Assembly (NCBI GenBank): GCA_003020945.1
Contig: PXRU01000028.1
Span: forward strand, 1-49,368
Length of the DNA: 49,368 nt
From: Halobacteriales archaeon QS_6_71_20
Lineage (GTDB): Archaea; Halobacteriota; Halobacteria; Halobacteriales; Haloferacaceae
Direction: 5' to 3'
Numbering within the stretch: the first letter of the stretch is position 1; every line of letters starts with the position of its first letter. Below are positions 1 through 49,368 of this stretch, piece by piece. The notes beneath the pieces were generated by a model. The model saw only the letters and a list, made by a program, of their open reading frames with translations. It made no database searches and was not told where the DNA came from. A program made the position numbers and the translations under genes.

Positions 1-2
1 CG

Positions 3-923
3 GCCGCCGCCGTGAGTTCGGCACCCGGCGTCGCCGACGACGTCGGCGACCGCGCCTCCCGCGCCACCGGGACGCTGATGGAGGGGCTCACCGACGGCGA
101 GCGCGACGAGGACGACGTCGGCGGCTACTACGACGACCTCGCGTTCGTCGCGGCCTCGCTGCGCTCGCGGGCGTTCTTCCTCACCGCGGTGTTCGGGCTC
201 ACGCTCGCGGGCGTGTTCTCGTTCCTCTACCTCGGCGGCATCGGGACCGTGAAGAACAATTTCGTCAATCGGATCCCCGAGGAGGTCGTCGGCGTCGGCG
301 CGGAGAACTTCGGCGTCATCGTGCTCCACCCGGTCGAGGCGCTCATCTTCGAGGTGAAGATCTCGGCGATCCTCGGCGCGATCGCGACGCTCCCGTTCGC
401 GGCGTACTTCGCGTGGCCCGCGCTGCGCGACCGCGGCTTCGTCCGCGGGCGCAGGCAGGTCATCTTCGGGTGGCTCGCGGCCCTGCTGGCCGGACTGCTG
501 GGCGGGCTCGCGCTCGGTTACACCGTTATCGCGCCGGCGGTCATCTCCTGGCTCGTCGGCGACGCCATCCGGGCCGGCATGGTGATCAGCTACCGCATCA
601 GCGACTTCGCATGGCTGGTGTTTTTCACGACGATCGGGATCGGCCTGCTCGCGGACGTCCCCGTGGCGATGGTGCTGCTCAACACCGCGGGGATCTCCTA
701 CCGGGCGATGCGGTCGCGCTGGCGGGAGGTGACGGTGGCGATCATGCTCGCGGCGGCGCTTTTCACCCCGGCGGACGTGTTCACGATGTTCCTCGTGACG
801 GTGCCGCTGATGGCCGCCTACGGCGTCGGCCTGGCGATCCTCTGGGTGCTCACCCTCGGCGGCCGGCGCGATCTCGCGGAGCCGACCGTCGACTTGGTGC
901 GGGAGTCGAAACCGGGCACGTAG
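3..923 (+). CDS. tatC: Twin-arginine translocase subunit TatC, C-terminal domain of the haloarchaeal two-domain form (5' partial)
   Basis: This is a multi-spanning membrane protein of the Tat export system, which moves folded proteins across the membrane and in haloarchaea carries much of secretion. Visible are an acidic N-terminal linker followed by about six hydrophobic segments, with the TatC-type stretches VEALIFEVKISAILGA and LFTPADVFTMF. The acidic linker leading into a second TatC domain, and the frame being open to the window edge, match the fused haloarchaeal TatCt rather than a complete short TatC. A GTG lies at position 12 but is probably internal. Identification as TatC is firm. 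The claim that an N-terminal TatC domain lies upstream is inference. Confidence 0.88.
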   Translation, partial: AAAVSSAPGVADDVGDRASRATGTLMEGLTDGERDEDDVGGYYDDLAFVAASLRSRAFFLTAVFGLTLAGVFSFLYLGGIGTVKNNFVNRIPEEVVGVGAENFGVIVLHPVEALIFEVKISAILGAIATLPFAAYFAWPALRDRGFVRGRRQVIFGWLAALLAGLLGGLALGYTVIAPAVISWLVGDAIRAGMVISYRISDFAWLVFFTTIGIGLLADVPVAMVLLNTAGISYRAMRSRWREVTVAIMLAAALFTPADVFTMFLVTVPLMAAYGVGLAILWVLTLGGRRDLAEPTVDLVRESKPGT

Positions 924-996
924 GCCGGCGCCCTCGCCCGGCCGAGCCCGCCGCCCCGTGAGGAAGATTCAACTCGCCCTCCGATAACCTTCGAGC

Positions 997-1224
997 ATGC
1001 CCAAGATCAGCGTCGAGATGCCGGGTGAACTGCTCGCGGACCTGGACGAACACGTCGGCGACGACGGGAAGTTCGTGAACCGCAGCGACGCGGTCCGGGC
1101 GTCGGTTCGCAAGACGCTCGACGTGCTCGACGAGATCGACGCCCGCCACGGCCGGCTGGAGGCGGCCTCCGGGGACGGAAGCGGGACCGACGCCGACGCT
1201 GCTCCCGACGGAGCCGACGAATGA
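997..1224 (+). CDS. Small ribbon-helix-helix (CopG/MetJ-like) DNA-binding protein
   Basis: This 75-residue protein has an N-terminal strand (KISVEMP) followed by two helices, the layout of ribbon-helix-helix DNA-binding domains, which bind operators as dimers. The family is inferred from the pattern PKISVEMPGELLADLDEHV and the spacing of NRSDAVRASVRKTLDVLDEID. The last 20 residues are an acidic, disordered-looking tail. Its stop overlaps the start of the following transporter by four bases (ATGA), so the two are probably co-transcribed and the regulator may act on that transporter. The target is not known. Confidence 0.8.
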   Translation: MPKISVEMPGELLADLDEHVGDDGKFVNRSDAVRASVRKTLDVLDEIDARHGRLEAASGDGSGTDADAAPDGADE

Positions 1225-1940
1225 GCGGCGCGCGGGCCGGTGCGGAGCCGCGGCGGCCGACCGTTCCGCTGGCGGCGGTCGCGCTCACGGCGCTTTTCGT
1301 CGCCGCGCTGGTGACCGCGCAGGTCATCTCGGCGAAGCTGCTGTCGGTCTCGCTCCCGGTACTGGGGGCGGTGACCGCGCCCGGCGGGACGCTCGCGTAC
1401 GCGGTGACGTTCTTCGCCTCCGACTGCCTCTCGGAGCTGTACGGCGAGCGCTACGCCCGGCGCGTGGTGAACGTCGCGTTCGGGACGAACTTCGTTCTGC
1501 TGGCGCTGGTGTTCGCCACCATCGCGGCGCCGGCCGCGCGGGGCTCGGTCGACCCCGCCGCCTTCGAGACGGTGCTGGGACTGTCGGGCAACGTCGTGCT
1601 CGGCTCGCTGGCCGCGTACCTGCTCAGCCAGAACTGGGACGTGCTCGCGTTCCACCGCATCCGCGCGTACACCGGCGGCGAGGCGCTGTGGCTCCGCAAC
1701 GTCGGCTCGACGGCGACGAGCCAGCTGATCGACACGGTCGTGTTCACGCTCGTCGCGTTCGCGGTCGCGCCGGCGGTGCTGGGCGTCGGCGCGGCGCTGC
1801 CGACCTCGGTGCTCGCCTCGCTGATCGTCGGCCAGTACGTGCTGAAGCTGCTGATCGCGCTGGTCGACACGCCGTTTGTGTACGCCGCGGTCGCGCTCGT
1901 CCGGGACCGCGACGCCGACGCGGCGCCGGCCGGCGCCTGA
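1221..1940 (+). CDS. Queuosine/archaeosine precursor (preQ0) transporter, YhhQ family
   Basis: This 239-residue integral membrane protein has about six hydrophobic segments and belongs to the COG1738/YhhQ family (formerly DUF165), which imports 7-cyano-7-deazaguanine-type precursors used for tRNA archaeosine or queuosine. The family hallmark is the sequence SDCLSELYGERYARRVV in the first third, corresponding to the conserved D..xELYGxxxAR motif. The C-terminal part with QLIDTVVFTLVAF also fits. The start overlaps the preceding ribbon-helix-helix gene by four bases, suggesting one transcript. Substrate is assigned by family only. Confidence 0.88.
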   Translation: MSGARAGAEPRRPTVPLAAVALTALFVAALVTAQVISAKLLSVSLPVLGAVTAPGGTLAYAVTFFASDCLSELYGERYARRVVNVAFGTNFVLLALVFATIAAPAARGSVDPAAFETVLGLSGNVVLGSLAAYLLSQNWDVLAFHRIRAYTGGEALWLRNVGSTATSQLIDTVVFTLVAFAVAPAVLGVGAALPTSVLASLIVGQYVLKLLIALVDTPFVYAAVALVRDRDADAAPAGA

Positions 1941-1962
1941 ACTGTCCGTCCGCCTCTCCACC

Positions 1963-2766
1963 TCAGTCGACGCGCTCGGCGAAGCCGAACCGGGGTTTCA
2001 CGTCGTCAACGACGACCTCCACGGTGTCGCCGGGCTCGGCGTCGGGGACGAACAGCGTGTACCCCTCGACGTCGGCGACGCCGTCGCCCTCGTCGCCGGT
2101 GCCGGTCACCTCGACCTCGACCTCGTCGCCCTCCGCCACCGGCGCGTCGGTGCGCCCGCGGGCGATGAGGTAGCGCTCGGAGGAGCGCTTCCGGCTCGCC
2201 TCGGGGGTGTACGCCCGGACGTACCGGAACTCCCGGTCGACGTCCGCGCGGAAGTCGGCGAGGTCCTGGCCGTCGAACACCTTCACGACGAACGAGCCGC
2301 CCGGCCGCAGCAGTTCGAGGGCGGTGTCGAACGCCTGCCGCGCGAGGTGGATCGAGCGGGCGTGGTCCAGTTCGTACTCGCCGGTCATGTCCGGCGCCAT
2401 GTCCGAGACCACCGCGTCGATCGGGCGCTCCGGCTCGGCGTCGTCGTCGGGATCGGGGTCGACGCCCAGCGCCTTCCGGAGGTAGTAGCGCGTGCGCTCG
2501 TCGGTCATGTCGCCCTGCACCGTCCGGACGTGCGGATGGTCGAACTCGTCGATATCCCGGAGGTCGACGCCGACGACGGTGCCGGCCTCGGTCACCGCCT
2601 CGGCGGCGATCTGAAGCCAGCCGCCGGGGGCGGCCCCCAGGTCGACGACGGTGTCGCCCGGGGACAGCAGGTCGGCCTCATCGTCGATCTGCCGGAGCTT
2701 GTAGGCGGAGCGGGCGCGGTAGCCCTCCTGTTTCGCCCGGTTGTAGAAGTCGTCCTTGCGTGACAT
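1963..2766 (-). CDS. rlmE: 23S rRNA 2'-O-ribose methyltransferase RlmE/FtsJ with C-terminal TRAM domain
   Basis: This S-adenosylmethionine-dependent enzyme methylates the ribose of the conserved A-loop uridine in 23S rRNA. The SAM motif [11 protein letters not shown] lies at residues 40-50, and the catalytic K-D-K-E tetrad can be placed at K23, D122, K162 and E197. After about residue 205 the protein has a small beta-rich TRAM RNA-binding domain ending in [11 protein letters not shown], a usual addition in haloarchaea. The length of 267 residues is normal. It converges with the transporter gene (22 bases apart), and its 5' end is separated from pcn by a 273-base divergent promoter region. Confidence 0.95.
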
Positions 2767-3007
2767 AGTCAGTTACCGCCTCTTTCGTGTGGAGCCGGTT
2801 ATCTCGTTCGTTCGGCCGCCGCGGTGACCGGACGTCATGCCGACTCCGGACGGAGTCACGGAGCAGTCGCCCGACTGTCATTCGGCTCCCCTCGGTTCGA
2901 GCCGCTCCGGCCCGGCGTGCGGTTCGCCGTCGGGTCGCCCCCGGTTTCGGGGCGTCCGTCGCCGCCGGAGCGTCGCCGCCCCCGACGTCGGAGGCGGAAC
3001 CGCGGGT

Positions 3008-3015
3008 ATTTTTAT
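3008..3015 (+). promoter_or_regulatory. Probable TATA box of pcn
   Basis: A T-rich stretch (TTTTTATG) ends about 25 bases before the pcn start codon. That spacing is typical for haloarchaeal transcripts with little or no leader. The 273-base region between rlmE and pcn must hold the promoters of both divergent genes. No other clear element was seen there. Confidence 0.55.
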
Positions 3016-3039
3016 GCGGACCGCCGTAGCGGGCGGTAT

Positions 3040-3783
3040 ATGTTCAAGGCCATCGTGAGCACGTCGACCCTCCGGGACGCGCTCGACTCGGTGAGCGTGC
3101 TGGTCGACGAGTGCAAGGTCCGGCTCGAGGAGGACGAACTGGCGATCCGGGCCGTCGACCCGGCGAACGTCGGGATGGTCGACCTCGCGCTGGAGGCGGC
3201 CGCCTTCGAGTCGTACGAGGCCGACGGGGGGGTCATCGGGGTCAACCTCAACCGGCTCGAGGACATCGCCGGGATGGCCGACACGGGCGACCTGATCCAG
3301 CTGGAACTCGACGAGGAGACCCGGAAGCTTCACATCCACATCGAGGGGCTCAGCTACACGCTCGCGCTCATCGACCCCGACTCCATCCGCCAGGAGCCGG
3401 ACATCCCGGATCTGGACCTCCCGGCGGAGATCGTGTTGGAGGGGGCACAGCTCGACCGCGGGATCACCGCCGCCGACATGGTCAGCGACCACATCCGCCT
3501 GCGCGTCGACGAGGCCGAGGAGGCGTTCTTCATCGAGGCCGAGGGCGACACCGACGACGTCGACCTGCAGCTGGACCGCGGGGACCTCATCGACCTGCAG
3601 GCGGGCCCCGCCGACTCGCTGTTCAGCCTCGACTACCTGAAGGACATGGACAAGGCGATCCCGAAGGACGCGGAGGTCCGGGTCGAGCTCGGCGAGGAGT
3701 TCCCCGTCAAGCACCACTACGAGTTCGGCGAGGGGATGGGGCAGGTAACCTACATGCTTGCACCTCGCATCCAGAGCGAATAA
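3040..3783 (+). CDS. pcn: DNA polymerase sliding clamp (PCNA)
   Basis: This 247-residue protein forms the homotrimeric ring that tethers replicative polymerase and other DNA-processing factors. It begins [15 protein letters not shown] and ends with [10 protein letters not shown], both typical of haloarchaeal PCNA. The interdomain region and the [14 protein letters not shown] segment are present and the length is normal. The chosen ATG at 3040 matches the family start, and a TATA-like box lies 25 bases upstream. Some archaeal pcn genes carry an intein, but this one is uninterrupted. A homing-endonuclease-type gene follows 60 bases downstream. Confidence 0.97.
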
Positions 3784-3814
3784 ACTCTCGATGATATCCG
3801 GTTTCCGGCGTCAG

Positions 3815-3820
3815 TTTATA
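3815..3820 (+). promoter_or_regulatory. TATA box of the endonuclease gene
   Basis: TTTATA lies 24 bases before the ATG of the LAGLIDADG-type gene, inside the short pcn-endonuclease gap. The gene therefore appears to carry its own promoter rather than depending on pcn transcription. Confidence 0.6.
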
Positions 3821-3843
3821 TTCGATAGCGCCGCAGCCGTGGC

Positions 3844-4587
3844 ATGGCGACGTGCCCGAACTGTGGTGACAACTTCGACCGACTGGGTCTTCACTGGTGG
3901 CACGGGACCTGTCCGTATCCCGAACTGAGCGAGCAGCAGAGACAGATGCTCGTTGGACTGCTAATGGGAGACGGATCGATCCCGGACAGGACTGACAACG
4001 AGATATTCCATCTCCCGATGATCAACCGCCGATTCCTCCGGTGGTTCGACGAGAAAATGGGAGTAATGACGACTGGTGTCTCGTTGAAGAAGACCGCGGC
4101 GCAACTGGCGGCGCACAACCGTGAGTCGGGGTTCAGCCCGAACGCTGCCGTCGAGAACTACCACGACATGTACACCGTGTGGACACGGACGCATCCGTAT
4201 ATCACGGAACTTCGGGAATGGTATGCGACCGGTGAGAAACGCTTCCCGACCGATATCGAGTTGTCGAGTACAGTTGCGAAGTTTTGGTACGCGTGTGACG
4301 GTTATCTCGACTTCGGGAGATGGGGACGGCCGAGAGCCGGGATCAAAGCACGCAACGAGCAGAACCGGTCAGCGGCTCTAGAGTCGCTGTTCGAGGAGGC
4401 ACCGGTTACACCGTCCTATCGACGTCACGAACTCCGCTTCTCCTGCGATGACACCGAACGCCTGATCGATTGGCTCGGCGCTCCGCCTCCGGGATTCTCG
4501 TACAAGTGGACAATCGACTCTAAAGACAGGTATCGGTCTCGCAAGCGCACAGCGTACGAAACGTACGCCACTCACAACGGTAAGTAA
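3844..4587 (+). CDS. Free-standing LAGLIDADG-type homing endonuclease with N-terminal zinc finger
   Basis: This 247-residue protein has two LAGLIDADG-like motifs: LVGLLMGDGS at residues 37-45 (acidic residue D43) and AKFWYACDGYLDF around 144-156 (D151). The spacing fits a single-chain, two-domain LAGLIDADG enzyme that cuts a specific DNA site to spread its own gene. The N-terminus has a likely zinc-binding knuckle (C4, C7, H17 or H20, C23). No splicing motifs are present, so this is not an intein. Its composition is visibly less GC-rich than pcn or the HAD gene on either side, and it has its own promoter, both consistent with horizontal acquisition. Cleavage activity and target are unknown. 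Confidence 0.85.
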   Translation: MATCPNCGDNFDRLGLHWWHGTCPYPELSEQQRQMLVGLLMGDGSIPDRTDNEIFHLPMINRRFLRWFDEKMGVMTTGVSLKKTAAQLAAHNRESGFSPNAAVENYHDMYTVWTRTHPYITELREWYATGEKRFPTDIELSSTVAKFWYACDGYLDFGRWGRPRAGIKARNEQNRSAALESLFEEAPVTPSYRRHELRFSCDDTERLIDWLGAPPPGFSYKWTIDSKDRYRSRKRTAYETYATHNGK

Positions 4588-4655
4588 GCATTTGACGGAC
4601 CATCACTCTCGACCCGCACCGGACCGTTTTTGATGCGCTCGTTCGACACCGAATC

Positions 4656-5315
4656 GTGAGCGTCGCCTGGTTCTTCGACTGTGACGGAACGCTCGTCGAG
4701 TTCACGGCTCCCTATAGTGAGATATTCGTCGACGCCTGTCTCGCCGTCGGCGTCGCCCGCGACGACGCCGCGTCGATGCTCGACCCGTACAACGAGGCGT
4801 TCTTCGCCGCCTTCGACGACTTCCACCCGGAACCGTATCGCGTCGGAATGGCGGCCGCGCTGGAGGACACCGGACTCGCCGAGTCGATCGGGGCCGACGC
4901 GACAGCCCTGGCCGAGTCGCTGTGTGCGACCGAGACGACGGCGACGACTGTCCGAGATGGGACACGCGAAACGCTCGACGCGCTTGCCGAGCGCGGCGTC
5001 GACCTGGGAGTGCTGACGAACGGGGTCGCGGCCCAACAACGACGGAAGCTGGAACACCACGGACTGTTCGACCGGTTCGAGGCGTACCTACCGAGCTACG
5101 AAGTCGGCGCACACAAACCCGACCCGACGGTGTTCTCGGCGGCCCGTGAGCGACTCCCCGCCGACGAGTACGTCTACACCGGCGACTCGCTCGACCACGA
5201 TGTCACACCGGCCAGAGAAGCAGGCTTCCGCGCGGTCCACGTCGACCACGAGGCTGACGGTGACGTGGCGACGGTTCGGGACATCGGCGCGCTCGGGGGA
5301 TTACTCGCCCGCTAG
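4656..5315 (+). CDS. HAD-superfamily hydrolase (phosphoglycolate phosphatase/haloacid dehalogenase-like)
   Basis: This 219-residue cytoplasmic phosphatase-like enzyme uses an aspartyl-phosphate intermediate. Motif I is FFDCDGTL (nucleophile D8, general acid D10), motif II LTNG is near residue 120, motif III lysine is in HKPDP near residue 154, and motif IV GDSLDHD starts near residue 176. A helical cap of about 70 residues sits after motif I, which is subfamily I architecture. The start is GTG at 4656 with the usual MSVAWFFD beginning. Substrate cannot be told from sequence; small sugar or nucleotide phosphates are typical for the group. Confidence 0.9.
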   Translation: MSVAWFFDCDGTLVEFTAPYSEIFVDACLAVGVARDDAASMLDPYNEAFFAAFDDFHPEPYRVGMAAALEDTGLAESIGADATALAESLCATETTATTVRDGTRETLDALAERGVDLGVLTNGVAAQQRRKLEHHGLFDRFEAYLPSYEVGAHKPDPTVFSAARERLPADEYVYTGDSLDHDVTPAREAGFRAVHVDHEADGDVATVRDIGALGGLLAR

Positions 5316-5421
5316 GAGCCGCCGCGGCACGTCCGCCGGGCCTGCGGTGCGCTGGCGTCTCTTGGTCGGCGGCCCGTGATCCACGCGCGACCTTGCTGTC
5401 TGGTCGGACCGTCGCGCCCGC

Positions 5422-5592
5422 TCAGTCGTCCCCCTCGACGCCCTCGACCCGGCCGCCGAGCGTCCGCCCGCGCGCGAGTAGATAGAGGGCGGGCGTCAAA
5501 AGCACCACGTCGGCGACGAACGGCGACCAGTACGCCAGCACGTACGCTGCGGCCGCGACCGGGTCGGGGATGGAGGCGGGCGAGAACGGGTG
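5422..5592 (-). pseudogene. Orphan C-terminal frame of a small membrane protein
   Basis: Between the HAD gene and the stop codon of the large kinase ORF, the minus strand encodes about 56 residues ending in EGVEGDD. They include a hydrophobic run (PDPVAAAAYVLAYWSPFVADVVLLTPALYLL, shown here across its two parts) followed by basic residues, as in a membrane protein. No ATG is present. The frame is closed upstream by the TGA at 5593-5595, and the only possible start is a GTG at 5541 giving 39 residues. Codon pattern looks haloarchaeal. It is either a very short gene or the remnant of a gene that lost its 5' part. The rest of the 5316-5592 gap holds nothing recognised. Confidence 0.35.
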
Positions 5593-6180
5593 TCAGCCGT
5601 GGCGCTCGATCACGCGCTTTGCGGCCTGGGCCTTCTCCTTCCAGCCGTAGCCCGCCTCGTACACGTGGCGCTTCTTGTCGACGAGCTGTTCGGGCGTGGC
5701 CTCCTCGAAGCCGCCGCGCTCCCACGTCCCCGAGCGGTGGAGCCAGTCGACGACGTTCGCGCGCGTCTCCTCCCACGAGAGGCCGACCATCTCGTACCAG
5801 GCCACCAGGGCGAACACGCTGTTGTCGTGGCAGCCGGGGTAGCTCCCCTCGCGGTAGATCGTCGCCATCGGCTCGCGGGTCGGCTCGGACACCTCCTCCC
5901 GGTAGCGCTCGGCGGTGAGCAGTTCGAGCCCGGCGTCGCGCTCGGCGACGCGCCCCTCCCGCTTCAGCAGGGCGAGCGCGGCGCGGTGGAGCCCGGACCA
6001 CTCCCCGTCGACGGCGTGCCGGAGGGCGGACTCGGTGACGCTCCCGTCGACGAGCACGGCGAGCACGTCGGTGTACGCCTTCTCGATGCGGTGCCACGCC
6101 GTCCCCTCGAACTCGCAGTCGGCGTCGTGCAGGCTGTTGGTGGTGCGGCAGCCGGGACAGGGGTACGCGAACCGCGGCAC
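5593..6180 (-). CDS. Conserved haloarchaeal protein with N-terminal CxxC, probably an independent gene
   Basis: This 195-residue segment starts with a GTG at 6180, giving the N-terminus VPRFAYPCPGCRTTNSLHDADC. That Cys-rich knuckle resembles a zinc-binding start. It is followed by a helical region (EKAYTDVLAVL) that looks like a winged-helix module and by a conserved C-terminal part with GSYPGCHDN, LVAWYEMVGLSWEETR and AGYGWKEKAQAAK. I recognise the pattern as a conserved single-domain protein of haloarchaea, but know no function. In this window it is joined in frame to the upstream histidine kinase, most likely because the kinase lost its 3' end. As an independent gene it would have a normal start and stop. 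Confidence 0.7.
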   Translation of the reverse strand: MPRFAYPCPGCRTTNSLHDADCEFEGTAWHRIEKAYTDVLAVLVDGSVTESALRHAVDGEWSGLHRAALALLKREGRVAERDAGLELLTAERYREEVSEPTREPMATIYREGSYPGCHDNSVFALVAWYEMVGLSWEETRANVVDWLHRSGTWERGGFEEATPEQLVDKKRHVYEAGYGWKEKAQAAKRVIERHG

Positions 6181-8937
6181 GGTCGGACTCTGGGAGGGTC
6201 CGCGTCTTAGGTGTCGTGGTTCGGGTCGACGGCCCGCTCGCGCGGCCCGGGCGACGATGCGGAGCCCGAACCCGGTGCCCGTCTCGCCCGTCGAGTAGCC
6301 CGCCTCGAACACCGTCTCGCGCTCGTCGGACGGGACGCCGGGGCCGTCGTCCGCGAGGAAGAACCCGTCCTCCTCCCCGAGCGTGTCGACGGTCACGGTC
6401 ACGTCGTCGCCGCCGTGCTCGACCGCGTTCCGGATCAGGTTCTCGAACAGCCGTTTGAGTCGCCCCTCGTCCGCCAGCACCCGACGCTCGACGTCGACGC
6501 GGAGCGTCGCGTCGGCGGTGTCGACGGTCCGCCAACAGTCCCGGAGCAGCGCCTCGACGTCGACCGGCTCCGGCTCGGCGTCCCCGTCCTCGTCGCGGGC
6601 CAGGGTGAGGAGATCCTCGATGAGCGCCCCCATCCGGTCGTGGGCGCGCTCGACGGCGTCGAAGTGCTCGCTGTCGCAGTCGGCCCGCGCGAGCGCCAGC
6701 CGGCCGGTGGCGACGTTCAGCGGGTTGCGGAGGTCGTGGGAGACGACGCCGGCGAACTCCTCGAGGCGCTCGTTCTGTCGCCGCAGTTCGTTGCGACTGC
6801 GGCGCAGCGTCCGCTCGCCCTCCAACTCGTCCAGCGCGGTCTCGGCGGCCGTCGCCAGGATGCGCGCGAGGAACTCGTCGGTCGCGTCGAACGCGCCCGT
6901 TACGGTCTCGCCGACGGAGATCGTCCCGTGATCGCCCATCGGGAGCAGCATGAGGCTCCGCAGTCCGGTTCCGCCGTCGACGGACCCGGCCGCGGTCTCG
7001 ATGTCGTCGTACACGCGGGGCTCGCCCGCCTCGAAGCTGTCCCAGTTGAGGCTGTCGGCGTCCGGGCCGTACACCTCGCGTCCCGGAAGCAGCTCCGCGA
7101 CGGCGTCGGACTCGGCGACCGTGACGAGTCCGCCCCCGTCCGAGTCGTAAAAGCGGACGACGACGATCGAGAAGCCCAGGATCTCCCCGGCGGCCTCGAC
7201 GATCCGCTCGGCGACCGCCGCGTTCGACTCGGCCCGGACGAGGTCCCGCGTGGCGTCGTGGAGCCGTTCGAGGCTCCGCTCTCTGTCCCGCAGCGTCTCC
7301 TCGCGGACCACGCGGTCGAGGGCGGTCTCCAGGTAGTTCGCGAGGATCTCCACGAGGAGCACGTCGGTCTCGGTGAACGCGTCGGCCTCCGCGGAGGAGA
7401 CGACGAACAGCCCGTGTTCGCCGATCGGGTGAAACATCACGCTCTCGGCCGGGGTCGGCTCCGTCAGCCGGTCCGACGCGGAGAGCTCGCCGATGTGGGT
7501 CGGTTCCGACGCTCGGAACGCCTCCCACGCGAGATGCGCGCGCGTCCCCGGCGCCGCCGACCGCTCGAACGCCGGCGGGACGACGAACGCTTCCGCGGCG
7601 GTGTCGGCGATCTCGACGGGGTCGAGTCTCGTCCCCTCGTCGTTCAGGAGGTGGACGCCGCTCAGCCGGGCGTCGATGACCTCGTCTGCGGTGTCGACGG
7701 CGAGCTGTGCCGTCTCCTCGACCGTCTGCGTGTAGTTGAGCTCCCGGGTTCGCTCCCGGAGCTGCTTCAGCTTCCGCTCCCGGCGCTCCCGGTCGGAGAC
7801 GTCGCGGGCGCTCGCGACGAACCGCTTCTCGCCGGCGATGTCCAGTCGCCTGAGGTGGATGTCGACGGGGAACGTCGACCCGTCGCGGCGACGGTACTCG
7901 CCCTCGAACTTCCGGCGGTCGCCCGGCTCCAACCTCGCCCAGAACTCGCGTGCCTCCGACGGCTCGACCGTTCGGTCGACCTCCCACACGTTCAACGAGC
8001 CGATCGCCGCCCGGTCGTACCCCGTCTCCGCGCGGAACTGCGGGTTCGCGTCGACGATCCCTCCCTCGTCGTCGTGGACGACCACCATGTCCGGCGAGCC
8101 CTCGAACAGCGCCTCCAGCCGGGCGGTCGTCCGCTCCAGCCGGATCTCGCGCTCCCTCCGGTCCGTGACGTCTGTGATGAACCCCTCCAGCGCCTCCAGG
8201 CTCCCGTCGTCGGCGTGGACGCCACGCCCGCGCTCCCACACCCACTTCGTCGTCCCGTCGCGGGTCGCGATCCGGTACGTCACCTCGAAGCGCCCGTCCT
8301 CCGCCAGCCCCTCTTGGACGGCCTCCCACGCCGCCTCACGGTCGTCGGGGTGGATGACGTCCTCGCCCCACGTCACGTCGCCGCGCTCGAACGACTCCGC
8401 CGGGTACCCCGTCACCGCCTCGACCTCGCCGTCGACCGTCTCCATCGGCCAGGACGGCTCGTTGCGACACCGGTAGACGATCCCCGGAAGCGTGTCGACG
8501 AGCGTCTCCAGCCGTCGGGTCCGCTCCGACAGCATCCGCCTGGACCGGCGGGCGTCGACCGCGTTCACGATCCGGTTGGCGAGCAGCTCGTAGCGCTCGG
8601 TGCCGGTCCCCTTCCGGAGGTAGTCGGTGACGCCCGCGGAGATGGCGTCGCTGGCGACCTCCTCCGAGCCCTTCCCGGTGAACAGCACGAACGGGAGATC
8701 CGGGTACGACTCCCGGACCGCCCGGAGGAACTCGATCCCGTTTCGCCCCGGCATGTCGTGATCGGACACGACGCAGTCGACGGCTCGGTCGGCCAGGACC
8801 GCCAACCCCTCCTCGGCGTCGGTCGCGGTGTGGACCTCGATCCGGTCGTCCTTTCGCTGCAGGAACGTCGCGACCAGGTCGAGGAACCCCGGATCGTCGT
8901 CGACGTGGAGGACCCGGATCGTGTCACCATCTGACAT
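5593..8937 (-). CDS. Receiver-PAS-PAS-GAF-GAF histidine kinase, truncated in its ATPase domain and read through into a second protein
   Basis: This 1114-residue frame starts at MSDGDTIRVLHVDDD. Order: receiver domain (phosphoacceptor D59, FTGKGSEE, DYLRKG), two PAS domains (about 130-260 and 265-395), two GAF-like domains (about 410-700), then the dimerisation H-box VVSHDLRNPL with H734 and a HATPase domain with the N-box (ENLIRNAVEHG) and GTGFGLRIV. The kinase stops making sense about 8 residues after that G-box: the usual last 25-30 residues are missing, and a linker leads in frame into a 195-residue unrelated protein. The +1 frame ends in PNHDT and TAA at 6207-6209, which may be the original kinase end. 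Signal sensed is unknown. Confidence 0.8.
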   Translation of the reverse strand: MSDGDTIRVLHVDDDPGFLDLVATFLQRKDDRIEVHTATDAEEGLAVLADRAVDCVVSDHDMPGRNGIEFLRAVRESYPDLPFVLFTGKGSEEVASDAISAGVTDYLRKGTGTERYELLANRIVNAVDARRSRRMLSERTRRLETLVDTLPGIVYRCRNEPSWPMETVDGEVEAVTGYPAESFERGDVTWGEDVIHPDDREAAWEAVQEGLAEDGRFEVTYRIATRDGTTKWVWERGRGVHADDGSLEALEGFITDVTDRREREIRLERTTARLEALFEGSPDMVVVHDDEGGIVDANPQFRAETGYDRAAIGSLNVWEVDRTVEPSEAREFWARLEPGDRRKFEGEYRRRDGSTFPVDIHLRRLDIAGEKRFVASARDVSDRERRERKLKQLRERTRELNYTQTVEETAQLAVDTADEVIDARLSGVHLLNDEGTRLDPVEIADTAAEAFVVPPAFERSAAPGTRAHLAWEAFRASEPTHIGELSASDRLTEPTPAESVMFHPIGEHGLFVVSSAEADAFTETDVLLVEILANYLETALDRVVREETLRDRERSLERLHDATRDLVRAESNAAVAERIVEAAGEILGFSIVVVRFYDSDGGGLVTVAESDAVAELLPGREVYGPDADSLNWDSFEAGEPRVYDDIETAAGSVDGGTGLRSLMLLPMGDHGTISVGETVTGAFDATDEFLARILATAAETALDELEGERTLRRSRNELRRQNERLEEFAGVVSHDLRNPLNVATGRLALARADCDSEHFDAVERAHDRMGALIEDLLTLARDEDGDAEPEPVDVEALLRDCWRTVDTADATLRVDVERRVLADEGRLKRLFENLIRNAVEHGGDDVTVTVDTLGEEDGFFLADDGPGVPSDERETVFEAGYSTGETGTGFGLRIVARAARAGRRPEPRHLRRGPSQSPTVPRFAYPCPGCRTTNSLHDADCEFEGTAWHRIEKAYTDVLAVLVDGSVTESALRHAVDGEWSGLHRAALALLKREGRVAERDAGLELLTAERYREEVSEPTREPMATIYREGSYPGCHDNSVFALVAWYEMVGLSWEETRANVVDWLHRSGTWERGGFEEATPEQLVDKKRHVYEAGYGWKEKAQAAKRVIERHG

Positions 8938-9031
8938 GATTTCCCGTGTGGTACCCGACCGTTTCCCCCCTACCACTTAAACGGTTGGCGTCGGACCCGG
9001 GAGCCGTGTGGCCGTCCCGCGGGCGCCGAGG

Positions 9032-9037
9032 TTTATA
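9032..9037 (+). promoter_or_regulatory. TATA box of the universal stress protein gene
   Basis: TTTATA lies 26-31 bases before the ATG at 9063, the expected position for a haloarchaeal promoter with a very short or no leader. It sits in the 125-base divergent region shared with the large histidine kinase gene. Confidence 0.65.
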
Positions 9038-9062
9038 CTTGCGCCCGGCGAACGCCGTGACG

Positions 9063-9521
9063 ATGTCCGACATCGACACGATCGTCGTCGCGACCGACGG
9101 CTCCGACAGCGTGGGCCGGGCGGTCGACGCGGCGCTGGACCTGGCGACGCGGTTCGACGCCGCGGTTCACGCGCTGTACGTCGTCGACAGCGGCGAGGTC
9201 GACTCCTCCCCGGAGGCGGTGCGCGACCAGATGCGCCACGCGCTCCAGGAGCACGGGGGCGAGGCGATCGTCGAGGTGCAGCGGCGCGCGGACCGCGACG
9301 TGACCGCCGTCGTCCGCGAGGGGCGTCCGGCCAACGAGATCGCCGACTACGCCCGCGAGATCGACGCCGACCTCGTCGCCGCGGGCACCCGCGGCCGCCA
9401 CGGCGAGAACCGCTTCCTCATCGGCTCCGTCGCCGAGCGCGTCGTCCGCATCTGCCCGGTTCCGGTGCTCACGGTCCGTCAGTTGGAGGGGGACGACGCC
9501 GGCGTCGACGCGCCGGCCTGA
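9063..9521 (+). CDS. Universal stress protein UspA family
   Basis: This 152-residue cytoplasmic protein of the single-domain Usp family probably binds ATP. It begins with the family pattern TIVVATDGSDSVGRAVD. The C-terminal nucleotide-binding motif is visible as GTRGRHGENRFLIGSVAERV (the G-x2-G-x9-G-S form), followed by the closing strand CPVPVLTVR. The length is normal. It is divergent from the receiver/PAS/GAF kinase gene. Function is stress-related by family only. Confidence 0.93.
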   Translation: MSDIDTIVVATDGSDSVGRAVDAALDLATRFDAAVHALYVVDSGEVDSSPEAVRDQMRHALQEHGGEAIVEVQRRADRDVTAVVREGRPANEIADYAREIDADLVAAGTRGRHGENRFLIGSVAERVVRICPVPVLTVRQLEGDDAGVDAPA

Positions 9522-9709
9522 CGGGGGCGACGGAACGACAGCGACCGCGCCCGCGACACCCCCGGCACCGCCGGCCCGACGCCCCCGACGTCGCCGAGAG
9601 GACCGACGGCGTTCCCGGCGTCGACGCGTCGTCGGCGACAGAGCCGGTCGATCCCGGCCGCTGCGCCCACACCACCGCCGTTTTTCACCGTCGGTCGCCA
9701 CCCGGCGGT

Positions 9710-11068
9710 ATGGACGACGAACTCATCGAGACGGACGCCCTTCCGCTGGACCGCAGGTCGCGGCTCCCGGGGACGGGGTTCTTCTACCCGGACTCGCTGG
9801 ACGAGGACCGCGCCGAGGAGCGCGCACGGGAGGCCGTCGAAGGGGCGGAGGCGGTCGTCGTCACCGACTCCGACGCCGACGGTCTCGGCTGCGTCGCGCT
9901 GATCCGCGAGGCGTACGACGCCGCCCTCGACGCGGCCCCGTTCGAGCGGCGACGCCGGGCGAGGCTCGACGGCACCGACGAGGAGAGCGAGGCGCGGAGC
10001 GCCTCGGAGAGTCGGACGGAGTCCGACGAACCGGTCGGCGACGAGGACGGGGCGGACGACGGTCGCCGGGAGTCGACGGTCGCGCTGCTCCCCTCGGGAC
10101 CCCACTCCTTCGAGGAGGACCTCGGCCACGTCGCCGACTATCTCGACGAGGGGACGGACGTGTTCGTCTGCGACATCTGCCCGGACGCCTTCGAGTACAT
10201 CGAGGCCGACCTGACCGCGGTCGTCGAGCGGGCCGGCGCAGTCCGGTGGTTCGACCACCACCAGTGGGACGAGGCGCTGGCGGCCTCGGTTCGCGACCTG
10301 GGGGTCGACCTGGTCGTCGGCGAGAGCGACGAGGAGTGTTCGACCGACGTGACGCTGCGCTCGCTCGATCACGACTTCGACGACCGCTTCGCCGAGCTGG
10401 CGGCGGTCACCCGCGACCACGACCTCTGGCTGAAGGAGGACCCCCGCTCGGACGACCTCGCGGACTTCGCCTACTGGACCGGCGCCGAGGAGTACGCCGC
10501 GGTCGTCGGCGCCTACGGCGTCGACCTGCCGGCGGTGGCCCGCGAGTACGTCGAGCAGCGCCGCGTGGAGAAGCGGCAACTGATCGAGCGGGCCGTCGAC
10601 CGCGCGGTCACCCACGAGGTCGGCGACTGGACGGTCGGCGTCACGTACGGCCGCTGCTCGCAGAACGAGGTGGCCGAAACGCTGCGCGAGGCGGGCGCCG
10701 ACGCCGCGGTGATCGTCAAGCCGTCCGGCTCGGCGTCGATCCGCGGCTCGGAGGGGTTCGAGCGCGCCCACGAGGTCGCGGGCCGGGTCGGCGGCGGCGG
10801 CCACCCGAAGGCGGCCGGCTGCAAGCCGGACGTCTACGACGACATGCTCGACTACGCTCACCACTGGAGCACGGAGGGGGCGACGACGAAGCGGGTCATC
10901 CTCCGGGCGTTCGAGGCGGTCGCCGCGGAGGTCGAATCGGGGCGGACCGACGGGGGGACCGAGGCGGAGCCGAGCGATGGGGAGACCGGGACGGAACCGA
11001 GCGACGGGGAGACCGGGACGGAGTCGAGCAATGCGAAAGCCGGGACGGAGTCGGGCGAAGGGAAGTAA
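9710..11068 (+). CDS. DHH/DHHA1 family phosphoesterase (RecJ-like)
   Basis: This 452-residue protein has the DHH phosphoesterase motifs in order: VTDSDADGLG at residues 51-60, DICPD near 155, DHH at 182-184 and RDHDLW further on. The DHHA1 substrate motif GGGGHPKAAGC comes near residue 365. Such proteins hydrolyse phosphodiester bonds in ssDNA, short oligonucleotides or cyclic dinucleotides; RecJ-like nuclease activity is the usual inference in haloarchaea. Two low-complexity acidic inserts stand out, at residues 85-120 and a tail of three 9-residue repeats after residue 419. Neither touches the active site. The start ATG at 9710 has a T-rich box about 28 bases upstream. Confidence 0.85.
   Translation: MDDELIETDALPLDRRSRLPGTGFFYPDSLDEDRAEERAREAVEGAEAVVVTDSDADGLGCVALIREAYDAALDAAPFERRRRARLDGTDEESEARSASESRTESDEPVGDEDGADDGRRESTVALLPSGPHSFEEDLGHVADYLDEGTDVFVCDICPDAFEYIEADLTAVVERAGAVRWFDHHQWDEALAASVRDLGVDLVVGESDEECSTDVTLRSLDHDFDDRFAELAAVTRDHDLWLKEDPRSDDLADFAYWTGAEEYAAVVGAYGVDLPAVAREYVEQRRVEKRQLIERAVDRAVTHEVGDWTVGVTYGRCSQNEVAETLREAGADAAVIVKPSGSASIRGSEGFERAHEVAGRVGGGGHPKAAGCKPDVYDDMLDYAHHWSTEGATTKRVILRAFEAVAAEVESGRTDGGTEAEPSDGETGTEPSDGETGTESSNAKAGTESGEGK
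9989..10005. repeat. Perfect inverted repeat inside the DHH gene's acidic insert
   Basis: Seven-base arms (GAGGCGC and GCGCCTC) are separated by GGA. The repeat lies within the low-complexity segment between catalytic motifs I and II. Similar GC-rich palindromic words occur in other coding insertions of this window. Confidence 0.5.
10967..11047 (+). repeat. 27-bp tandem repeat, three copies, encoding the acidic tail of the DHH protein
   Basis: Three in-frame units start at 10967, 10994 and 11021 and encode EPSDGETGT, EPSDGETGT and ESSNAKAGT. The third copy is diverged. The period is a multiple of three, so copy-number change would leave the reading frame and the catalytic domains intact. Confidence 0.8.
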
Positions 11069-11188
11069 CCGACCACCACACCGATACGGCTCGCGGTTCC
11101 AGCGGTTCTCCGATCGGTCCGTACGGGTTTGTATCGGGGGAGCGTCCGATCGGTCGCATATGATCCGAACAGCGTGCGGTGGGTCGCG

Positions 11189-12190
11189 ATGAGGGCGGCA
11201 CGGGTTCCCGAGGCGGGTGCCGACTTCGAGGTCGTCGACATCGAGACGCCGGAGCCGGCGCCCGGCGAGGTGCGGATCGCCGTCGACGCCTGCGGCATCT
11301 GTCACAGCGACGCCTTCGTCAAGGAGGGCGCGTATCCGATCGACTACCCGCGGGTGCCGGGCCACGAGGTCGCCGGCCGCGTCGACGCCGTCGGCGACGA
11401 CGTGACCGCCCACGGCGAGGGCGACCGCGTCGGCGTCGGCTGGCACGGCGGCCACTGCTTCGAGTGTGAGGCGTGCCGCCGCGGCGACTTCCAGCAGTGC
11501 GAGAACGCCCAGATCACGGGTATCGGGTACGACGGGGGCTACGCCGAGTACATGACCGCGCCGGCGGAGGCGCTCGCGTCGATCCCCGACGACCTCGCCG
11601 CGGCCGACGCCGCGCCGCTGCTGTGTGCGGGGGTCACGACGTTCAACGCCCTCCGCAACACCGACGCGCGCCCCGGCGACCTGGTCGCCGTGCAGGGCGT
11701 CGGCGGGCTCGGCCACCTCGGTATCCAGTACGCACACGCGGCCGGCTTCGAGACGGTCGCGCTCTCCCGATCGCCCGACAAGGCGGAGCTCGCGCTGGAT
11801 CTCGGCGCGGACCGCTTCGTGAACGCCGCGGAGGAGGACCCCGCCGAGGCGCTGCGGGAACTGGGCGGCGCCGACGTGGTGCTCGCGACCGCGCCGTCGG
11901 CGCCCGCCGTCGAGTCGGTGATCGACGGGCTCGGCACCGACGGCCGGGTCGTCGTCGCGGGCGTCCCCAACGAGGAGGTCGGCGCCGACGCCCAGTCGCT
12001 CGTCGGGTCGCGCTCGGGCGTCGTCGGGTGGGCCTCCGGGGACGCCCGCGACTCGCAGGACACCCTGGAGTTCAGCGACCTCCGCGACATCACTCCGGAG
12101 ATCGAGACGTACGACCTCGACGAGGTGAGCGAAGCGTACGACCGCATGATCGACAACGAGGCGCGGTTCCGCGTCGTCCTCGAACCGTAA
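11189..12190 (+). CDS. Zinc-dependent alcohol dehydrogenase (MDR superfamily)
   Basis: This 333-residue NAD(P)-dependent oxidoreductase carries catalytic zinc ligands in CGICHSD (C38), GHEV and the later conserved region. Structural-zinc cysteines are in the segment HCFECEACRRGDFQQC. The Rossmann motif is VQGVGGLGHLGIQYA. It resembles the propanol-preferring alcohol dehydrogenase subgroup with the conserved GIGYDGGYAEYM stretch. The ATG at 11189 was chosen over an upstream ATG at 11129 because the family starts MRAARV and a TATA-like sequence (GCATATGA) lies about 25-30 bases upstream. Substrate is unknown. It stands alone between the DHH gene and a convergent small gene. Confidence 0.92.
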   Translation: MRAARVPEAGADFEVVDIETPEPAPGEVRIAVDACGICHSDAFVKEGAYPIDYPRVPGHEVAGRVDAVGDDVTAHGEGDRVGVGWHGGHCFECEACRRGDFQQCENAQITGIGYDGGYAEYMTAPAEALASIPDDLAAADAAPLLCAGVTTFNALRNTDARPGDLVAVQGVGGLGHLGIQYAHAAGFETVALSRSPDKAELALDLGADRFVNAAEEDPAEALRELGGADVVLATAPSAPAVESVIDGLGTDGRVVVAGVPNEEVGADAQSLVGSRSGVVGWASGDARDSQDTLEFSDLRDITPEIETYDLDEVSEAYDRMIDNEARFRVVLEP

Positions 12191-12367
12191 CGGCGCCGAC
12201 GGCTCGGCCGGAGTCCGCGTGCGCGTGTGATCGCCCCGATGAGAGGACGGCACGGTCGGGCGGCACCTTCCGCCCGGGCGGGTCACCCCGTTTTGGTCCG
12301 CCGACCGGCCTCCCCCCCGTCGCTGTACACCCCCGAGCGACGGCGCTCCGCGGGGACCGTCCCGCGA

Positions 12368-12868
12368 CTACCCCTCGACGGCCGGCTCCTCGCTGTACTC
12401 GCCCATCACCCACTTGTGGGAGTAGTCGGTCCCACAGCGACAGTGGGCGTACGCGTGCATCACGTCGCCCTCGGCGTACAGGCCGCCGACGCCCTCGTTG
12501 CGCTCCTCGCCGAACGCGAACACGAACTCGGCGCGGTGGTCGGCCTCGGGCTTCGCCACGGCGTCGGGGCACTCGCCGCCGCTCAGGTCCGGGTAGACGA
12601 CGCCGTCGCGGTCCATCGCGCCCTTCGCGAACTGCATCGGGTCCATGCCGGTGCCGGCGGCGAACGCCCGGCGCCCGTCGTCGCCGGGGACGACGAGCAC
12701 GACCCCCTCGTCGACGGCCTCGCCCATATTGGCGATCTTCCCCCGCTCGTCGAGGTGGTCGTGCGTGAGATAGATCGCCACGTCGTCGAGGCGCTCGCCC
12801 GCGAGGAACGCCGCGAGCTTCCCGTCGTCGCTGCCCGCGCCGGCTCCGGGGTCGGCGTCGTCGGTCAT
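12368..12868 (-). CDS. Conserved haloarchaeal protein, DUF5807-like
   Basis: This 166-residue acidic protein has no signal peptide or membrane segment. The pattern LAAFLAGERLDDVAIYLT, the central VVLVVPGDDGRRAFAAGTGMDPMQFAKGAM and the C-terminal AHCRCGTDYSHKWVMGEY match what I recall as the haloarchaeal family DUF5807. The cysteines in HCRCG could bind a metal. No function is known. It converges with the alcohol dehydrogenase gene and is divergent from the next histidine kinase gene, sharing a 123-base upstream region. Confidence 0.75.
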   Translation of the reverse strand: MTDDADPGAGAGSDDGKLAAFLAGERLDDVAIYLTHDHLDERGKIANMGEAVDEGVVLVVPGDDGRRAFAAGTGMDPMQFAKGAMDRDGVVYPDLSGGECPDAVAKPEADHRAEFVFAFGEERNEGVGGLYAEGDVMHAYAHCRCGTDYSHKWVMGEYSEEPAVEG

Positions 12869-12991
12869 GGCCGGCGTTCGGCGTCGCGGCGGTAAAAGGT
12901 CGTTCGTCGCGGTTCGCCGGGGACGCCGCGACTCTCGGGGACCGATTTCCGGGACGATTCGATTAAGTGATGCCCCGCCGTCCGTCGACCA

Positions 12992-14416
12992 ATGCACGGA
13001 CCCGACGACGCCGTCTCCGTCCTCCACGTCGACGACGACCCCGACCTGTCGGCGCTTCTCACGGCCGGACTCGAACGGGCGTCCGACCGGCTGACGGTTT
13101 CGGCCGAGCGGTCGGTGGACGCGGGGCTCGCCCGCCTCCGCGAGGACGACGTCGACTGCGTCGTCAGCGACTACCGGATGCCCGACCGCGACGGCATCGA
13201 CTTCCTCCGGGCGGTTCGCGAGCGGGAGCCGTCGCTGCCGTTCATCGTCTTTGCCGAGACCGGCAGCGAGGCGGTCGCCAGCGAGGCGATCTCCGCCGGC
13301 GTAACCGACTACGTGATCCGCGAGACCACCGACTCCCGGTACGAGCTGCTGGCGCGGAAGGTCGAGTCCGCCGTCGACAGTCGCCGCGCGCGAGAGAGCG
13401 CCGACCGGACGAACCGGCGTCTCCGGGAGCTGTCGGGCGTCGCCGACGACGTGTTGTGGATGTTCTCCGCGGACTGGAGCGAGCTGCTGTTCATCAACGA
13501 CGCCTACGAGCGACTGTTCGGCCAGTCGACGGAGGCGCTGGCGGCGGAGCCGACGTCGTTCCTCGACCGCATCCACCCCGACGACGTCGACCGGGTCCGG
13601 GCCGCGATGGAGCGCGCGAGCGCCGGCGACTCCCAGAGCGTCGAGTACCGGGTCCGACAGTCGGCGTCGGTGGAGGTGTGGGTGGAGTCGCAGTGCGAAC
13701 CGGTCGTCGACGACGACGGGACGGTCCGGCGGATGACGGGCTTCTCACGCGACATCACCGACCGAAAGGTGCGCGAGCGGGAGCTGGCGAACGCGAACGA
13801 GCAGCTCGACGAGTTCGCCGCGACCGCCGCCCACGACCTGCGCAACCCGGTCAACATCGCCGACGGTCACGTCGCGCTGGCGAGCGAGGACTGCGACAGC
13901 GAACACCTGGACGTGGCCGCGCGCGCGCTGGGTCGGATGGACGAACTGTTGACCGACCTGCTCACGCTCGCGCGGACCGGCGAGCGGATCGGCGACACAC
14001 AGCGGGTCGACCTCGCGGAGGTCGTCGCCGCCGCCGAACACAGCGTCGCGATGGGCGACGCGACGCTCGCCGTCGAAGCGGTCGGGACCGTCGAGTGCGA
14101 CGCCACGCGGCTGAAGGAGGCGCTGGAGAACCTGTTCCGCAACGCGATCGAACACAACGACGCGGCCGTGACGGTCACCGTCGGGACCCTCCCGGACCGC
14201 GACGGCTTCTACGTCGAGGACGACGGCCGGGGGATCCCCCACGACGAGCCGGGGCGGGTGTTCGAGGACGGCTACACGACCGTCAGAAAGGGAACCGGGT
14301 TCGGCCTCTCCATCGTCGAGCGGATCGTCGAGGCGCACGGCTGGACCATCGCCGCGCGCAACGGCGTCGACGGGGGCGCCCGGTTCGAGATCGCGGGCGT
14401 CTCCTCGGCGGAGTGA
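12992..14416 (+). CDS. Receiver-PAS histidine kinase with degenerate receiver domain
   Basis: This 474-residue soluble signal-transduction protein has a receiver domain (about 1-125), a PAS domain (about 145-260), a dimerisation/phosphoacceptor helix FAATAAHDLRNPVNIA with H281 and a complete HATPase domain (N-box ENLFRNAIEHN, GKGTGFGLSIVERIVEAHGW). The receiver keeps the acidic pocket and D60 but has Ala where the conserved Thr is expected (VFAETG) and Arg where the conserved Lys is expected (DYVIRE). Phosphorylation switching may therefore be altered. A GATTAAG box lies about 30 bases before the ATG. No membrane segment is present, so the input signal is probably cytoplasmic. Confidence 0.9.
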   Translation: MHGPDDAVSVLHVDDDPDLSALLTAGLERASDRLTVSAERSVDAGLARLREDDVDCVVSDYRMPDRDGIDFLRAVREREPSLPFIVFAETGSEAVASEAISAGVTDYVIRETTDSRYELLARKVESAVDSRRARESADRTNRRLRELSGVADDVLWMFSADWSELLFINDAYERLFGQSTEALAAEPTSFLDRIHPDDVDRVRAAMERASAGDSQSVEYRVRQSASVEVWVESQCEPVVDDDGTVRRMTGFSRDITDRKVRERELANANEQLDEFAATAAHDLRNPVNIADGHVALASEDCDSEHLDVAARALGRMDELLTDLLTLARTGERIGDTQRVDLAEVVAAAEHSVAMGDATLAVEAVGTVECDATRLKEALENLFRNAIEHNDAAVTVTVGTLPDRDGFYVEDDGRGIPHDEPGRVFEDGYTTVRKGTGFGLSIVERIVEAHGWTIAARNGVDGGARFEIAGVSSAE

Positions 14417-14444
14417 CGCCGGGCGGGACCCCGTCGGGCCGCGC

Positions 14445-14891
14445 TCACTCCTCGTACAGCGAGTCGGCGATGTCCCGCAGGCCCGTGTCGGGCCGCTTTC
14501 GGACGGTGTAGACGGTCCGGTCGCCGGGGACGCGCAGTCCGTAGCGGTAGCCGGGGTCGACCTCGTCGAGTTCGACCGCGTCCCCCGGCTCCCGGTCGTG
14601 CTCGCGGGCCCACTCGACGAGTCGGTTCGCGGCGTCGCCCCCCGCGCCCGCGGCGGCCTCGCGCAGTCGCCTCCGGTCGTCGTAGGCGCCCCGGATGAGC
14701 AGCCCGTTCGCGTCGCTCGTCACCTCCGCGTGGCGGTCCTTGCCGTCGAGGACGAGCCGGATCTCCTCGCCCGCGGACAGCGCGGCTCCGTCGGGGACCC
14801 GCAGACAGGGGAGTCTGGTGCCGCCGGAGCGCGCGAGCCGCGTCCCGAGGGAGGTCACGTCGGCCGCGTCGCTGGCGAGTCTATCGGCCAT
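14445..14891 (-). CDS. Conserved haloarchaeal protein (DUF7112-like)
   Basis: This 148-residue soluble protein has the pattern MADRLASD, then TLARSGGTRLPCLRVPDG in outline, LVLDGKDRHAEV, LIRGAYDDRR, NRLVEWAREH and a C-terminal GLRVPGDRTVYTV. I recall this as a family restricted to haloarchaea (DUF7112), of unknown function. Its predicted beta-rich middle and lack of catalytic motifs give no clue to activity. It lies 17 bases downstream of rps6e on the same strand and is likely co-transcribed with it. Confidence 0.72.
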   Translation of the reverse strand: MADRLASDAADVTSLGTRLARSGGTRLPCLRVPDGAALSAGEEIRLVLDGKDRHAEVTSDANGLLIRGAYDDRRRLREAAAGAGGDAANRLVEWAREHDREPGDAVELDEVDPGYRYGLRVPGDRTVYTVRKRPDTGLRDIADSLYEE

Positions 14892-14908
14892 ATGCGAGCG
14901 GGGTCGCG

Positions 14909-15334
14909 TTACTCCTCGTCGGACTCGTCGTCCGCGTCGGCCTCGCTCCCCTCGTCCTCCGCGTCGGTCTCGCCGAGCGCGTCGGCGATGGTGCCCTCGG
15001 CGACGCGGGCGTTGATCTGGACGGTGTCCTCGGAGACCTGGCGACCGCGGACGGTGACGCGCTTGCGCTCGCCGTCGCGGCTCGGATCGTAGCCGACGCC
15101 GCCCTCGAGCAGCAGCTCCTTCAGATCGGTGCCGGGGACGTCCTCGCGCATCGGCCGGCCGGCCTCGTCCGAGCCGCCCGTCAGCGTGAGGTCGACGCCG
15201 TCGACGCCGACGGCGCCGCCGTCGACGTCCTCGCCGATCTCGCGGCCGAGGAACCGGTTGGCGTCCTGTCCGTCCACGTCGAACTGCCGCGTGTCGCCGG
15301 CGTCGTCGCCGACGACGATCTTGAATTCGGCCAT
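14909..15334 (-). CDS. rps6e: 30S ribosomal protein S6e
   Basis: This 141-residue small-subunit ribosomal protein occurs only in archaea and eukaryotes. It begins [18 protein letters not shown] and contains the family features [30 protein letters not shown] and [20 protein letters not shown] in outline. The last 25 residues are a very acidic tail. The length is normal for haloarchaea. It leads a probable two-gene unit with the small protein that follows 17 bases later. Confidence 0.96.
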
Positions 15335-15657
15335 TACGTGAAGGTGCTCGGCGATGAGAGAAAAGACCGTCGAAAGCGTGGTCCGAGGCCGTACAGCCGA
15401 GGACCACAGAGAACGCGTGACTGAGAACCGGCGGCTCGACGCCACGGCCCCCTGCGGCGAGGCCCCGGGCCGAGCCGCGGGGAACGAACGGGCGGGCGAA
15501 GGGAGCGAAGGGCATGAAGCGACCGATGACCGCGAGAAACGGCGTCGCGCCCGTCGGCGACGTGGCCATCGGACCGAACTGCGGCGAACGGGCACGTGGC
15601 CGGGGGAGGCGCTCACGGCCGACAGCCACAGGCGCCTCCGTCCCTTCGTCCCGTCCG
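15335..15657. other. Intergenic region between rps6e and the DUF4385-like gene
   Basis: This 323-base divergent region should hold promoters for both genes. An AT-richer stretch (GATGAGAGAAAAGACC) lies about 20-35 bases before the rps6e start on the minus strand and may contain its promoter. The reading frames seen across the remainder lack family resemblance, and I see no RNA gene. Confidence 0.4.
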
Positions 15658-16593
15658 ATGACCGACTCGCCGGTTCCCTCGCCCGGCCCGAACGCCGAGT
15701 CGTGGACGGACGAGCCGCCGACCGTCGAGGACGGCCCGGAGTACGACGTGGACTTCCGCGAGCGCCCCGAGCGCTACCGGGTCGGCCGCGGCGAGCAGGG
15801 CGCGTTCAAGGTCGAACCGTACAAGTCCGAACTCCTCCCGTCGTGGGGGTACGCCGACAGCGAGACGGCCGAGGAGGCGGTCGACGCCCTGCTGGAGCGG
15901 TTCGAGGCGTATCGCGACGAGGGCGACCTCGTCGGGATGGACATGGCCCGCAAGTACGTACAGATGGGGTACACGCGGGCGATGCGGTACGCCCGCTACC
16001 CCGGCGGCCGGAAGTACGACGACGACGGGGACGAGCGCGACCCCGAGGAGTGGGCCGACGAGGAGAAGCGGGCGGCCGCATCGGGGGCGACGTACCGTCG
16101 CCCCATGCGCGCTCCCGACGTCGCAGTGCTCGTCCTCACGGGGGCGGCGCTCGTCGGGTTCGCGCTCGCCTCGCTAAAGCCCGCGAGCGCTCTCCGACGC
16201 GCCTATCGGGTCCCCGTCGACGACGACGCCGCGGCGCGCTCGAACGCGCTCGTGCTGGCTGCCGTCGGCGTCGGGCTCTGGCTCCTCGCGGCGGCCGTCG
16301 TCGCCGACGTTCCGGGACGGGTCGTCGGGGTCGCGACCGTCCTCGCGAGCGCCGGTCTCTGTCTGGCGCTCGGCTGGCTCGTCCGCCGCCGCGGTCGCCA
16401 CGAACTGCTCACGGTGCCGGACCCCGACCCCGACACCGCGCGGCGGCTCGGCGGCGCGGCGACGGTCTGTGGCGTCCTGCTGCTCCCGCTGGCGGCGGCG
16501 CTGTGGCTCGGTGCCGGCGACACGGTCGTCACGGTCCTCACGCTCGGCGGGTCGCTGCTCGCGCTCGTCGCCGTCGCGGTCGCGGCCCGGTGA
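15658..16593 (+). CDS. DUF4385-like protein fused in frame to a four- to five-helix membrane domain
   Basis: Residues about 20-125 ([52 protein letters not shown]) match the soluble DUF4385 family, which normally ends after some 150 residues. Here the frame passes through [10 protein letters not shown] into [20 protein letters not shown] and a 160-residue membrane domain. The ATG at 16105 would be a natural start for that second part. The fusion is therefore more likely to be two genes joined by loss of the DUF4385 3' end and spacer than an ancestral two-domain protein. Functions of both parts are unknown. A perfect hairpin sits exactly at the boundary. Confidence 0.7.
16084..16104. repeat. 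Perfect 9-bp inverted repeat at the domain boundary of the DUF4385 fusion
   Basis: Arms GGGGCGACG and CGTCGCCCC are separated by TAC and end immediately before the ATG at 16105. It could be a remnant of a regulatory or terminator hairpin between two formerly separate genes, or a structure that favoured deletion. Confidence 0.6.
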
Positions 16594-16624
16594 GTCGCCG
16601 GCGGGCTGCAGGCGCCGGGGTCCG

Positions 16625-17584
16625 TTAGCCGAGCCGTACGGGGTCGTCGGCGGCGACGATCCGCACCGTCACATCGTCGCCGACGGCGAACGTCGGGTCG
16701 CCGGCGTCGGGTCTGGTCACCAGCTTCGTCCCCGCCTCCGCCCCCGAGCGGGCCGCGAACAGCGACAGGCCGGTGATCCGCTCGCCGTTCGCCAGCACGT
16801 CGACGTCCGCCCAGTCGACGTGGCGGCCGGCGCGGACGCCGACCCGGGTTCCCAGCATCGACACCGCGTCGCCCCCGGCGTCGGCGTCCGGGTCGACACC
16901 GCCCCCGGCGCCGGCGGCCGTGGCGCCCGGAACGCCGCCGCCCGTGTAGTGCGCGAGGCCGCCGTCGAGCGGCCGGCCGTCGTCGTCGGCGACGGCGGTG
17001 AACCCCTCGACGCCCCCCTCCGGCGGCGTCGGCGCGTCCAGCACCGCGTAGGTCGGCCCCGACTCGACGACGGTGCCGGTGCCGTCCCACGCAAGCGGCG
17101 TCACCGCGCAGTCGGCGACCAGCGGGAGCGACCCCGACGCACGGTAGGGGTCCCTCCCGCGGTCGCGGAACTCCAGGTGGACGTGGTTGTCGACCCAGCG
17201 CCCGAAGAAGCCCGAGCGGACCATCTCGCCCAGCGGGTCGCCGACGGCCACCTCGTCGCCGGCCCCGACCGCCGGGTCGACGTGGAGCACGCGGGCGACG
17301 CGGTCGCCAGCGTCGACGACGATCAGGTGGTCGCGGTCGGCGGCGTACTCGCGGTCGGGGCAGCCGACGGTCCGCGTGTCGAGCCCCTCGCCGGCGACCG
17401 GCGAGACGCCGACGTTCGACTCCGGGTAGAGGTCGACCGCCCGGCCGTGGTCGTGAGCCGCGTACGGCGAGTTGTACAGCGAGAACTTCCGGTAGCGCGC
17501 GAGCAGCGACTCCGGGAGCGCGACCGGCTCGGCCCCCCCCGTCCCGCCCTCGGAGCCCGATCCCGTCCCTGCCGACTCCTCCAT
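16625..17584 (-). CDS. M23-like (LytM-fold) metallopeptidase domain protein without signal peptide
   Basis: This 319-residue protein has an N-terminal half with the M23 zinc-site pattern: a first His/Asp pair in HDHGRAVDLYPE, a glycine-rich turn (VGVSPVAGEG) and the HxH motif in DNHVHLEFRD. M23 enzymes normally cut peptidoglycan cross-links, which haloarchaea lack, so the substrate is unclear. No Sec or Tat signal is visible, so the protein is probably cytoplasmic. The C-terminal half is beta-rich and contains a long Gly/Ala/Asp low-complexity stretch. It is divergent from the lipoate-ligase-like gene. Whether it is catalytically active is not evident. Confidence 0.72.
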   Translation of the reverse strand: MEESAGTGSGSEGGTGGAEPVALPESLLARYRKFSLYNSPYAAHDHGRAVDLYPESNVGVSPVAGEGLDTRTVGCPDREYAADRDHLIVVDAGDRVARVLHVDPAVGAGDEVAVGDPLGEMVRSGFFGRWVDNHVHLEFRDRGRDPYRASGSLPLVADCAVTPLAWDGTGTVVESGPTYAVLDAPTPPEGGVEGFTAVADDDGRPLDGGLAHYTGGGVPGATAAGAGGGVDPDADAGGDAVSMLGTRVGVRAGRHVDWADVDVLANGERITGLSLFAARSGAEAGTKLVTRPDAGDPTFAVGDDVTVRIVAADDPVRLG

Positions 17585-17636
17585 ACCCGCCGGAGGCGAC
17601 GCAAGCGCTTAGGCGACCCGACTCCCAGCCGAGGCC

Positions 17637-18482
17637 GTGACAGGGACCGACCGACCGTCGCGGGTCCGAGTCTACCGCGGCCGCCGCGAGTCCCGCGAGG
17701 GCGAGCGAAGCGAGCCCTCGACGCGAGCGGGGAGCGAGACGACCCGCGAGGGCGAGCGGGGCGAGCCCTCGACACGAGCGGGGAGTGAATCGACCCGCGA
17801 GTCCCGCGAGGCCGACCGCGCCGCCACCGCCGCGATGCTCGCCGAGGCCGGCGCCGACGGGGTGCCCGCGGTCCGCGTGTGGGCGCCCGGCCGCTCGCTG
17901 GCGTTCGGCCGCCGCGACGCCCGCGCCGACGGGTACGACCGGGCGACGGCGGCGGCCCGCGAACACGGCTTCCCGCCGGTCGAGCGCTCCGTCGGCGGCC
18001 GCGCGGTCGCATACGCCGACTCGACGCTGGCGTTCGCCCACGCGATCCCGCTCGACGACGCCCGGTCCGGCCTGAACGACCGCTACGAGGCGGCCGTCTC
18101 GACGCTCGTCGCCGTCCTCCGCGGCGTCGGCGCGGACGTGGAGCGCGGGGAGCCGCCGCGGTCGTACTGTCCGGGCGACTACTCCGTCCGCGTCGCCGGC
18201 GGCGGCAAGGTCGCGGGGATCGCCCAGCGCGTCCGGCGGGACGCCGCGCTCGTCTCCGGCTGCGTCACGGTCGCCGAGCGCGGCCCCATCCGGGCGGTCC
18301 TGTCGCCCGTCTACGACGCGCTCGCCGTCCCGTTCGACCCCGACTCCGTCGGCTCCGTCGCGCGAGGGGGCGGCCCGGACGATCCGAACGCCGTCCGCGA
18401 CGCCGTCGAGACGGCCCTCGCCGACGGCCGTGTGGTCGAGGTCCGCGACGTGAGCGACCTGTCGGTCGACGGCGAGGACTGA
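17637..18482 (+). CDS. Lipoate-protein ligase A-family protein with an in-frame repeat insertion
   Basis: This 281-residue enzyme has a biotin/lipoate ligase (BPL_LplA_LipB) domain. The lipoyl-AMP pocket motif is RSVGGRAVAYADSTLAFAHA, and the catalytic lysine lies in GGGKVAGIAQRVRR. It would attach lipoate to 2-oxoacid dehydrogenase or glycine-cleavage H proteins; a dihydrolipoamide dehydrogenase gene lies 23 kb away in this window. The start is GTG at 17637. Residues about 19-56 are two 17-residue tandem repeats inserted between RVYRGRRE and READRAATAAML, a region normally continuous in the family. The insertion precedes the catalytic core and may be tolerated as a disordered loop. Confidence 0.82.
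   Translation: MTGTDRPSRVRVYRGRRESREGERSEPSTRAGSETTREGERGEPSTRAGSESTRESREADRAATAAMLAEAGADGVPAVRVWAPGRSLAFGRRDARADGYDRATAAAREHGFPPVERSVGGRAVAYADSTLAFAHAIPLDDARSGLNDRYEAAVSTLVAVLRGVGADVERGEPPRSYCPGDYSVRVAGGGKVAGIAQRVRRDAALVSGCVTVAERGPIRAVLSPVYDALAVPFDPDSVGSVARGGGPDDPNAVRDAVETALADGRVVEVRDVSDLSVDGED
17692..17801 (+). repeat. 51-bp in-frame tandem repeat in the lipoate ligase gene
   Basis: Two 51-bp units (17692-17742, 17743-17793) and the first bases of a third encode copies of TREGERSEPSTRAGSET. The array is flanked by a 15-bp direct repeat (CGCGAGTCCCGCGAG at 17685 and 17796). Each unit contains a near-palindrome around GGGCGAGCGAAGCGAGCCC. The 28 bases at 17723-17750 recur with one mismatch at 44506-44533 in an ABC exporter gene. 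Confidence 0.85.
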
Positions 18483-18712
18483 CCGTTTGGACCCGCACGC
18501 GCCGAGCGTCGGACCGCGCCGCTCGCCCGTCCGACCGCGCTTTGTCCGTCCGACCGCGGGACGGGACCGAGCGGAGCCGCGGGGGCGTCGAGCGCCACGC
18601 CGCGTCCGACTGACCGCGTCGACGGCGACCGTGGACCGACGGGGGCCGACGCCGCGCACCCGGCGCGTCGAACCCGCCGAACTTACACCCGGCCCCTGCG
18701 GATCGTTCGGCA

Positions 18713-20011
18713 ATGAACACGCTGTTCGCGAACGCCACGCTGGCGGACGGCCGGGTCCGCGACGTGCTGGTGGAGGGGGAGACCGTCGCCGCGGTCGAGC
18801 CCGGTGGGTCGACGCCGCGGGCGACCGCGGACGTGGTCGTCGACTGCGACGGCAAGCACCTCCTCCCCGGCGCGATCGACGCGCACGTCCACTTCCGCCG
18901 GCCCGGCTTCGAGCACAAGGAGGACTGGCACACCGGGTCGCGCTCGGCGGCCGCCGGCGGCGTCACCACGGTCGTCGACCAGCCGAACACGTCGCCGCCG
19001 ACGGTGACGGGCGAGGCCGTCGACGCGAAGGCGGAGTTCGCCGAGCGGTCGCTCGTCGACTTCGGGATCAACGGCGGCGTCACCGCCGACTGGGCGCCCG
19101 ACTCGCTGTTCGAGCGCGAGCTGTTCGCGCTGGGGGAGGTGTTCCTCGCGGACTCGACCGGCAACATGGGGATCGACGCGGAGCTGTTCGGGGACGCGGT
19201 CGCCCGCGCGGCGAGCGAGGGTGTGCCCGTCACCGTCCACGCCGAGGACGCGACGCTGTTCGAGGAGTCGGCCGGGGACCGCGACGACGCCGACGCCTGG
19301 AGCGCCTACCGCGCCGCCGAGGCCGAGGTCGCCGCCGTCGAGCGCGCGCTGGCGGTCGGCGCCGACTCCGCCGCGGACGTCCACATCGCCCACACCTCGA
19401 CCCCCGAGGGGATCGACGCCGTCGCGGCCGCGGATGCAACCTGTGAGGTGACGCCCCACCACCTCCTGCTGTCGCGCGAGGACCTCGACGACCTCGGTAC
19501 GCTCGGCCGGATGAACCCCCCGCTGCGGAGCGAGCGGCGGCGGGAGGCGGTGTTCGAGCGCGTCGCCGACGGCACCGTGGACATCGTCGCCACCGACCAC
19601 GCGCCCCACACGCGCGCAGAGAAGGACGCCGGCATCTGGGACGCGCCCTCGGGCGTCCCCGGCGTCGAAACGATGCTCCCGCTGCTCCTGCAGGAGGTCC
19701 GCGAGGGGACGCTGTCGCTGGAGCGGGTGCGCGACCTCGTCGCCGCGAACCCTGCCGAGGTGTTCGACGTGCCCGGGAAGGGAACGGTCACGCCGGGCGC
19801 CGACGCCGACCTCGTGCTCGTCGACCTCGACTCCTCGCGGCCGGTCCGGGGGGAAGCGCTCCACTCGAAGTGCGGGTGGACGCCGTTCGAGGGCCGCCGG
19901 GCCGTCTTCCCCGAGTTAACGCTCGTCCGCGGCCACGTCGCCTACGACGCCCACGGTGAGGGGGAGTCGTTCGGCGACCCCGTCGGCGAGAACGTCCGGA
20001 CACGGGCGTAG
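18713..20011 (+). CDS. pyrC: Dihydroorotase
   Basis: This 432-residue amidohydrolase of pyrimidine biosynthesis interconverts carbamoyl-aspartate and dihydroorotate in the cytoplasm. The first metal-binding motif is DAHVHFRRPGFEHKEDW (H58, H60), followed by VTVHAED, IAHTSTPEG and the late metal ligand in ATDHAPHT. The class with C-terminal KCGWTPFEGR and the GADADLVLVD strand fits allantoinase-like dihydroorotases. Length and start (MNTLFANATLADG) are normal. A CTTACA box about 30 bases upstream is a likely promoter. No other pyr gene is adjacent. Confidence 0.93.
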   Translation: MNTLFANATLADGRVRDVLVEGETVAAVEPGGSTPRATADVVVDCDGKHLLPGAIDAHVHFRRPGFEHKEDWHTGSRSAAAGGVTTVVDQPNTSPPTVTGEAVDAKAEFAERSLVDFGINGGVTADWAPDSLFERELFALGEVFLADSTGNMGIDAELFGDAVARAASEGVPVTVHAEDATLFEESAGDRDDADAWSAYRAAEAEVAAVERALAVGADSAADVHIAHTSTPEGIDAVAAADATCEVTPHHLLLSREDLDDLGTLGRMNPPLRSERRREAVFERVADGTVDIVATDHAPHTRAEKDAGIWDAPSGVPGVETMLPLLLQEVREGTLSLERVRDLVAANPAEVFDVPGKGTVTPGADADLVLVDLDSSRPVRGEALHSKCGWTPFEGRRAVFPELTLVRGHVAYDAHGEGESFGDPVGENVRTRA

Positions 20012-20171
20012 CCCGCGATACCCGGGCCTCGACCCGAACCGCGACCGGACGCCACGGGAGGGGTTCGACGGCGTATCTCCGGCGGCGTCGCTGACGAGGG
20101 CGAACCGCGTTCGACGCCCACAGCGAAAGCGGGAGGACGGCTCGACGAGCCAGTCGGCGGGAGCGCTCGGA

Positions 20172-20525
20172 TCAGCCGAGGAGCACGGCGTCGACGAGGC
20201 CGGACCCGAGCATCACGCCCGCGCCGGCGGCGCCGACCCGGGCCATCGCACGGCGCGAGCTCGCCTCGGTCCAGTTCGAGCCGGTGTCCATGTACCGATG
20301 CATCGTCTCGATGCCGCGACCGGCCATGATCGACCCGGACCAGCCGAGTAGCCCGAACCCCAGCGCGAGCGCGCCGACCGCGAACACCGTGCGGACGACT
20401 CGGACGGAAAGCAACGCGGCGACCGCGCCGCCGCCGAGGAGGCCGAGCCCCGTGCCGACGAGGAGCGCGCCGCCGACGAGTCGAACGCGGGGACGAAGCC
20501 GGTCGGCGGTTCGGGCAGCCCGCAT
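20172..20525 (-). CDS. Small haloarchaeal membrane protein of unknown function
   Basis: This 117-residue protein has an Arg-rich N-terminus and three or four hydrophobic segments (LVGGALLVGTGLGLLGGGAV, VRTVFAVGALALGFGLLGW, VGAAGAGVMLGSGLV). A loop GRGIETMHRYMDTGSNWTEASSR separates the second and third in outline. I do not recognise the family with certainty. It begins 6 bases after the stop of the last ABC permease gene on the same strand, so it probably shares that transcript, but a role in peptide transport is not supported by sequence. Confidence 0.7.
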   Translation of the reverse strand: MRAARTADRLRPRVRLVGGALLVGTGLGLLGGGAVAALLSVRVVRTVFAVGALALGFGLLGWSGSIMAGRGIETMHRYMDTGSNWTEASSRRAMARVGAAGAGVMLGSGLVDAVLLG

Positions 20526-20531
20526 CGTCGG

Positions 20532-21473
20532 TCAGTCCACCGTGTCGCGCATCCGCGGGTCGAGCGCGTCCCGCATCCCGTCGCCGAGCAGGTTGAACCC
20601 GAGGACGGTGAGCGCGAGGAACAGCCCCGGGAAAAACGACATCCACCACTTCCCGGTGAACAGGCCGTTCTCGACGCCGCGAGCCAGCATCAGCCCCCAG
20701 GAGGGGGTTCCCGCCTGCGCGCCGAAGCCGAGGAACGACAGCGCGGCGATGTCGATGATGGCGAGCCCGAAGTTGAGCGTGGACTGGACCGTGATGGGCG
20801 CCAGCGAGTTGGGCAGGACGTGGCGTACGAGCACCCGCGGGTCCGTCGCGCCGAGCGCGACCGTGGCGTCGATGTACTCGTCCTCCAGCACCTTCAGGGC
20901 GGCCCCCCGGACGACGCGGGCGAACCGGGGCGTGTAGACGAGCGTGAGCGCGATGACCGCCTTCCACAGCCCGGCGCCGAAGATGGCGACCAGCGCGAGC
21001 GCGAGCAGCAGCGACGGGAACGCGAGCAGCACGTCCATCGTCCGCATGATGACGTTGTCGGTGGCGTCGCCGTAGTACGCCGCGACGATGCCGAGCGAGA
21101 CGCCGAGCGCCGTCGACGCGGCGACCGTGATGGTGCCGAACTTCAGCGCGAGCCAGGCGCCGTACAGCGTCCGTCTGAAGATGTCTCGGGCCGCCGCGTC
21201 GGTGCCGAACGCGCCGGTCCGGGCGGTCCCGCCCGCCCACGAGGGCGGTGCACGGCTCGGAACCGCGCCCCCGAGTCGGGAGTCGGCCAGCGCGCCGAAG
21301 TCGTAGACGAAGCGTGCGTAGAGGGCGACCAGCACCATCCCGAGGATGATGCCGATGCCGAACAGCGCGAGTCGGTTCGAGCGGAGCTGCGACAGGAACG
21401 GCGACGCGCGAAGGCTGTCGAGCGCACTGCGCCGCGTCGTCCGTCCGGCCGTATCCGCGGGTTCGGGTGCCAT
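20532..21473 (-). CDS. dppC: Dipeptide/oligopeptide ABC transporter permease, DppC type
   Basis: This 313-residue inner-membrane permease of the BPD_transp_1 family has an N-terminal cytoplasmic stretch and first helix (LALFGIGIILGMVLVALYA), a periplasmic-type loop, then the core of about five helices. The EAA loop that contacts the ATPases reads DATVALGATDPRVLVRHVLP. The C-terminus GFNLLGDGMRDALDPR is the classic DppC ending. It is separated by a single base from the DppB gene, so they are translated from one message and form the heterodimeric channel. Substrate is inferred from family: short peptides, or possibly nickel. Confidence 0.93.
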   Translation of the reverse strand: MAPEPADTAGRTTRRSALDSLRASPFLSQLRSNRLALFGIGIILGMVLVALYARFVYDFGALADSRLGGAVPSRAPPSWAGGTARTGAFGTDAAARDIFRRTLYGAWLALKFGTITVAASTALGVSLGIVAAYYGDATDNVIMRTMDVLLAFPSLLLALALVAIFGAGLWKAVIALTLVYTPRFARVVRGAALKVLEDEYIDATVALGATDPRVLVRHVLPNSLAPITVQSTLNFGLAIIDIAALSFLGFGAQAGTPSWGLMLARGVENGLFTGKWWMSFFPGLFLALTVLGFNLLGDGMRDALDPRMRDTVD

Positions 21474-21474
21474 C

Positions 21475-22518
21475 TTACTGCTGGATTCTGGGGTCGAGGT
21501 AGCTGTACGTGATGTCGACGCCGAGGTTCACGAGGGTGAAAAGCAGCGCGAACGTGAGCACGGCGCCCTGTACGAGCGGGTAGTCCGTCGCGCCGATGGC
21601 GGCGACCAGCATCGTGCCGATGCCGCCGATGCCGAACACCGTCTCCGTGAGCACGGCGCCGCCGAGCAGCGAGCCGAACTGGATGCCGATGACGGTGACG
21701 ACCGGGATGAGCGCGTTGCGGAAGCCGTGTTTCATTACGGTGATCTTGGCGCCCTGGCCCTTGGCGCGGGCGGTTCGCATGTAGTCCTGACGGACGACCT
21801 CGAGCATCGAGGAGCGCATCATCCGGGAGATGAGCGCCATCGAGTAGACGCCGATGGTGACCGCCGGCAAGAAGAGGTGATGGACCGCCGAGAACCAGGC
21901 ACCCAGATCGCCCAACAGCAGGGTGTCGACCGTCACCATCCCGGTGAGCGGGAGTTCCACCCCGAGTAGCGTCCAGTGGTCCGGGAGGAACGTCGTCGAG
22001 CCGATCCGGCCGCTCGTCGGGAACAGACCCAGATACGTCGCGAACAGGAGGATGAGCAGCGGACCGGACCAGTAGATGGGGACGGAAAGCCCCGTGAGCG
22101 CTCCGATACGCGTCGCGTGGTCGGTGAGCGTGTCCTGTTTCACCGCCGAGAGCACCCCGAGCGGAACCCCGAGCAGGATGCCGATCGCCTGGCCGTACAG
22201 CGCGAGTTCGATGGTGACCGGCAGCCGGTCGGCGAGCACCTCCCGGACCGGCGTCCCCTTCGAGATCTGGTAGGAGTCCCCGAAGTCGAACTGGACCGCG
22301 TCGACGAGAAACCGTCCGTACTGGACGAGTATCGGGTCGTCGAGGCCGAGCTCCGAACGTACCTGTGCGACCTGGTCGGCGGAGGCTCGCTGGCCGACGA
22401 TGACTCTGGCGGGGTCGCCCGGCGCGAGCTGGAGGATGGCGAACACGAACGTCGCCACCCCGAACAGCACCGGAACGAGCAACAACAGCCGCTTCAGGAC
22501 GAACCGCTTCGATACCAT
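21475..22518 (-). CDS. dppB: Dipeptide/oligopeptide ABC transporter permease, DppB type
   Basis: This 347-residue permease starts MVSKRFVLKRLLLLVPVLFG, followed by the DppB signature LQLAPGDPARVIVG and a long external loop. The EAA motif is DYMRTARAKGQGAKITVMKHGFRNALIP in outline. The C-terminal YLDPRIQQ is typical. Six helices are expected. It pairs with DppC immediately downstream. The gap to the upstream binding-protein gene is 323 bases and carries 15-bp repeats, unusually long for an operon interior. Confidence 0.93.
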   Translation of the reverse strand: MVSKRFVLKRLLLLVPVLFGVATFVFAILQLAPGDPARVIVGQRASADQVAQVRSELGLDDPILVQYGRFLVDAVQFDFGDSYQISKGTPVREVLADRLPVTIELALYGQAIGILLGVPLGVLSAVKQDTLTDHATRIGALTGLSVPIYWSGPLLILLFATYLGLFPTSGRIGSTTFLPDHWTLLGVELPLTGMVTVDTLLLGDLGAWFSAVHHLFLPAVTIGVYSMALISRMMRSSMLEVVRQDYMRTARAKGQGAKITVMKHGFRNALIPVVTVIGIQFGSLLGGAVLTETVFGIGGIGTMLVAAIGATDYPLVQGAVLTFALLFTLVNLGVDITYSYLDPRIQQ

Positions 22519-22841
22519 TGTCGGTGAACGGGTGTGTGTCGCGGGTGGCCGGTGTAAACCGTTTTCATCGGATTGCGACCGAGGGCGGGCGGTCGCGGTC
22601 GGTCATGGGGTGGGCGATCACAGTCGGTTGGGGGGCGAGCGGCCGGGTCGCGGGTGGTCAGGTCGCGGGTGGTCGGATCGCGGGCGGCCAGGTCGCCGAC
22701 GGCGGGGCCGCGGGCAGCAGTCGACGCCGCGGTCGAGCAGCGATCGGGTTCTACGTCGGGCCCCGATCGGGTACCGCCGGGCACCGACCGGCTTCGGTGT
22801 CGGACCGCCGGCAGCCGACGGTCGGACCGGAGTTCGTTAGC
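22519..22841. repeat. Intergenic region with 15-bp tandem repeats between the binding protein and DppB genes
   Basis: Within this 323-base gap, five imperfect 15-bp units run from 22646 to 22720, with consensus close to GGTCGCGGGTGGTCA. Copies degrade toward the binding-protein side. A further loosely periodic stretch (22740-22830) is rich in ATCGGG and ACCG words. No gene or clear promoter is visible. The region could modulate relative expression of binding protein and permeases, but nothing shows it. Confidence 0.7.
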
Positions 22842-24521
22842 TCACTGGAGTTCGACGGTGTCTAGGTGGGGACCGCCCACGGAACTCACCGTGTAGCTGT
22901 CGCTCACGACGGCCTCGTTGACCGCACGGAGCGTCCGTGCGTAATCGAGGAACACCCACGGCGCCTCCTCGTGTGCCAGCGCGCTCGCCTCCTTGTACAG
23001 TTGCTCGCGCTCCCCTCTCTCGTACGTCGTCTGGGCGTCGCGGACCGTCTCCATGTACTCCGTGTTCGCCCAGGCGGCGGCGTTGAGGGTGCTGTACCCC
23101 TCCGTGTCGTAGCTCACCCAGTCCTGCCCGTCCGGAACCGCGTCCATCGGGACCTTCGGGTCGAGCAGGACGTACAGAAAGTTGTCGGGGTCGGCGTTGT
23201 CGGTGTACCAGCCGAGGAAACAGGCGTCGTGTTTGCCCGCATTCGTGTACTCGAGATACGACGAGAACGTCGAGAACTGGTTGATCTCGACGGTGACGCC
23301 GACCGCCTCGAGGTCCGAGCGGACCTGGTTCGCCGTCTCGACCGGGCTGGGGTTGTAGCCGCGGGGGTTGGAGAACGTGGCGAGTTCGAACGAGAGGTCG
23401 GTCGCGCCGGCGTCCTCGAGCATCGACTTCGCTTTCTCGGTGTCGTGCGGGTACGGTTCGAGGTCGTCGTTGTGGCCGAACACGTCCGGCGGGAGCGGCT
23501 GGTCGGCCTGTTCGGCGAAGCCCTGATAGATGTCGTTCACGATCGCCTCGGTGTCGATGGCGTGGCTGACGGCCTGTCTGACCGTCTTGTCGCGGAACGC
23601 CTCCTTGCGGTCCATGTTGAAGGCCATGTAGCCGACGTTGATGCCGTTCTTCGACGCCAGGGACGCGGTGTCCGAGTCCTCCACCTGCGCGGACGACTGG
23701 GAGTCGAGGTTGTCGGTGATGTGGGAGTCGCCGTTGATGACGTCCTGAACCCGCGTGGAGTTCTGCTTGATCGCCTTGAACACGACCGCGTCCACCTGCG
23801 GACCGTCGCCCCAGAACTCGTCGTTCGCGGCGAGCCTGACGCGCTGGTTCTCGTTGTCCAGCGTGTCGAAGGAGAACGCACCCGTCCCCTGCGGCTCCGT
23901 GCCGAGCGCGGTCTGCTCGTCGGGGGAGGCGCCGAGCCCCTCGATCTGCTCTTTCGAGAGGATCGCCGCCGCGAACATCGCCAGGTTTCGGAGGAACGGC
24001 GCGAACTGCTGGGTCAGCTCGAACGTCACCTCGAGCTCCTCGGAGTCGTCCACGCTCTCCACCCAGTTGCCGAAGGTGAACGGGCCGTACCCGGACCGGT
24101 TCTGGTCGCCCAGATAGTAATCGTAGTCGGGGTCGGTGAAGCGCCGCACGGTGGCGCGAACGTCGGACGCGGTGAGTTCGGCGCCGTTGTGGAACGTGAC
24201 GCCCTCACGGAGCGTCAGCGTCGCGGTCTCCCCGTCGAGCGAGTAGTCGGTCGCCAGCCCGTCGACCAGCTGGCCGCCGCTGCCGGCGCCGAACTCGATG
24301 AGCGGGTCGAACACCTGGTTGGTGACCTTCGCGACCTCCCCGCTGGTCGTCTGCTGCGGGTCGTAGTTCGTCGGATGGTCGCCGCGGGCGTACACGAGTT
24401 CGCCGCCGCCGTCACCGCCGCCGCCGAGACAGCCGGCGCTGCCGGCGGTCACGGTCGCTCCGGCGGCCGCGCCGCCGGTCGCTTTGAGGAAACTCCGCCT
24501 GTCGATGGACTCCTGTGACAT
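22842..24521 (-). CDS. dppA: Peptide ABC transporter substrate-binding lipoprotein (DppA/OppA-like)
   Basis: This 559-residue extracellular solute-binding protein, family 5, is exported by Tat and lipid-anchored: twin arginines R8-R9 in DRRSFLKATGG, then a lipobox ending at C31 followed by a glycine-rich linker (LGGGGDGGGE). The mature part begins ELVYARGDHPTNYDPQQTTSG and carries the family pattern LREGVTFHNGAELTASDV. It captures peptides or similar solutes at the cell surface for the DppBC channel. Order in the unit is ATPases, binding protein, DppB, DppC. An AT-rich stretch between 24525 and 24600 upstream could hold its own promoter. Confidence 0.93.
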   Translation of the reverse strand: MSQESIDRRSFLKATGGAAAGATVTAGSAGCLGGGGDGGGELVYARGDHPTNYDPQQTTSGEVAKVTNQVFDPLIEFGAGSGGQLVDGLATDYSLDGETATLTLREGVTFHNGAELTASDVRATVRRFTDPDYDYYLGDQNRSGYGPFTFGNWVESVDDSEELEVTFELTQQFAPFLRNLAMFAAAILSKEQIEGLGASPDEQTALGTEPQGTGAFSFDTLDNENQRVRLAANDEFWGDGPQVDAVVFKAIKQNSTRVQDVINGDSHITDNLDSQSSAQVEDSDTASLASKNGINVGYMAFNMDRKEAFRDKTVRQAVSHAIDTEAIVNDIYQGFAEQADQPLPPDVFGHNDDLEPYPHDTEKAKSMLEDAGATDLSFELATFSNPRGYNPSPVETANQVRSDLEAVGVTVEINQFSTFSSYLEYTNAGKHDACFLGWYTDNADPDNFLYVLLDPKVPMDAVPDGQDWVSYDTEGYSTLNAAAWANTEYMETVRDAQTTYERGEREQLYKEASALAHEEAPWVFLDYARTLRAVNEAVVSDSYTVSSVGGPHLDTVELQ

Positions 24522-24602
24522 ACTGGCCCATGCAAAAACTGCCGTAAAAAGACTTGTGATAACGATCTCCGTCGATGTGTTAACAGCGAGCGGTCGGCGG
24601 AA

Positions 24603-25343
24603 TCAGTCCCGCAGGTGGCAGGCAGCGGCGTGGTTCCCCGCACCGAGCGAGGGTGTCTCTCGCTCGCAGACGCTCTCGAACGTCTCCCGAAGCACTCGCT
24701 CGGCGGCCGCCCAGTCGTCGGTCGTCAGGTGTTCGATGCTCTCGGCGACCGCCGCGTCCGCCGTCGGCGGGAGATCCTCCAGATCGAAGCGCTCACGAAT
24801 CGCGGCGTCGAGGGAGACGCGAGACGCAGTCGATCGGCCGCCGTCGGCCGTCTCCGACGGGTCCCCGTCGCCTTCCTCCAGCAGCGCCGCTTCCGCTCGG
24901 ATGCCGTCGAGGTCGAGGGACCGGTCCTCGACCCGCTGGCGATAGCTCGCGATCGCCGTGAAGTCGTCCTGGGCGATATCGAGGTCTTCGGGCGGGATCA
25001 CCTGCGGGCACCGCGTTCGGAAGTTGCATCCCGACGGCGGGTCGATGGGCGATGGAACGTCGCCCTCGAGGATGACGCGATCGCCGGTGTCGGCGGTCGG
25101 GTCGGGGACGGGGATGGCCGACAGGAGCGCCTGCGTGTACGGATGCCGGGGGTCGGCGAACAGTTCGTCGGTGTCGGCGACCTCGACGATCTCGCCGAGA
25201 TACATCACCGCGACGCGGTCACAGATGTGACGGACGACCGAGAGGTCGTGTGCGATGAACAGGAACGTGAGCCCGAACTCCTCCTGGAGGTCCTCAAGCA
25301 GGTTCAGAATCTGGGCCTGCACGCTCACGTCCAGCGCCGACAC
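24603..25343 (-). pseudogene. dppF: DppF ATPase, C-terminal half, out of frame with its N-terminal half
   Basis: This 246-residue frame starts at a GTG inside the Walker B/D-loop region ([19 protein letters not shown]) and continues through the H-loop [11 protein letters not shown] to the oligopeptide-ATPase C-terminal domain ([25 protein letters not shown]). The coding similarity extends further upstream in the same frame to [13 protein letters not shown] at about 25388. The matching N-terminal half lies in the preceding ORF in another frame. The stretch between, including the LSGGQ signature, is absent. As it stands neither product can be a working ATPase half. An extra C-terminal region after residue 150 is acidic and of unknown role. 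Confidence 0.8.
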
Positions 25344-27313
25344 CGGCTCGTCACAGACGATGAAGTCCGGATCGACCGCGAGCGCGGGCGGCGCTGCTCG
25401 CGTCGTCCGGTTCCGTCGTCCGGCTCCTCGGCCGGGAGGTCGTGGATCTGGAGCGGCTCGGCGACGATCTGTCCGACCGTCATCCGGGGGTCCAGACTCG
25501 ACATCGGGTCCTGGAAGATCATCTGGAGGTCCCGTCGACGCGCCCGAAGCTCGTCGCTCGACAGCGCCGTGAGATCGTCGCCGGCGAAGACGACCCGACC
25601 GTCCGTGGGTTCCAGCAACTGGAGCAGCGCCCGGCCGGTCGTCGACTTGCCACAGCCCGACTCGCCGACGAGCCCCAGCGTCTCCCCCTCGTACACGTCG
25701 AAGCTCACCCCGTCGACGGCCTTCACGCTCCGCTGCTCCCCGGCGAGAAGTCGGTCGAGGTAGCCGTCGGCCCGCGAGAAGTGCTTCTCCATGCCGTCGA
25801 CCTCCAGCAACCGGTCACCGATCTCGTGGCCGCCGGTTCCCAGGGCGCTCTCGTCTCCGTACTCTGTGGTGTCGAACCCGTCGAGGACGCATTTCGAGCT
25901 GTGGTCCACGTCCGCCGGACCGTGCTGGAGGGCGGGGATCTCGCCCCGTCGGCACTCCTCGTGCGCCCACGGGCACCGCGGCGCGAAGTGGCACCCGTCG
26001 GGGAGGTCGACGAGGTCCGGAACGTTCCCCTCGATGGGCTGGAGTCGCCGTTTCTCCTCGGTCGGAACCGACTCCAGCAGGGTGTAGGTGTACGGATGCG
26101 AGGGGTTCGTGAATATCTGCTCGACGGGTCCCTCCTCGACGATCTCTCCGGCGTACATCACCGCGACACGGTCGCACGTCTCGGCGACGACGCCGAGGTC
26201 GTGCGTGATCATCAGCACCGACATCCCGAGCTCCTTCTGGAGGTCGCCGATGAGATCGAGGATCTGCGCCTGGATGGTCACGTCCAGCGCCGTCGTCGGC
26301 TCGTCGGCGACCAGCAGCGTGGGGCGACACGCGAGCGCGATGGCGATGAGGACGCGCTGGCGCATCCCGCCGGAGAACTCGTGGGGGTGTTCGTCGACGC
26401 GAGCGGTCGGCTCCGGGATGCCGACCTCAGACAGAACCTCGACGGTCCGCTCAAGCACCGCCTCGTCGACGTCGTCTCGCCCGATCCTCGGGAGCAGTTC
26501 GGCGACCGCGTTTCGCCAGGTGTCCTCCTTCCGGCCGTCGAACTGGTGGAGACGGAGCGACTCGGCGACCTGTTCGCCGACGGTGAGCGCCGGGTTCAGC
26601 GACGTCATCGGGTCCTGGAAGATCATGCTCATCTCGCCGCCCCGCACCGCCCGGAGGGCCTCCTCGGGTGCGCCGGTCAGTTCGACGACGCCGTCGTCGA
26701 TCTCGACGTACTCCGCCGCTCGCTCGGGTCGCTGTGAGAGCAGCGTCCGCGGGTCGCGCCCCTCGGAGGCGTCCGGCGGGTTCACGAGCCGCGCCGACTC
26801 GACGAAGACGAAGCCGTCCGCCGCCCGGTCGGCGGCCGAATCGAGACCGTCCGCGACGTCGCCCGGGTCGGCGCCGGCCCGCAGCTCCGCCGCGGCGTCG
26901 CGGGCCGTCGCGGCGACGCCGTTCGGGTCGGCCAGCGCCTCACAGTCCTCGGCGATGCCGTCGAGCTCGGCCGCGACCCCGCCGATGTCGCCCTCCCGAC
27001 AGGCCGCGGCGAGTTCGCGCAGCGCGTCCACCAGCGACTTCGGGTAGGAGGCGACGCCGTCGGCGAATCGGGGGAGCAACCGCTCGACGAGGTCGGAACT
27101 CCGGAGGCTGACCTCGCCGCCCACGACCTCGCCCGGGTCGTCGACGAGTCCCATCGCGGAGAGGGCCGTCACCGACTTCCCCGACCCGGACTCCCCGACG
27201 AGTCCGACCGTCTCCCCTTCCCTGACCGTCAAGTCGACGCCGTCGACGGCTCTCACCCGTCCGCGTTCGGTCGAAAACTGGGTTCGGAGGTCGGAAATCG
27301 ACAGCAGATCCAT
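25325..27313 (-). CDS. dppD: DppD ATPase fused to the N-terminal half of DppF
   Basis: This frame of 662 residues from the ATG at 27313 holds a complete first ATPase: Walker A GESGSGKS (residues 40-47), Q-loop [10 protein letters not shown] near 232, signature FSGGMRQR near 306, Walker B and the C-terminal [12 protein letters not shown] region. A second ATPase follows in frame ([20 protein letters not shown], Walker [11 protein letters not shown]-loop [12 protein letters not shown]) and then breaks off, ending in an Arg/Ser-rich out-of-frame tail. Between Walker A and the Q-loop of DppD lies an unusual insert of about 150 residues, mostly helical and acidic. The first gene of the operon, it should energise peptide uptake. 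Confidence 0.82.
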
Positions 27314-27408
27314 GGGCGGACGACGCTCGGGGCGGCCGGAATAGCTTTCGATGCGGGAGTCGGCGTCGAGGACAACCGTTTTCACCCGCCGTCTCCCGAG
27401 GCGAGCGT

Positions 27409-27939
27409 ATGGCTGGCAGTCACCCGCTCGCCGGATTGCGCGACTTCTGGGACGACGTGATGGCCGACATGGGGGCCACCGCCGAGGAGTACCGCGAGGC
27501 GGGCTGGAGCGTCACCGAACTCCACCCCGGCGACGTGACCCCGCTTCCGACCGCGGCCGCCGCCGCCGAGGCCGACGACGCCGGGGCGGTCGACCGCCTC
27601 GGCTTCGACGTGCTCCTCCCGGGCGACGAGTTCGAGGCCGTCGAGACGCTCGTCGAGGCGTCGGAGGGGGCGTTCGACGAGTACGACGCATACCGCGCGA
27701 GCGAGGGCGACGTGGTGTTCCTCGTCGTCGCGATGCGGGCGGAGGCGGCCGGCGAGGCGGTCGTCTTCCCGCTGTACTACGACGAGAGCGAGGCCGGACC
27801 GCTGCTGTCGCTGGCGACCGAGACCGGGGCGCTCCACACGTACCTCCGCCCGCTGGACGACTCCAGCCGCGTCGTGTTCACCCACCGCGACCCCGACCCC
27901 CTCCTCCCCGAGGGGCGGACCGCCGACGCCGGGGAGTAG
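27409..27939 (+). CDS. Conserved haloarchaeal protein of unknown function
   Basis: This 176-residue acidic soluble protein begins with LRDFWDDVMADMGATAEEYREAGW in outline, then LHPGDVTPL, the strand FDVLLPGDEFEAVETLVE and a C-terminal region with LYYDESEAGPLL and LHTYLRPLDDSSRVVFTH. I have an impression of a haloarchaea-specific family (possibly DUF7529) but cannot confirm it. No catalytic or binding motif stands out. A T-rich box (CCGTTTTCACC) lies about 30 bases before the ATG. It is divergent from the peptide-transport operon. Confidence 0.75.
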   Translation: MAGSHPLAGLRDFWDDVMADMGATAEEYREAGWSVTELHPGDVTPLPTAAAAAEADDAGAVDRLGFDVLLPGDEFEAVETLVEASEGAFDEYDAYRASEGDVVFLVVAMRAEAAGEAVVFPLYYDESEAGPLLSLATETGALHTYLRPLDDSSRVVFTHRDPDPLLPEGRTADAGE

Positions 27940-27986
27940 TCGGCTCTCGGGCGACGGGGGCGGTCGCCTCCCGCGGCGGCGCCGGG

Positions 27987-28574
27987 CTACGCGAACGCCA
28001 GGTCCGCCAGCGTCGTCGTCTCGCCGAACAGCCAGTCGACGTGCTCGACGGCGTACTCGCGGTGGTCCTCGTCGATGAACCCCAGCGCGTCCGCGACGAC
28101 GACCGGCCGGTAGTCGCGCAGCCCCGCGGAGCCGGCGGTGTGGAGCACGCAGACGTTCGCGAGCGTCCCGCAGATCACGAGGTCGTCGACGCCGTGCGCC
28201 TCCAGCCACCCCTCCAGGTCGGTGCGGTAGAAGGCGTCGTAGGTGTGCTTCTCCACGACGTGGGCGGCCTCTTCCGTGGGCAGGCCGTCGACCAGTTCGG
28301 CGTCCCGGCTCCCCTCGACGACGTGCTCGCCCCAGCGGTCGAACTCGTCGTAGTAGTGGGCGCCGTCGAACTGGCCGGGCGGGTGGACGTCCCGGGTGTA
28401 GACCACCGGCGCGCCGGCGTCGGCGGCGCGGTCGACCACCGTCCGGACCGGCTCGATCGCCGCCTCGCTGGGCGGGGCGTACAGGCTCCCGTCGGGGTGA
28501 CAGAACCCGTTCTGCATGTCGACCACGACGACCGCGGTGCGGTCGGGGTCGAACGCGGTCGCGTCCGTCTCCAT
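27987..28574 (-). CDS. Isochorismatase-family cysteine hydrolase, probable nicotinamidase
   Basis: This 195-residue cytoplasmic hydrolase has the catalytic triad D19 (VVVVDMQNGFCHPDG), K109 (VVEKHTYDAFY) and C142 (CGTLANVCVLHTA). Metal-site-like residues occur in TRDVHPPGQFDGAHY, suggestive of nicotinamidase rather than isochorismatase. Such an enzyme would convert nicotinamide to nicotinate. The gene for nicotinate phosphoribosyltransferase lies 3.4 kb away, so the two may supply NAD salvage. Substrate is an inference from that context and from the family. Confidence 0.85.
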   Translation of the reverse strand: METDATAFDPDRTAVVVVDMQNGFCHPDGSLYAPPSEAAIEPVRTVVDRAADAGAPVVYTRDVHPPGQFDGAHYYDEFDRWGEHVVEGSRDAELVDGLPTEEAAHVVEKHTYDAFYRTDLEGWLEAHGVDDLVICGTLANVCVLHTAGSAGLRDYRPVVVADALGFIDEDHREYAVEHVDWLFGETTTLADLAFA

Positions 28575-28703
28575 GGGCGACCGATGGGTCGCCGGCTCCG
28601 AAAACCTCCCGCCGGGGCGCGCCTCGATCCGAGGCGGTCCGTCGGTCGTCGCGTCGGCGAGGAACCGGACAAGGTACTTCTACCCCCGGCCCAATGCCGA
28701 GGC

Positions 28704-30404
28704 ATGCGAGGTTCGTCCCCGTCGACGCGCTCGCGGCTCGTCTCGCTGGCCCTCGCGGTCGCACTCGTCTGCACCGCGGCCGCCCCCGCGTTCGCGGCCG
28801 GCGCCGACCCCTCCGTCGCACGGACGGGCGCTGCCCCGGCCGCCGACGCGCCCGCCGCCGGAAGCGTGACGCTGAACGCGACACAGGAGAGCGCTCCCCC
28901 CGATCCCGACTCCGACGCGGTCGGCTGGGAGAACGGCTACTGGCACAACGAGAGCGTCGAGGTCGACCAGTCGGACGGCCTGAGCGACGCGGAGCTCGAG
29001 GCGTACGTCGCCAGGGCGATGGCCCGCGTCGAGTACGTCCGCGAGGCCGAGTTCGACCGGGACGTCCCGGTGTCGGTCATCACCCGCGAGGAGTACCGGA
29101 ACCGCAGCGACGGCGAGAACGCGAACGGCACCGAGTACAACCGCTGGAACGACCAGGTGTGGGAGGGACTGTTCATCATCGGCGAGTCCAGCGGCTCCGG
29201 CGAGGAGATCGGCGAGACGACCGGCTCGTCGGTGCTGGGCTTTTACGCGCCGACGCGCGGCGAGATCACCGTCGTCACCGACTCGCCGGACTCGCCGACG
29301 ATCGACAACGCAACGCTCGTCCACGAACTCGTCCACGCCCTCCAGGACCAGCGCTACGACCTGACCAACGGGACGTACCGCGGCGACACCCAGGACCGCG
29401 ACCTCGCGATCGACGGCGTCGTCGAGGGCGAGGCGAACTACGTCGAGGACCGCTACACGGAGCGGTGCGGAGCCGAATGGGACTGCGTCACCACGCCCCA
29501 GGCCGGCGGGGGTGGCGGCGGGGGCGGCACCCCCAACCTTGGGATCCTGCTCACGCTGTTGAACCCGTACTCCGACGGCCCGGTGCTCGTGAACGAGGTC
29601 GTCCGGGCGGGCGGCTGGGACGCCTTCGAGTCGGAGTTCCGGAGCCCCCCGAACACCACCGAGCAGGTGATCCACCGGACCGACGAGGAGCCGCGGGAGA
29701 TCGGCTTCACCGACCGCGGGCGGAACGGCTGGAGCACGTTCCCACGGGACGACCCCCAACTCGGACGGAACGGCTCCGACACGGTGGGCGAGGCGTCCAT
29801 CTACGCGATGTTCTGGTATCAGGCCCGCGAGTACGGCGCCGACACGATCGACCCGCGGAACCTCTTCGACACGTCCGCGTCGTACGACACGTACAACTAC
29901 GAGTCCGAGCCCTCCAGCGGCTGGGACGGCGACCGGCTGTTCCCCTACCGCACCGGCGAGGGCGAGGACGCGCAGTACGGCTACGTCTGGATCACGGCGT
30001 GGGACTCCGAGGCCGACGCCGAGCAGTTCCGCGACGCCTACCTCCGGATGCTGGAGGCCCACGACGTCCGGCGCACCGACGACGGCTACTACGTCGTCCC
30101 CGACGGACCGTTCGCCGACGCCTTCCTCGTGAAGCTCGACGGCGACCGCGTCGTCGTCGTGAACGGGCCGACCGCCGAGGACGTCCGCGACATCCGGCCG
30201 GGGTTGGAGCCGGAGACGACCGAGACGCCCACCGAGTCCGACGACGGCGGCGAGGATACCGCCGACGCCACCGACACTGCCACCGGCGACACCGCCGACA
30301 CCGCCGACGCGGGCACGACGGAGACGGCCGGCGCCGGCTTCGGCTTCGCGGTCGCCGTCGCCGCCGTCGCGGTCGCCGGGCTGCTCGCGCGGCGCCGCGA
30401 GTGA
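28704..30404 (+). CDS. Hvo_1808-type surface protein with HEXXH motif and C-terminal anchor
   Basis: This 566-residue secreted protein has an N-terminal signal (SLALAVALVCTAAAPAFAAG), a mature domain starting around GWENGYWHNESVEVDQSDGL in outline, and a possible zinc-protease motif HELVHALQD at residues 207-215. An acid Thr/Asp-rich spacer precedes a PGF-CTERM-like hydrophobic tail ending GLLARRRE, which in haloarchaea is processed for lipid anchoring. N-glycosylation sequons (NxS/T) are frequent. The family is common on haloarchaeal surfaces. Protease activity is suggested only by HEXXH plus a downstream EGEANY. A paralogue follows directly. Confidence 0.85.
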   Translation: MRGSSPSTRSRLVSLALAVALVCTAAAPAFAAGADPSVARTGAAPAADAPAAGSVTLNATQESAPPDPDSDAVGWENGYWHNESVEVDQSDGLSDAELEAYVARAMARVEYVREAEFDRDVPVSVITREEYRNRSDGENANGTEYNRWNDQVWEGLFIIGESSGSGEEIGETTGSSVLGFYAPTRGEITVVTDSPDSPTIDNATLVHELVHALQDQRYDLTNGTYRGDTQDRDLAIDGVVEGEANYVEDRYTERCGAEWDCVTTPQAGGGGGGGGTPNLGILLTLLNPYSDGPVLVNEVVRAGGWDAFESEFRSPPNTTEQVIHRTDEEPREIGFTDRGRNGWSTFPRDDPQLGRNGSDTVGEASIYAMFWYQAREYGADTIDPRNLFDTSASYDTYNYESEPSSGWDGDRLFPYRTGEGEDAQYGYVWITAWDSEADAEQFRDAYLRMLEAHDVRRTDDGYYVVPDGPFADAFLVKLDGDRVVVVNGPTAEDVRDIRPGLEPETTETPTESDDGGEDTADATDTATGDTADTADAGTTETAGAGFGFAVAVAAVAVAGLLARRRE

Positions 30405-31854
30405 CCCGCCGTGTGCCGCGCCGACCGCCCAGCACGGGGCCGACGCCCGGCGAGACTCGGCGGACCCCCCGACCGACCGCCTCGGGTGGGAGTCGGGCGT
30501 CCGGTGGAACGAATCGATCGCGGTGAACCAGAGCGACGGGCTCGACGCCGCCGAGCGCGAGGCGCTCGTCGCCCGGACGATGGCCCGCGTCGAGCGGCTC
30601 CGCGGGCTGGAGTTCCGCGACTCCGTCCCCGTCGAGGTGATCGACCGCGCCGAGTACCGGAACCGCTCCGTGTTCGACGGCGACCGCTCCGCGGCGTACG
30701 ACGAGTGGCACGACCAGGTGTGGGAGGCGCCGCTGCTCGTCGGCGAGGACCGCGACGTCGCCGACGAGTTCGACGCGCTGTACGGCGGCGCCGTGCAGGG
30801 GTACTACTCGCCCGGGAACGACCGGATCGTGGTCGTCTCCGACGCCGCCGACCCGCGGATCGACCGGGCGACGCTGGCACACGAGCTGGTGCACGCGCTC
30901 CAGGACCAGCACTTCGGCTTCGGGCGGGCCGACTCCCGCGACGCCGCGCTGGCGGGCCGGGGGCTCACCGAGGGCGACGCGCGGTACGTCGAGATCCGCT
31001 ACGAGCGACGGTGTTCAGCCGCGAGCGAGCGAGGGTCCGAGACCTCGGCGGCGACCGGAACCGCCGCTGATTCGGAGACAGCCGCCGCCGACCCGGGGAC
31101 GGCCACCGCCGGCGACACCGAGGTCGGCTCCGAATCGGACGCCGGCTGGGACTGCGTTCCGCGCCCGTCGCGTTCCGGCGGCGGGGGGGAGCCGGTCAAC
31201 GGCGGCCTGTTCGCGTACATCTATCAGCCGTACGCCGACGGCCCGGCGTTCGTCCACCGCCTGCGCGAGCGGGGCGGCTGGGCGGCCGTGAACGCCGCCT
31301 ACGACGACCGCCCGGCCTCGACCGAGCAGACGATCCACCCCGAGCGCTACCCCGGGGAGACGCCCGCGTCGGTCGCCGTTCCGGACCGCTCGACCGGCGA
31401 CTGGGGTCGGTTCGACCTCGACCGCGAGAGCGAGCGGCTCGGCGAGACGGGACTGTTCGCGATGTTCCGGCACCGCGACTACGCCGGCGACGGCTACCGC
31501 GAGGGCGACCTGCCGTACTCCTCGCGCAACTACAGCGCCGCCCCCGCGGACGGGTGGGCCGGCGACCGGCTCGTCCCGTACCGCCGCGGCGACGGACCGG
31601 ACGCCGCGTTCGGCTACGTGTGGGCGATCCGCTTCGACGACGAGCGCGAGGCGCGGGAGTTCCGCCGCGCGTACCGGGCGATGCTCGAACTGCGGCTCGG
31701 CGCGCGGGTCGTCGACCGCGACGCCGGCGTCTACCGCGTCCCGCAAGGCCCGTTCGCCGACGCGTTCCGGATCGAGCGCGACGGCCGCCGCGTCGTGATC
31801 ACGAACGCCCCGACCGTCGAAGCGCTCGACGGGGTGCGCGACCCGCCGGAGTGA
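30403..31854 (+). pseudogene. Second Hvo_1808-type protein, lacking its signal peptide
   Basis: This paralogue aligns with the preceding gene from GWESGVRWNESIAVNQSDGL onward and keeps HELVHALQD. The homologous frame is open from the stop of the first gene and reads PPCAAPTAQHGADAR before the conserved domain. The Cys followed by a polar linker looks like the processed end of a lipobox, but there is no start codon or hydrophobic signal in front. The only start is GTG at 30523, inside the conserved domain. Unlike its neighbour it has no C-terminal anchor, consistent with an ancestral lipoprotein. The intergenic spacer and signal appear lost. A Ser/Thr/Ala-rich insert lies near residues 165-205. 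Confidence 0.75.
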
Positions 31855-31997
31855 GCGCCCGACCACGACGCTCGCGCCGCGAACACCCTCGATAGTCACG
31901 GGCTACCGGCCGGAACAGACCAGCGTCGGCCGTGACACCGGTGCTCCCGATCGACCGAGGGCGTGACTTTTTGCGTCGGCCGGGCGAACGAGGATCA

Positions 31998-33161
31998 ATG
32001 ACCGCCTCGCCGCCCGACTTCGACGTCGTCGGGACCGACGCCGTCCGCGACGGCCGCGCGACGGACGCCTACTTCGACCGCACCGTGGAGACGCTGCGCC
32101 ACGCCGACCGCGACCCCCGCGTCGTCGCGGAGGTGACCGCCGACCAGTTCCCCGACGGCGAGTTCGAACTGCTGGCGGGGCTGAAGGACGCCGCCGCGCT
32201 TTTATCGAGGTACAACGTCGACGCGGACGCGCTCCCGGAGGGAACGCTGTTCGACGGCGGTCCCGTCCTCCGGATCGAGGGTCGGTATCTGGAGTTCGCG
32301 GCGCTTGAGACGGCGCTTCTGGGCTTCCTCTCGCACGCCTCCGGCGTCGCCACCGCGGCGCTTGAGTGCCGCCGCGCGGCGCCCGCGACGGACGTGCTCT
32401 CCTTCGGCGCCCGCCACGTCCACCCCTCGATCGCGGCGATGGTGGAGCGGAGCGCCCTGGTGGCCGGGCTCGACGGCTTCTCCTCCGTCTCCGGGGGCGA
32501 GGTCATCGGCCGGGAGGCCTCGGGGACGATGCCGCACGCGCTGCTCATCTGCTTCGGCCGCGGCAACCAGGAGGACGCCTGGCGCGCGTTCGACGAGGCG
32601 GTACCGGAGTCGGTGCCGCGGATCGCGCTGTGTGACACCTACAGCGACGAGGTCGACGAGACGGTCCGCGCGGCCGAGACGCTCGGCGACCGCCTCGACG
32701 GAGTCCGCCTCGACACCACGGGCTCGCGCCGCGGCGACTTCCGCCACATCGTCCGCGAGGTGCAGTGGGAACTCGACGCCCGCGACCGCGCCGACGTCGA
32801 CGTGTTCCTCTCGGGCGGGCTCGGCCCCGCGGACCTCCGCCGGCTCCGGGACGTGGCCGACGGCTTCGGCGTCGGCGGCCACGTCTCCAACGCCGACCCC
32901 GTGGACTTCGCGCTCGACATCGTCGCGGTGGACGGCGAGCTGGCCGCGAAGCGTGGGAAAATCCCGGGAATAAAGGAGGTGTACCGGACGGCGGAGGGCG
33001 GCCACCACGTCGGCCTCCGCGGGCGCGACGGTCCGGAGGGCGGGGAAGCGCTACTGGAGCCGCTGGTGCGAGACGGCGAGGTGGTGCGGGAGTTCGATGT
33101 CGACGCTTCGGCCGAGCGGGCGCTGGCCGACGCCGAGCGTGTCGGGTTCCGGGCGGAGTGA
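31998..33161 (+). CDS. pncB: Nicotinate phosphoribosyltransferase
   Basis: This 387-residue cytosolic enzyme makes nicotinate mononucleotide from nicotinate and PRPP, the committed step of the Preiss-Handler NAD salvage route. The archaeal form is recognised from DAYFDRTVETLRHADRDP in outline, SFGARHVHPSIAAMVERSALVAG, SSVSGGEVIGREASGTMPHAL and the barrel segments LCDTYSDEVDE, VRLDTTGSRRGDF and FLSGGLGPADLRRL. The ATG at 31998 is preceded by a T-rich box (GACTTTTTGC) at normal distance. A nicotinamidase-like gene is 3.4 kb upstream. Confidence 0.93.
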   Translation: MTASPPDFDVVGTDAVRDGRATDAYFDRTVETLRHADRDPRVVAEVTADQFPDGEFELLAGLKDAAALLSRYNVDADALPEGTLFDGGPVLRIEGRYLEFAALETALLGFLSHASGVATAALECRRAAPATDVLSFGARHVHPSIAAMVERSALVAGLDGFSSVSGGEVIGREASGTMPHALLICFGRGNQEDAWRAFDEAVPESVPRIALCDTYSDEVDETVRAAETLGDRLDGVRLDTTGSRRGDFRHIVREVQWELDARDRADVDVFLSGGLGPADLRRLRDVADGFGVGGHVSNADPVDFALDIVAVDGELAAKRGKIPGIKEVYRTAEGGHHVGLRGRDGPEGGEALLEPLVRDGEVVREFDVDASAERALADAERVGFRAE

Positions 33162-33200
33162 TCTCTTCTCACACGTACAGACGCCGGGTGGCGGACCCGC

Positions 33201-33650
33201 CTACCCACACTCGGGCGCGGGGACGACCGTCCGTCGCATCTCACGGATCTCGACCGCTCCGCCGTCGTCGATGTACACCTGGCGGTACTCGACGCTGTCA
33301 CAGCTATCGATCCGCCACTCGACGCGCTCCTCGGTGCCGTCCTTCAGCCCCGCGATCACACGGTAGGTCCCCTGTCGGGTGACGGGGTTCGGGACCCGCG
33401 TCGACGCGCCCGATGCGAGCCGTTCGTCCGCGCGCACCAGCACCTTCCCGCCGCCGCGAACGACCAGCGTGACGGTGTGGGGTTCGTCGTCGTCGTTCCA
33501 GAGCACGAACTCACCGATTTCGTCGGCCGGGGCAGTGCCCGCCCCGGCCACGGTTCGCGTGGGGGTCCCGACCGATCCGCCGCCGAGACAGCCGGCGGCG
33601 AGCGCCGACCACAGTCCCCCGGCCCCCGCGAGCAGTCGTCGTCGGTTCAC
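33201..33650 (-). CDS. Tat-exported lipoprotein of unknown function
   Basis: This 149-residue protein starts with GTG at 33650, giving VNRRRLLAGAGGLWSALAAGC with a twin-arginine-type n-region and lipobox C21. It should be lipid-anchored outside the cell. The mature part has a short Gly/Thr linker and then a single beta-rich domain (FVLWNDDDEPHTVTLVV, YRVIAGLKDGTEERVEWRI) resembling a small cupredoxin-like or immunoglobulin-like fold. The two Cys in the mature domain (SCDSVEYRQVY and PECG) could pair. No metal-binding set was identified. It converges with pncB. Confidence 0.75.
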   Translation of the reverse strand: MNRRRLLAGAGGLWSALAAGCLGGGSVGTPTRTVAGAGTAPADEIGEFVLWNDDDEPHTVTLVVRGGGKVLVRADERLASGASTRVPNPVTRQGTYRVIAGLKDGTEERVEWRIDSCDSVEYRQVYIDDGGAVEIREMRRTVVPAPECG

Positions 33651-33765
33651 GGGTAGTAATGACGCGCTGCCGGCTAAGTATCGACGGTAGGACAAACGGA
33701 CGGTTTCGCCACGGCTGGTATCGATTCGCGCTCGTACGGAAGCGACGGTAACTGGCCCGGTTCCC

Positions 33766-34368
33766 TTACAACTGTTCGACGGAGCCGCCGTCGCGGCGCT
33801 CGCGGAACACCTGGCCGTCGATGAGCGTCACCATCGTGTTATCGTCCTGCCAGGCGGTCGGCGAGAGGCCGGCCTTCCGGCAGACGCGCGAGAGGTAGCG
33901 CTCCTTGCTCCAGCCGTTCTCGACGGGGATCGTCGGGTAGAGCCAGCCGTGGTGGCCGTCGTGGTCGATCGCGACGCCGTGGCGACCCAGCTCCAGGTCC
34001 GCAACCGGGTCGTTGGTGAGCGTGACGCCGGAGACGACGTACGTCGAGACGAGCACGGAGTCGAGCTCCTTCGGCTCGAGTTCGGAGCCGCCGGTGTCGC
34101 CGGCGGCCGCCCTGATCGCCGCCTCGACGATGGCGTGACCCAGCTGGTCCGACTCCCGATACGACCCCGCACATCCGCGCATTCGCCCCCGACCCCGCGT
34201 CGACTGGAGTCGAACGAACGCTCCCGTCCGTGTGTAGAAGGCGTCCCGCATGCTACCCGGCTGTTCACGCTGGCCCTGGAGTACGTACGCTTCGACCGAC
34301 TCCCGAGCGAGTTCGACCGCGCGTGCACCGTCCTCGTAGGTGAGCTGCGCGGCCTTCGCTTCGGACAT
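33766..34368 (-). CDS. AMMECR1-domain protein
   Basis: This 200-residue protein of the AMMECR1/TIGR00296 family is conserved across archaea and eukaryotes. The family core motif is visible as GRMRGCAGSY (usual LRGCIG), followed by the helix AIVEAAIRAAAGD and the strand VLVSTYVVSGVTLT. The C-terminal WSKERYLSRVCRKAGL in outline also fits. The archaeal structure is known but biochemical function is not settled; it is often linked to the radical-SAM AmmeMemoRadiSam group. The gene is divergent from the RNase P RNA gene. Confidence 0.92.
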   Translation of the reverse strand: MSEAKAAQLTYEDGARAVELARESVEAYVLQGQREQPGSMRDAFYTRTGAFVRLQSTRGRGRMRGCAGSYRESDQLGHAIVEAAIRAAAGDTGGSELEPKELDSVLVSTYVVSGVTLTNDPVADLELGRHGVAIDHDGHHGWLYPTIPVENGWSKERYLSRVCRKAGLSPTAWQDDNTMVTLIDGQVFRERRDGGSVEQL

Positions 34369-34500
34369 GACACGTACTGAGGACCGCGCCGACTTGAAGC
34401 CTTCCCTCTCCACACGGCGGTTCACGCGACCGGCCGCGACAGCCGCCGAGACGCCGACTCGTGAGCGCTTCCGACCGTCACCGGTGCCGGTTTCGAACGC

Positions 34501-34506
34501 TTTATA
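34501..34506 (+). promoter_or_regulatory. TATA box of the RNase P RNA gene
   Basis: TTTATA lies about 25 bases before the inferred 5' end of the RNase P RNA. It is preceded by a purine-rich stretch as expected for the BRE in haloarchaeal promoters. Confidence 0.65.
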
Positions 34507-34526
34507 CCGGACACCGGCGTAGTTCG

Positions 34527-34940
34527 GGTCGGCAGAGGGAGCCCGACCCCCGTGTGCCCGACCCTCGCGGCGACGGCGCATGAGGAAAGTCCCCCCACCC
34601 CCGGACGGGCGACCGGGCGCAAGCCCGGAGTCGGAGACGGCTGGCTCTGGAACAGCAACGAGACCCCCCGCCCCGACCGATGAGGTGCGCGCGGCGACCG
34701 GTCCCGGTCGCCTCCGGCGCCCGCGGCGTCGCCACGGATGGAACGGCGAATCCTCGCCGGTGCAAGTCCGCGTCGACGGGAGCGGCCACACGCGGTCGCT
34801 CCCCGACCGGTAGTCCGGGTGCTCGCCGACCGCGCGGGCGACCGGGGCGCGTCCCCGCGACGACGGGACCGCCCCGCGACCGACGCGGACGCTCAGCCGA
34901 ATGTCGGGCCGAACAGAAGGGGGCTTACTCCCCTCGGCCG
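34527..34940 (+). ncRNA. rnpB: RNase P RNA (archaeal type A)
   Basis: This is the catalytic RNA of RNase P, which trims tRNA 5' leaders. The conserved P4 5' element GAGGAAAGTCC is at 34582-34592, its 3' partner ACAGAAGGGGGCTTAC at 34913-34928. Between them are the recognisable ACAGCAACGAGACC-type junction at about 34650-34665, the TGCAAGTCC loop near 34760 and GCCGAATGTCGGGCC before P4'. The length of about 415 nt is normal for haloarchaea. Ends are approximate: the 5' end is set by the TATA box, the 3' end by the T-rich/C-rich stretch after GGGCTTACTCC. No protein gene overlaps it. Confidence 0.93.
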
Positions 34941-34980
34941 CTCGCGCCGCCACCGACGGCGCCGGCAACAGTAGCCCCCC

Positions 34981-35076
34981 ACGGCGACTCGGTCGGAGAT
35001 AGCTCCGGACCAACCGCGGTCCGATCGACGATAGCCGCCGACTCACCGCGGTCCGGTCGGGGATAGCCGCCGCCTC
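34981..35076. repeat. 32-bp tandem repeat, three copies, downstream of rnpB
   Basis: Units start at 34981, 35013 and 35045. The last two are nearly identical (ACCGCGGTCCGRTCGRSGATAGCCGCC); the first is diverged. The repeat fills most of the gap between the RNase P RNA and the next gene. Three contiguous copies without spacers exclude CRISPR. Role unknown. Confidence 0.75.
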
Positions 35077-35160
35077 ACCCGGAGCGGCGTCGGACGCCGG
35101 TCGTGCGACCGGCTGACACGCACCCGGCTAACTAAAAGGGTCGGACCCCCAATCGAGCGT

Positions 35161-35454
35161 GTGGACAGCAGAGAACTCACGGCGGCTCTCGAACGCGAGT
35201 TCGGGGGCACGGAGGAGACGCGCCGTACCGTCGCCCGGCAGGCGCGGGACCTCGCGGACTCCGGCCGGATCGAGGCGGACCGCGGCCACGAACTCACCGT
35301 CGAGGACGTGATCGAGCACCTGTCGGACGCCCCCGCGGACCACGACCTCACCGAGCGATGGAACTGGTGGCTCGGCTCCCTCGAAACCGCCTACGGCGGC
35401 TACGAGCGGTTCACCGTCCGGTTCGTCGACGACGGTCCGGACGTGAACGCGTAA
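35161..35454 (+). CDS. Small haloarchaeal protein of unknown function
   Basis: This 97-residue soluble, charged protein starts with GTG at 35161 (MDSRELTAALEREFGG). It appears largely helical, with a winged-helix-like N-terminal two thirds (TRRTVARQARDLADSG, then VEDVIEHLSDA) and a Trp-rich segment WNWWLGSLETAYGGYERF. A box ACTAAAAGG lies about 25-30 bases before the start. I do not recognise the family. It stands alone between the RNase P repeats and an MBL hydrolase gene; the 190 bases after it look non-coding. Confidence 0.6.
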   Translation: MDSRELTAALEREFGGTEETRRTVARQARDLADSGRIEADRGHELTVEDVIEHLSDAPADHDLTERWNWWLGSLETAYGGYERFTVRFVDDGPDVNA

Positions 35455-35644
35455 CTGACTGACCGCTCGGCCGCCTCCCTCCGTTCCCCGCGCTCGCATT
35501 CCCTCGTCCCCCGCTCGCATCCCCTTACCCCTACGCTCGCATCGCCCTCCGACATCGCCCCGCTCGGAGCTGACCGATCGCCGGTCACGCCTCGACACCG
35601 ACGGCTCCCGAATCCTTTTGCCGCCGACCGACGCCCGTTCCCGC

Positions 35645-36571
35645 ATGGACATCGAGCCCGGCGAGTACGCGGCCGTTCCCGGCTGCACGGACCTCTACTG
35701 CCTCGATACCGGCATGTACGACACCGCGAACTACGGCGCGGTGTACCTCCTCGACGCCGAGCGCCCCGCCGTGATCGACGCCGGCATCGGGAACAACCGG
35801 GAGTACCTGTTCGACGCGCTCGACGACCTCGGGATCCGCCCGGCGTACGTGCTCCCGACGCACGTCCACCTCGACCACGCGGGCGGCGCGGGCTTTCTCG
35901 CCGAGCGGTACCCGGACGCGACCGTGCGGATCCACGAGTCGGCCGTCGAGCACCTCGTCGACCCCGAGCGGCTCGTCGCCGGCACTCGCGAGGCCGTCGG
36001 CGACCAGTGGCGCTTCTACGTCGAGCCCGAGCCGATCCCCGAGGGGCGAATCGACCCGCTGTCGGGCGGCGAGACGATCGACCTCGGCGACCGCGACCTC
36101 GACGTCCACCATGCGCCCGGACACGCCCCCCACCAGGTCGTGTTCCACGACCGCGGCGACGACGTGGTGTTCGCGGCCGACGCCGCGGGCATCTACGTTC
36201 CCCAGCTCGACGTCATCGAGCCGACGTCCCCGCCGTCGCAGTTCGACCTCCACAGCTGTCAGGCGGACGTCGACGCGATCCGCGACCTCGACCCGCGGTA
36301 CCTCTGTTTCGGCCACTTCGGCCCCCGCGAGTTCGACGACGACCTGCTCGCGGGGTACAAGCGGACGCTCTCGGAGTGGGTGGAGGCCGTCCGGCGCAAG
36401 CGCGCGGAGCTGGACGACGACGGGGCGGTGATCGAGCACTTCGCCGAGCACGCCCCCGAGGACCACATCGGGGTGTGGGGCGAGGAGAAGGCCCGCGAGG
36501 AGGAGCGGATGAACACCCGCGGCGTCCTCGGCTACCTCGATTACATGGAGGGCCGCGAGGAGACGATCTGA
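35645..36571 (+). CDS. Metallo-beta-lactamase-fold hydrolase
   Basis: This 308-residue cytoplasmic hydrolase has the zinc motif THVHLDHAGG (H73, H75, D77, H78), with further ligands in APGHAPHQ and FAADAAG and the late His in GHFGP. The C-terminal extension of about 60 residues (RKRAELDDDGAVIEHFAEHAPEDH in outline) and the MNTRGVLGYLDYMEG end are typical of a haloarchaeal MBL subgroup. Glyoxalase II, thioesterase or nuclease roles are all possible for this fold, and sequence does not decide. It is followed 98 bases later by an acyl-CoA synthetase gene on the same strand. Confidence 0.88.
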   Translation: MDIEPGEYAAVPGCTDLYCLDTGMYDTANYGAVYLLDAERPAVIDAGIGNNREYLFDALDDLGIRPAYVLPTHVHLDHAGGAGFLAERYPDATVRIHESAVEHLVDPERLVAGTREAVGDQWRFYVEPEPIPEGRIDPLSGGETIDLGDRDLDVHHAPGHAPHQVVFHDRGDDVVFAADAAGIYVPQLDVIEPTSPPSQFDLHSCQADVDAIRDLDPRYLCFGHFGPREFDDDLLAGYKRTLSEWVEAVRRKRAELDDDGAVIEHFAEHAPEDHIGVWGEEKAREEERMNTRGVLGYLDYMEGREETI

Positions 36572-36669
36572 GACGGGCGTCGCCTCGCGCGTCCGCGTCG
36601 ATGCCGGTGTCGCCGACGTACGGACGGCGAGGGGGACCGACTTATCACGCGGCCGCGACAGGGCCGGGC

Positions 36670-38406
36670 ATGGACTGGCGGCGGGCCGAACGCGAGCACG
36701 ACCCGGGGGTCACGCGGGACTCGCTTGCGGCCACCTTCGACGCGAGCGCCCGGGAACACGCCGACCGCACCGCCCAGCGCTACAAGGGCGGCGTGTACGA
36801 CCGCTCGCTCGTCCGGGCGGGCGTCGTCGACCCCGCGCCCGACGGCGCGTTCGCGGCGCTGACGTACGGGGAGCTGCGCGACCTGGTCCGCGGGCTCTCG
36901 GCCGGCTTCCGCGAACTCGGCGTCGCCGCCGGCGACCGCGTCGGGATCTTCGCGGGGACCCGGATGGAATGGGCCCACTCCGATCTCGCGCTGCTGGGCG
37001 CGGGGGCGGTCGTCACGACCGTCTACACCGCCTCCTCCCGCGAGCAGGTCGAGCACCTCCTCGCGGACCCGGGCGCCTCGGGCGTCGTCGTCGGGAACCG
37101 CGACCTGCTCGACCGGGTGACGGCCGTCGAGGACGGGCTCGAACTGGAGTTCGTCGTCCTGCTCGACGGCGAGCCCCACGAGCGCGAGGACGTGTACACC
37201 CTCGGCGAACTCCACGAGCTGGGCGCGGCGGTCGACCCCGGCGACGGCTGGGTGATCGACCGCGACCTCGACGACCTCGCGAGCCTCGTCTACACCTCCG
37301 GCACCACCGGGACGCCGAAGGGGGCGGAGCTCACCCACCGCAACTTCCTCGCCAACGTCGACCAGTGTCTGCGCCGGTTCGGCGCCCGCCCCGACCGGGC
37401 CGACGCCGACGTGCCGGTCGTCGACGAGCACAGCGTCACGCTGTCGTTCCTCCCGCTGGCGCACGTGTTCGAACGGCTCGCGGGCCACTTCATGATGTAC
37501 GCCGCCGGCGCGACCGTCGCGTACGCCGAGTCGGCCGACACCCTCCGAGAGGACCTCGGGCTCGTCCGCCCGACCACGCTCACGAGCGTCCCCCGGGTGT
37601 ACGAGAAGCTGTACGCCGCGATCCGCGAGCGGGCGTCGGAGTCGGCGGTGCGGGCGCGGGTGTTCGAGTGGGCGACCGAGGTGGGTCGCGCGCACCGCCG
37701 TGCGGACGACCCCGGCCCGCTGCTGCGGGCGCGCCGCGCGCTCGCCGACCGCCTCGTCTTCTCGACCGTCCGGGAGGCGCTCGGCGGCGAGCTCGACTTC
37801 CTCGTCTCCGGCGGCGGCTCGCTGTCGGCGGAGCTGTGTGAGCTGTACCACGGGATGGGCGTCCCGGTCCTGGAGGGGTACGGGCTCACCGAGACGGCGC
37901 CGGTCGTGACGGTCAACCCCCCCGAGGAGCCGACGGTCGGGACGATCGGTCCGCCCCTCCACGGCGTCGACGTGCGCGTCGACGACGCCGTCGGCGCCGG
38001 GGTCGAGGCGGAGGCGGGCGGCGAGGTGGGCGAACTGCTCGTCCGCGGCCCGAACGTGTTCCGCGGCTACCGGAGCCTCCCCGCAGAGACGGACGCCGCC
38101 TTCGTCGAGATCGACGGCGAGCGGTGGTTCCGTACCGGCGACGTGGTGGAGATCCGACCGGACGGCTACGTCGCCTTCCGCGAGCGGGCGAAACACCTGC
38201 TGAAGCTGTCGACCGGGAAGTACGTCCCGCCGGGCGCCGTCGAGGACGCCTTCGCCGCCGTCGAGTACGTCGAGCAGGTGCTGGTCGTCGGCGACGGCCG
38301 GCGGTTCGTCTCCGCGCTGGTCGTTCCCGACCTCGCGGCGGTCCGCGAGTGGGGGGAGTCGAAGGGGGGCGACCTGCCGAGCGACGAGAGCGACACCGGG
38401 CGGTAG
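36670..38406 (+). CDS. Long-chain acyl-CoA synthetase (AMP-forming), interrupted near its C-terminus
   Basis: The ATP-dependent acyl-adenylate motif YTSGTTGTPKG is at residues 208-218, then LPLAHVFERL, the helix LVSGGGSLSAEL and YGLTETAPVV, followed by WFRTGDVVEIRPDGYVAFRERAKHLLKLSTGKYVPP in outline. This identifies the long-chain/bubblegum-type ligase group, which activates fatty acids with CoA. The frame ends with TAG at 38404 after LPSDESDTGR, about 55 codons before the true end, which follows in the same frame. Missing residues include part of the C-terminal swivelling domain. The product may be unstable or inactive. Confidence 0.85.
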   Translation: MDWRRAEREHDPGVTRDSLAATFDASAREHADRTAQRYKGGVYDRSLVRAGVVDPAPDGAFAALTYGELRDLVRGLSAGFRELGVAAGDRVGIFAGTRMEWAHSDLALLGAGAVVTTVYTASSREQVEHLLADPGASGVVVGNRDLLDRVTAVEDGLELEFVVLLDGEPHEREDVYTLGELHELGAAVDPGDGWVIDRDLDDLASLVYTSGTTGTPKGAELTHRNFLANVDQCLRRFGARPDRADADVPVVDEHSVTLSFLPLAHVFERLAGHFMMYAAGATVAYAESADTLREDLGLVRPTTLTSVPRVYEKLYAAIRERASESAVRARVFEWATEVGRAHRRADDPGPLLRARRALADRLVFSTVREALGGELDFLVSGGGSLSAELCELYHGMGVPVLEGYGLTETAPVVTVNPPEEPTVGTIGPPLHGVDVRVDDAVGAGVEAEAGGEVGELLVRGPNVFRGYRSLPAETDAAFVEIDGERWFRTGDVVEIRPDGYVAFRERAKHLLKLSTGKYVPPGAVEDAFAAVEYVEQVLVVGDGRRFVSALVVPDLAAVREWGESKGGDLPSDESDTGR

Positions 38407-38571
38407 CCCCCGCGGCGGTTCGAGCCCCACGAGACGGTGAAGCGCTTCCGGCTCGTTCCCGAGGAGTTCTCCGAGGCGAACGACCTGCTGACCCCGACGA
38501 TGAAGAAGAAGCGGCGGAACGTGCTCGATCGCTACGCCGACGAGATCGGGAACATGTACGACGGGGGCTGA
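38407..38571 (+). pseudogene. C-terminal tail of the acyl-CoA synthetase beyond an in-frame TAG
   Basis: In the same frame as the preceding gene, the 54 codons after TAG encode RFEPHETVKRFRLVPEEF and LLTPTMKKKRRNVLDRYADEI, the standard ending of long-chain acyl-CoA synthetases (TPTMKxKR). About 15-20 residues expected between the two parts are missing. This looks like a small deletion with a created stop. Amber suppression is unlikely. Confidence 0.8.
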
Positions 38572-38698
38572 CCGGGTCGTCGCGGCGGGGTGCCGGTCGC
38601 GCGGTCCGGGGCGGGACCGCCGCGGTTCCGTGGCGTCCGGCCGATGTAGTGGCCTTTTTTGGGCCGCCACCTGAGAGGGGGGGTATGGAGGTGAGGGG

Positions 38699-40567
38699 AT
38701 GTCGGCGGGAGCCGGCCAGCTGATCGCGCTCGTCGCCGTCATCATCGCCGTCGGCGTCGCCGCACAGGTGCTGTCGGACCGGTTCCAGCTCCCGAGCATC
38801 ATCTTCCTCATCGGGGCGGGGATCGCCCTCGGCCCGGAGGGGGCCGGGTTCATCACCCAACAGACGTTCGGGCTGACGGGGCTGTCGACGATCGTCGGGC
38901 TCTCGGTCGCCATCATCGTCTTCGAGGGGGCGTTCCACCTGCGGATCGACAAGCTCCGGGAGGCGCCGGCCGCGACGGTCCGCCTCGTCACGCTCGGGGC
39001 GCTCGTCGCGTTCGTGGCGACGACGGCGGTCGTGCGGGTCGCGCTCGGCGTCGAGTGGCTCGTCGCCGGGGTGATCGGCGCGCTGCTGGTCGCCACCGGT
39101 CCGACGGTCATCGCGCCGATCCTGGAGGTGGTGCCGGTGCGCGACCGGGTCGCCACCGCGCTCGACACCGAGGGGATCGTCAACGACGTGACCGCCGCGA
39201 TCCTCGCGGTCGTCCTCTTCGAGGCGATCAAGACCGGGACGACCGCGATCCCGGAGCTGGTCACGCTGTTCGCCGAGCGGCTCGGCGTCGGGATCCTCGT
39301 GGGGGCGATGGTCGCGGTCGCGGTGTACTACAGTCTGCGGTACGTCGACCTCTCGCCGGGGAACGCCCCGCAGAACGCCCGACTGCTGGTGCTGGCGGGG
39401 GCGCTCGTCGCCTACGGCGGCGCGAACTTCGTCAGCACGGAGTCCGGCGTCGCCGCCGCCGCCGTCGCGGGCGTCCTGCTGGGCAACGCCGACGTGCCGT
39501 ACGAGGCCGAGATCACCGACTTCAAGGGCGACGTCACGCTGCTGGTGCTGTCGTTCGTGTTCATCGCGCTGGCGGCGCTGTTGCGGTTCCAGGACCTGCT
39601 GCGGCTCGGCGTCGGCGGCCTCGTCGTCGTCGTCGCGGTGATGTTCGCCATCCGGCCGGTGCTGGTGATGCTGTCGACGGTGGGCGACCGCTTCCAGTGG
39701 AACGAGCGGGTCTTCATGTCGTTCGTCGGCCCCCGGGGGATCATTCCGGCGTCCGTCGCCACGCTGTTCGCCGTCGAACTGGCGAACGAGGGGATGACGG
39801 CGGCGGCGAACACGCTCGTGGGCACCGTCTTCCTCGTTATCATGGCGACGGTGGTGCTCGAGGGTGGATTCGCCAGACAGATCGCCGAACGGCTCGACGT
39901 GATACCAATGAGAGTACTCATCATCGGGGGCGGGAAGGTGGGCCGGACGCTCGCCGACCGCCTCGAGGACCGCGGCGAGAACGTGGTGCTCATCGAGAAC
40001 GACGAGGAGGTCGTACAGGCCGCGAGAAACGCGGGCCACACGGTCCACATCGGCGACGGCACCGACATGGAGGTGCTCCGCTCGGCCGGCGCCGAGAACG
40101 CCCGGACGGTCGTCGCCGCCACCGGCGACGACGACGTGAACCTGCTGGTGTCCCAGCTGGCCGGCTCGAAGTTCGACGGCGTCGAGACGATCCTCGCGCG
40201 GGTGAACAACCCCGACAACGTCGACGCCTTCGAGGAGCTGGGCGTCCGCACCGTCTCCTCGGTGCTGGCGACCGCCCAGGCCATCGACAACTACATCGAG
40301 CGCCCCGCGCTCGCCAACTGGATGGGCGAGATCGGTCGCTCGGGCGACGTTCAAGAGATCGAGGTCACCTCCGAGGACCTGGCCGGCGTGGCGATCCGCG
40401 ACATCGGCCCCGAGCTCCCCGGACAGAGCCTGATCGCGCTCGTCTGTCGCGACGACACGACCCAGGTCCCCCCGCCCGAGTTCACGCTGGAGATCGGCGA
40501 CCGCGTCACGGTTATCGGCGACCGCGAGGACGTCCGGCAGGCGATGACGCGGTTCCACCCCGACTGA
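38699..40567 (+). CDS. Cation/proton antiporter (CPA family) with C-terminal TrkA-N and TrkA-C domains
   Basis: This 622-residue protein has an N-terminal half of about 12 membrane helices with the CPA hallmarks LPSIIFLIGAGIALGP, FEGAFHLR, ATGPTVIAPI and DTEGIVNDVTAAIL, then FVGPRGIIPA. From about residue 404 a TrkA-N (RCK) Rossmann domain follows (MRVLIIGGGKVGRTLADRL, with D/E at the end of the second strand), then a TrkA-C ligand domain. It exchanges Na+ or K+ for protons at the cytoplasmic membrane, gated by nucleotide. Which cation is carried cannot be told. The ATG at 38699 is preceded by a T-rich TATA-like box near 38654. Confidence 0.92.
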   Translation: MSAGAGQLIALVAVIIAVGVAAQVLSDRFQLPSIIFLIGAGIALGPEGAGFITQQTFGLTGLSTIVGLSVAIIVFEGAFHLRIDKLREAPAATVRLVTLGALVAFVATTAVVRVALGVEWLVAGVIGALLVATGPTVIAPILEVVPVRDRVATALDTEGIVNDVTAAILAVVLFEAIKTGTTAIPELVTLFAERLGVGILVGAMVAVAVYYSLRYVDLSPGNAPQNARLLVLAGALVAYGGANFVSTESGVAAAAVAGVLLGNADVPYEAEITDFKGDVTLLVLSFVFIALAALLRFQDLLRLGVGGLVVVVAVMFAIRPVLVMLSTVGDRFQWNERVFMSFVGPRGIIPASVATLFAVELANEGMTAAANTLVGTVFLVIMATVVLEGGFARQIAERLDVIPMRVLIIGGGKVGRTLADRLEDRGENVVLIENDEEVVQAARNAGHTVHIGDGTDMEVLRSAGAENARTVVAATGDDDVNLLVSQLAGSKFDGVETILARVNNPDNVDAFEELGVRTVSSVLATAQAIDNYIERPALANWMGEIGRSGDVQEIEVTSEDLAGVAIRDIGPELPGQSLIALVCRDDTTQVPPPEFTLEIGDRVTVIGDREDVRQAMTRFHPD

Positions 40568-40621
40568 GCGGCGACGGTCAGACCCCTCCGACTGGAGCTC
40601 TCGATCCCGTTTCGGTTTCGG

Positions 40622-40695
40622 GGTCCGCTCCAGTTCCCGTCTCCACCGCCGCCGATCAGGTTCGGTTCCAGTCCCCGTCTTCACCGCCGCCGAGG
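40622..40695. repeat. 37-bp imperfect tandem duplication
   Basis: Two units starting at 40622 and 40659 share GGTCCGCTCCAGTYCCCGTC-like sequence and CACCGCCGCCGA. It lies in the 132-base convergent gap between the antiporter gene and a small membrane-protein gene. No role is visible. Confidence 0.6.
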
Positions 40696-40699
40696 CGGC

Positions 40700-40912
40700 T
40701 TACGACTCCGTCTCGCTCCACCGCACCCACGCGACCCAGTAGCCGAGCGCCAGCGGCGGCAACAGCCACCAGACCGGCTCCGAGGCGGCGAACGCGGGCA
40801 CGAGGCCGCGGTCGGTCGCGAACATCACCCCGAGCATCGCGGCCGTGACCAGGCAGACGGCGACGAGACGGCGGTCGGTCGACACGCCCGGCCCGAGGGC
40901 GGCGGCGATCAT
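40700..40912 (-). CDS. Small two-helix membrane protein
   Basis: This 70-residue protein (MIAAALGPGVSTDRRLVAV...) has two hydrophobic segments, LVAVCLVTAAMLGVMFA and VWWLLPPLALGYWVAWV, joined by a short loop. Codon use is haloarchaeal. The ATG at 40912 is the only good start. It resembles the many small unnamed membrane proteins of haloarchaea and I assign no function. It is divergent from the dihydrolipoamide dehydrogenase gene, with 159 bases between. Confidence 0.65.
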   Translation of the reverse strand: MIAAALGPGVSTDRRLVAVCLVTAAMLGVMFATDRGLVPAFAASEPVWWLLPPLALGYWVAWVRWSETES

Positions 40913-41040
40913 GGACGTTGCGGTCGACGACCGCGCCCGCCCCCCTTGGCGCCGGCCGTGTCGCGGTCGTCGACGCGAGCGGGCCGCGCGGGCGACCCAC
41001 CCGCGTGACCCGCCCGAACGGTCGGCCGCAATTCCTGCCA

Positions 41041-41046
41041 GTTTAT
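41041..41046 (+). promoter_or_regulatory. TATA-like box of the dihydrolipoamide dehydrogenase gene
   Basis: TTTATC lies 26-31 bases upstream of the ATG at 41072, the standard distance for a near-leaderless haloarchaeal transcript. Confidence 0.55.
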
Positions 41047-41071
41047 CATCCCGGCATCGGAAGGGCCGGCA

Positions 41072-42496
41072 ATGGTCGTCGGAGACATCTCGACCGGCAC
41101 GGACGTCGCGGTCATCGGGGCCGGCCCCGGTGGCTACGTCGCCGCGATCCGCGCGGCACAGGAGGGGCTCGACACGACGCTCATCGAGCGGGACGCCTAC
41201 GGCGGCACCTGCCTCAATCACGGCTGCATCCCGTCGAAGGCGTTCATCCACGGCGCCGACGTCGCCCACGAGGCGTCCACCGCCGAGGAGCTGGGGATCC
41301 ACGCCGACCCCGCCGTCGACATGGGCCGGATGCAGGAGTGGAAGTCGGGCGTCGTCGACCGGCTCACCGGCGGCGTCGAGAAGCTGTGCAAGGCCAACGG
41401 CGTCAACCTCGTCGAGGGGACCGCGACGTTCGCCGACGAGAACCGGCTCCGGGTCGCCCACGGGGGCGCGGGCCAGGGCAGCGAGTCGATCGAGTTCGAC
41501 CACGCGATCGTCGCCACCGGCTCGCGCCCGATCCGGGTCCCCGGCTTCGGGTTCGACGGCGAACACGTGCTCTCCTCGCGGCACCTGCTGGCGATGGAGT
41601 CGCTCCCGGAGAGCCTCGTCGTCGTCGGCGCGGGCTACATCGGCATGGAGCTGTCGACGATGCTCGCGAAGCTCGGCACCGACGTGACCGTCGTGGAGAT
41701 GCTCGACGACGTGCTCCCGGGGTACGACGACGACGTCAAGCGGATCGTCCGCAAGCGCGCGGAGGCGCTCGGCGTCGAGTTCCGCTTCGGCGAGGGGGCG
41801 GCCGGCTGGGAGGAGACGGCCGACGGCGTCGCCGTCGCCACCGAGACGGAGGACGGCGAGGAGGCGGAGTACCTCGCCGAGCGGGTGCTCGTCGCCGTCG
41901 GGCGCGAGCCCGTCACAGACACCCTCGACCTGGAGAACGCGGGGCTGGAGCCGAACGATGACGGCTTCATCGAGACGGACCACCAGGCCCGAACCGAGGT
42001 CGACTCGATCTTCGCCGTCGGCGACGTCGCCGGCGAGCCGATGCTGGCGCACAAGGCGAGCACGGAGGGGGTCGTCGCCGCGGAGGCCGCCGCCGGCGAG
42101 CCCGCGGCACTCGACTACCAGGCGGTGCCCGCGGCGGTGTTCACCGACCCCGAGATCGCGACGGTCGGCCTCACCGAGGCCGAGGCCGAGGCGGAGGGGT
42201 TCACCCCCGCGGTCGGGCAGATGCCGTTCGACGCCTCCGGGCGCGCGCTCACCACCGACCACGCCGAGGGGTTCGTCCGGCTCGTCGCCGACGAGGACAC
42301 CGGCTTCGTGCTCGGCGGGCAGATCGTCGGCCCGGACGCCGCGGAACTGATCGCCGAGGTCGCGCTGGCCGTCGAGATGGGGGCGACCCTGGAGGACGTC
42401 GCCGCGACGATCCACACCCATCCGACGCTCGCGGAGGCGACGATGGAGGCCGCCGAGAACGCGATGGGGCGGGCGATCCACACGCTGAACCGCTGA
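41072..42496 (+). CDS. lpdA: Dihydrolipoamide dehydrogenase (E3)
   Basis: This 474-residue FAD enzyme reoxidises protein-bound dihydrolipoamide with NAD+ in 2-oxoacid dehydrogenase complexes or the glycine cleavage system. FAD motif VIGAGPGGYVAA begins at residue 14, the redox-active disulfide is GGTCLNHGCIPSK (C47, C52), the NAD motif is VVVGAGYIGMELS, the second FAD motif FAVGDVAGEP, and the catalytic His sits in HTHPTLAEA near the C-terminus. All active residues are present. No E1, E2 or H-protein gene is adjacent, so it may be a stand-alone copy. A lipoate-ligase-like gene is elsewhere in the window. Confidence 0.96.
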   Translation: MVVGDISTGTDVAVIGAGPGGYVAAIRAAQEGLDTTLIERDAYGGTCLNHGCIPSKAFIHGADVAHEASTAEELGIHADPAVDMGRMQEWKSGVVDRLTGGVEKLCKANGVNLVEGTATFADENRLRVAHGGAGQGSESIEFDHAIVATGSRPIRVPGFGFDGEHVLSSRHLLAMESLPESLVVVGAGYIGMELSTMLAKLGTDVTVVEMLDDVLPGYDDDVKRIVRKRAEALGVEFRFGEGAAGWEETADGVAVATETEDGEEAEYLAERVLVAVGREPVTDTLDLENAGLEPNDDGFIETDHQARTEVDSIFAVGDVAGEPMLAHKASTEGVVAAEAAAGEPAALDYQAVPAAVFTDPEIATVGLTEAEAEAEGFTPAVGQMPFDASGRALTTDHAEGFVRLVADEDTGFVLGGQIVGPDAAELIAEVALAVEMGATLEDVAATIHTHPTLAEATMEAAENAMGRAIHTLNR

Positions 42497-42501
42497 GCGA
42501 A

Positions 42502-42527
42502 TTCACGATTTCACGTGAATACGTGAA
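42502..42527. promoter_or_regulatory. Nested palindromic site upstream of the winged-helix gene
   Basis: A perfect 10-bp palindrome TTCACGTGAA (42510-42519) is nested within an outer inverted repeat TTCACG (42502-42507) / CGTGAA (42522-42527). It lies a few bases upstream of an AT-rich, TATA-like element (GGTTATGTAG) at 42531-42540 and 35-60 bases before the GTG of the small winged-helix gene. Position and symmetry suggest an operator covering the BRE/TATA region, probably bound by a dimeric regulator, possibly the adjacent gene product. Confidence 0.6.
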
Positions 42528-42561
42528 CTGGGTTATGTAGTATGCGGACGAACCCTCGGTC

Positions 42562-42753
42562 GTGATCGATGGAACCGAACGCGAGGTGCTCGATCTCCTC
42601 TTCGATCGTCCTCGAAGCCCGACCGAAATCGCGGAGGAGTTGGGCGTCAGCGTCCAGACCGCGAGCCGGACGCTCCGATCGCTGGCGGACGACGGGTACG
42701 CCGCGGAGACAAGAGGCGGCAGCGGACACGGCTACAAACGCTACGAGCCGTAG
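42562..42753 (+). CDS. Small winged-helix (MarR/ArsR-like) transcriptional regulator
   Basis: This 63-residue protein starts with GTG at 42562. It consists of little more than a winged helix-turn-helix: EREVLDLLFDRPRSPTEIAEELGVSVQTASRTLRSLADDGY, followed by the wing ETRGGSGHGYKRYEP. Recognition helix residues SVQTASRTLRSL are well formed. It lies downstream of lpdA, separated by a region with a striking nested palindrome that is a candidate binding site for this protein. A dimerisation domain is missing, so it may bind as a simple two-wing dimer or partner another protein. Confidence 0.82.
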   Translation: MIDGTEREVLDLLFDRPRSPTEIAEELGVSVQTASRTLRSLADDGYAAETRGGSGHGYKRYEP

Positions 42754-43012
42754 AAGTTCGCTCGGGTGTTCGCGGGGACCGACGGGCGGGTGAGTGAGCG
42801 GACGTTCGAGCTGACTCCGGAGAAACGGACCGTGCTGTCGGTGTACGGGTCTTACAACTGGAGACCCATGACACTCCCAGTATGTGCGGCCTCGTTGCGG
42901 TTCCGACCGACAGGACGCGGCCGTCGAACGAGTCTCCCCGGTACTGTCGGGTACCTGATCGGTCGTTCCGACTCCCGTGGACATTTGTGTCGCCGGCGTG
43001 TTTCGAAACATA
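42754..43012. other. Intergenic region before the ABC exporter, with a short MCGLVAVP reading frame
   Basis: This 259-base gap holds a box TTACAA (42851-42856) about 26 bases before an ATG at 42882. That ATG opens a 43-codon frame starting MCGLVAVPTD and ending in TAA overlapping the exporter's start. MCG(I/L) is the start of class II glutamine amidotransferases, but nothing after residue 8 fits. It may be a decayed remnant or chance. Nothing else is recognised. Confidence 0.3.
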
Positions 43013-44998
43013 ATGAGCGACGCATCGGACGAACACGGCGACTTCGCGGAGATCCGCGAGTCCGTCGACGGCAACCCGATGACCGGGTTGCTGCGCTACT
43101 GCGTACCGTACTGGCCCCGGCTGTCGCTGGGGCTGGCGGCGGCGATCCTCACGCGGCTCTCGCGGCTGCTCCCCGCGCTGCTGGTCGGGGCGGCCATCGA
43201 CCGGGTGATCCGCACCGGCGGCGAGCCGGGGCTGCTCACCGACGCCGGGCTGCTCCCACAGGGAGCGATCACCGGACAGGCGGCCCGGCTGGCGTTCCTC
43301 GAACAGCTGGTCGTCATCGCGGCGCTGGCGTACCTGGTCCGCGCGGTGACGCGGTTCGCCTCGCGGTACCTGTTCCAGTCGACCGCCCAGAAGGTCCAGC
43401 GCGACCTCCGCAACGACACGTACGACCACATGCAGCACCTCTCGCTGGGTTTCTTCGCCGACCACCAGACGGGCGCGATGATGTCCGTCCTGAACCAGGA
43501 CGTGAACCGCCTGGAGCAGTTCCTCAACACGGAGATCCGCCAGGGGATCCGGGTGGTGGTGACCGTCGGCGGCATCGCGGCGATCATGTTCTACTACTCG
43601 CCGAAGCTGGCGCTGATCGCGCTGGCGCCGGTGCCGATCATCGGCCTCGCCTCCGGCCGGTTCCTCACGTGGATCGAGCCGAAGTACCGCGGCATCCGCG
43701 AGACCGTCTCCCGGCTCAACTCCCGGCTGGAGAACAACATCGGCGGCGCGCGCGTCATCAAGGCGTTCAACCGCCACGAGTTCGAGCTGGAGCGCGTCGC
43801 CGTGCAAAGCGAGACGTACCACGACGAGAAGGTGGGCGCGATCCGCGCGCGGCGAGCGTTCTTCTCGGGGCTGCGTATGCTCACGGGGGTCGTCTTCGTC
43901 GCGATCCTCTGGGTCGCCGGCAGCGACATCATCCTCCGGGGGGAGGGGATCGGCGGGGCGCTGCAGGCCGGCTCGGTGGCGGTGTTCTTCCTCCTCCTGC
44001 GCCGGCTCTACTCGCCGATGCGGCGCGTCGGCAAGACCGCCAACAAGTACCAGCTCGCCAAATCCAGCGCCGAGCGCGTGTTCGGGCTGCTGGGCCACGA
44101 CCCGCAGGTCACCTCGCCGGCGGACGCGCACTTCCCCGAGTCGGTCGACGGCCGCGTGACGTTCGACGGGGTCCGCTTCGGCTACACCGACGAGGAGGAG
44201 GTCATCTCCGGCATCGACCTCGACGTGGAGCCGGGGGAGACGGTGGGACTGGCCGGCACCACCGGCGCCGGGAAGTCCACCCTCCTGAAGCTCATCCCGC
44301 GCTTTTACGACGTGAACTCGGGCGCCGTCGAGGTGGACGGCGTCGATGTCCGCGAGTACGACCTCACCGCGCTGCGCGAGCATATCGGCATCGTCGAGCA
44401 GAACCCGTACATGTTCTCCGGCACCGCCGCCGAGAACATCGGCTACGGCGACCTCTCGGCGCTCGACGCCGGCGACGGCGAGGCCGAACGGAGTGCGGCC
44501 GCGGAGCGAGCGGGGAGCGACACGACCCGCGAGCGCGACGCCGACGGGCCCAGCGAGCGCATCGTCGAGGCGGCGAAGGCGGCGGAGGCCCACGAGTTCA
44601 TCACGGAGCTCCCCGAGGGGTACGGCACACAGATCGGCGAGCGCGGCGTGAAGCTGTCGGGCGGGCAACGCCAGCGGATCGCCATCGCCCGAGCGCTGCT
44701 GAACGACCCGGAGATCATCGTGCTCGACGAGGCGACCTCCGACGTGGACACCGAGACGGAGGAGCTCATCCAGCAGAGCCTCCGCCGGCTCACCGCCGAC
44801 CGGACGGCGTTCGTCATCGCCCACCGGCTGTCGACCATCCGCGACGCCGACCGGGTCGTCGTCATGGGCGACGGTCGGGTGCGCGAGCAGGGGACCCACG
44901 ACGAGCTCGTCGCCGCCGACGGCGACTACGCGGACCTGTGGGCCCGACAGGCCGGCGAGGACGACGGGGACGAGCCGCTGGCGGCCGCGGACGACTGA
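43013..44998 (+). CDS. ABC exporter half-transporter (fused permease-ATPase, MsbA/lipid A-type)
   Basis: This 661-residue protein has an N-terminal ABC transmembrane type-1 domain of six helices (about 35-330) and a C-terminal ATPase: Walker A GTTGAGKST near 414, Q-loop VEQNPYMFSGTAAENIGYGDL, signature LSGGQRQR from 548, Walker B IIVLDEATSDVD and H-loop IAHRLS. It works as a homodimer or heterodimer that exports lipids, peptides or drugs. Between GYGDLSALDA and SERIVEAAKAAEAHEF there is an Arg/Ala/Asp-rich insertion of about 25 residues containing AERAGSDTTRE, encoded by sequence almost identical to the repeat in the lipoate ligase gene. The start at 43013 follows the family beginning MSDASDEHGDF. 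Confidence 0.93.
   Translation: MSDASDEHGDFAEIRESVDGNPMTGLLRYCVPYWPRLSLGLAAAILTRLSRLLPALLVGAAIDRVIRTGGEPGLLTDAGLLPQGAITGQAARLAFLEQLVVIAALAYLVRAVTRFASRYLFQSTAQKVQRDLRNDTYDHMQHLSLGFFADHQTGAMMSVLNQDVNRLEQFLNTEIRQGIRVVVTVGGIAAIMFYYSPKLALIALAPVPIIGLASGRFLTWIEPKYRGIRETVSRLNSRLENNIGGARVIKAFNRHEFELERVAVQSETYHDEKVGAIRARRAFFSGLRMLTGVVFVAILWVAGSDIILRGEGIGGALQAGSVAVFFLLLRRLYSPMRRVGKTANKYQLAKSSAERVFGLLGHDPQVTSPADAHFPESVDGRVTFDGVRFGYTDEEEVISGIDLDVEPGETVGLAGTTGAGKSTLLKLIPRFYDVNSGAVEVDGVDVREYDLTALREHIGIVEQNPYMFSGTAAENIGYGDLSALDAGDGEAERSAAAERAGSDTTRERDADGPSERIVEAAKAAEAHEFITELPEGYGTQIGERGVKLSGGQRQRIAIARALLNDPEIIVLDEATSDVDTETEELIQQSLRRLTADRTAFVIAHRLSTIRDADRVVVMGDGRVREQGTHDELVAADGDYADLWARQAGEDDGDEPLAAADD
44506..44533 (+). 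repeat. Dispersed 28-base repeat core inside the ABC exporter ATPase domain
   Basis: These 28 bases match 17723-17750 in the lipoate ligase gene with one mismatch. In both genes the sequence is read in the same frame (ERAGSxTTRE / TRAGSETTRE) and lies in an extra segment absent from normal family members. It therefore looks like a small mobile or recombining coding repeat. Confidence 0.75.
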
Positions 44999-45025
44999 CG
45001 CGAGACGCGAGGCGCGAGAGAGCGA

Positions 45026-45202
45026 CGCGACCGAGCGCCTCGGACCACGGCGGCGAGCTCGCGGGCGAGCCGCCGACAGAGCCGCGCTGTATATAAGAGG
45101 GAGCAACGCGACCGAGCGCCTCGGATGACGGCGGCGAGCTTACGGGCGAGCCGCCGATCAAGCTGCGCTGCACTCTGGAGGGAGCACGCGACCGAGCGCC
45201 CG
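45026..45202. repeat. 81-bp tandem repeat with internal hairpins downstream of the ABC exporter
   Basis: Units begin at 45026 and 45107 and a partial third at 45187, each opening with CGCGACCGAGCGCC. Each full unit holds an inverted repeat CGGCGGCGAGC / GCGAGCCGCCG that could fold as a terminator-like stem. The first copy carries TATATAA near 45090, the second does not. They fill the 303-base gap between the exporter stop and the P450 gene, which holds no protein gene. Confidence 0.8.
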
Positions 45203-45301
45203 TCGGTCGCCGCTCGCCCCGCGCCCTCCTGCACGTTCCGTCGCCGTTCCGCGCGCCCGCGCGGCCGAGGGTATTTCCGCCTCGCTCCCCTCTGCGCGTT
45301 T

Positions 45302-46654
45302 ATGAGCACACGACCGCCGGGGCCCCGCGGGGAGCCGGTGTTCGGCAACGGCCGCCGCTACTCGCGTGACCCGTTCTCGTTCATGACCGCCTGCGCCGAC
45401 GCCTACGGCGACGTGATCCGGCTCGACCTCGGCCCCCGGGAGACGTACATGCTCACCAACCCCCGGGACGTGGAGCGGGTCCTCGTCTCCGAGTGGGCCA
45501 CCTTCGGCAAGCCGAACCTCGACGACGCCATCGACGACCTGCTCGGCGAGGGGCTCCTGATGAGCGGGGGCGACCGCTGGCAGCGGCAGCGCGAACTCGC
45601 CAATCCGGCGTTTCACGCCCGCCGCATCGCCGGCCTCGACGACGCCATCGTCGGCCACACCGAGGACGCGCTCGCTGGGTGGAGCGACGGCGACCGGATC
45701 GACGTGCAGCTGGAGCTCGCCCGCCTGACGGTCCGGGTGATCGTCACCGCGATGTTCGGCACCGACATCACCGACGAGCGGGTGCGCAGCGTGCAGGAGC
45801 ACCTCGAACCGCTCGGCCAGCGGTTCGAGCCGAACGCCATGCGACGGCTCATCCCCGACTGGGCGCCCACCCGGGAGAACCGCGAGTTCGAGCACGCCGT
45901 CGCGACGCTTGAGGACGTCATCGACGACCTCGTGGCGCGCCGGCGGGGGACCGAGGAGACGGCGGCCGACCCCGCCGGCGATGCCGTCGACTCGCCGATG
46001 CCGATGGACCTGCTGTCGATCCTGCTTCGCGCCCGCGAGCGCGGCGACCAGACGGACGGCGACCTCCGCGACGAGCTGATGACGATGCTGCTTGCGGGTC
46101 ACGACACGACCGCGCTGGCGCTCACGTACAGCTTCTACCTGCTGTCGCAACACCCCGAGGCGAAGGCGCGCTTCCGGCGCGAGGTCGACGCGCTCGACGG
46201 CGCACCCACCGCCGACGACGTCGCCGACCTGACGTTCACCGACCGGGTGTTGTCGGAGTCGATGCGGCTGTATCCGCCCGTCTACACGCTGTTCCGCGAG
46301 TCGAAGGTCGACACCCGGATCGCGGGCTACCGCATCCCCGAGGGGTCGCTGCTCATGCTCCCGCAGTGGGTCGTCCACCGCTCTGACCGCTGGTACGACG
46401 ACCCCCGGGAGTTCGACCCGGGCCGCTGGGCGCCCGAGCGCGCCCGCGAGCGCCCCCGGTTCGCCTACTTCCCGTTCGGCGCGGGGCCGCGCCACTGCAT
46501 CGGCAAGCAGTTCTCGCTGCTGGAGGCGAAGCTCATCCTCGCGACGGTGGGCCGCGAGTTCGACTTCGAGTACGAGGGTCCCGACCTGGACCTGCGCGGC
46601 TCGCTGACGATGCACCCCGACCACCCGGTGCCGCTGCGGCTCTCCGCCCGCTGA
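45302..46654 (+). CDS. Cytochrome P450
   Basis: This 450-residue soluble heme monooxygenase has the proline-rich start RPPGPRGEPVFGNG, the I-helix AGHDTTALAL, the K-helix ESMRLYPP and the heme-binding loop FPFGAGPRHCIGKQF with axial C399. All signature elements of a functional P450 are present. Substrate is unknown; related haloarchaeal P450s resemble CYP102/CYP147-like fatty acid hydroxylases by overall pattern, but this is a guess. No ferredoxin or reductase gene is adjacent. ATG at 45302 is preceded by a TATTT box about 27 bases upstream, separate from the repeats. Confidence 0.95.
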   Translation: MSTRPPGPRGEPVFGNGRRYSRDPFSFMTACADAYGDVIRLDLGPRETYMLTNPRDVERVLVSEWATFGKPNLDDAIDDLLGEGLLMSGGDRWQRQRELANPAFHARRIAGLDDAIVGHTEDALAGWSDGDRIDVQLELARLTVRVIVTAMFGTDITDERVRSVQEHLEPLGQRFEPNAMRRLIPDWAPTRENREFEHAVATLEDVIDDLVARRRGTEETAADPAGDAVDSPMPMDLLSILLRARERGDQTDGDLRDELMTMLLAGHDTTALALTYSFYLLSQHPEAKARFRREVDALDGAPTADDVADLTFTDRVLSESMRLYPPVYTLFRESKVDTRIAGYRIPEGSLLMLPQWVVHRSDRWYDDPREFDPGRWAPERARERPRFAYFPFGAGPRHCIGKQFSLLEAKLILATVGREFDFEYEGPDLDLRGSLTMHPDHPVPLRLSAR

Positions 46655-46666
46655 GCCGCGGTCGTC

Positions 46667-47224
46667 TCACCCCCGCAGCGGCAGCCGCGCGGCGATCTCC
46701 CGGTACTCGCGCGTCCATACCCCCAGTTCCTCGACCGTCCAGCGCGGCGGCTCGAACTCGCAGACCCGCTCGCGGAGGCGGTCGACGGCCGCCGTCGGGT
46801 CGCCGCGGCCGTCCCACCCGCGCGCGAGCGTGACGTGCGGGACGTACTCGGCCCCCTCCAGCCCGTCGACGGCGCCGAACTCCTCGACGAGCCGTCCGTG
46901 TACGTCGGCGAGGGGGTCGGCGTCCGCCGTCAGGTCGCCGCCCTCGACGGCCTCGACGGCGAGGTGGACGACGGGACCGTCGCCGAGGGGCGGGTTCTCG
47001 AAGGCGTCGACGCCGGCCACCCGGAGGTCGAACGGGGCGACGCCCGACAGCGCCGGTCGGAGGCGCTCGCGGATCCGGTGGAGGTCGTCGAGGTCGCGGC
47101 CGTCCAGCCGCTTCACGACGAGCGTGTGGCGGTCCCGGACCGACGAGAACGCCGACAGCGCCGGCTCCAGCGACGCCGCGAGCCGCCGGACGGTCGTCGG
47201 GACGGGAACGTTGACGCTGTACAC
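46667..47224 (-). CDS. 2'-5' RNA ligase/cyclic phosphodiesterase-like protein (2H superfamily)
   Basis: This 185-residue protein has the two His-containing motifs of the 2H superfamily, HTLVVKRL in the N-terminal half and HVTLARGW in the C-terminal half. Such proteins ligate or open 2',5' and 2',3'-cyclic phosphate RNA bonds; the cellular substrate is unknown. The start is GTG at 47224, giving VYSVNVPVPTTVRRLA, which matches where the conserved domain begins; there is no ATG in frame close by. It converges with the P450 gene (12 bases apart) and is divergent from a truncated membrane-linked sensor gene. Confidence 0.85.
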   Translation of the reverse strand: MYSVNVPVPTTVRRLAASLEPALSAFSSVRDRHTLVVKRLDGRDLDDLHRIRERLRPALSGVAPFDLRVAGVDAFENPPLGDGPVVHLAVEAVEGGDLTADADPLADVHGRLVEEFGAVDGLEGAEYVPHVTLARGWDGRGDPTAAVDRLRERVCEFEPPRWTVEELGVWTREYREIAARLPLRG

Positions 47225-47365
47225 GTTCAGCGGCTCCCCGTCGACCGGAGGGTTCCCAGCGATGTCGTCACGATCCGAGGCGAGTCTTCGGCGTCGAGCG
47301 CCATACCCCGGAGTGGTCAGTCGCCGACGAAAACCGTTTTGGGCCGTCCCCGGATGGTGGGGGAC

Positions 47366-47845
47366 ATGCGATGCTCCGCCGGCGCGGCACTGCTCGCCCT
47401 CCTCGTGGTTCTGGGCGCCGTCTCGCCGGCGATCGCGGCCGCGTCGACGGCCGGACCGTCCGCGACGGGAGTCGCGCCCGCCGGTCCGGCGGCCGTCGGG
47501 GCGGCCGCCCCCGCGGGCCTCGGCGGCGGCTTCGCCCAGACCGACGGCATCGAGGCCGACCGCGTCGTGCTCCGCGCGACGCTCGAGGACGACGGCGACG
47601 CCCGGTGGCGGATCGCCTACCGCATCGAACTGAGCGACGACAACACGACCGCGGCGTTCGAGAGCCTGCAGGCGGACGTCCGCGAGAACACCTCCGCGTA
47701 CGTCTCGCGGTTCCGGACGCGGATCGGGTCGACCGTCGCCGACGCGGAGAACGCCACCGGACGGGAGATGGCCGCGAGTAACTTCTCGATAACCGCGGAG
47801 CGCGACCCGTTCCCCACCAGCACCGACTACGGCGTCGTCGCCCTC
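47366..47845 (+). pseudogene. N-terminal part of a secreted/membrane-anchored haloarchaeal sensor-type protein, cut at about 47.84 kb
   Basis: The 5' end is intact: ATG at 47366, signal peptide GAALLALLVVLGAVSPAIAAAS, then a domain with ADRVVLRATLEDDGDARWRIAYRIELSD in outline, TAAFESLQADVRENTSAYV and ATGREMAASNFSIT, as seen in haloarchaeal proteins with this extracellular domain in front of a membrane helix and often a helix-turn-helix. Similarity ends at TDYGVV. After that the same strand is antisense of a flippase gene, so the remaining reading frame (to 48745) is accidental. The domain needed after DYGVV (usually a strand with xxFTWxGFA) is missing. Confidence 0.75.
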
Positions 47846-48580
47846 ATCAAGCAGGAAGGACACGACGTTACTCGCGGTGATCCACTTCCCGTAGTGGAGC
47901 AACTCCGCCGCCATGCCGGTGTCGAGTCCCAGCCGTGGGCGGTAGGGATGGATCACATAGGAGAGTCCTGTCCGAACGACGTTGGCGGCGACGTAGCCGA
48001 CCACGAGCGCCCACACGTCGCGATAGACGTACGCCCAAGCGATCGCGACGGCGAACCGCACGATCGAACCGCTCATTTTGTAGACGAACTTCTTGTGAAA
48101 CTGGAGGTCCTTGTCGAAGTACACGGTTCCCGGGTTCGCAACCCCGACGAACAACGGCGATATCGCGAGGAACTGCAGGAGCGGCACGACGCGTGGCTCC
48201 CCGAACACCCTCGCAACGAGGGGTGCCGAAGCCAGTATCAAGGCGGCGAGAACGAGCCCCCTCGCGATGCTAATCCCGAACACGGTGTCGAGATATCGAT
48301 CGACGTCGTCCTTCTCGTGTTGGATGAGTGCCTGCCTGATCCCGAGACGCGAAAAGCGCCTCATCCCCGCGAGGACGAGCAGCGCGATTCCCATGAGCCC
48401 GAAGTCCCGGGGCGCAAGCAGGTTCCCCAACACGATCAACACGATCAGTTGGAGCGAGCGCGTTCCGACGTTGATAGCGAACTTCCACGCGCCCGACCAG
48501 ACTGTTTGGGAGGTGAGATCGCCGTCCGGTATCAGGTGCGCGATCGCTGTCTGTACTCTCTGGGGAACCCAATTACGCAT
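47830..48580 (-). pseudogene. Oligosaccharide flippase (Wzx/MATE-like), N-terminal half only
   Basis: From ATG at 48580 the frame encodes MRNWVPQRVQTAIAH then about six membrane helices with the flippase pattern LQLIVLIVLGNLLAPRDFGLMGIALLV in outline, SRLGIRQALIQHEKDDVDRYL and GKWITASNVVSFLLDEGDDAVVG. This protein would flip lipid-linked glycans for S-layer glycosylation or capsule. Normal members run to about 480 residues, but similarity stops after 250 at DDAVVG, where the sequence becomes antisense of the sensor gene. It follows the sulfatase fragment by 12 bases, a pairing common in archaeal glycosylation clusters. Confidence 0.82.
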
Positions 48581-48592
48581 GGCGGGACCACG

Positions 48593-49024
48593 TCACCGAT
48601 AGCCGAGCGCTTCGAGGTGGCTATTCAGGTCCTGTTCGCCGAGACCGGTTCGGATTTCGGCCTTGGACTTTATTTCGTACTCGCGTTTCCCTTCGCCCGT
48701 CGTCTCCGCCCAAGGGACCCGTTTTATCACCGGGATCGGGACTGACCTCGGGTGACCGTACAATCCCCACTCGCCCAGCGCGTTCCCGTGATCCGACGTG
48801 ACGACGAAGACCGTGTTCTCCGGGTCGACGCCGTAGTACTCGAGCTTCTGCTGGACCTCCCGTGCGGTCGTCCGGGTGGAGACGACCAGCCGGTGGTCCG
48901 TGTCGATGTTGAGGAACTCCGTGTCGATCCGGTCGGTCTCCCCGGTGCTCGGATGGACGAGCAGCACGCCGGTCCCGCCGGGTATCGTCTCGGGGGAGCC
49001 CTCTATCGCGAGATCGTACTCCAT
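48593..49024 (-). pseudogene. Chimeric ORF: RecA-like protein N-terminus joined to sulfatase C-terminus
   Basis: The 143-residue frame begins at ATG 49024 with MEYDLAIEGSPETIPGGTGVLLVHPSTGETDR and STRTTAREVQQKLEYYGVD in outline, the N-terminus of a haloarchaeal RecA/KaiC-like ATPase family whose members are about 200 residues long. After about residue 72 the sequence turns into the C-terminus of a sulfatase: FVVTSDHGNALGEWGLYGHP, VPIPVIKRVPWAETTG and the ending SHLEALGYR. Neither half is complete, and no natural protein joins these. A TTTAAG box 25-30 bases before the ATG suggests the first part retains its own promoter. Confidence 0.8.
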
Positions 49025-49054
49025 ACCTCCCTACGGGCAGCCGTCGCTCTTAAA

Positions 49055-49368
49055 CCTCCAGTTCCGTTTGGCGCGAGCGATCCCGTGAGAATGACGATAG
49101 CTCCGTGCTCGTACACAGGATCGTCGATCGGTCGGACAACAGATTCGTCGGGGTCGGAGAGATCGAGGCTTTCGAGGTTTTCAGCCATCGTGTTGCCAGT
49201 CACTGTCATCACGTCGCCCTCGATCAATCCGGCATCTAACAGCCGCCGCAAAACGACTGGAATTCCTCCGTTCCGGTGAAGGTCCGTCATAACGAAGCCC
49301 CCGCTTGGACGAAGGTCACAGATCTGTGGTGTACGGTGACCGATCCGGTTGAAATCCTCGATGTCGAG
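49055..49368 (-). pseudogene. ilvD: Sulfatase-cluster-adjacent fragment of dihydroxy-acid dehydratase (IlvD), C-terminus missing
   Basis: The frame entering from the right edge reads DFNRIGHRTPQICDLRPSG, then MTDLHRNGGIPVVLRRLLDAG, VMTVTGNTMAEN, VRPIDDPVYEHGAIVILTGSLAPNG. This is the middle of IlvD, the Fe-S dehydratase of branched-chain amino acid synthesis. Normally GSLAPNGAVVK follows and some 180 more residues; here the similarity stops at GSLAPNG and the next bases belong to the promoter of the RecA-like gene. Its 5' part lies outside the window. It is therefore a broken copy, or a join of unrelated sequence. Confidence 0.8.

Follow-up and report, generated by a model that had tools for sequence, protein, structure and literature searches.

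The window, by which we mean the whole stretch of DNA that was analyzed, is the entire contig C28 (49,368 bases) of a parent genome assembled into 32 contigs (2.65 Mb, 93.9% complete). Toward its end it carries a gene for a LigT-like protein, a 2'-5' RNA ligase (46667 to 47302, minus strand, start approximate; Pfam 2_5_RNA_ligase2, E 2.6e-17), which is collinear in same-genus loci and served as a native anchor. After it comes a native DUF7345 sensor-type gene, of which the contig has the 5' half (47366 to 47842, plus strand; Pfam PF24036, E 5.2e-18, profile positions 2 to 84 of 132). From 47843 to the last base, 49368, the DNA is a patchwork of flippase/sulfatase, DUF7090 and ilvD pieces, with three junctions in 1.5 kb. 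Junction 1, at about 47842 and 1.5 kb from the end of the contig, had been described in an initial annotation as the meeting point of two broken genes in opposite orientation; junctions 2 and 3 were not mentioned there. Farther upstream, between the genes for an ABC transporter and a P450, we observed two 81-base tandem copies that are 80% identical (45016 to 45200), with a third occurrence of their 15-base core at 45186.

Contig C28 and the DUF7345 gene

Homology of the sensor-type gene extends to residue 159, which corresponds to base 47842, so the proposal of the initial annotation that this plus-strand gene is broken at the junction was borne out. The gene was matched in 36 of the 40 related genomes searched, and the same-genus genomes in that set (10 of 10) all match it as far as residue 159, with identities of 61 to 74%. 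Similarity at the DNA level to the ten same-genus loci ends at 47842, except in L018, where it ends at 47839. In all ten genomes the homologue extends beyond the break point into a C-terminal domain, which could be read in one frame in nine of the ten translations. The translation of locus L017 (genome G009, same genus) has an apparent frameshift in the downstream half of the homologue, after the conserved domain.

The initial annotation had also suggested a search for the missing 3' halves of both broken genes. For the DUF7345 gene this succeeded: the own-genome search recovered the 3' half as the first bases of contig C18 (C18:3-290 and C18:423-671, plus strand, 72 and 76% identical), and this part of C18 carries a DUF7343 winged-helix domain at the C-terminus (Pfam, E 3.5e-26). 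The search also gave a third, weaker hit (43%), to a paralogue on C22 that has its own complete frame. From a start between bases 1 and 15 to about 1.3 to 1.4 kb, C18 aligns directly downstream of the homologue of the window gene, in the same orientation, in all ten same-genus loci; in L018 the alignment is split into two pieces. In each of the ten loci, exactly 61 bases separate the positions equivalent to 47842 and C18:1. Because C18 starts directly downstream in every one of these loci and the 61-base spacing is constant, C28 and C18 almost certainly lie next to each other, with the break inside an otherwise normal gene.

The native chromosome would then read P450, LigT-like gene, DUF7345 5' half (C28 to 47842), 61 unassembled bases, and the rest of that gene from the first bases of C18. 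With an N-terminal DUF7345 domain in the window and a C-terminal DUF7343 domain on C18, collinear with intact relatives, the gene resembles other haloarchaeal DUF7345/DUF7343 sensor-regulators; it differs in being split across two contigs with 61 bases absent, and there is no sign of breakage in the organism. The palindrome CGTCGCCGGCGACG lies within the missing stretch in eight of the ten relatives, and we speculate that this might help account for a gap in coverage.

The tail of the contig

On the minus strand, directly beyond the native half-gene, lies an apparently foreign 5' fragment of a Wzx-type flippase gene (47843 to 48580; Pfam Polysacc_synt_3, E 1e-50, profile positions 1 to 202 of 293). 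Its homology runs through GDDAVV(G) to about base 47822, in agreement with the earlier description of a minus-strand flippase broken at the junction. The 3' half of the flippase was not found in the own genome, where the best match, on C16, was 20% identical over residues 3 to 239 of 251. The next piece, at 48593 to 48805 on the minus strand, was delimited by alignments to genome_contigs loci and, to judge by a motif, is presumably the 3'-terminal part of a gene of sulfatase type. This short piece had no Pfam match; its relatives in 13 genome_contigs loci were 44 to 61% identical over the matched parts in the best nine and 34 to 47% in the other four, and the named loci among them are haloarchaeal. 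The flippase and sulfatase-like genes are adjacent on one strand in the tail and are found no more than a few kb apart in islands carried by genomes G002, G003 and G027. For these reasons, the flippase/sulfatase-like stretch is probably a single natural fragment.

Junction 2, which alignments place at approximately 48805 to 48830, joins the sulfatase-like end in frame to a 5' fragment of a DUF7090 gene (48824 to 49024, minus strand; Pfam PF23365, E 6.4e-37, profile positions 1 to 73 of 192) that consists of the first 70-odd codons. The region upstream of DUF7090 meets ilvD at junction 3, approximately 49063 to 49067, since ilvD homology reaches residue 102 and a DUF7090 relative, L102, aligns to 49067. 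The ilvD fragment (49063 to 49368, minus strand; Pfam ILVD_EDD_N, E 6.8e-19) is cut by the end of the contig. Thus every recognized piece of the tail is incomplete, and the tail stops where the contig stops. The genome has its own copies of the last two genes elsewhere: an intact DUF7090 gene of 194 aa on C23, with about 65% protein identity to the window piece over 69 aa, and an ilvD gene on C1, a 626-aa open frame that is 53% identical to the window piece.

Composition changes at the first join. GC content steps from about 73% to about 62% across junction 1; in 250-base bins it is 0.69 to 0.81 in those wholly before the junction and 0.58 to 0.67 after it. GC3 was 0.93 to 0.97 in five native stretches, as against 0.81 for the flippase, 0.74 for the sulfatase and 0.63 for ilvD. 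The DUF7090 piece has a native-like GC3 of 0.925. Among the DNA matches listed, its best was to G373, which belongs to another family, f4 (84% over 231 bases); identity was 80% to the own copy and 83% to the same-genus genome G008, over 165 bases in each case. By these comparisons the tail appears to be made of foreign DNA, probably drawn from at least two sources; a foreign origin of the DUF7090 piece would rest mainly on the presence of the separate own copy.

We searched for donors at several levels. A DNA search across the order matched 363 of 392 genomes, and among the matches listed, all except those of the own genome fell in the DUF7090 piece; no donor of the flippase, sulfatase or ilvD piece was found among the matches listed from these 392 genomes. 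No relative of the flippase piece was confirmed in viral contigs. In a plasmid search, nine records matched in part, from Haloferax, Halomarina, Halomicrococcus and Salinigranum, none of them covering 80% of the query. The names of these records, like those of the loci related to the sulfatase-like piece, mark the window as haloarchaeal. Here the flippase fragment resembled genes annotated as 'lipopolysaccharide biosynthesis protein' on Halomarina, Halomicrococcus and Haloferax plasmids, with 64 to 71% DNA identity over parts, a likeness to haloarchaeal surface-polysaccharide islands. In the three Halomarina regions that were read, the flippase relative stands beside glycosyltransferases and aglF. 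The window, in contrast, has only a truncated flippase and the sulfatase-like end. The incomplete gene tables of the three Halomarina regions list no sulfatase next to the flippase.

Shared words at the junctions

The initial annotation had reported a 19-base word at junction 1 that fits both genes at once, which proved right to within about a base. We place a word of about 20 bases at 47823 to 47842; its native side is exact in six fetched loci, and its flippase side is deduced from protein homology. The overlap could reach up to 24 bases if the donor resembled Halomarina, which has GDDVVVGA. Donor DNA with the identical word on the flippase side was not found. An exact scan of genome_contigs for the junction gave 0 matches, in a collection that may lack the parent genome's own record. 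The own genome was also searched for a duplicate of the junction region; there was none, the eight other matches being query stretches of 25 to 68 bases. At junctions 2 and 3, alignments demonstrated no long overlap.

How often would such a word be shared by chance? We compared two sets of DNA on both strands, 208 kb from the own genome and 332 kb from other haloarchaea, and counted 23 isolated words of at least 20 bases as lying outside homologous stretches; 15 of the 23 were listed, and at least one of the 23 is a long homologous diagonal and was miscounted. Words of 20 bases in common between unrelated haloarchaeal loci are therefore common. The idea that the two genes were united by microhomology-mediated joining in a living cell, which the shared word had suggested, does not fare well, given that unrelated haloarchaeal DNA routinely shares words of this length and that the other half of the flippase was not found in the genome.

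A shorter word occurs at two of the joins. The 12-mer ACTACGGCGTCG is found twice in the window and nowhere else in it, at 47826 to 47837 on the plus strand (junction 1) and at 48826 to 48837 on the minus strand (junction 2), inverted and 1000 bases apart, with a mean of 0.01 expected from shuffles. The retrieved loci, 664 kb in all and partly overlapping one another, contain it 13 times by our count. Both copies in the window encode YGV, and codon bias may lie behind the recurrence. We reasoned that an invertible segment between the inverted copies is not the answer, as neither DUF7345 nor DUF7090 would be made whole by its inversion.

The presence of ACTACGGCGTCG at two junctions is not obviously predicted by a chance join, and it counts against an assembly error. 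It would suit a real population in which the DUF7345 gene was disrupted by tandem foreign fragments, inserted through short homologies by end joining of the filler-DNA type, with ACTACGGCGTCG as a preferred site at two joins. We regard such a population as highly improbable. Were the junction real, it would be a case of unusual multi-fragment end joining in archaea.

Origin of the junction

The initial annotation had left the choice between an inversion or insertion breakpoint and an assembly chimera. Inversion was rejected: the reciprocal junction, in which the two 3' halves would be joined, was not found, the 3' half of DUF7345 begins a contig, and that of the flippase was not recovered. The C18 continuation and the lower-GC tail with its three junctions instead favor the chimera, and we conclude that junction 1, lying near the end of its contig, is very probably an ordinary assembly chimera rather than a rearrangement in the organism. 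Several lines of evidence point this way. The 3' half of DUF7345 begins C18 in the same orientation, with a constant spacing of 61 bases in ten of ten relatives, so that the native continuation is present elsewhere in the same assembly. Three gene-breaking junctions fall within 1.5 kb, with all pieces truncated and the last of them ending at the contig end. Composition and affinity differ across the join, as seen in the GC step, in the GC3 of three of the four tail pieces and in the best match of the DUF7090 piece to another family. Separate copies of DUF7090 and ilvD exist elsewhere in the genome, and words of 20 bases are commonly shared by unrelated loci.

We propose that the native path was lost where the 61 bases went unassembled, and that the assembler would then have crossed over into other haloarchaeal DNA at the word of about 20 bases. 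Two further hops would have produced the 1.5-kb mosaic tail that ends the contig. The presumed maker of the junction is a join in a short-k graph; a word of about 20 bases, or up to 24, would suit a join at k of about 21, and the donors would be other organisms from the same sample. Published accounts are consistent with this. In a mock-community test, contig ends are reported to have been the invariable site of chimeric sequences, and a correlation is reported between high GC and failed reassemblies ('Chaos') (PMC8172020); joining of two organisms in assembled scaffolds is reported to occur, rarely (PMC7111523). The end of C28 shares with the chimeric ends of k-mer (de Bruijn) metagenome assemblies a differing composition and affinity and, at junction 1, a probable join at a short word. 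It differs from them in its three hops in 1.5 kb and in the 12-mer common to two junctions. Also counted against an assembly chimera were the lack of a proven long overlap at junctions 2 and 3, the failure to find donor DNA with the same 20-mer on the flippase side, and the native-like GC3 of the DUF7090 piece together with its 83% match to same-genus G008.

It is also conceivable that a foreign polysaccharide-type island containing recombined fragments entered the DUF7345 gene, so that the C28 tail is one end of a real insertion and C18 lies beyond the other. The proximity of flippase and sulfatase-like genes in the islands of G002, G003 and G027, the lower GC of a type seen in islands, and the start of C18 within the same gene, as expected of the far side of an insertion, all fit this reading. 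However, C18 starts with native sequence and not with an island end, so the two ends of an island joined to the halves of the target gene were not seen. Moreover, two of the genes represented in the tail occur elsewhere in the genome as single, separate genes, all recognized pieces of the tail are truncated, the flippase 3' half was not found in the genome apart from the 20% match on C16, and no mobile-element gene was recognized in the tail among the Pfam matches. On balance, we consider a genuine insertion very unlikely. A chimera could instead predate assembly, if molecules were joined during amplification or library preparation and the assembler then reproduced them correctly. Template switching could likewise account for several fragments meeting at short homologies in 1.5 kb, but joined molecules usually make up only a small fraction and could replace the native path only where its coverage had been lost; we consider this origin highly improbable.

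If the tail is an assembly chimera, as we prefer, it makes false genes, namely a 637-aa open reading frame that runs from the flippase start to the LigT-like gene and the DUF7090-sulfatase fusion, and it makes an ordinary regulator look disrupted. Users of the genome would do well to set aside 47843 to 49368 and to treat C28 and C18 as neighbours about 61 bases apart.

Other contig ends

We profiled GC at both ends of all 32 contigs and read the open reading frames by eye at seven low-GC ends (the starts of C15, C32, C7 and C12 and the ends of C9, C21 and C26). The low-GC starts of C12, C15 and C32 look by eye like natural gene borders, with recognizable products. Chimeric tails were not shown to be a general feature of the assembly, and the starts of these three contigs lend no support to that view.

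Three further matches between contig ends were observed. The first 129 bases of C26 (L148, 1-129) match the last 129 bases of C27 (L180, 2372-2500), inverted, at 96%, and this shared terminal repeat possibly marks the two as neighbouring contigs. The start of C17 (L140, 195-1513) and the end of C26 (L179, 824-2148) are 80% alike over 1.3 kb, possibly as paralogous genes. Finally, the end of C15 (L168, 2117-2500) matches the end of C21 (L174, 1433-1842) at 88% over 412 columns.
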